A stretch of DNA of 35,072 nt, taken from assembly GCA_003153335.1 (NCBI GenBank), contig PLYG01000430.1, forward strand, positions 1,094-36,165. Reading direction: 5' to 3'. Position 1 is the stretch's first letter. Each line of letters starts with the position of its first letter. This document shows, in pieces, positions 1-35,072 of the stretch. Both the position numbers and the translations under genes were made by a program. The stretch comes from Betaproteobacteria bacterium (GTDB lineage Bacteria; Pseudomonadota; Gammaproteobacteria; Burkholderiales; Casimicrobiaceae). The notes beneath the pieces were generated by a model, which did not search any database, had not been told where the DNA came from, and saw nothing but the letters and a program-made list of their open reading frames with translations.

Positions 1-1228
1 CCTCCAAGCGCGCAGCAGCGGCGGCCCGCAACAGGGGTGAGGTGACCTTGGCCAACTTGTCCCGTGCAGCACCCACGAACGCCGCCTTGCTCTCGGCGCT
101 TTCGATGCCGTGTTCCTTCTGCAGTTGGTCGAACAGGAAGTCGAGCACTGTGGGCGCCTTCTCCAGCCGCTGCAGAAAAGCATCGGCCCCTTCCTTCTGC
201 ATCAGGCTGTCCGGGTCCTCGTCTTCCGGGAGCAGCATGAACGCCGCCGATTTGCCCTCGGTCAGCGCCGGGAGCAGCGTATCCAGCGCGCGATTCCCCG
301 CCTTGAGACCAGCCTTGTCGCCATCGAAGCAGAAGATGACCTTCGAGGTGATCTTGAACAACTGCGCGAGCTGTTCAGAGGTAAAGGCGGTGCCCATGCC
401 GGCGACGACATTGAAGATGTGATACTGGTGCAGCATCAGCACGTCCATGTAGCCTTCGACCACGATGGCATACCCGGCTTGACGAATGCTGGCCAGCGCT
501 TCACCCAACCCGTAGAGTTCGCGCCGCTTCTGGAACATCTCCGTTTCGGGGGAGTTCAGGTATTTGCCGGCAGCGCCTTCGCGGTCGTGCAATTGCCGGC
601 CGGCGAACCCGATCAGCTTGCCGCGCGCATTGCGAATCGGAAACATCACCCGGTCATGGAAGCGATCCATGATCTCGCCGGTCGTTTTGTCCAATATCGC
701 GAGGCCGATCTGTTCGAGCATCGGACCGTCATTGGGGAGCGCGGCGGTGAGGGTGCTGCCGGAGGGTGCGTAACCCAAGCCAAAGCGCGCCACCGACTCG
801 CCGGTGAGCTTGCGGGCCTTGAAATAGGCCAGCGCATGGGGGTTGGCGCGGAGTTGCGCGCGAAAGAAGGTTGCGGCCGTCTCGATCAGCGTGTTCTGCT
901 GGCGCTGCAGGTTCGCCTCCGCCAGCATCTCTTCGCTGCGATCCGGCATCGGCATGCCGGCGTCGCTCGCCAACTGGCGCACCGCCTCGGGAAACGAGAG
1001 GCCCACGTAGTCGATCAGGAAGCCGAAGGCGTTGCCGTGCGCGCCGCAGCCGAAGCAGTGATAGAACTGCTTTCTGCCGGTGACGGTGAAGGAGGGCGTT
1101 CGCTCTTTGTGAAACGGGCAGAGGCCAACACAGTCCTGCCCCATCTTCTTCATCTTCACGTACGGCTCGATGAGCGGCAGAATATCGGTGCGGTCAAGGA
1201 CCTGTTCCAAGAAGTCTTGCGGGATCAT
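1..1228 (-). CDS. dnaG: DnaG-type DNA primase, 3' end off the window
   Basis: Reverse-strand translation begins MIPQDFLEQVLDRTDILPLIEPYVKMKKMGQDCVGLCPFHKERTPSFTVTGRKQFYHCFGCGAHGNAFGFL (CHC2 zinc finger) and continues with Toprim-like ...VVEGYMDVLMLHQ...FCFDGDKAGLKA. No stop inside the window, so it is absent from the ORF track. Confidence 0.95.
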   Translation of the reverse strand, partial: MIPQDFLEQVLDRTDILPLIEPYVKMKKMGQDCVGLCPFHKERTPSFTVTGRKQFYHCFGCGAHGNAFGFLIDYVGLSFPEAVRQLASDAGMPMPDRSEEMLAEANLQRQQNTLIETAATFFRAQLRANPHALAYFKARKLTGESVARFGLGYAPSGSTLTAALPNDGPMLEQIGLAILDKTTGEIMDRFHDRVMFPIRNARGKLIGFAGRQLHDREGAAGKYLNSPETEMFQKRRELYGLGEALASIRQAGYAIVVEGYMDVLMLHQYHIFNVVAGMGTAFTSEQLAQLFKITSKVIFCFDGDKAGLKAGNRALDTLLPALTEGKSAAFMLLPEDEDPDSLMQKEGADAFLQRLEKAPTVLDFLFDQLQKEHGIESAESKAAFVGAARDKLAKVTSPLLRAAAAARLE

Positions 1229-1234
1229 TGGTCC

Positions 1235-1256
1235 ATTATACCCATAGATGGGAATA
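1235..1256 (-). promoter_or_regulatory. Palindromic operator/promoter site A
   Basis: Minus strand TATTCCC-ATCTAT-GGGTATAAT; -10 box 6 nt before the primase ATG. Confidence 0.8.
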
Positions 1257-1276
1257 CCAATTGCGCGCCAGTCAAG

Positions 1277-1513
1277 CTACATGGCCCGAGCGATGGCCTC
1301 ACGCGCCACCGCCGCCGCTGCCAGTGCCGGATCGGTCAGGGTCTCCCGCACGAGCGTCACCGAAGGCTGGCGGCCGGCGTCACAGCGCCACCGAAAGACC
1401 GAATACCCGGCCGCAATACCATGGTGCCGTTGCTTGTAGTTGATCAATTCAGCTTTGGTCAGTTCCGGACCCGTTGGTGGTAGCGGCACCGGCGGCGGGA
1501 GATGTTGCGTCAT
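1277..1513 (-). CDS. hypothetical protein (78 aa)
   Basis: ORF in the same direction as its neighbours, downstream of operator B operon. Confidence 0.55.
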   Translation of the reverse strand: MTQHLPPPVPLPPTGPELTKAELINYKQRHHGIAAGYSVFRWRCDAGRQPSVTLVRETLTDPALAAAAVAREAIARAM

Positions 1514-1536
1514 GGTGCCTCAAGAGAATCGCGATT

Positions 1537-1989
1537 TCAGAATGCATAACGCGGCGACGGCGGCAACGTAGTTCCGTTCACGACGCGTGACAGGGGGCTT
1601 TCATGGCCGAGGACGCGCATGGCGTTGGCAAAGAATTCGACGTGCTGGTGCTTGCCACGGCGCAATTGCCCGACTTCGAGTTGTTCGGTCCAAAGTGCCG
1701 TGAGGATGCAGATGATACCTACGACAAATGGCTTCACGTCGGCCGAACTGGGCACGTCCAACGCACCGACGCGGTTGTATTCGGTGGGCGAGGGGAGGTG
1801 CGTCTCGCGCTGATCCGGCAACAGTGCTTCGATGATGCCGTCCACGCTGTCGAGGTTGGCCGAGAGGCTGACCGCTTCCGGGATGCCGTCGGCGATGACG
1901 ACCGCGTAGACGCTCGGCGTGGCGCCAAAGGCGCAATACCACTGCGTGGTCACGCGGCGGTGGACCGGGGAGAAGCGCGAAGTATCCAT
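1537..1989 (-). CDS. hypothetical protein (150 aa)
   Basis: Collinear minus-strand ORF; competing plus-strand ORF judged to be a shadow. Confidence 0.6.
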   Translation of the reverse strand: MDTSRFSPVHRRVTTQWYCAFGATPSVYAVVIADGIPEAVSLSANLDSVDGIIEALLPDQRETHLPSPTEYNRVGALDVPSSADVKPFVVGIICILTALWTEQLEVGQLRRGKHQHVEFFANAMRVLGHESPLSRVVNGTTLPPSPRYAF

Positions 1990-2016
1990 GGTGGGTGGCG
2001 GGTTGGCGCGGGTCGC

Positions 2017-2691
2017 TTATTGGTTACCGGGGACGGGCGTCAGTGGCGCGAAGACCTGCGCCAGTTGCTCGCCGCACGTGGCCAGCCCCTCGACCATGTC
2101 GGGATCGGTAGCGGCACAGAGGAGGGCCGCAAACAGGAATGCTGTTTCGGGCGTGGGTGCAAAGGCCCCGGCGGCCTCCTCTGCGAGGCGTTCTGGACGG
2201 CTCACTTCGGCGATCCAGCAACGAGCGGCGGCAGCGTCCGGTTGGAAGCCGTTGCGCAAGGCAATGGTCCAGTCCGGATGGCGTTCTGTCAGGGCGTAGA
2301 GGAAGAAGTCGAGTCCACCCTGCGTCGGCGGCAACGGCACCGCCGCCGGCTGGTTAGAAGGCGTGATGCAGATGATCACCTCGCGGCCCGCCGCCGTCAG
2401 GGCGCTGTTGTGCGGCCCGATCTGGGTCCACATCGCGCGCTCCAATTCGCGCGCATCGAGCAGGTCAACCGCCCATCCGAACAATACCTCGCAGGCCAAT
2501 GCGGGAAGGAAGGCTGGGTGCGTTTGCTGGCGTAGCCAGTCCACAATGATCGGTGGTGTCGCCGCGAAATCGGCCGGGGCGACTGCGCCGGCGGGCGCTG
2601 CTGCGGTTGCGCCGGCGGGCGCGAGCACTGCTTCACCGGCGCCGATGTACGGCGCCGAGGTTTCTGGTTGGGGAAAGGTAAGGTCGTTCAT
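2017..2691 (-). CDS. hypothetical protein (224 aa), Ala/Pro-rich N-terminus
   Basis: Long ORF directly downstream of operator B with a GGAG Shine-Dalgarno before ATG. Confidence 0.7.
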   Translation of the reverse strand: MNDLTFPQPETSAPYIGAGEAVLAPAGATAAAPAGAVAPADFAATPPIIVDWLRQQTHPAFLPALACEVLFGWAVDLLDARELERAMWTQIGPHNSALTAAGREVIICITPSNQPAAVPLPPTQGGLDFFLYALTERHPDWTIALRNGFQPDAAAARCWIAEVSRPERLAEEAAGAFAPTPETAFLFAALLCAATDPDMVEGLATCGEQLAQVFAPLTPVPGNQ

Positions 2692-2710
2692 GTTGGTCTC
2701 CGGCGTGGCG

Positions 2711-2734
2711 ATTATATCCCCAAATATGGGTATA
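2711..2734 (-). promoter_or_regulatory. Palindromic operator/promoter site B
   Basis: Minus strand TATACCC-ATATTT-GGGGATATAAT, 19 nt before the ATG at 2691. Confidence 0.75.
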
Positions 2735-2767
2735 CCTCCAGCGATACCTGTGGGTACCGCTGTCGGG

Positions 2768-3982
2768 TCAGGGTTTGGTCGCGACCGCCTTCACGGCGGC
2801 GCCGGTTGGCTGCAATGATGCGGGGACGCGCTGATAGACAACCAGCACCGTATTGGGATCGCGCGGGAACGCACTGGCGTGCCACAACACCGGCGCATCC
2901 TTCCTTGGCGGCGGGGTGGTGACCGCGCGCCGCAACGCGGGCAGTTCGGCGGTCGTGGCTGACACCAAGACCTCCACTTGCGTTGGCTGTGCCGGCGAAC
3001 CGGCGCATATCAGGTGCAGATGAGTGGCCTTGGCAAAGGGGCCGGTGGGTGCCTTCAGGACCCGGAATTCACTGTTCAGGGGCGGCGGCAAGTCAGCGCC
3101 GGCCAAGTCGGCGGCCCTCTTCTGGGCTGCCGCATCCGCCTGCGCGTCCGGCTCCGTGCCCGGCGGCCTGCCCGGAACCTCGTCCTGCAATCCGGCTTTC
3201 GTCAAGCCCACACGAAACTCTGCGCAGCTCAAGGTAAGTAATACGCCGAATACACTCAATGGCGCCGGTCCGCCATTGGGCGCTCCAGCCGTCTGGCTGG
3301 GTACCGCTGCGGCTTGGGCTTTCTTTGCGCCGGCGCGAGCGGCGGCGATGGCTTGGGCCGCAGAGACGGGGGCGGCAGCAGCGCGGGTGGCCGGCGGTGC
3401 TGGGTGCGGCAGGGGTGGTTTGCCGTTGCGGGCGGCGGCGGGACCGGTGGCCGGCGTTGTGCTGACGGCGCGGCTAATGGCTGGAGCGGGCGCGGGGGAA
3501 CCGCGATAGATCACGAGGGTGCCCAACGGGGTCGCTGTGGCGGAGACTTGCCACCCACTGCCCAACGGCCACACCGGACCCGCTTTGGCGCCGAATTTGG
3601 CATCGAGCGCCGGCGTCACCTGCGCAATGGCGGCGGCGGGGCCCTCCAGTGCAATTTCGACGCGCTCTAGCTGTAGGGTATTGCGGTGGCAAGCAACGCG
3701 CACGGTCGTCGCCGCAGCGAATGGCGCCGGCAGTGGTCGGGTCGCGGTGAACAGACCCTGCCCCCGGCCGAGCTTCTGCTTGCCTTCGCGCAGACCGGCC
3801 TTTCTGAGGCCATTGAAGAACGGCTGGCAGCCTTGTTGCAGCGGGGCGCCGAACAATTCCGCACGGGCGACCGGGGCGCGGCGAGTCTGTGCTTGTAAGC
3901 CGGGCGCGGTCGGGGTGGCCGGGGCGGCGAATGCCGTCGGGATCAATACCGTGAGGGTGGACAAGAGCGCGAGCTTCAGCAT
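2768..3982 (-). CDS. secreted/exported two-domain protein with duplicated domain
   Basis: Signal-peptide-like start MLKLALLSTLTVLIPTAFAAPA; two similar segments (CQPFFNGLRKAGL... and SCAEFRVGLTKAGL...) joined by an Ala/Pro-rich linker. Confidence 0.65.
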   Translation of the reverse strand: MLKLALLSTLTVLIPTAFAAPATPTAPGLQAQTRRAPVARAELFGAPLQQGCQPFFNGLRKAGLREGKQKLGRGQGLFTATRPLPAPFAAATTVRVACHRNTLQLERVEIALEGPAAAIAQVTPALDAKFGAKAGPVWPLGSGWQVSATATPLGTLVIYRGSPAPAPAISRAVSTTPATGPAAARNGKPPLPHPAPPATRAAAAPVSAAQAIAAARAGAKKAQAAAVPSQTAGAPNGGPAPLSVFGVLLTLSCAEFRVGLTKAGLQDEVPGRPPGTEPDAQADAAAQKRAADLAGADLPPPLNSEFRVLKAPTGPFAKATHLHLICAGSPAQPTQVEVLVSATTAELPALRRAVTTPPPRKDAPVLWHASAFPRDPNTVLVVYQRVPASLQPTGAAVKAVATKP

Positions 3983-4034
3983 GGAAATCCTAGTAAGTGG
4001 TTGGGTGGTTCTGGGCCGGGCGGCGATCAAGCCA

Positions 4035-4319
4035 CTACGTTGTCGGAGCGCCCCGGCGCGGCGCGAAGGGATGGGCGTTGCGACTGCGCGAAAGGCGGCC
4101 GGCGCGATGGCGGCGCAGAAGAAGAGGGTAGGCGCGGGCCAGCTGAATCACGCCCAAGATCAGGCAGACGAGCGCGAGATCGTAGTTGGCTTGGCCCCGT
4201 TGAAGTCCGTAGGCAAATAACGCGCAAGCCAAGAACAGGCATACGGCCGCCGTGCCCACCGGGTTGCGGGAAAGACGCAAGCGCTGCCGGTGCGCGCGTA
4301 GACGGGATCGCATCATCAT
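4035..4319 (-). CDS. small membrane protein
   Basis: Hydrophobic segments AAVCLFLACALFAYGL and LALVCLILGVIQLARAYPLLL; overlaps the end of the exonuclease ORF. Confidence 0.6.
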   Translation of the reverse strand: MMMRSRLRAHRQRLRLSRNPVGTAAVCLFLACALFAYGLQRGQANYDLALVCLILGVIQLARAYPLLLRRHRAGRLSRSRNAHPFAPRRGAPTT

Positions 4320-5368
4320 GCGGCCTCCTCCAGTTCTGAATACTGAGCGGCTGCCAGCGCCTGCTGCAGTGGGTGCTGATGCGCCGAGAGCGCGCTGTGG
4401 TAGTCGAAGGATGGAACGAATTCGGCTAACCGGCCTGCAGCCTGCTTGAGTTCCAGCTCCCTGAGGATCGCCAACGCCTCCGCGCGGTCGGGGCGATCAA
4501 TCCACAAAAAGGTCGTGGGCTGCAACGGTGGCGACTGGGTCCAATCCATCAACTGGCAATTGCGGTGAAACATGGCGCGCGTCTCGGCGCTCGCCAGTCG
4601 TTGCTGGATCACGCCCTTTGCAGTGTGCTCTCCGCGATCCACGGCGCTCCAGAAGCGTTCTACCGATCCGAACTCAGCCAACAGCTTGGCGGCAGTATGC
4701 AAACCGACGCCGTCCACGCCGCTGATATTGTCGGAAACATCCCCGGCCAGCGCTTTGGCTTGGATAAAGGCTGCTGGCGACTGGTAGCCGAATTTCCCCC
4801 CAGCCGTCGGCAGGTCTGCTTCACCCACCCACCGTGCATTCTCGCCGTGCACATACAACCGTACGTTAGGACCGACGATTTGCAGCCAGTCGCCGTCCTT
4901 CGAAATCGCCGTCACGGGCCCATGGCGCGCGACGCGCGGCGCCAGATGTCCAGCAACGTCGTCCGCCTCCTCGTCTACAGCAATTATCTGCGGCATGCCC
5001 AATCGATGCCACAACCCGCGCAGGACCGGCACCTGCTGCCGAAAGGCTTCCTTCATCGCGAGGTGGTCGGGATCGACGGAGCGCTGCTTGTAGTCCGGAT
5101 AGAGGTCGTAGCGCCACTGCGCGCGGCCAGCCCAGAGCAGCACCGGCAGTAACCGGTGGTCTGGATATTCGTTCTGCACCGTGTGCAATGCAAAGAGCAA
5201 TGAATCGACCATCCCGTGAACTGCGCCGTTGGGAAACCCGGCCTTGGTGTGCCATGCACGATGGCGCCGCTCGCTGCGCAGTTTCGGCGGGTAGTGCCGG
5301 GCCGCCGCCGTCATTCCCATGGAGTTGGCATCGATCAACACCGTATGTTGAATCCTGCGAGCGCTCAC
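4316..5368 (-). CDS. 5'-3' exonuclease (FEN/PolA N-terminal-like flap nuclease)
   Basis: GTG start; VLIDANSMGM, LLPVLLWAGRAQWRYDLYPDYKQR, VDEEADDVAGHLAP, VTAISKDGDWLQIV, LAGDVSDNISGVDGVGLHTAAKLLAEFGSVE (H3TH). Confidence 0.85.
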   Translation of the reverse strand: MSARRIQHTVLIDANSMGMTAAARHYPPKLRSERRHRAWHTKAGFPNGAVHGMVDSLLFALHTVQNEYPDHRLLPVLLWAGRAQWRYDLYPDYKQRSVDPDHLAMKEAFRQQVPVLRGLWHRLGMPQIIAVDEEADDVAGHLAPRVARHGPVTAISKDGDWLQIVGPNVRLYVHGENARWVGEADLPTAGGKFGYQSPAAFIQAKALAGDVSDNISGVDGVGLHTAAKLLAEFGSVERFWSAVDRGEHTAKGVIQQRLASAETRAMFHRNCQLMDWTQSPPLQPTTFLWIDRPDRAEALAILRELELKQAAGRLAEFVPSFDYHSALSAHQHPLQQALAAAQYSELEEAA

Positions 5369-5697
5369 GAGCCCACCTTGCGCATCAGCCACGTCCGTCT
5401 CTGGTGAGCGGCGAGCCGTGCTCGTTCGGCCTCGAATGCGCGCCAGCAAAGCAGTGCGCGCTGGAATTCCGCCACACCGAACACCGCGCACAGGGAAAAG
5501 CACGTCCCGGCCAGGATTGGTTCCGCCACCGCCAACACGTCGATCCAGATCGCGCACCCGCCGAAGAGTACAAGGCTGCGCTGCAGGTGGCCGCGTCCAT
5601 CGCGCTGCTGGGCGCGATAGTCCATGGCGAACACCTCCTCGCCCGCCACGGAGCGGGGGGCAAACACAAGCGCAAAGGTTGAGGGTTGGTCAGTCAT
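5365..5697 (-). CDS. small predicted membrane protein
   Basis: MTDQPSTFALVFAPR... with hydrophobic segments; GTGA-type overlap with the downstream exonuclease start. Confidence 0.55.
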   Translation of the reverse strand: MTDQPSTFALVFAPRSVAGEEVFAMDYRAQQRDGRGHLQRSLVLFGGCAIWIDVLAVAEPILAGTCFSLCAVFGVAEFQRALLCWRAFEAERARLAAHQRRTWLMRKVGS

Positions 5698-6213
5698 GAT
5701 ATAGCCGCAATTATCACCCGAGCGAACAGGGCGCAACACATCCTGAGCACACAAAAAAACACTCCGCCGTTCGGGATAGTGGTATCGAGCCGGGCCCGAG
5801 GCTGGCAGAAGGCGTGAAAAAGCGTCTATGGCGCGGTGATTGAGGAGGCTGATCGACGGGCACTGCACGCAAAAGTTGGTCGGGGATGCGAGGAGACTCG
5901 ACCCCAGCTCTTCGAAGACGGCGAGACGGCGTTCGCCTGCAAGCGGCCCTCGCTCCCCACCTCGGCCGTGGTCCGGCAACGGCGGCGGGTCCCCAGTCGG
6001 GCCTATGGCGAAGCGGCGGGAGGAGCGTCGAAATCGATCAGGACAGGGCCGATCTGTCGGTAGGCTGCAAGCCGGTGCTGGCGCCGCGCAGGATAGTAAG
6101 CTGGCCAACGCAACGGCCGCGAGCACAAATATCGACAATCCGGCCATCGTCTGATCAATCGGCGCCGCACCCCAATCGAACACCCTGCTGCTCATGGCGA
6201 CAAAGGACCCTCT

Positions 6214-6238
6214 CGTTCCGGTCTATATTACCGGAACG
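6214..6238. repeat. perfect 9-bp inverted repeat, AT-rich 7-bp spacer
   Basis: CGTTCCGGT-ctatatt-ACCGGAACG. Confidence 0.7.
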
Positions 6239-6303
6239 AACAAGTCCATAACCGTATGTGTTGGTGTTTCTTTGCGGCGATGTCTCACCGCACCGAACGA
6301 GTT

Positions 6304-6660
6304 TCAGCCCGTCGGCTGCTCCTCTGCCGGCGGCAGCAGGGGGCGCAGACCATGGACGATCCGCATCATTTCCGTGTGCATGCGCTCGTCGGCCGGGTCC
6401 TGCCAGCGCCCTGTGCCCGGAATGGTCGAGAATTGCTTCAGGGATGACGCGTCCAGTGCCGGCATGTTGGCGGCGCGCCCAACGAAGTCCGCCGCCGCCG
6501 GCGCCAGCACCCGCTCGTTCCACGCCCGGACCGCCTGTTCCGCAGCCGTTGCCGTGTCGGTATCGTCGAACAAACCTGATTCCAACCCACATTTGTTGCA
6601 GCGCACTTTGGCGTCGGTGTGGTCGTGTTCACCAATGAACACGCCGCTACCTTCACCAGA
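6304..6660 (-). pseudogene. Lar-like zinc-finger protein, N-terminally truncated
   Basis: VRCNKCGLESGLFDDTDTATAAEQAVRAWNERV matches the second half of Lar-type zinc fingers; the expected first CPxCG half is missing at the junction with integrase sequence. Confidence 0.5.
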
Positions 6661-6912
6661 ACGAGATTGACAAGCTCCTGACCGCCGCAGAGGCATCGCC
6701 CCGGTATGGGCAGCGAAACTACTTGTTGGTGCTGTTAGCCCTACGGCATGCACTCCGCATTTCCGAGGTGGTCGATCTGCGGCTCGCCGACATCGACCTC
6801 AGTGCCGGGCGCATCTTTTATCGGCGTCTCAAGGGCTCTCGGTGAGTAACACGCACCCGATAGAGGGCGACGAAATTCGGTCGGCGCGTAAGTGGCTGCA
6901 GGAACGTCCGGA
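6638..6912 (+). pseudogene. tyrosine recombinase (FimB/E-like integrase) remnant
   Basis: RRYLHQNEIDKLLTAAEASPRYGQRNYLLVLLALRHALRISEVVDLRLADIDLSAGRIFYRRLKGSR, then after a 1-nt frameshift SNTHPIEGDEIRSARKWLQERPEPS; C-terminal catalytic part absent. Confidence 0.75.
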
Positions 6913-7427
6913 GCCTTCGAGGATATGGCTCTTCGATGTTGGGTGCCACAGCGTGAGGGGCGAGGAAAGCGATTCGCTGAACTGCAGATACTGGTTGGCG
7001 TAGGGTGCGCGCAGGAACCGGGCCGGAATATTTTCCCCTATGTCTGTCTTGAGCAGAGCAGCATCCAGTGCGGCGGTTGGCTGTAGCAGGTAGCGTCCGT
7101 CATTGCGCCAACGCATGTAGTCCAGTACCCAGAACCCGTTGCCCAGATGGTTCTGGTGCTCCGAGCCAAGCATTTCTTCCATCAACTCCCTGAACGAAGG
7201 GTGGCGTTGCATCAATTTTGGAATGGCCCACTGATTGAGTGGGTTGCGCTGCAACTCTTCGATCACGGCCGCGTACGTCGCCTCGCCAAGGGTCAGCTCA
7301 TGGGGATCGTGGCCGCCAAAGCTGTGACCGACCGCTTGGGCGAGCCGCTCGTTGGCCGCTTCGAAGCGGTACGGGTGCGGACGATCTGCGGGTCATTCCC
7401 GATCATCTTGGTTTCGTCGGGCATCAT
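6912..7427 (-). pseudogene. truncated, frameshifted paralog of the upstream 389-aa gene
   Basis: PHPYRFEAANERLAQ...GFWVLDYMRWRNDGRYLLQPTAALDAALLKTDIGENIPARFLRAPYANQYLQ...HILEG aligns with PHPYRLMAAMGHIAE...IYWLLDYLRWRFQGKHFFQTTMGLEAGLQNTDIAEGIPAAMVRPPYPIQYIQ...HVFEG of the neighbour; the start MMPDETKMIGNDPQIV is in another frame. Confidence 0.65.
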
Positions 7428-8593
7428 TCGCCGGGTCCCTTGATGACGTAGGGCTTGCTCTGTGGTGCGCTAACGGCCACGTCCGCATTGACGAGGACGG
7501 GTTCGATCCAGATGATGCGATGTTGCTGCCGACCTTCGCCGTACGGCTGGTTGCGGAAATGGCCCCGGCGCCAGAAGGTGGGCAAGTGCCGGCCACTGTC
7601 GATCGCAGGCCCGCCGCCGCCACTGAGAGGTGGGGTCTTGGCGCCAATCACGATCCGGTCGTAGGTACGCGTCAGTTGTCGCTCCAGCTTGCCACGTTTG
7701 CCGGCACCCACGCGCGCCAGCCGCACCTGCAACTCGCTACGCTCGTTCAGTGGCGTCTTCACCACCTTCTCGGTGTTCAAATACAGCAAAATTTTGCAGA
7801 GGTGGAAGAGGCACTGCCGGATATCGGTGGCTTCGGCCGCCTCGCGCTTCAGGCCCCGCGCGTCATCATCGTTCAGCGCCTCTTCAAGCACCTCCAGCAT
7901 GGTTGCGTTTTCGTCGTGGACGGTGAGGGTGATCGCCGCCGTCGCATCGTCAAGGTTATCCTTCTTCCCGTAGGCAGTCCCCGTGAAGACAAACTCAATA
8001 AAGCGCAGCCCGCTTTCCGGATAACCGGGGGGCACCACACCGGTCAAAACATATGCTCCCTCGAAGACGTGGGCCCCCGAGGCAGGGTTGATCAAGTGGT
8101 AAGGCGATGACACCGCGTCGCCACATTGGATGTACTGGATTGGATACGGGGGACGCACCATGGCCGCTGGAATGCCCTCGGCGATGTCGGTATTTTGCAG
8201 GCCGGCTTCAAGTCCCATTGTGGTTTGGAAGAAGTGCTTGCCCTGAAATCGCCAGCGAAGGTAGTCGAGGAGCCAATATATCTGCCCCTGCTCCGTGACA
8301 CCCGGCAAACCGCTGGACACACCGACGAAGGCGCGGAAGGAGGGGTGCTTCGCACACATCCTCTCGATCACCGGCTGGTTCATCGACTCCGTCGCCAGCA
8401 TGCGAATCAGATCGTCATACGCGACCCGGCCAAAGGCAAGTACGTGATAGTCGTCGGCGCCGAGCTTGTAGCCGCTGGTCTCGGCGATATGCCCCATGGC
8501 CGCCATGAGGCGGTAAGGGTGCGGCAAGCGTGCGATGGCAGGGTCGTAGTCGCTGGCAGCGATCTCCGCCGGGCCGGGTTGGTGCGGGGTCAT
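7424..8593 (-). CDS. hypothetical protein (389 aa)
   Basis: MTPHQPGPAEIAASDYDPAIARLPHPYRL...; ATGA overlaps with upstream gene. Confidence 0.7.
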   Translation of the reverse strand: MTPHQPGPAEIAASDYDPAIARLPHPYRLMAAMGHIAETSGYKLGADDYHVLAFGRVAYDDLIRMLATESMNQPVIERMCAKHPSFRAFVGVSSGLPGVTEQGQIYWLLDYLRWRFQGKHFFQTTMGLEAGLQNTDIAEGIPAAMVRPPYPIQYIQCGDAVSSPYHLINPASGAHVFEGAYVLTGVVPPGYPESGLRFIEFVFTGTAYGKKDNLDDATAAITLTVHDENATMLEVLEEALNDDDARGLKREAAEATDIRQCLFHLCKILLYLNTEKVVKTPLNERSELQVRLARVGAGKRGKLERQLTRTYDRIVIGAKTPPLSGGGGPAIDSGRHLPTFWRRGHFRNQPYGEGRQQHRIIWIEPVLVNADVAVSAPQSKPYVIKGPGE

Positions 8594-9309
8594 GCGAGTT
8601 CCGTAGGGTCTGTGGTGGCGCCAGAGCGAGCCGCGCGCCGGCGTGGCCAAGCCCGCTCCGGGGTAGCGGCATAATCGTCTTCCACCGCAACCATGGCGGC
8701 GATCAGGGCCGCTCGCGTGCGCGGTGAATGACCGCCACTGCCGCAGAACTCCAGCGAGCACCGGTTGAATTCCCCGCCCGTCGGGTCGTTGGTGATGGAA
8801 AGAACGACATCGCCGTCGGTCTGCAGATGGAGCAGCATTGCCGATTCACCCATCGGGGTCATCTCGCCCATGCGGCCCACCGTCTTCGTGGTTGGTTCAC
8901 GGGACAGGGAGGGCAGTGTGGGTAGTGCCGCGCGCACCAGATCGCCGCCGGGGCCAATCAATGCCGAGGCCAGCGTTTGATGCAGTCCGCTGAGCACCGC
9001 CTGCGCAATGGGCTCTTTGACGTGACCGAACACCGCCGCCAGCGACATCGCGAACTGCGCGGCATCATCTCCCCGGATAAATATCCCCGGCCAGTCGTCC
9101 CCGAACTGCAGGGACCCAGTCTCCACGCGCGCCGGCACCGCCGGGAACGCCCGAATTCCAGCGGACATCACCGACTGCTGGGTGTCGGCGCCGTCGATGG
9201 CAGCGAGCCGCTGCTGGGCGACCACCAGACGGCCATTGAGGTCGCGCACGCACGTCAAGCACCAGCCGTCCGGCGAGTGCGCGCAGTCTTGCAGGTGCGG
9301 TTGGGTCAT
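8590..9309 (-). CDS. hypothetical protein with N-terminal Cys/His motif (239 aa)
   Basis: MTQPHLQDCAHSPDGWCLTC...; collinear, ATGA overlap downstream. Confidence 0.65.
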   Translation of the reverse strand: MTQPHLQDCAHSPDGWCLTCVRDLNGRLVVAQQRLAAIDGADTQQSVMSAGIRAFPAVPARVETGSLQFGDDWPGIFIRGDDAAQFAMSLAAVFGHVKEPIAQAVLSGLHQTLASALIGPGGDLVRAALPTLPSLSREPTTKTVGRMGEMTPMGESAMLLHLQTDGDVVLSITNDPTGGEFNRCSLEFCGSGGHSPRTRAALIAAMVAVEDDYAATPERAWPRRRAARSGATTDPTELA

Positions 9310-9340
9310 CGTGGCCTTGTGTGTGCGTTACGAGCTGCAT

Positions 9341-9445
9341 GGGTCAGGCGCACGGGACGGTCCAGCGCATACGCCAGCCGTGCGGCGGCTGACACTCGGC
9401 GTCAATACTTTCGCGTGGATCATCGCGGACGATCCGGTATTCCAT
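9341..9445 (-). CDS. small ORF (34 aa)
   Basis: MEYRIVRDDPRESIDAECQPPHGWRMRWTVPCA; lies in the leader of the operon driven by site C. Confidence 0.4.
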
Positions 9446-9545
9446 CGCCGGCCCTCTGCTGAGGACAGGAGCCGCAGTTACGGACGATGGCAGGCGCCAG
9501 CGTGACCTTGGCGGGTGTCTTGGGGGTCGTGTTTGGCTGTTTCAT
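9420..9545 (-). CDS. small ORF (41 aa), first ORF behind site C
   Basis: MKQPNTTPKTPAKVTLAPAIVRNCGSCPQQRAGDGIPDRPR; ATG 9 nt after the -10 of site C. Confidence 0.5.
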   Translation of the reverse strand: MKQPNTTPKTPAKVTLAPAIVRNCGSCPQQRAGDGIPDRPR

Positions 9546-9554
9546 GATGTCTAC

Positions 9555-9576
9555 ATTATGCCCGAATGTGGGCATA
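9555..9576 (-). promoter_or_regulatory. Palindromic operator/promoter site C
   Basis: Minus strand TTGTAT-(17)-CATAAT containing TATGCCC-ACATTC-GGGCATAAT. Confidence 0.8.
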
Positions 9577-9669
9577 TATACAAGCGAAGGATCGCCTTGT
9601 TCGACGGAGTTTTGCTATGAAAAATGACACCGGGGCCGCCGCGCCAGCGCGGCGCTATTGCCGCCTGCC

Positions 9670-10053
9670 TCAGGCGTACAGCGCGGACTCGCGCCTCTCG
9701 CGCTCCGCCCGCAGGGCGAGATAGGCGACGTTGGTGGCTTCCGGGTTCTCCAACCGCAAGCTGATAAGGGGCCGGCACATCCGGCCGGCGGGGTAGCCCG
9801 GTTCCAGCGTCAGGGCGACCTCTTCGAGCACACGTAACCGCTGCGCTTCGTCATATCCGACATCCGTATGCAGGTCCCGATCCGGTTGTTGGCGGAGCGG
9901 CGGATATTCGGATCGATAGACGGTGTAGCGGGCAACTGCCTGCCAGTCGGCCCGCATGTCGGCCAACACCTTGTCGGTCTTGGGCGGGGTGGCGGCTGCC
10001 GTCGCGCAGGAGGAGGTGGCTTCGGGGATGATTTGCACCACAGCGCTGGTCAT
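9670..10053 (-). CDS. hypothetical protein (127 aa)
   Basis: MTSAVVQIIPEATSS...; overlaps upstream ORF end (ATGA). Confidence 0.6.
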   Translation of the reverse strand: MTSAVVQIIPEATSSCATAAATPPKTDKVLADMRADWQAVARYTVYRSEYPPLRQQPDRDLHTDVGYDEAQRLRVLEEVALTLEPGYPAGRMCRPLISLRLENPEATNVAYLALRAERERRESALYA

Positions 10054-10250
10054 TTGAGACCCTTCAGCGCTTCGCGGGCGATCTTGGGCACCTGCTGCTC
10101 CATGCAAACCACTGTGCCGCAGCCTTCGCTGGCCGGCTTGTTGGCGAGGTTGGGGCAGAACGCCGAACAGGTCTCGCCCTCGGCAAACTCGATGAGCCGC
10201 AGCAGGGCAATGGCTCTGGGGCCTTGCGACAGAGCGGTTGGTGTGGGCAT
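10050..10250 (-). CDS. hypothetical small protein (66 aa), Cys-containing
   Basis: MPTPTALSQGPRAIALLRLIEFAEGETCSAFCPNLANKPASEGCGTVVCMEQQVPKIAREALKGLK; ATG 9 nt after the -10 of site D. Confidence 0.65.
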   Translation of the reverse strand: MPTPTALSQGPRAIALLRLIEFAEGETCSAFCPNLANKPASEGCGTVVCMEQQVPKIAREALKGLK

Positions 10251-10259
10251 GATGCGCCA

Positions 10260-10281
10260 ATTATACCCGCTTTTGGGGATA
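10260..10281 (-). promoter_or_regulatory. Palindromic operator/promoter site D
   Basis: Minus strand TTGCAG-(17)-TATAAT containing TATCCCC-AAAAGC-GGGTATAAT. Confidence 0.8.
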
Positions 10282-10833
10282 CCTGCAATCGTGCGTTGCG
10301 CGCACACGGTGGCGCGCGACGACCAGCCGGCTACTTCAGGCCAAGCGCTTGGTGCAAAGCCTCGAATCGGGTTTTCGCTGCAGCGGCCGGTATTTGCCCG
10401 AGCCGCTCCAGTTGCAGGGTAATTGCCAGTGGCGAACGGTTGTGCGCCTTGCTGCATGCGTCGATACTGCGCGATATCTAGCTGCCGACCTCTTTGGGGC
10501 ACCGCTCATCGACATAGCAGATCAGTCGGTGGCGATCTGAACCACAACACTCAACCTACAACCACGCAATCCGGAGGGCCGGGGGAACGATGGACGGTAA
10601 GCCTCACCGGATGCTGCGGAGCAATCCTTCACCCCTCGCTGGAAGGTCTCGAACGAACAGCTCCACTTCGGCAGCGTTGAGGCGGTGTTTACCGCCACCG
10701 ACGCGCAGTTGTCAGAGGTTTCCGGTGTGGGCCCGAAGCTGGCGGCCACAATAACCGAAGTCGTCCGCAGCAAATATCGGGCGTAGGCCAATCTCGCGGC
10801 GTACTCGCCGAGCGTCAGCGCGCTGGTAGACTC

Positions 10834-10855
10834 TATCCCCGAATTCGGGTATAAT
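10834..10855 (+). promoter_or_regulatory. Palindromic operator/promoter site E
   Basis: TATCCCC-GAATTC-GGGTATAAT then 6 nt then ATG. Confidence 0.8.
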
Positions 10856-10861
10856 ATCTGC

Positions 10862-11452
10862 ATGAAAGATCAACGCGCAGAGATTTACGTTTCAACCGAT
10901 GTCGAGGCGGACGGCCGCATTCCGGGGTGCAGTTCCATGCTCAGCTTCGGCTCCGCCGCCTTCACGGCCGAAGGCAAGCTCCTGTCCACGTTCACCGCCA
11001 ACCTTGAGCTGCTCGCTGGTGCCGTCGGCGATCCGGGGACGATGGCGTGGTGGGAGAGTAACAAGTCGGCATTCGCGGCGACCCGTACCAACCTGCAGGC
11101 GCCGGCAATGGCGATGCCCGCCTACGTGGCTTGGCTCAAGGGGTTGCCCGGCAAACCTGTCTTCGTTGGCTTCCCGGCGGCCTTCGATTTCCTGTTCGTC
11201 TACTGGTATCTGATCAAATTCGCGGGCGAAAGCCCGTTCAGTCATTCGGCGCTGGACATCAAGACCTACGCGATGGCCTTGCTGCACAAGCCGTACCGCG
11301 AATGCACCAAGCGCAACTTCCCGAGTCACTGGTTCTCCGCTGCGCGACACACCCACGTCGCGCTCGACGACGCCATCGAGCAGGGCGAGCTGTTCTGCAA
11401 AATGTTGGACGAACACCGGCGACAGCCTCAGCCGCTGCCGGCGCGGCCATGA
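10862..11452 (+). CDS. DEDDh-type 3'-5' exonuclease-like protein
   Basis: [24 protein letters not shown] (DxE motif) and [16 protein letters not shown] (HxxxxD motif). Confidence 0.75.
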
Positions 11453-11646
11453 ACGGGCCGATCCGCGAGGGCACCTTCACGACTTCCGAGGGCGAGTTCG
11501 TGAAGATCGAGGTCCAGCATTACCCCAAGAAGCGCTTCGTGTTGCGGCGCCTGAAGCGTAACGAGCAAGGCGCCCACGTCTACGCCGACAACGACTTGCG
11601 GCCGGTTTCGCCCGAGGTCTGGACCGGCCTCGAAACGTGGCTATAG
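11449..11646 (+). CDS. hypothetical protein (65 aa)
   Basis: [41 protein letters not shown]...; ATGA overlap with exonuclease stop. Confidence 0.6.
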
Positions 11647-11684
11647 CCGGCGCCGACCCATCATCACTAACTCAAGGAATAACC

Positions 11685-12170
11685 ATGCCCGCCACCCGCG
11701 TATCCCAGCAACTCGCCGCCCACGAGGCAATGATCCCCATGGCTAAGTGGTCCAAGGATCACTGGAGCACGCTCGCGTACATCGAGACCGTCATGGTCGA
11801 GTGCGCCTGCTTTCAGGTAGGGCTCGATCCGCGCATGCGGTCCAATCGGCACAATTTCCGGATATTGCACGAGGATTGCCAATGGCCGTTACGCCGAGGC
11901 GGCACCTCCGGCCGGGCGACGGCGTCCATGGCCATAGTCATGCGCCCCGAGCATGCCACCGCCTTGAATGACGGTGAGCGCGTAGCCGGCCACGACGACT
12001 GGGGTTGCGTCTTGGACTTGGCGGCAGAAGGACTGTTCACGACCCCGCCGGAGAAGATCGATCCGTGCGTCATGCTGCACTTCGCTCCGCGCGGACTGGC
12101 GTTGGCCAGCGCCTTGCGGGCGCATAAGGCTGCCGGGGGTAACTTCCGGAGTTGCGTTCCCTCCGCCTGA
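11685..12170 (+). CDS. hypothetical protein (161 aa)
   Basis: MPATRVSQQLAAHEAMIPMAKWSKDHWSTLAYIETVMVECACFQ...; preceded by AAGGAA. Confidence 0.65.
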   Translation: MPATRVSQQLAAHEAMIPMAKWSKDHWSTLAYIETVMVECACFQVGLDPRMRSNRHNFRILHEDCQWPLRRGGTSGRATASMAIVMRPEHATALNDGERVAGHDDWGCVLDLAAEGLFTTPPEKIDPCVMLHFAPRGLALASALRAHKAAGGNFRSCVPSA

Positions 12171-12178
12171 GCGGTCGC

Positions 12179-12739
12179 ATGCGTTCCAACCTATCTTCCG
12201 TCCCCATCCCGCGTCGGCTCGGCGAGCGTCCGCGCGACCCGCGCGGACTGCCCATCCCCTACGTGGTGCTGGTGATCAACGGGAAACCTGATTTCCGGAT
12301 CACCGATGTCGAGCGCTGGGCGACCGTTGTCAATCATCGGCTTTGCGCGTTGTGCGGGGAGCCTCTTGGCGCCCGCGTAGCGTTCATCGGCGGTCCCAAG
12401 TCGAATATCTCCCGCTGCTTTACCGACGGACCCATGCATCGGGATTGCGCCGAGTACGCGATTCGCGTGTGTCCGTACCTCGCCCTCCGGCATATGAAGC
12501 GCACCGACGATACCGTGGCCCCTGATGGGGTGGCACTCAAGGTGATCGAGGAGATGGATGAAGAACGGCCCGAACGCTTTTTCGTCGGGATCACCACTCG
12601 CTACGAGGTTGATCTGTTGCCCAGCGGCTCGGCCTACATCCGCGCCGGGGAGTGGGACAGTGTGGCGTGGTTCCGCCACGGTGAACCCGTGGGGCCGCCC
12701 GAGGCGCCGGCGACGGCCACGCCAAGCCCAACCAGCTAG
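12179..12739 (+). CDS. hypothetical protein with CxxC...C zinc-binding-like region (186 aa)
   Basis: MRSNLSSVPIPRRLG...HRLCALCGEPLGARVAFIGG...GPMHRDCAEYAIRVCPYL. Confidence 0.65.
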   Translation: MRSNLSSVPIPRRLGERPRDPRGLPIPYVVLVINGKPDFRITDVERWATVVNHRLCALCGEPLGARVAFIGGPKSNISRCFTDGPMHRDCAEYAIRVCPYLALRHMKRTDDTVAPDGVALKVIEEMDEERPERFFVGITTRYEVDLLPSGSAYIRAGEWDSVAWFRHGEPVGPPEAPATATPSPTS

Positions 12740-13107
12740 TCTTCGCGCACCGAGGTCGGCATCTGCCGCAGCTCGAAAAAATTACCCCCGTCCGGATGCT
12801 CGGCCATATACAGGTGAGCAAGGTCCTGCGCGTAGTTGTTGTTGATCTTGAAGTTCTCTTCGACATCGGCCAGCGCGCAGTTGTGGCGCGAATACTCGAT
12901 GATCGTGCGCGACGAGTAATGTTCACGACCCTTGCGCCACATGATGTCGGCCTGCTGGCAGAAAGCAGACCAGATGTGCCAGTTCGAGGGGAACCACTGC
13001 GGGAATCCTTTGCTGTATCGCTGCTTGCCTTCGCTGAGCAGCCGCAGTTCCTTGGCATCGGCAGGCGCATCCTCCGGGTCGATCGAGATCATCGCCTGAG
13101 TGAGCAT
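12736..13107 (-). CDS. hypothetical protein (123 aa)
   Basis: MLTQAMISIDPEDAPADAKELRLL...; convergent with the preceding gene. Confidence 0.6.
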   Translation of the reverse strand: MLTQAMISIDPEDAPADAKELRLLSEGKQRYSKGFPQWFPSNWHIWSAFCQQADIMWRKGREHYSSRTIIEYSRHNCALADVEENFKINNNYAQDLAHLYMAEHPDGGNFFELRQMPTSVRED

Positions 13108-13380
13108 CCGACAGGCCGTTGCACTGCACCGCGTCACCAACCTCCGCGTGTTTGGCGCTGTTTCGCCAGATCGGCCGACGAAAAATGGAAGGCTTGAATT
13201 CGTGGTGGACCGTCTTGCCGGGACTACGCTGCAGGACCTTGACGACTTTCAGGCTGAGCTGGAGGCGCTGCTTGGCGTGGCCGTAACAGTATTGACGCCT
13301 AGCGATTTTCCGGCGCGGGCGCAGGCCGCGATGTTGACCGACACGGTCGCGGTCAAACCCGCCGGCGAGGGGCAGCAGTC
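13100..13380 (+). pseudogene. MNT-type nucleotidyltransferase-like domain with lost catalytic motif
   Basis: HRVTNLRVFGAVSPDRPTKNGRLEFVVDRLAGTTLQDLDDFQAELEALLGVAVTVLTPSDFPARAQAAML resembles VRVFGSVARGE..SDxDLLV...; the GSx(n)DxD residues are replaced and the ORF runs on antisense to the next gene. Confidence 0.45.
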
Positions 13381-13735
13381 AGTCGTACTGCGGCAGGTAG
13401 GCAGGGTCGATCTTGCCGTCAGGCTGTACCCACGGCGGGGGCTCCCGCCGAATGCGCTCGGTGGCGCTCCGGATGCGCTGATGGGCCGCGTGCAATTCCG
13501 CCTTCGAGAAGAACTCCAGCAGCCCGAGCGTGGCGCCGCCGGTGGTGTTAGCCAGCATGCATACGTGATCGCGGCCCAGCAACTCCTGCCAGTAATTGAA
13601 GGCGTCGATGCTGCTGTCGCCGTTAGGCGGTAACGCAATCGTGAAGCGCAACCCGCTGCGCATGGCGAGGACCAGTTCCGGCCAGCCGGGGTAGCCACAA
13701 CCAATGGCGACTGCCGTTTCGGGGGCTGGGGTCAA
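13379..13735 (-). CDS. hypothetical protein (118 aa)
   Basis: ORF with ATGA-type overlap with the upstream 145-aa ORF. Confidence 0.55.
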   Translation of the reverse strand: MTPAPETAVAIGCGYPGWPELVLAMRSGLRFTIALPPNGDSSIDAFNYWQELLGRDHVCMLANTTGGATLGLLEFFSKAELHAAHQRIRSATERIRREPPPWVQPDGKIDPAYLPQYD

Positions 13736-14169
13736 GAATCCTCCTGCTGGGACGTGGTGAGCTCAACGTGCAGCAGACGGGCAATTCCTTCAGCCGCATC
13801 ATCGCGCTCGCCGCGCGACGCGTAATGCTCGCCAATGACCCGGAATGGAGGATTCTCGGCGTGCATCTCAAACCGGTACCGCCCGCGCTCATCGTGCGGC
13901 AGATTGATCAATTGCACGAGTGGCCGTGGCCGGATCACGGGCTCGGTGCGACCAAGGGGCGGACGGGCAGTCAGGACCAACCGGCCGGTGGTTTGGTCCA
14001 ACAGATGCAGCCACGTAATGCCGGCAGTGACCTCGATCCAGTCAATCGCCTCGGCTGCCGTGCTGAACTCGCGTTGCCCGAGCTTGCCTTTCTGGCGGTA
14101 GATAGCCACCAACGTTGCCGGTAAGACCTTGGCAAAGGTTTCTTGCAACGCGGTGCTGAGCGCGGCCAT
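13732..14169 (-). CDS. hypothetical protein (145 aa)
   Basis: MAALSTALQETFAKVLPATLVAIYRQKGKLGQREFSTAAEAIDWIEV... Confidence 0.6.
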   Translation of the reverse strand: MAALSTALQETFAKVLPATLVAIYRQKGKLGQREFSTAAEAIDWIEVTAGITWLHLLDQTTGRLVLTARPPLGRTEPVIRPRPLVQLINLPHDERGRYRFEMHAENPPFRVIGEHYASRGERDDAAEGIARLLHVELTTSQQEDS

Positions 14170-14189
14170 CGTCAGGCGCTGGCCACCGC

Positions 14190-14462
14190 TCAGGTCGGCG
14201 CTGGTGTAGCGCGCCGCAGCAACAACCGGCGACCGTTGCGCACGGCCATGGTGATGGCCCAGACGGACAACGCGATATAGAGCACCACGTTGAACATGCC
14301 GGTGGTGTCTTCGAAGAAGGCTGAGCCCGACCAGCGGATCGAGCGCAGAAACAGCACCATCAGCAACAGGGCGAAAATGGCGAGCGGCAGGACGCCGAAG
14401 TAACCGGCTTTGAAGTAGCGCCAGTTACGGGCGAAGGTGGTGCGCAAAACGGGTAGGGACAT
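14190..14462 (-). CDS. small membrane protein (90 aa)
   Basis: FGVLPLAIFALLLMVLFLRSIRW and GMFNVVLYIALSVWAITMAV hydrophobic segments. Confidence 0.65.
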   Translation of the reverse strand: MSLPVLRTTFARNWRYFKAGYFGVLPLAIFALLLMVLFLRSIRWSGSAFFEDTTGMFNVVLYIALSVWAITMAVRNGRRLLLRRATPAPT

Positions 14463-14493
14463 GGAGTCTTTCGCACCGGCCGGGGCCAGTTGG

Positions 14494-14564
14494 GTTCGGT
14501 TGAGCGAACTCGATTCTGCCTTGAATCGATGGCACGAACAAGCACCGCGTTCGGTTGGGTGAAC
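14494..14564. repeat. two near-identical 16-bp inverted-repeat boxes flanking a third inverted repeat
   Basis: GTTCGGTTGAGCGAAC (14494-14509), TCGATTC-tgcctt-GAATCGA (14510-14529), GTTCGGTTGGGTGAAC (14549-14564). Confidence 0.6.
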
Positions 14565-14703
14565 GGGCGAGGGGGCAAAGCGTCTATAGGGGGTAGTGCA
14601 GTAGCGAGAATTCGGGTGGTGCGCGCGATGCGGGAGGGAGGGAGGCAGCGGGAGACAAGGCTCTGCTGCTGGTCGGCGTTGCGGGCGCGTTTACCACGAA
14701 TGC

Positions 14704-14777
14704 TCGCCATCGGCTCTAAGGCATAGAGCTGCGGACTTCTCGTCCGTTGACCGCAGGCTCGAATCCCGCACGGCCTA
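14704..14777 (+). tRNA. degenerate tRNA-like sequence, Arg(TCT)-like
   Basis: D-arm GCTC-taaggcata-GAGC, anticodon arm GCGGA-CTTCTCG-TCCGT, T-arm GCAGG-CTCGAAT-CCCGC with canonical spacings; acceptor stem pairs only 4/7 and no CCA encoded. Confidence 0.4.
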
Positions 14778-14793
14778 TCAACAAAGTTGTTCT

Positions 14794-14898
14794 TCAAAGC
14801 TGTGACAGCAACGCCCGACAAGCCGCGTAGGTCAGCAACGGAATGCCGACAAACAACACCAGAGCCCATACCAGCATTAGGAACAGGATCGGATTCAT
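14794..14898 (-). CDS. 34-aa hydrophobic small protein
   Basis: MNPILFLMLVWALVLFVGIPLLTYAACRALLSQL; ATGA overlap with the upstream small ORF. Confidence 0.5.
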   Translation of the reverse strand: MNPILFLMLVWALVLFVGIPLLTYAACRALLSQL

Positions 14899-15020
14899 GC
14901 CGATCTCCACTGGTCGCGCACATAGCGCGCAGACCATTCATGCCCACAGTCGGTACTGCAGACGATGACGATATTGCTTTGATGCAAGCGCGCCCAATCA
15001 CCCCATACGAACTTGTTCAT
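14895..15020 (-). CDS. 41-aa small protein
   Basis: MNKFVWGDWARLHQSNIVIVCSTDCGHEWSARYVRDQWRSA; overlapping ATGA with the next ORF. Confidence 0.5.
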   Translation of the reverse strand: MNKFVWGDWARLHQSNIVIVCSTDCGHEWSARYVRDQWRSA

Positions 15021-15235
15021 TTGTTCTCCACGTTGAGCCCTGCGCGGCCGGAGCCGGAGCCCCAGCGCGAAGTTGGTCAGCCCGCCGGCCGGTCCATCGC
15101 CGGCCGGCCGGCCTTTCCCGCCCCTCGCTCCGGGCAACAAGCTCACGCAATGAGCCAAGAGAGGCGGAAGATATTTCAATCTTTCACCCAAAGTATGAAA
15201 GTTTTGCACTATTCTGTCCCATATTCCAAATAGTG

Positions 15236-15409
15236 ATGATTCGCATAGCATGGATTACAGTCACAGCCGCGATCATAGTGATCATGGAGGTAGTCGCCTA
15301 CCTGAAGACCACCGAGCGGACGGCTTACCACTTGGTCGCCGATCGGCAGATTCCCGCCTTCAAGGTTGAGAAGAGTTGGCGGATCTTGTACAAAGACTTC
15401 GAAGCGTGA
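15236..15409 (+). CDS. excisionase/AlpA-type HTH protein (HTH_17-like), C-terminally shortened
   Basis: VVAYLKTTERTAYHLVADRQIPAFKVEKSWRILYKDFEA-stop; same frame continues IRQKLAIGAEPSSLPGEQF to a TAG at 15467. Confidence 0.7.
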   Translation: MIRIAWITVTAAIIVIMEVVAYLKTTERTAYHLVADRQIPAFKVEKSWRILYKDFEA

Positions 15410-15480
15410 ATTCGGCAGAAGTTGGCCATTGGCGCCGAGCCTTCATCGCTGCCAGGCGAGCAGTTTTAGGGGGTTGAGCG

Positions 15481-18400
15481 ATGCAGTCAGTGATTGGTTC
15501 GGTACCCTTGGAACGCATCCATGTGCCGCGCGTTGGCATGCTCGCCACGGTGCGCAATCGGCGCGGGGTCATCTCAGCGGTAGAGCCTTTCGCTGCGTCC
15601 AAGACCTCCGAACTGCTCCACCTGGTCACAATCGAGTTCAGCGATTCCGACGGCGACGCCGAAGAAACGCTGCTCTGGGAGCGCGAGCGTCAGCCGGTGG
15701 TTCTCGAGCCCAATGCCCTTCCACGCGCCGGCGTCGATGCGCCGATGCGCATGCGGGAGTTCCTCGCTCTCCAGCGTGCGACCCGCTGGACTGCCATCAC
15801 GCCGTTCCTGGCTGCGGATTCAGCCGCGCGGCGCAGCGAACTGGTGCCCACCGCACCGGTCTACGGCGCCGTCAGCGCCGATGACTTTCAGCTCGTTCCC
15901 TTGGCACGCGCGATGCGCATGCCCCGGGTCTCGCTTTTGTTGGCCGACGATGTCGGGCTGGGCAAGACGGTCGAGGCGGGCCTAATCCTGGCCGAACTGG
16001 TGCGCAAGCGCCGCATCCGGCGTGTCCTGATCTTGACGCCGGCTTCGCTGCGCACCCAGTGGCAACAGGAAATGGAAGACAAGTTCTCCCTCGGCTTCGA
16101 TATCGTTGACAAGGCGGCCACCCACAAACTGCAGAAGGAAATGGGTCTCGACGCGAACCCTTGGCGCGCGCTGCCCAGAATCATCACGTCATATCACTAT
16201 CTGCGCCAGCCGGACGTGCTGGAGCAGTTCATCGCCAATTGCCGCACGACCCACTCCCACCAGGGTGCGCAATTGCCATGGGATCTGCTGATCGTTGACG
16301 AAGCGCACAACCTCATGCCGTCGAACTTCGGCGAGGACAGCGACCTCGCCGAGATGTTGCGGCTGTTGACCCCTTGGTTCGAGCACCGGCTCTTTCTGAC
16401 CGCCACGCCGCACAACGGTCACACGCGGTGCTTCTCCGGGCTGCTGGAGCAGCTTGACCCGGTGCGGTTCACGCGCACGCCAGGGTTCACGGACAAAGAG
16501 CGCCAGATGATCGGCGACGTGCTGATCCGCCGGCTGAAGAGTGAGATCAACACACAGGACAAGGAGGCCGGGCGACCGCCGCGGTTTGCCACCCGCTACC
16601 TAGAGCCACTGCCGCTGTACCTGCCCAAGGCAGAAAAGGAACTGGCAATGGCGGTGCGGGCCTTCTGTGTTGCGCTCAAGCGCCAAATCATTGCCGCGCC
16701 CGAAGCGCGGACCGTCCTCAACTTCGCTATTGAAGTGCTGCGCAAGCGTTTGCTTTCCTGTTCCGTCACCTTCGCCGACAGCTGGCTCCGTTTCAAGGCG
16801 GGCTTGGCGGAAAGGGAGGCCACGCAGACCAGCGAAGTACTGGCTGCGCGGCGGGCATTGCAGGAGGACATCGACGACGATCAGGAGCGCGAAAGCCGCA
16901 ACCTGCACGCCAACCACGTAGTGGGTGCGTGGATGTATCCCTACTTGGGAGCTCTGGCCGAAAGCGTGGCAGCCGTAGACGCCGCCCTCCGCGCTTTGAA
17001 GCTGGATCAGCTTCCCGTGGTCAGCAAGGTGCCGACGGTCGACGCCCGTTTTGATCGCCTGAAGGATCTAGTCAAGCAGCGCTTGCGCAACGCAGAGGCG
17101 TGGAACCGCGACGAGCGGTTGATCGTCTTCACCGAATACAAGACCACCCTGGATTATGTAGTTAAGCGGTTAGAGGGCGAGTTCGGTGCAGACAGTGGCG
17201 CCATCATCCAGCTCTACGGCGGCATGAGCGATGAAGACCGCGAGCGCATCAAGTTCGCCTTTAACGACCCCGATTCGCCAGTGCGGATCCTGGTGGCCAC
17301 CGATGCTGCGTCAGAGGGGTTGAACCTCCAGCACACGGCGCGGTTGCTGATGCACTTCGAAATTCCCTGGAATCCGTCGCGCTTGGAGCAGCGCAACGGC
17401 CGCGTTGACCGCTATGGCCAGTCGTCCGACGTAACGATCTACCACTTCGCCAGCGACGATGACGCCGACTTGGCCTTCGTCGCCCGCGTCCTGGAAAAGG
17501 TCAACGACATCCGCGAAGACCTCGGCTCCGTCGGTGAGCTCTTCGATGCCGCTTTCCAGCGGCGGATGATGGAGTTCAACGAAGACAAAGAGGTTTTTGC
17601 CGAACTTGAGCGCGAAATCAGCACGCGCAAGCGATCATCAGATGACGCCCGGGTGCACACCCAAGAGCGAGGGACCGGAGACCGCGCCCGGTTTGAGCAA
17701 CTGCTAGTCGATCTGGACCTCAGCCCTGTGACGCTGCAGGAAACCTTGCGCATCGCTTTGGGCTTGGGCTCAGCCCAAGTGCCACTGGAAGGTCCCGACG
17801 CAAGGGGCCGCATGCGACTTCGGTCACCCCTGCCATCTCGCTGGCAGGCCGTAGTGGATGATAGCCTCCGGCTGCGAGCGAACAAAGGTGTCACCGGTTC
17901 GATGCCTTGGCTGGTCTTCGACAACCAATTCTTCATCCACACGATCAACGGCCGCCCGGTGTTCCGCCCGTCGATGGACACCGTGCTGCTCCACTTGGGG
18001 CACCCCGTCATGCGACACGCGTTGGCCTCGTTCGCCCGCCTGCGCTTTCCCGGCGGCCAGAGCGAGTTCACACCTCCAAGCCGCTGGGTGGTCACTCGCG
18101 GCGCGGTGCCGGCCGGCGCCGACGCGTTGCTGCTGCTCACTGTGGAAGAGATGGCCGTCAACGAACTGCGCGAGACCTTTCACCACTGGGTGCGAACTGT
18201 AGTCTTGCCCATCAACGGCGGCGTGCTCGGTGATGCGTTGGCCTACACCGGCCCCCATGGCGCAGCGCAGCCAGGTGTCGAGGATGCCAGCGGCGTGCCA
18301 GAGGCGCGAGCTATCTGGGACGACGTCGACGACGATGTTCGCACCTGGATCAACAGCTACCGAACCCGATTGACCGAGACGATTACCACCGAGCTCAAAG

Positions 18401-18762
18401 CGGCGGGGGTCGAGGCTGCGGCGCATGAGAAGGAAGCCTTCGAGCGCCGGATCCGGGAGGTGTCAGCACTTCAGCGCGACCAGAGCATCGACAAACTCAA
18501 GCGAGAGATCGAAGAGCAGCGCACGGCCGCCTTGCAGTATTCGCTGCTTGAAGATGCCAACGAGCTGGCTGAACGTCGGCTGCGCGACCTGCAAGACGAA
18601 CTCAAGCGCCGACAAGGGCAGTTTGGCGATCTACTGGAACGGCTCCAGCAAGAGCGCGATCGCATATTGCAGCACGTGCAGCCCCTTCGGTTCAGCCTCC
18701 GGTCCACAGCGCAGGTTTTCCCGGTCACGGTGGAAATCCGGCTCCCGGGGGCGCAGGCATGA
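15481..18762 (+). CDS. SNF2/RapA-type helicase, DrmD-like
   Basis: LLADDVGLGKTVEAGLILAEL (Walker A), LLIVDEAHNL (DEAH), LFLTATPHNG, VRILVATDAASEGLNLQ, EQRNGRVDRYGQ. Confidence 0.93.
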   Translation: MQSVIGSVPLERIHVPRVGMLATVRNRRGVISAVEPFAASKTSELLHLVTIEFSDSDGDAEETLLWERERQPVVLEPNALPRAGVDAPMRMREFLALQRATRWTAITPFLAADSAARRSELVPTAPVYGAVSADDFQLVPLARAMRMPRVSLLLADDVGLGKTVEAGLILAELVRKRRIRRVLILTPASLRTQWQQEMEDKFSLGFDIVDKAATHKLQKEMGLDANPWRALPRIITSYHYLRQPDVLEQFIANCRTTHSHQGAQLPWDLLIVDEAHNLMPSNFGEDSDLAEMLRLLTPWFEHRLFLTATPHNGHTRCFSGLLEQLDPVRFTRTPGFTDKERQMIGDVLIRRLKSEINTQDKEAGRPPRFATRYLEPLPLYLPKAEKELAMAVRAFCVALKRQIIAAPEARTVLNFAIEVLRKRLLSCSVTFADSWLRFKAGLAEREATQTSEVLAARRALQEDIDDDQERESRNLHANHVVGAWMYPYLGALAESVAAVDAALRALKLDQLPVVSKVPTVDARFDRLKDLVKQRLRNAEAWNRDERLIVFTEYKTTLDYVVKRLEGEFGADSGAIIQLYGGMSDEDRERIKFAFNDPDSPVRILVATDAASEGLNLQHTARLLMHFEIPWNPSRLEQRNGRVDRYGQSSDVTIYHFASDDDADLAFVARVLEKVNDIREDLGSVGELFDAAFQRRMMEFNEDKEVFAELEREISTRKRSSDDARVHTQERGTGDRARFEQLLVDLDLSPVTLQETLRIALGLGSAQVPLEGPDARGRMRLRSPLPSRWQAVVDDSLRLRANKGVTGSMPWLVFDNQFFIHTINGRPVFRPSMDTVLLHLGHPVMRHALASFARLRFPGGQSEFTPPSRWVVTRGAVPAGADALLLLTVEEMAVNELRETFHHWVRTVVLPINGGVLGDALAYTGPHGAAQPGVEDASGVPEARAIWDDVDDDVRTWINSYRTRLTETITTELKAAGVEAAAHEKEAFERRIREVSALQRDQSIDKLKREIEEQRTAALQYSLLEDANELAERRLRDLQDELKRRQGQFGDLLERLQQERDRILQHVQPLRFSLRSTAQVFPVTVEIRLPGAQA

Positions 18763-21700
18763 ACAACAAGATCGAGTGGTGGAGCAGCCTCAACCATGGC
18801 GGGCTGCTGATATCCCCCGACAAGATCGCCACGGTCTTTGCTACCGAATTGCCGGCGCTGCCCATGTGGGAAGGCGACAAGCTGCGCCGCGCACTCACGG
18901 CGTTTGATGGTACCAATGAGCGCCTGAGCGCCTTGCTCGACTTCATGCTACATGACCTGTCGGCCTTGCCCGATGGTGAATGGCAGAAGGCGCAAGGCGT
19001 GGATGCGCGTTGGACCCTGCGCAGCTTCACCGGCGCGCTGGTTAAGCCGCGGCGGCTCTGGCAAGGGCCCCAGGGCGAAGTGCTGCCCGTGTTCGTGCCC
19101 GACGAGGGCGCGTCGCGCCAATTCGCCGGCCGCCTGGGCGTCGGCCGCTCGCGCCAATTACTGAGCCGAGCGGTGGAGTGGTTGCGTCAGAAGCAGCAGC
19201 CGCTGGCGCTGGTGACGAACGGGCGCCAGTGGCGCCTGGTGCATGCCGGCCAGGACTACGAAGCCTGGTGCGAGTGGGACATCGACCTGTGGTTCGTGGA
19301 AGGTCTGCCCGGACCGCAAGTCATGGCGTGGCGGCACCTGTTGTCCCGTGATGCTTTGGTTGCACCCAACGCGAAGAGCGAAAGCAGCTTGTTGGGTGCC
19401 ATGCTGGCCTCGCGGAAGGGTCAGGCCGATCTGTCGGCCGTGCTGGGCGAGCGTGTCCGCCAGGGTGTGGAAGAGCTGATCACTGCATCATACAGCGCCA
19501 TCGAGCAAGCCCAGCAAGCGGGCACCGCGCCCGCCTTTACTGACCTGTATGTGGCCGGCTCGCGCATCGTGATGCGCTGCATCATCACGCTGTTCGCCGA
19601 GGCCCGAAACCTGCTGCCGGTTGACAACCCGATCTACCAGCGCGCCTACAGTCTGGAAGGCCTGCGACAAAGTTTGGACCGCCGTGCCAGCGGCCGCGGA
19701 AACGAGCGCCTGGCCCAAGGCCGCAGTGCCTGGCCCAGGCTGATTGCGCTGTTCGGTCTGGTCTATCACGGCTCATCGCACGAAGCCATGCCGGTGCCAC
19801 AATATAGCGGTGGCCTTTTCGAGCCGGGTGATCCACAGTCGCAGGACGGTATCTCGCGTGCACTCGCGCTGCTGGAAAGCCCGGGCAACGCCATCACCGA
19901 CCGCCAGGTTCAGCACATGCTCCGCCTGCTGACGCGCACGCGTCTACGGGTGCGGCAGGGCCGCAAGAACACGTTGGTGGATGCGCCGGTGGATTTCTCG
20001 GCCCTCTCATCCGAGTACATCGGCATCCTGTATGAAGGCCTTCTGGACTTCGAGTTGAAGCAGGCTGCCGAAAACGACCCGGTGGTGTTCCTAGCGGTGG
20101 GCAACGAGCCCGCCTTGACGCTGTCGCAGCTAGAGGGCATGGACGACGCCGTCATCAAGCAGCTCTTCGAAGCGCTGAAAGAGAAGGACAAACCAGAAGC
20201 CGGCGAGGACGATGCTGGCGGCGAGGAGTCCGAAGTAGCAGAAGCGCTCGACGAGTCGAACGATGCGAACATCGCGGACGAATCGGATGAATCTGATGTG
20301 GAGGCAGAGGTCGTCGACCCAGACGAGGATCTGGCCCTCAGCCCCGACCACCTGGCGCGAGCCCAGACGTGGCTGGAAAGAGCGGCAGTTCTGGCCGGCC
20401 TGGTCAAGAAGCCGCGCGGCCGCAAGGCCGGCGACGGTGCAGACGACGCCGAAGCCTTGGCCAAGGCCGCCAAGCAACTGTGTGCACGCCTCGTGGCGCC
20501 CGGCCAATTCTTCCTGGTGCGCTGGGGCGGCACGCGCAAAGGCGCTGGTACCTTCTATACCCGCCCGCAACTGGCGGCGCCCACCGTGCGCCGGACGTTG
20601 GAGCCGCTGGCCTACAATGCGGTCCGCACCGCGGTGGATGCCCGCACTGGCCTGGACATCGTGGTGGAGTGGGTTCCCAAGCGCCCCGAGGCAATCCTGG
20701 CCTTGAAGGTCTGCGACTGCGCGATGGGCTCGGGCTCGTTCCTTGCCGGCGCCCTTCGGTATCTGACCGATGCGCTGGTGGCATCGCTGTACCACCACAA
20801 GCTGATCGAACGCGCAGAAAATGGCGGCGTGCCGCGCATGGCCGATGGCCAAATTTCAGAGGTGCTGAGCGACGAGCTTCTGAAGCTCAACCCCGCACAT
20901 GAAAGCTTTGAAGAAGCGCTGCGCGCCCAACTCAAGCGCCACATCGTGGAGCGCTGCCTGTACGGGGTCGACCTGGACCCATTGGCGGTCGAGCTTGGCC
21001 GCATGACCCTGTGGGTCGAGACCATGGATCGGGACTTGCCCTTCGGCTTCCTGGACCACAAGCTCAAGGTGGGCAACTCATTAGTAGGCGCCTGGTTCGA
21101 TATCTACCGCGACTATCCCGCAATGGCGTGGAAACGCGAAGGCGGTGACAAGGACTACCAGAAGGACAAGCCCGGCAACCTGGTCAACCACTTCTACGTC
21201 AACGCCAAAGGCAAGAAGCTCGGCGACAAGTTCACTGCGGCCATCAACAGTCGGGGTAAGGCGGTGCCTGACCAACTGCAAACGCAGATCACTGGTCAGC
21301 TGAGCCTAGGTGAGGCGATGGAAGCCAGCGACGTGCATGACGAGTTACTGAATGTGTTCCGCGCGCTGCACCGCTTGCCGGTCCATGACAGCGACAAGCG
21401 CGCAGCAATGTACCGCAATGAGGTGCTGAACAACCCGCACTACCACACGCTCAAGGCTCGCATGGATCTTTGGTGCGCATTATGGTTCTGGCCCGGTGAG
21501 CAGATCGACCTGGCGCCGCTGCCATTCGATTTCGCGCAGCCGAAGGACGCGGCACTGACCCTGGCCCAAGACTTGGCGCAGCAGCACCGCTTCTTCCACT
21601 GGGAGTTGGAGTTTCCGGATGTATTCAGTGCTGGGCAGTCTGGCTTTGACGCCATGCTGGGCAACCCGCCGTGGGAGACCATGCAGCCCAACTCCAAAGA

Positions 21701-23825
21701 GTTCTTCTCCAATCACGATCCTTTATACCGCGCTTACGGGAAGCAAGACGCGCTGGCAAAGCAAGTTGAGTACTTCAGTTTGTGGCCACAGATTGAGGCC
21801 GACTGGATCAACTATATTGCGGGGTTCAAATACTTCGCCAACTGGATGAACTACGCTGGCGCAGCCTTTGGGGACCGAATCGAGGTCGATAGGGATGGCA
21901 AAAAGAAGCATGATCTGAACCTCGGCGGTCGAGGCAAGAATAGCTTTGTCGAATCAGCCCAACTGCACCAAAAGTGGCAGCAGCGACGTCGTAAGCGGAA
22001 GGGCTTTTCCGATGTGTCACACCCCTTTGTGCACCAAGGCAGCGGTAAACCATACCTCCAGAAAATGTTCTTGGAACTGAGCCACGCACTGCTGAGACCA
22101 CAAGGCCGCATGGGCATGATTGTGCCAAGTAGCGTCTACACAGACAAGGGTGCGAAGGCATTGCGCGAATTGTTCCTGGATCATTGTGACTGGGAATGGC
22201 TGTTTGTCTTTGAAAACCGAGAGGCCATTTTTGAGATCCACCGATCCTTTAAGTTTGGTCCCCTTATTGCGCAGAAAGGCGGCACAACTCAATCTATCCG
22301 CGTAGCGTTCATGCGGCGGAACGTCGACGATTGGGCACGGGCGGAGCAACATGCTTTGAGCTACCGGCGAGAGCAGGTGCTTGAATTTTCACCATACTCG
22401 AAGGCAATTCTGGAAATTCGTAGTGAACAAGACCTCCGCGTGCTGCAAAAGGTCTACGCGAATGGTGTCCTGCTGGGCGACCAGAGTACCCATGGCTGGG
22501 GCATCAAGTACCAGCAGGGCGATTTCAACATGACTTCGGATTCCAAACTGTTCCCTGCGCGGTCGAAGTGGGAGGTGCAGGGTTACCACTCGGACGAGTA
22601 CGGCTACTGGTTGAAGGGTGCTTGGCGAGACTACAACGGCCCAGCGCACATTCTGGATCGAGAACCCGGACTGGTGCTATCACGGGATGGCTCGCGTGCT
22701 ATATGCGCGGCTGATATTGAGAGCGTAGCGTTGCCACTAATGCAAGGGGTAGGCATTTGGCAGTTTGACACTTGTGCGAAGGAGTATCTCTCCGGCGCCA
22801 ATCATCGAGCTAAGTGGACTCATGCAAGCTTTTCAGAGTGCCGCCTTCCGAGCCCTCAGTTTCTGATGAACGCCGTGGACTATGTTTCCAATCCTAAAGC
22901 ATCAAGAGGCTCGAACCTTGTCTTCAGAGCAGTACAGAATGCCGCCAATCAGCGCACGTTTATCGCGTCGATATCACCGTTCTGTCCAACTGGAAATTCG
23001 CTGGCGATGCTTAATGTAGAGAAAGGACGTGACGCGCTGATCGCTCGGTGCAATGCATTTGTGGCGGACTACGTACTGCGCCCAAGAATGAGTCAGGCAA
23101 ATCTGAATTGGTTTGTAGTCGCGGAAATGCCCGTACTGCCAGTCCAGACGGCCAAAGTGGAGAGATACATATCGTCTGCGGTCCGTGCACTCCTATTTAC
23201 CGGAAAGACGCACGCGGGTGAATGGGCACAACGAGCAGACCGTTCATGGCGGCGCTCTTGGGCGGTCACACCTCATGAGCGCTTGCGTGTGCGCGCAATG
23301 CTTGATGCGGTCATCGCTAGTGCAATGGGTCTCGACTTGACGGACTACAAATGGGTGCTTCGAGATGCTGACTACCCGGTTGCTCGCTTGGCCGATCGTC
23401 AGTTCTGCGACGGCTTGGACACCAAAGGTTTCTGGCGAGTCGATCGAGAGTCTGATCCTGAACTTCGTCACACAGTCCTATCCTTGGTCGCCTTCAGCGA
23501 CCTCGATCGGGTTGGTCTTGACGAGTTCGTCGGTCAGAATGACGGCGAAGGGTGGTTCGTCCCGGATTCCGTGCGTTTGACTGAATACGGTTTGGGGCAT
23601 GACGATCGCGCGAAGGTGCATCAGCCGGTGGCATCGCGTCTGGGGCCGCGCTTCCACCATTGGCAGTTAGGGGAAGACACCGAACGCTCTTGGCAGGAAT
23701 GCGCCGCACACGCGGATCTGATACGACGAATTGTCGAGCTGCATTATTCAGCAGATGAAAGTGGCGGCAGTTTGCCCGTCGCTGCAGAGGGACCGACTGA
23801 CTACAAGCATGGAGGCTTGTTCTAA
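18759..23825 (+). CDS. large N6-adenine DNA methyltransferase (Eco57I/PglX/DrmMI-like)
   Basis: VCDCAMGSGSFLAGALRYL (SAM motif I) and MLGNPPWE (NPPW motif); N-terminal TNGRQWRL region; 4-bp overlap with the helicase gene. Confidence 0.92.
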   Translation: MNNKIEWWSSLNHGGLLISPDKIATVFATELPALPMWEGDKLRRALTAFDGTNERLSALLDFMLHDLSALPDGEWQKAQGVDARWTLRSFTGALVKPRRLWQGPQGEVLPVFVPDEGASRQFAGRLGVGRSRQLLSRAVEWLRQKQQPLALVTNGRQWRLVHAGQDYEAWCEWDIDLWFVEGLPGPQVMAWRHLLSRDALVAPNAKSESSLLGAMLASRKGQADLSAVLGERVRQGVEELITASYSAIEQAQQAGTAPAFTDLYVAGSRIVMRCIITLFAEARNLLPVDNPIYQRAYSLEGLRQSLDRRASGRGNERLAQGRSAWPRLIALFGLVYHGSSHEAMPVPQYSGGLFEPGDPQSQDGISRALALLESPGNAITDRQVQHMLRLLTRTRLRVRQGRKNTLVDAPVDFSALSSEYIGILYEGLLDFELKQAAENDPVVFLAVGNEPALTLSQLEGMDDAVIKQLFEALKEKDKPEAGEDDAGGEESEVAEALDESNDANIADESDESDVEAEVVDPDEDLALSPDHLARAQTWLERAAVLAGLVKKPRGRKAGDGADDAEALAKAAKQLCARLVAPGQFFLVRWGGTRKGAGTFYTRPQLAAPTVRRTLEPLAYNAVRTAVDARTGLDIVVEWVPKRPEAILALKVCDCAMGSGSFLAGALRYLTDALVASLYHHKLIERAENGGVPRMADGQISEVLSDELLKLNPAHESFEEALRAQLKRHIVERCLYGVDLDPLAVELGRMTLWVETMDRDLPFGFLDHKLKVGNSLVGAWFDIYRDYPAMAWKREGGDKDYQKDKPGNLVNHFYVNAKGKKLGDKFTAAINSRGKAVPDQLQTQITGQLSLGEAMEASDVHDELLNVFRALHRLPVHDSDKRAAMYRNEVLNNPHYHTLKARMDLWCALWFWPGEQIDLAPLPFDFAQPKDAALTLAQDLAQQHRFFHWELEFPDVFSAGQSGFDAMLGNPPWETMQPNSKEFFSNHDPLYRAYGKQDALAKQVEYFSLWPQIEADWINYIAGFKYFANWMNYAGAAFGDRIEVDRDGKKKHDLNLGGRGKNSFVESAQLHQKWQQRRRKRKGFSDVSHPFVHQGSGKPYLQKMFLELSHALLRPQGRMGMIVPSSVYTDKGAKALRELFLDHCDWEWLFVFENREAIFEIHRSFKFGPLIAQKGGTTQSIRVAFMRRNVDDWARAEQHALSYRREQVLEFSPYSKAILEIRSEQDLRVLQKVYANGVLLGDQSTHGWGIKYQQGDFNMTSDSKLFPARSKWEVQGYHSDEYGYWLKGAWRDYNGPAHILDREPGLVLSRDGSRAICAADIESVALPLMQGVGIWQFDTCAKEYLSGANHRAKWTHASFSECRLPSPQFLMNAVDYVSNPKASRGSNLVFRAVQNAANQRTFIASISPFCPTGNSLAMLNVEKGRDALIARCNAFVADYVLRPRMSQANLNWFVVAEMPVLPVQTAKVERYISSAVRALLFTGKTHAGEWAQRADRSWRRSWAVTPHERLRVRAMLDAVIASAMGLDLTDYKWVLRDADYPVARLADRQFCDGLDTKGFWRVDRESDPELRHTVLSLVAFSDLDRVGLDEFVGQNDGEGWFVPDSVRLTEYGLGHDDRAKVHQPVASRLGPRFHHWQLGEDTERSWQECAAHADLIRRIVELHYSADESGGSLPVAAEGPTDYKHGGLF

Positions 23826-26800
23826 TGCTGAACCCCATCACCTACACCGAGCAGGTGGTCGGCGACTTTCTACGCTACCAGCTCAGCACCTACGCCTTCG
23901 CCGATGCGGGGCTGTACCAGCAGATGCGCGGACTGCTAAACCTGGAGCAGACGCGCAACACACCGCTGATGAAGGGGCCTTTCATCTCGCTGTCGCGCAC
24001 GTTCCAGCAAGGTGCCACGCTAGAGCAATTGGTCAACGATGGCGTGCTGCACCCGCACATCCGGCAGTTGTCGCCGTTCCCGTCGGTGTACCAGCATCAA
24101 GACAAGGCCATTCGCGCTATCCGCGCTGGCCAACCGACGCTCGTAGCCACTGGCACCGGCTCGGGTAAGACTGAGTGCTTCCTGCTGCCGATCATCAGCC
24201 GTTGCCTTCAGCTGCGGGACGATTCGGCGCCGGCCGGCATCACCGCCGTCATCGTCTACCCGATGAACGCGCTGGCCGAAGACCAGTTGCAGCGCATGCG
24301 GGCGCTGCTGGCCGGCACGGGCGTCAGCTTCGGCATGTACGTGGGCAAGACTCCGCGCCGCGAGGCCGATGTGACCGGCGTGCGCCTGCCGCCCGGTAGC
24401 ACCGCAGCCGACTACAAGGCCAAACTAGCCAACATGCAGCAGAAGAAGGAAGACCGAGCGCTGCATCCGGCGGAAGAGCGGGCCAGCCGCGAGGCGATGC
24501 GCAAACCGGGCAACCAGCCACGCATCCTGCTGACGAATGTGAAGCAGCTGGAGCTGCTGCTGACGCGCCAGCAAGACCTGGAGCTGTTCGATAGTGCACT
24601 CCTCGAATTCCTGGTGTTCGACGAGGCACATACGTTCACCGGCGCCCAAGGCGCAGAGACGGCGTGCCTGATTCGGCGTTTGCGCGCCTATTGCGGCAAG
24701 AACGAAGCCAGCACGGCTTGCATCGCCACATCGGCCACCATCGCCGACCCGGTGAACGGGTTGGAGGCCGGGCGCGACTTCGCCAGTCGGTTCTTCGGTG
24801 TAGATAGCAGTAAAGTGGTGCTGGTGGGCGAGTCATACGAGAACGACCTTTGGGGCACACCACGCAAGGCCAGCCCACGGTTAAACGGTGACCAGGCGCT
24901 CCAGTTGCAGACCTTGCTGGAAGTGCTAAGCCAGGTAGACCGTGACGCTGCCAGCGACGCAGCAGTGCAGGCGCTACGCGTCTGGTTTCAGTCGGCCACT
25001 GGCGACCGCTTGCCAGCCGGCAACTGGCGCGAAGCGATTTGCCAGTGGCTAAGTCACAACGAGGTGGTTTTCCAGATCGGCGAGGCGCTGCGCAAGCCGC
25101 GCAGGCTGCAGGACCTTCTGACCAGCCTGGGCGCATCGTTGGGACGGCCGATCTCCCAGGAAGAGATTCTGGTCTGGCTGGCCCTAGGGGCTGCTTCTCG
25201 CCAGGGCGGGCGACCGCTGTTGCGCCCAGTGGTACACGGCTTTGTGCGCGGCGTGAGCGGCGCGGTGGTGACGTTCCCGGAACAAAGCAAAGACGCCAAG
25301 CTGTGGCTATCCTCCGAAGATGCGCTGGCTATTGACGCCGAACTTCACCGCTTTCCGTTGCTCAGTTGCACCACCTGTGGCCAACACTACTTCGAGCACG
25401 GACTAGAAGATTTCAACTTTATCGGTCCCAAGCCTGGCGGCGGTAGCGCTGAGGGCGCCGGGCGGGTCTGGCGCGGCACCGAGATCAACTTGGGCGGTAT
25501 TCGGGCCCTGTCACTAGATCACCAAGTGGGCGCAGAGGCCGAAGACGACCCGGTGCGTACCGAGACTCTGTTTGCCTGCCGGTACTGCGGCACGGTGCAT
25601 GACAGTAACCTGGTCGATTGCGTGGGATGCGGACGTAACAACGTGCTCAAGCCGCTGTACTTCGTGCAACAGAAGGAAGAGCACAAGGGGAAGTTGACAC
25701 GATGTGTGTCCTGCAGCGCCGCCGGTCGCCGATTCAGCGGCAACTACCGCGAGCCTGCGCGCCCAGTGCGGGCCACCACGGTGGCCGACGTGCACGTGCT
25801 GGCTCAAAGCATGATTCACCGCGCCGAACGGCGGCGCCTCCTTGTATTCGCCGACAACCGGCAGGACGCTGCCTTTCAGGCGGGGTGGATGCAAGACCGC
25901 TCGCGCCGCTATCGGCTGCGTGAGTTGATCTACCAGAAGCTGAAGCAAGGACCGGTCTCCGTCAGCGACCTGACACTGTGGCTAGACCAACACCTGGACG
26001 CTGATGACGAATTGTCGCGGGCGCTGATCCCGGAGGTCTGGCGCGTAGAGCCCAAGTCGGAAACCGGCCAGGGCCACGGCCAGGAGCGGAAGTGGTTCTT
26101 GCGAGTACAGATCCTGCGCGAGCTGGCGGTGGGTGGGCGGCAGCGCGTGGGCCTCGAACCGATTGGCCGGATGAAAGTGGATTACCTAGGCCTCACCGCG
26201 GACAGGCCTGAACTGGCGCCTTGGGCGACCAGGCTGGGGTGCGAGCCGAAGGCCTTGGCCGAGGGCGTAGCTTCGCTGCTGGACGCGGCCCGGTCCCGGC
26301 GCATGGTGTACGACAGCATCACAAACGTCTATTCCAAGGTCTGGATGGACGGCGAGCTGCAGGTGATGCGCGGCTACCTGCCGTCGATGAAAGGCGTGCC
26401 TGCCGCGCTGAAGTTCCAGCGCGATGGGCAGGATGACGAGGGCCGCATCAAGCAGTGGTACAGCAACTACAGCACGGTTGCCAAGCAGGCTGCGGTGGCT
26501 TGGGGTGTCGCTCCCGATGAGGTGAGGCCCTTCCTCGAGGACATGTGGAGGCTGGTGACGGATGAGCTGCACCTGTTGGCTCCCGTGCAGCTGAAGGGCG
26601 CCCGAGGCGGACTGCTCCCTGGTTGTATCGGCGCACATCAGGTGGACGCGAACCGACTGACACTGCGGCCGGACAGAGGCATGCACCGGTGCCAGACTTG
26701 TCGCCGGCTACATGCACGCATCAACCCCGGCATGACCTGCATGGCCTGGCGCTGCGGCGGCAAACTGGTCTTCGAGGCCGAGAACCCCGATGACTACGAC

Positions 26801-29227
26801 TTGCTACTGCTGGACCAGGAATTCGCCATGCTGCGGGCGAAGGAGCATTCGGCGCAGATCCCCAGCGCAGAACGCGAGCGGATCGAGAACGCCTTCAAGA
26901 GCGACGGCGAACGCATAAACACGCTGGTGTGTACACCCACGCTGGAGATGGGTGTGAACATCGGGGCGCTGGATGCTGTGCTGATGCGCAACGTGCCGCC
27001 GCTGCCCGCCAACTACTGGCAGCGCGCCGGGCGGGCGGGGCGGCAGTTCCGCATGGCGCTGGACATCACCTATGCGCGGGCGGCGAGCCACGACCGGGCC
27101 TATTTCAACGAGCCGCTGAAAATGCTGGAAGGCCTGGTGGAGCCACCCAGTTTTAACCTCCGTAACCCGGTGATGGTAGCCAAGCACGTGCATGCCACGG
27201 TGTTAACGGCACTGTTCAAGCTGCTGCGCGAGAAGGCACTGCCGCAAGCGGAGCTGGACGTCCTGCAAGGCGCGATGCGGGCCTGCCTGCCACCGCAGAT
27301 CAAAACATTCTTGTTTACACTCGAAGGCCTGGTGCGCTCAGCGCCGATGAAGCTGACGGAACTGACCTCGGTTGTTCGGCAACATCGCGCGATCCTGATC
27401 GCTGCCGTGCTGGCTGCCTTCAAGCAAGGATGGCCCGAGGCCGACGCTGACGTGGTCAGCACGGAGCGAGTCTCAGGCATTATCGACAACCTGTCCGAAG
27501 AACTGCAGACCGTTATCGGCCGCTTGTTCCGGCGACTGCAATGGGCATTAGGGCAACTGGAGCGTCTGCGCAAGGTGGCCGAGGCCAAGGGTTCGATGGA
27601 CCCCGACGAGGAAGCACTGCGCAGCCGCTGCGAACGACTGGTCAAGAAGCTGAAGGGCGAGGCCCGGCGCCGCTCCAACCAGGCCGAAGGCGTAGATGAG
27701 ACTAATACCTACGGTGTGCTGGCTGCGGAGGGGTTCTTGCCAGGATATGGGTTGGACACTGGAGCGGTGAGCATTACGCATATCGCCCCGCGCTTCGGAT
27801 CGGACATCTCCGACTGGGAACTGCGGCGCAACAGCGCGCTGGCCGTTCGTGAGTACGTGCCCGGCAACCTGATTTACGCGAACGCGCACAAGTTTGTGCC
27901 GCGCACCTTCCACCTGATTCCTGAAGAGCCCATCGTCTTCGCGGTGGATCTGGCCAATGAGTCCATTCAAGAGACCGGCGGCTTGGCGCAGCCGACGGCG
28001 CCGACGCAGACCGAGGCCTTGGGATCGGCCAGAATATTCGGCGTGCAGGTCTGTGACGTGGACGCGCCGCACCAGTCCTACATCTCGGACGATGAGGACT
28101 ACCGATTCCAGTTGCCAGTAGCAGTTTTCGGTCAAGACCAGGGGCGGCATTCAGGAGGCCCGGCTTACGAGTGGGGCAAGGCCGTGCTACACCTAAAGCA
28201 CGGACTACACATGCGGCTGGTGAACGTGGGGGCGGCCTCGCAGGTAAAGGCGCACGGAGAGATGGGCTACCCCGTATGCCTGGTGTGTGGCCAAAGCCGG
28301 TCGCCAATGAGCACGCTGAAGGAGCTGGACTCGTTCAACGAGCATCATATAGACCGATGTGGCCGCCCGATCCAGAAGATCGCCTTCTATGCGGAGGCTG
28401 TGGCCGATGCGCTTGTGCTGCCGGATTGCTCGTCCAAAGAGGCAGCGTACAGCGTCATGGAGGCACTGCGCCAGGGGGCGGCCGAAGTGCTGGACATGGA
28501 AATCTCAGACCTGCAGGTGCAGGTGTTGGGCAAGCCCGGATCGGAGACCTACGACGCGCTTCTGTACGACCCGATGCCAGGTGGATCGGGCCTACTGGAG
28601 CAGATGATCGGACACTGGCCGGCGGTCATTCAGCGTGCACTGAGTCTGGTGGAAAACTGCCCGTCAGCCTGCGAGACTTCGTGCGTTGACTGTCTGCAGC
28701 ACTTCCGCAATTCGTTCTATCACTCCGAATTGAATCGGCATACTGCCCAGAACTACCTGCGCGAGTGGGGCAACGCCGTGAGCCTCAGCCACGTGATTCC
28801 GGCCGTGCTGCCGGACGACACTCAGACCCAGAAACCGGGGAATCCGCCCGAGCAACAGCTGGTGGCCATGCTCAAAGCAGCGGGGTTGGTCAACTTCGAG
28901 ACGGAGAAGCCCATCGCGCTGTCGGGCGGAGTCACCACTCGCCCTGACGTCTACTTCCATGCACCCAATGACCAGTACGATGGCGTGTGCGTGTACCTGG
29001 ATGGCATGAGCGAGCACTTGCATGGCAACGCGCAGACGGCCGCCAAGGACCGGCAGATTCGTGATGAACTGAGAAACACCGACTTCGAGGTCGTTGCGAT
29101 CCAGTACCAGGAGCTCTATGACAAGACGGCCATGCGGACCCACATGCGCCGCATTGCGAAGGCAGTTGCTGGCAAGTCCAAAGCCAAGGAAGTCGAGGCG
29201 AGCGACACCTGGTTTGATGCTTCCTGA
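23825..29227 (+). CDS. DEAH helicase with DUF1998/zinc modules and C-terminal VSR/DUF559-like nuclease-like domain
   Basis: LVATGTGSGKTECFLLPII, FLVFDEAHTF, CIATSATI, LVCTPTLEMGVNIGALDAVLMRNVPPLPANYWQRAGRAGR, several CxxC pairs, NCPSACETSCVDCLQHFRN (DUF1998), C-terminal RPDVYFHAPNDQYDGVCVYLDG...KDRQIRDELRNTDFEVV. Confidence 0.9.
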   Translation: MLNPITYTEQVVGDFLRYQLSTYAFADAGLYQQMRGLLNLEQTRNTPLMKGPFISLSRTFQQGATLEQLVNDGVLHPHIRQLSPFPSVYQHQDKAIRAIRAGQPTLVATGTGSGKTECFLLPIISRCLQLRDDSAPAGITAVIVYPMNALAEDQLQRMRALLAGTGVSFGMYVGKTPRREADVTGVRLPPGSTAADYKAKLANMQQKKEDRALHPAEERASREAMRKPGNQPRILLTNVKQLELLLTRQQDLELFDSALLEFLVFDEAHTFTGAQGAETACLIRRLRAYCGKNEASTACIATSATIADPVNGLEAGRDFASRFFGVDSSKVVLVGESYENDLWGTPRKASPRLNGDQALQLQTLLEVLSQVDRDAASDAAVQALRVWFQSATGDRLPAGNWREAICQWLSHNEVVFQIGEALRKPRRLQDLLTSLGASLGRPISQEEILVWLALGAASRQGGRPLLRPVVHGFVRGVSGAVVTFPEQSKDAKLWLSSEDALAIDAELHRFPLLSCTTCGQHYFEHGLEDFNFIGPKPGGGSAEGAGRVWRGTEINLGGIRALSLDHQVGAEAEDDPVRTETLFACRYCGTVHDSNLVDCVGCGRNNVLKPLYFVQQKEEHKGKLTRCVSCSAAGRRFSGNYREPARPVRATTVADVHVLAQSMIHRAERRRLLVFADNRQDAAFQAGWMQDRSRRYRLRELIYQKLKQGPVSVSDLTLWLDQHLDADDELSRALIPEVWRVEPKSETGQGHGQERKWFLRVQILRELAVGGRQRVGLEPIGRMKVDYLGLTADRPELAPWATRLGCEPKALAEGVASLLDAARSRRMVYDSITNVYSKVWMDGELQVMRGYLPSMKGVPAALKFQRDGQDDEGRIKQWYSNYSTVAKQAAVAWGVAPDEVRPFLEDMWRLVTDELHLLAPVQLKGARGGLLPGCIGAHQVDANRLTLRPDRGMHRCQTCRRLHARINPGMTCMAWRCGGKLVFEAENPDDYDLLLLDQEFAMLRAKEHSAQIPSAERERIENAFKSDGERINTLVCTPTLEMGVNIGALDAVLMRNVPPLPANYWQRAGRAGRQFRMALDITYARAASHDRAYFNEPLKMLEGLVEPPSFNLRNPVMVAKHVHATVLTALFKLLREKALPQAELDVLQGAMRACLPPQIKTFLFTLEGLVRSAPMKLTELTSVVRQHRAILIAAVLAAFKQGWPEADADVVSTERVSGIIDNLSEELQTVIGRLFRRLQWALGQLERLRKVAEAKGSMDPDEEALRSRCERLVKKLKGEARRRSNQAEGVDETNTYGVLAAEGFLPGYGLDTGAVSITHIAPRFGSDISDWELRRNSALAVREYVPGNLIYANAHKFVPRTFHLIPEEPIVFAVDLANESIQETGGLAQPTAPTQTEALGSARIFGVQVCDVDAPHQSYISDDEDYRFQLPVAVFGQDQGRHSGGPAYEWGKAVLHLKHGLHMRLVNVGAASQVKAHGEMGYPVCLVCGQSRSPMSTLKELDSFNEHHIDRCGRPIQKIAFYAEAVADALVLPDCSSKEAAYSVMEALRQGAAEVLDMEISDLQVQVLGKPGSETYDALLYDPMPGGSGLLEQMIGHWPAVIQRALSLVENCPSACETSCVDCLQHFRNSFYHSELNRHTAQNYLREWGNAVSLSHVIPAVLPDDTQTQKPGNPPEQQLVAMLKAAGLVNFETEKPIALSGGVTTRPDVYFHAPNDQYDGVCVYLDGMSEHLHGNAQTAAKDRQIRDELRNTDFEVVAIQYQELYDKTAMRTHMRRIAKAVAGKSKAKEVEASDTWFDAS

Positions 29228-29274
29228 GTTGTGAGCTGGTCATCGTGGTTTGCACTGATCTATGGAATTGAAGC

Positions 29275-29979
29275 GTGAAGCAAGTCGGGGTTGACGGGTG
29301 TCATGCTGGCTGGATCGCTGTCTCCGATACGGTCGACGGTCTGACATATTGTATCCACCCGACCTTTGAGGATCTGCTCGATTCATGGTCGTCTGCGCAG
29401 AAGATACTAGTCGACATTCCTATAGGCTTACCTGCTCGAAGGATCCCTGTTCGCCAGTGCGACATGCAAGCGAGAAGGGTCTTGGGACCGAGGGCTTCAA
29501 GTGTCTTCACGCCACCATCGCGCAGCGCTTCCAGAGCCCAGAGCATAGAAGTGGCGCGCGAGCTAAACCTGACCGAGGTCCACCGCAGCCTTTCGGCTCA
29601 AGCATGGGGAATTTGCAGAAAGATCGCCGAAGTCGATCAAGCTCTGCTGGCTCATCGCAGGGCCCGGGAGGCAGTGATGGAGGTCCACCCGGAGGTGTGC
29701 TTCTGGTCACTAGCTGGCAGTGCACCGATGAATCATGCCAAACGCACAGCTGCCGGCCAGCGAGAGCGCCTTCAATTGCTCCAGCGATGGGAGGCGCATT
29801 CAGCTGAACTCCTGGGTTCCATCATGGCAAACCATAGGCGCCGCGATGTTCAGGCCGACGACGTGCTCGATGCGTTGGTGGCACGCCTCGGGGCACTCGG
29901 GACCGGCCGATGGCGACCCCCTTGGGGTGCCCGGCGGGGCGCCCTGCGAGAAAAGTGGTGCCTGGTAGGAGCTTCTTGA
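29275..29979 (+). CDS. DUF429 family protein (RNase H-like fold predicted)
   Basis: VGVDGCHAGWIAV, ILVDIPIGLPA, RQCDMQARRVLGPRASSVFTPPSR, SAQAWGICRKIAEVD, EVHPEVCFWSLAG. Confidence 0.88.
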   Translation: MKQVGVDGCHAGWIAVSDTVDGLTYCIHPTFEDLLDSWSSAQKILVDIPIGLPARRIPVRQCDMQARRVLGPRASSVFTPPSRSASRAQSIEVARELNLTEVHRSLSAQAWGICRKIAEVDQALLAHRRAREAVMEVHPEVCFWSLAGSAPMNHAKRTAAGQRERLQLLQRWEAHSAELLGSIMANHRRRDVQADDVLDALVARLGALGTGRWRPPWGARRGALREKWCLVGAS

Positions 29980-30067
29980 GCGAAACCATGAATTGCAGAT
30001 TCGTCGGTGGTGGAATCTTACCGCCGCGAGGCACTCTTAGGCTCATATTGCCCATGCGTGTGCGCGA

Positions 30068-30385
30068 TCATGCGAAATTGATCGGCGAAAACCACCGACT
30101 CGGGAGCATCTCCGAACGGTTGACGCGCCGACGAATCAATTCAATGAATGACAAGCCTTGCCGCAACCGATTCAGTGGCACCGGCATGTCCGCAAACAGC
30201 GCGCCGTTGCGCAGCGCCCCAAGCTTGCGCTCGATCAGCGGGATGTAATGCTGCCAGTCGTAGCGGGTCTGGCGGCGATCGAGCAGCCGCTCGTGGTCGG
30301 CGACTACGGCGTCTGCTGCGACCACGCTGACCCGGTTCGGATACAGCCGCGTACTCACCATCTGGCCCGCCAGCTCACACGGCAC
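30068..30385 (-). pseudogene. IS21-family IstA transposase fragment
   Basis: STRLYPNRVSVVAADAVVADHERLLDRRQTRYDWQHYIPLIERKLGALRNGALFADMPVPLNRLRQGL. Confidence 0.8.
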
Positions 30386-30472
30386 CGAGTACGAGCGACG
30401 CTAAGCGATCAAGATCGACGACATTTTTGATGGGGTAGTTGGGTAGGGCTTGAGGGCCCGGAAAACGAAGGG

Positions 30473-30769
30473 TTAGTTGTCCATGTCGCAAAGCGTTAAC
30501 CCAAGCTTCTTAGCTAATTTCTCGGCTTCATTTTGAGAACAGTGCAAAAATACGGCAGCGACGCGCGGAGAACCGGCCATAAGCCACAGACCGCGCTCTT
30601 CTTTGGTATATTCCAGGCGCAGTGTGGGCATCTGCGTCGGAGATTCGTAGCTGATTCGCACTTCTGCTTCAGACCAGAGCTTTGGCGTAATGTCTAGCAG
30701 GCTATCCACCGCCGAATAGGCAATGCGAATCTTATCGCCAACGAGAATAGAAAATGAATTGATCGACAT
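30473..30769 (-). CDS. hypothetical protein (98 aa)
   Basis: MSINSFSILVGDKIRIAYSAVDSLLDITPKLWSEAEVRISYESPTQMPTLRLEYTKEERGLW... Confidence 0.5.
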   Translation of the reverse strand: MSINSFSILVGDKIRIAYSAVDSLLDITPKLWSEAEVRISYESPTQMPTLRLEYTKEERGLWLMAGSPRVAAVFLHCSQNEAEKLAKKLGLTLCDMDN

Positions 30770-31064
30770 ATTGGGCCAGAAAGGGAAGTAAAGCCAAAAT
30801 TGGTTCACGCAATATTTAGCGGCACGATCCGAATGGCGCGCAGGACTGGAACTCGGACGCCATCGCTGGAATCGACAAGGCCAACAATTACCGCGAGCAG
30901 TGGTGCCGCGCGGCGTGGTCGGACCGGCTTCGTGACGCAATGCTCGAAAAGCAGCGCAGTGATTTGATGAGACATGTGACGAAATCCAAGCATGAAACGG
31001 GAAGTATACCCAGTAGATGTATGCTCTGTAGATAAATATGCAGTAGCGTTGCACGCTATGGGGC

Positions 31065-31289
31065 ATGAAAAAGCCCAAGCCCAAGAGCGCGCGTGCCCGA
31101 GTGGCAGCAAATGTTCTGCGATTGAGAAGTGAGCGGGAATTAAGTCAGGAAGCGCTAGCGGAAGCGGCTGACTTTCACCGCACGTACGTGAGTCAGCTTG
31201 AGCGACGCGTGACCAACATCACGGTCGATAATCTTGAGCGGCTGGCTGTGGCACTACGCGTCGACATAATCGAATTGCTGCGCGACTAA
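31065..31289 (+). CDS. XRE-family HTH transcriptional regulator (74 aa)
   Basis: VAANVLRLRSERELSQEALAEAADFHRTYVSQLERRVTNITVDNLERLAVALRVDIIELL. Confidence 0.92.
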   Translation: MKKPKPKSARARVAANVLRLRSERELSQEALAEAADFHRTYVSQLERRVTNITVDNLERLAVALRVDIIELLRD

Positions 31290-31825
31290 CCTCGTCCGCA
31301 GCACAGTCTGCTGCGCGCCCGAATGTGCACCGGCTGGGCTCCTTTGCTTCGCATCGCAGTAACGTACCGTATTGTCATCTCCAATTCACCATGGCGTGCG
31401 CCACCACTAGAAATGTCGAAGGGACCGCGTCCAAAGTACGCATTGCGCGCGGATAGTACTGCATCCGTTACCAACAAAGCGCCGTCAAGCTGTTGGTGAA
31501 CTGTTGTTCGCTGTTAGTTTTGGTGATTTTCGCGCCATCAAACGATCAAGTGTAAATTCCATAGACGAGCTGCAGAATCGAGCGCTGTGCTCGCTCGAAT
31601 CCCTCATGGCTCTTCAGCATCCGCAGGGGAATGCCGCCGGCCGAAAGTACCCTGTCAATCTTTAACCGTGATGTTCCGCCGGTTCCGGTAGCTCAACGTC
31701 CTGCCGCAATCGAGCAGGCAATTCGCGAAGTCGTTCAAGCCAACCGCCGCCCGGGTAGTGTCTCAGTTTGAATGTAAGGCGGCAAACCGCTTTTTCAGCG
31801 ACCGCCGGTCGTGATGTGATCATGC

Positions 31826-32137
31826 GTGGATGAAAAAGCCTACGATCCGCGCCAGATCGTAGCCCAATTCAATGTAGTTACAACCGGGCCGGCGCGAACT
31901 GACGAGAACATGGCCTTTGAGATGTCTGTCGAGAAGGTACTCGGGTCAGGTTTTTCGGTGGACGAAGCCTTGGGGCTGATGGCGGCCACCGTGAACCCGG
32001 ACTTCGCCCCGCCGCCGAAGGCTGCCTACACCGGGTATTGTCTGGACGACGCGCTGGACACGCGCGTGCGGTTGTCGTTGTGGGGTTATGTCAGAACTCC
32101 CCTGCTGGCACGGACGCCAGCGGGCAACGCGAGTTGA
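31826..32137 (+). CDS. hypothetical protein (103 aa)
   Basis: ORF only; MDEKAYDPRQIVAQFNVVTTGPARTDENMAFEMSVEKVLGSGFSVDEALGLMAA... Confidence 0.4.
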   Translation: MDEKAYDPRQIVAQFNVVTTGPARTDENMAFEMSVEKVLGSGFSVDEALGLMAATVNPDFAPPPKAAYTGYCLDDALDTRVRLSLWGYVRTPLLARTPAGNAS

Positions 32138-32280
32138 GCGCGCGAGCACATTGTGCGTTGCGCGTTCCGTGAGCAGACCACGAACCGCATTCGTTCCCGA
32201 GTTTCCGTACTACCATAGCGAACACGGTCGCATCGAGCGTCACACTCGCGGAGTCTTCATGCAAAAGAAATGCCTTGCAC

Positions 32281-32302
32281 TATACCCACTTGTGGGTATA
32301 AT
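32281..32302 (+). promoter_or_regulatory. Palindromic operator/promoter site F
   Basis: TTGCAC-(16)-TATAAT containing TATACCC-ACTTGT-GGGTATAAT, then 6 nt to ATG. Confidence 0.85.
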
Positions 32303-32308
32303 ATGGTT

Positions 32309-32581
32309 ATGAACTCGAATGAACTTCTCCAACTCTTCGCCGTCATCAGCGGTTTCGTCGGCAGCTACTTGGTCATCAAGCGAAAGGTCTCGGCCTTCTA
32401 CTGGTGGCTGGCTTCCAACGCGGCATTGATGGTGATCCAGTACGTCTTGGGCGCCTACATGCTAATCGCCCTTTACGCCGCATATTCGGTAATGAACGTT
32501 TACGGTATCTGTGAGTGGAGAAAGGCGGCGCGGCAAGGCCAGTCGCCCACCGCCGACACGGTTATCGGCCCCGGAATATAA
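32309..32581 (+). CDS. 3-TM PnuC-like small membrane protein (90 aa)
   Basis: LLQLFAVISGFVGSYLVIKRKVSAFYWWLASNAALMVIQYVLGAYMLIALYAAYSVMNVYGICEWRKA, PnuC-like repeat ending. Confidence 0.6.
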   Translation: MNSNELLQLFAVISGFVGSYLVIKRKVSAFYWWLASNAALMVIQYVLGAYMLIALYAAYSVMNVYGICEWRKAARQGQSPTADTVIGPGI

Positions 32582-32606
32582 GACCCGAAATCAAGGACTC
32601 GCTTTC

Positions 32607-33191
32607 ATGACACCCGAACTGGAAAAACGCGACAAAGAACTGCACGCACTGGTGCGGCCTCTCAACAAGGCGCGCTACACCGTCGATGTGGGTTTTGGGT
32701 ATGTCGAGAAATGGCTGGCCGACCTCGACCGTGACTATGGTCGCGGCAGCGCGGGCGGCTTGGAGCTTGACCCGGACTACCAACGAGGGCACGTTTGGCT
32801 TCCCGAGCAACGCTCGCGCTTCATGGAATATCTCCTGCGCGGAGGCAGCGCAAACCTGCAGCTTCAGTGGAATCATCCGTTGTGGAATGAGCAGAACGTG
32901 GTCACCGACTTGCCGCACCAGATGCAATTGGTTGACGGCAAACAGCGACTGGAGACGATCCGCCGCTTCATGCGCGGAGAAGTGCTGGCCTTCGGGCTTC
33001 CGGTTACGTCGTTTATCGGTACCAGCTTCGATCCTAATCGTTTGGGAACTTTCCGCATCAGCATGAACGTGCACAGCATCACCTTGCGCGCCGAGCTGCT
33101 CAAGTTCTATCTCGCCCTCAACGAAGGCGGCGTGGTGCATACCGCCGATGAGTTGGCGCGGGTGCACAAGTTGCTGAAGGCGGTATCGTGA
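32607..33191 (+). CDS. DUF262-family protein (ParB/Srx-like fold), single domain
   Basis: LELDPDYQRGHVWLPEQRSRFMEYLLRGG...MQLVDGKQRLETIRRFMRGEV. Confidence 0.8.
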   Translation: MTPELEKRDKELHALVRPLNKARYTVDVGFGYVEKWLADLDRDYGRGSAGGLELDPDYQRGHVWLPEQRSRFMEYLLRGGSANLQLQWNHPLWNEQNVVTDLPHQMQLVDGKQRLETIRRFMRGEVLAFGLPVTSFIGTSFDPNRLGTFRISMNVHSITLRAELLKFYLALNEGGVVHTADELARVHKLLKAVS

Positions 33192-33460
33192 GCGGCGCCG
33201 GTGTCGTGCCCATGGTGGCCCGTTCCGCCATCATCGAAGCGGTGCTGGTCGATCATCTCGCCAACCTTGCTCCTGCGGAACGGTTGCCGATCATCGACGA
33301 TCTGCTGCACCGGCTCCAGTTCGAGCGGCGGCTGGCGGTGTTGACGGACGATGAGCGCCGGTATATGGACGCCAACGAAGAACTTTCCGATGCCCAGCGC
33401 GCCCGGCTGAGTGCCTGCGCTACGCCGGCAGGGCTGATCGGGCTTGCGGTTACTGGATGA
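33188..33460 (+). CDS. hypothetical protein (90 aa)
   Basis: ORF with 4-bp overlaps on both sides. Confidence 0.6.
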   Translation: MSGAGVVPMVARSAIIEAVLVDHLANLAPAERLPIIDDLLHRLQFERRLAVLTDDERRYMDANEELSDAQRARLSACATPAGLIGLAVTG

Positions 33461-33762
33461 CCAACGTACTTGTTGCAGGCGACCGCTACAACATCTCGGA
33501 GCGCGCGATTGGCCGCACCTTTCACAACAGCCGACTGCAGCAATGGCAGCCAGCCGACCTTGATGCGCGCAACCATCACTTTCTCGTCGATCTACATGCC
33601 GCTGATCACGCTTTCCTGCCGCGACCGGTAGCGTATGAGGAGGCTCGCGCGGCAGATCAGCGGAAGGACTTGTTTGTGGATTTGCTCGTGGCACAGCGCT
33701 TCGCCCGGCTATTGACCGAAGCCGCTCTCGCAGTGCCTCTGGTCCCGGCCGCGACCAAATGA
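33457..33762 (+). CDS. hypothetical protein (101 aa)
   Basis: ORF with 4-bp overlaps on both sides. Confidence 0.6.
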   Translation: MTNVLVAGDRYNISERAIGRTFHNSRLQQWQPADLDARNHHFLVDLHAADHAFLPRPVAYEEARAADQRKDLFVDLLVAQRFARLLTEAALAVPLVPAATK

Positions 33763-34094
33763 GCGGCCTCGGCGGCGCCAGGTCGTTGACCAGCAACGCG
33801 CACCTTGCCTCCGCCATGCTGGCCGCAATGCGCGGGCGGCTGGACTATATGGGTACGACCATCATGGCCTATGAAGCGCTGGAGGAGCTGAGCCGCGCCA
33901 GTGGCGTCCGTGACGGTGTCACCGGCCTGCTCGCGTCGCTTGACCAGCAACGCATGGAACCGGAGCTGGTCAACGTTGGTCGGGCAGCCGTGCTGTACTC
34001 CCTGCTGGAATGCTGGGTCAAACCCTGCCACCAGATTGCCCTGATGCGCGCGACCGGCCGTGACCGGGCGCAATGGCTGGAGGCGTTGGCATGA
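33759..34094 (+). CDS. hypothetical protein (111 aa)
   Basis: ORF with 4-bp overlaps on both sides. Confidence 0.6.
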   Translation: MSGLGGARSLTSNAHLASAMLAAMRGRLDYMGTTIMAYEALEELSRASGVRDGVTGLLASLDQQRMEPELVNVGRAAVLYSLLECWVKPCHQIALMRATGRDRAQWLEALA

Positions 34095-34900
34095 GCATAA
34101 CGGACGCCGAGCGGCAGACCGCGCTGCGCCGCCTGCGCAAGTGCCTGCGTTTGGCCGCCTCGGCGACGATACCGGGTGAGGTGGCCGCCGCACTACGCCA
34201 GGCGCAAATCCTGATGCGCAAGTATGGCTTGTCGGCCGAGGACGCGGAGTTGGCCGACATCCGTGAGCTGGCCACGAGCGCAGGCGGTGGTTCTTCCGTT
34301 GCGCAGTGGGAGGCGTCGCTCGCTGATTGTGTGCGCGATGCTTTTGGCGTGCAAGTCCTGTTCCGCCATGGGGCCGTGGGCGCGGCGTACTGGGTATTCC
34401 CCAAAGGCAAGAAGCCGCAGAAAAGACATAGCCGCAAACATGGCGAAATCCTTTTCGTTGGCCCGGAAGATCGGGTCACGGTGGCGCTCTATGCGTTCGA
34501 CGCCCTGCGCCGACAGTTGCGGCTGGCCAGAAAACAGCACGCCACGTTGTCAGGTCAACGCGGCAACGCGCTGAAAAGTTTTTGCTTGGGCTGGGCGCTG
34601 GGTGTAAAGAGCAAGCTGGCGGCGCTCGCCGCGCCATTCCCGATTGATGCGGCCACGTTGGCCCACACTGCCCAGCGCAAGAACCTCTCGGACAGGCAGG
34701 CTGAGGTGCGGGGGGCAATGCCTAAAGCCACCGCCGAGCTGGTCGCGTATCGCTACGGTCTGCGTGCGGCACAAGACGCGGTATTGAATGCTGGCGTCGC
34801 CGGCGGGGCCAATGATCTGGCCCTGCCGGAAAAGCCTCGTGCCTTGGTCCACGCGGTTGATCGCGACGCGCCAGCGGAGAATCAAGGTCGCTCACCATGA
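34091..34900 (+). CDS. DUF2786-like phage/mobile-element protein
   Basis: LRRLRKCLRLAASATIPGEVAAALRQAQILMRKYGLSAEDAELADI at the N-terminus. Confidence 0.7.
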   Translation: MSITDAERQTALRRLRKCLRLAASATIPGEVAAALRQAQILMRKYGLSAEDAELADIRELATSAGGGSSVAQWEASLADCVRDAFGVQVLFRHGAVGAAYWVFPKGKKPQKRHSRKHGEILFVGPEDRVTVALYAFDALRRQLRLARKQHATLSGQRGNALKSFCLGWALGVKSKLAALAAPFPIDAATLAHTAQRKNLSDRQAEVRGAMPKATAELVAYRYGLRAAQDAVLNAGVAGGANDLALPEKPRALVHAVDRDAPAENQGRSP

Positions 34901-35072
34901 CCCGCGCTCAGTCGGCGGGCTTCTCGGCGGCCGGGATCGCCATCCTGCGGTCGAACCCAAAGGCGCGCCGCCGGTTGCTGGTGCGCGACGCGCCGTGGTG
35001 GCGGGCGTGGCCGGTGGCAGCGGGACGAAGCGGGGCGCGCAGTTTGCAGGCGCGCCTGCTCCTCCAAGCGGC
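34897..35072 (+). CDS. hypothetical protein, 3' end off the window
   Basis: ATGA overlap with the preceding stop; MTRAQSAGFSAAGIAILRSNPKARRRLLVRDAPWWRAWPV... Confidence 0.5.
   Translation, partial: MTRAQSAGFSAAGIAILRSNPKARRRLLVRDAPWWRAWPVAAGRSGARSLQARLLLQA

Follow-up and report, generated by a model that had tools for sequence, protein, structure and literature searches.

A probable decaying MAD1-like leader gene and a conserved upstream block at the head of an ARMADA-type operon

ARMADA operons are described as encoding a BrxHII/RapA-like helicase, a PglX-like methyltransferase and a YprA-like helicase that itself carries an MZB/DUF1998 region, and the fourth gene of Type II, armD, as encoding a GajB-like helicase with a RelE-like domain (PMC12458937). 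The part of that description available to us makes no mention of an HTH leader, whereas the operon analyzed here has one, most probably in decay.

The best curated match of this leader open reading frame (ORF) and of its intact homologues is MAD1 of MADS (NF047737, methylation-associated defense system HTH protein), another small HTH protein at the head of a defence operon. The differences are that the copy studied here is interrupted and falls below the family cut-off, and that the operon behind it is of the ARMADA and not the MADS type.

Two further comparisons concern function and fold. RptR, the small leader protein of a type I restriction island, is a repressor of its own promoter, where it binds repeats at the −10 region (PMC12255303); it resembles the MAD1-like leaders in being encoded by a small leader gene and in the autorepression that may, by analogy, be proposed for them. 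However, RptR belongs to no known regulator class by sequence and its site is TAGCTA (PMC12255303); as a different protein, it was rejected as a member of the same family. Structure comparison placed the predicted model of the leader (built from an alignment from which three rows derived from plasmid records were left out) among MerR-like winged-helix proteins such as BldC, RacA and phage Xis (PDB 6ama, 5i44 and 4j2n), although these are only 9–19% identical to it and have other roles. A search by sequence among solved structures gave weak matches only.

The ARMADA-type operon

The features identified in the window (the whole stretch of 35,072 nucleotides that was analyzed) are summarized in Table 1. 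The same three genes as in ARMADA are present together in one operon, in the order armA-armB-armC, and the YprA-like helicase encoded by armC carries its own fused MZB (DUF1998-type) region (PF09369 at residues 1546-1624), which fits an ARMADA-type operon. The gene found directly after armC differs from that of Type II, since it encodes a DUF429 protein and not ArmD; the operon therefore represents either Type I in reversed gene order or Type II lacking ArmD.

PADLOC and NCBIfam label the first operon gene DrmD, and armA reaches 623 bits with the DrmD-type helicase model (NF038317, cut-off 610), a feature common to DISARM and ARMADA. DISARM class 1 was considered as a name for the operon and rejected, because DISARM class 1 needs separate DrmA and DrmB (DUF1998) genes and DrmC, whereas in this case a single gene encodes both the helicase and the MZB domain; neither a separate DrmB nor a PLD gene was found between positions 15481 and 29979. 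The context is not that of MADS either, as armB scored 23.1 bits against a MAD2 cut-off of 720.

The operon is intact, conserved and under strong purifying selection; between armA and its relative in Caballeronia arationis (L002; L numbers designate the loci compared) dN was 0.051 and dS 1.18 (dN/dS approx. 0.04). Since the similarity to this relative begins at position 15523, the 15th codon of armA as annotated, and the ATG of L003 sits at the matching place, the true start of armA may be GTG 15523 instead of ATG 15481. E. coli genomes contained no match to armA, and viral contigs none to armA or to the leader. An armA relative on a Synechocystis plasmid (L039, 8001-11216) is annotated as several fragments, suggesting that this copy is broken.

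Table 1. Features of the leader region and the operon (window coordinates)
Feature	Position	Strand	Remarks
Promoter/operator-like conserved block GAAAGTTTTGCACTATTCTGTC	15197..15218	+	22 bp; 75 nt upstream of residue 13 in the HTH ORF
Open part of the probably decayed MAD1-like HTH_17 leader, 57 codons	15236..15409	+	Begins at an unusual ATG further upstream, ends with the TGA
ATA at the usual ATG start position of the leader (M + 8 residues + I)	15245..15247	+	Alignment; same frame as the HTH
In-frame TGA at the near-invariant third-helix Trp	15407..15409	+	Homologue columns and predicted helix
Leader tail, formerly coding	15410..15469	+	Ends at the next stop, TAG 15467-15469
armA, BrxHII/RapA-like (DrmD-like) SNF2 helicase	15481..18762	+	Ends in TGA
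armB, large Eco57I-type N6-adenine methyltransferase	18759..23825	+	
armC, YprA/DruE-like helicase fused to an MZB zinc-binding domain	23825..29227	+	
DUF429 protein gene, 3′ of armC	29275..29979	+	

The leader and its lesions

The frame at positions 15236-15469 translates as MIRIAWITVTAAIIVIMEVVAYLKTTERTAYHLVADRQIPAFKVEKSWRILYKDFEA, a stop, IRQKLAIGAEPSSLPGEQF and a second stop. In a preliminary description of this DNA it was read as an HTH_17 frame in which an in-frame TGA takes the place of a Trp codon and KVE replaces the common KVG. Both stops are present as described, and the frame belongs to HTH_17 (PF12728, cut-off 27 bits), scoring 31.9 bits when cut at the TGA and 40.6 bits when the TGA is read as Trp. 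Even with the stop read as Trp it reached 56.7 bits with the MAD1 model (NF047737), for which the cut-off is 80 and for which two intact relatives scored 81.4 and 88.1 bits.

Homologues were obtained from a plasmid collection and from searches across approx. 1,200 genomes; they were collected by similarity to the window leader itself, and the comparison is therefore biased in its favour. The TGA column is occupied by Trp in all 23 intact homologues of the first set and in 60 of the 64 of an enlarged, non-redundant set (three have Leu and one has Tyr), and the Gly corresponding to the Glu of KVE is present in 23/23, which bears out both of these earlier readings. A stop at a Trp codon, produced by one transition, is the expected kind of nonsense change and no striking coincidence. 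The view that coding character continues beyond the TGA holds in so far as 19 codons are open, but the support that this gives is weak, because such a run is expected by chance in approx. 40% of cases and because, past the conserved Ile59, neither the sequence nor the length of the tail is kept within the family.

The leader has lost its conserved start position, the conserved Trp (to TGA) and several near-invariant residues. Leaders of four loci (L015, L006, L027 and L014) start with ATG exactly 27 nt before residue 13, where the window has ATA; an alternative in-frame ATG, placed 9 nt upstream of the ATA, could replace the lost start. Residues 13-57, with the stop excluded, scored 58.9 bits against a profile of the intact homologues, and the leave-one-out scores of the 64 intact homologues were 75.3–99.7 bits (median 93.6). 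At columns conserved in at least 80% of the homologues we counted seven departures in the window leader and at most five (mostly 0–2) in intact copies. Five changes (T15V, R32H, G45E, G46K and F50I) were absent from all intact copies.

The leader has also evolved under relaxed constraint at the protein level. Codon position 3 holds 0.42 of the nucleotide differences between the window leader and its 12 nearest relatives, compared with 0.55 ± 0.05 in 1138 homologue pairs (not independent of one another) of equal divergence. G-to-A and C-to-T substitutions make up ten of the 20 window changes at clade-conserved sites.

We consider it probable (roughly 0.85) that the ORF is a pseudogene in decay, derived from the gene of a small regulator of the MerR/excisionase fold that belonged to the MAD1-like leader family. 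The nonsense-inactivated regulator proposed in the preliminary description is supported, and the case is stronger than a single stop would make it, since the damage extends to several other conserved positions; the TGA is one among several lesions and not the sole basis of this reading. The closest homologue of the window leader is only approx. 53% identical to it, which leaves some room for a diverged functional subfamily.

That the TGA is an error of sequencing or assembly, the gene being intact, is unlikely. The window comes from a fragmented assembly (583 contigs, 68.7% complete), and a base error is possible for the single TGA base; however, 4,500 neighbouring codons are open, the domain lies outside the range of intact copies even when the stop is left out of the score (58.9 bits, compared with 75.3 or more), and the five never-seen changes at conserved columns, like the relaxed codon-position pattern, would stand. 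The combined lesions are those of a decaying gene, and a base error at the TGA would therefore not rescue the leader.

A very unlikely alternative is that the leader is a short and diverged regulator, still functional, whose natural end comes before the third helix is complete. The 57-residue product does pass the HTH_17 cut-off, but protein-level constraint is relaxed, and none of the 74 homologues with an uninterrupted domain ends at the TGA position (the shortest tail past this column is 5 residues). In the predicted structure the third helix comprises residues 52-65 (14 residues) and the stop cuts it after residue 57, six residues in, so that the truncation would take away most of this helix and, with it, the near-invariant Trp and Ile.

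A TGA with A as the next base is a comparatively leaky stop context. This context and the 19 open codons are what favours readthrough, in which Trp or some other amino acid would be inserted and a little full-length regulator made. This earlier suggestion is now barely tenable, as TGA is an ordinary stop in the same operon (it ends both armC and armA, in the latter case overlapping the start of armB), the tRNAs read included none with a UCA anticodon, no tRNA-Sec scored above the cut-off, no relative has a stop at the TGA column, and other conserved residues of the leader are lost too. The phase-like switch that was also suggested found no backing: neither a second allele nor a supporting structure was seen.

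Other interrupted leaders, carrying in-frame stops or frameshifted ends, occur in relatives: L006 (1501-1653), L008 (1501-1632) and L014 (13974-14168), and also L026 and L066. In L006 the SNF2 frame that follows is also cut, after 157 codons; in the case of L014 the genes after the decayed leader look intact.

The upstream block and the leader family

The block located upstream of the window leader is identical at 21 of 22 positions to the clade form, GAAAATTTTGCACTATTCTGTC. This sequence or close forms of it were found 73–82 nt before residue 13 of the leaders of L044 (no differences), L006 and L050 (one each), L015 and L042 (two each) and L045 (three), while the coding identity between the window leader and the loci that share the block is just 0.53–0.64. 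None of 323 control segments of 150 nt contained the block with six or fewer mismatches; shuffled controls match 12–16 of the 22 positions and real upstream regions 16–21. The block is present in a single copy in the genome at up to three mismatches.

The block contains TATTCT, which could be a −10 element. A scan of positions 14950-15600 with the sigma-70 consensus found no promoter, and it is therefore conservation and position that suggest a promoter or operator role for the block. Taken alone, the window leader is one more regulator pseudogene; a kept block beside a gene in decay indicates that retaining the block is of value to the operon. Through this contrast, the operator hypothesis for the leader family becomes testable. 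Other clades of leaders carry other upstream blocks, e.g. CCAATTTTCCCATATTCTCTC, each clade having its own.

MAD1-like HTH_17 leaders (L012, L013, L015-L035 and L042-L088) head many different operons of the defence type, among them type I and III restriction, SNF2, DUF499, UvrD and Hsp70 operons. The first downstream genes, scanned for 61 leaders (in overlapping categories), included 20 N6 methyltransferases of type I systems, 16 ResIII, 12 SNF2, five UvrD, four DUF499 and four Hsp70 genes. A downstream ORF of at least 150 codons is present after 70 leaders; in 51 cases it lies no more than 30 nt away, the commonest arrangement being an overlap of 4 or 1 nt.

This family-wide distribution and the testable operator idea bear on how defence operons are regulated. 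None of the literature searched treats the leader family as a general regulator of defence operons; as the MADS paper lay outside that search, the family-wide rule is put forward as a lead and not as a claim of novelty.

In the preliminary description the ORF was taken for the leader gene of the operon, but the nearest relatives of the operon have no such leader. A profile search detected none near armA in four other ARMADA-type loci (L002, L003, L004 and L037), and the block was not found upstream of armA in these loci or in L039. The clade members sharing the block head SNF2 and DUF499 operons. A search of plasmid records at the DNA level gave no match to the window leader. Given the relatives without a leader and the point (15523) at which similarity to them begins, the leader looks captured and then lost; leader and promoter were probably joined, near the start of armA, to the ARMADA operon from another defence operon.

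A possible course of events can be outlined. The leader and its promoter would have been acquired from another defence operon and fused near the start of armA. Intact leaders of the family may, by analogy with RptR, bind the upstream block and thereby repress their own promoter. Once the repressor was dead, and given that no other copy was found, transcription of the operon from the kept promoter would be constitutive; translation of armA would begin at its own start, the coupling to the leader being gone.

A derepressed operon, as already proposed in the preliminary description, is plausible by this analogy because the upstream block persists and the incomplete genome yielded no further leader copy: no second member of the family scored above noise in the 68.7% complete assembly, from which another copy may be missing. 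More tentatively, and with the odds somewhat against it, MAD1-like leaders and their clade-specific blocks might form a portable promoter-repressor cassette passed among unrelated defence operons, which this ARMADA operon would have captured, keeping the promoter and letting the repressor die, with constitutive defence as the outcome.

Neighbouring genes on the contig

Downstream of the operon, the window contains a gene (32511-33191) for a protein with a GmrSD N-terminal (DUF262) domain, possibly a further defence gene, and a small HTH_3 regulator (31065-31289) similar in size to the controller proteins of restriction systems.

Further downstream, the contig of the window (L135) carries a tRNA-Ser gene (L135 6308-6398) and four consecutive tRNA genes (Pro, Val, Ile and Met; L135 18508-19100). 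The tRNA genes adjoin genes for an RNA ligase and an HNH protein, and a 5′-3′ exonuclease gene is located at window positions 4316-5557. Taken together, these genes suggest a mobile element with a tRNA array.
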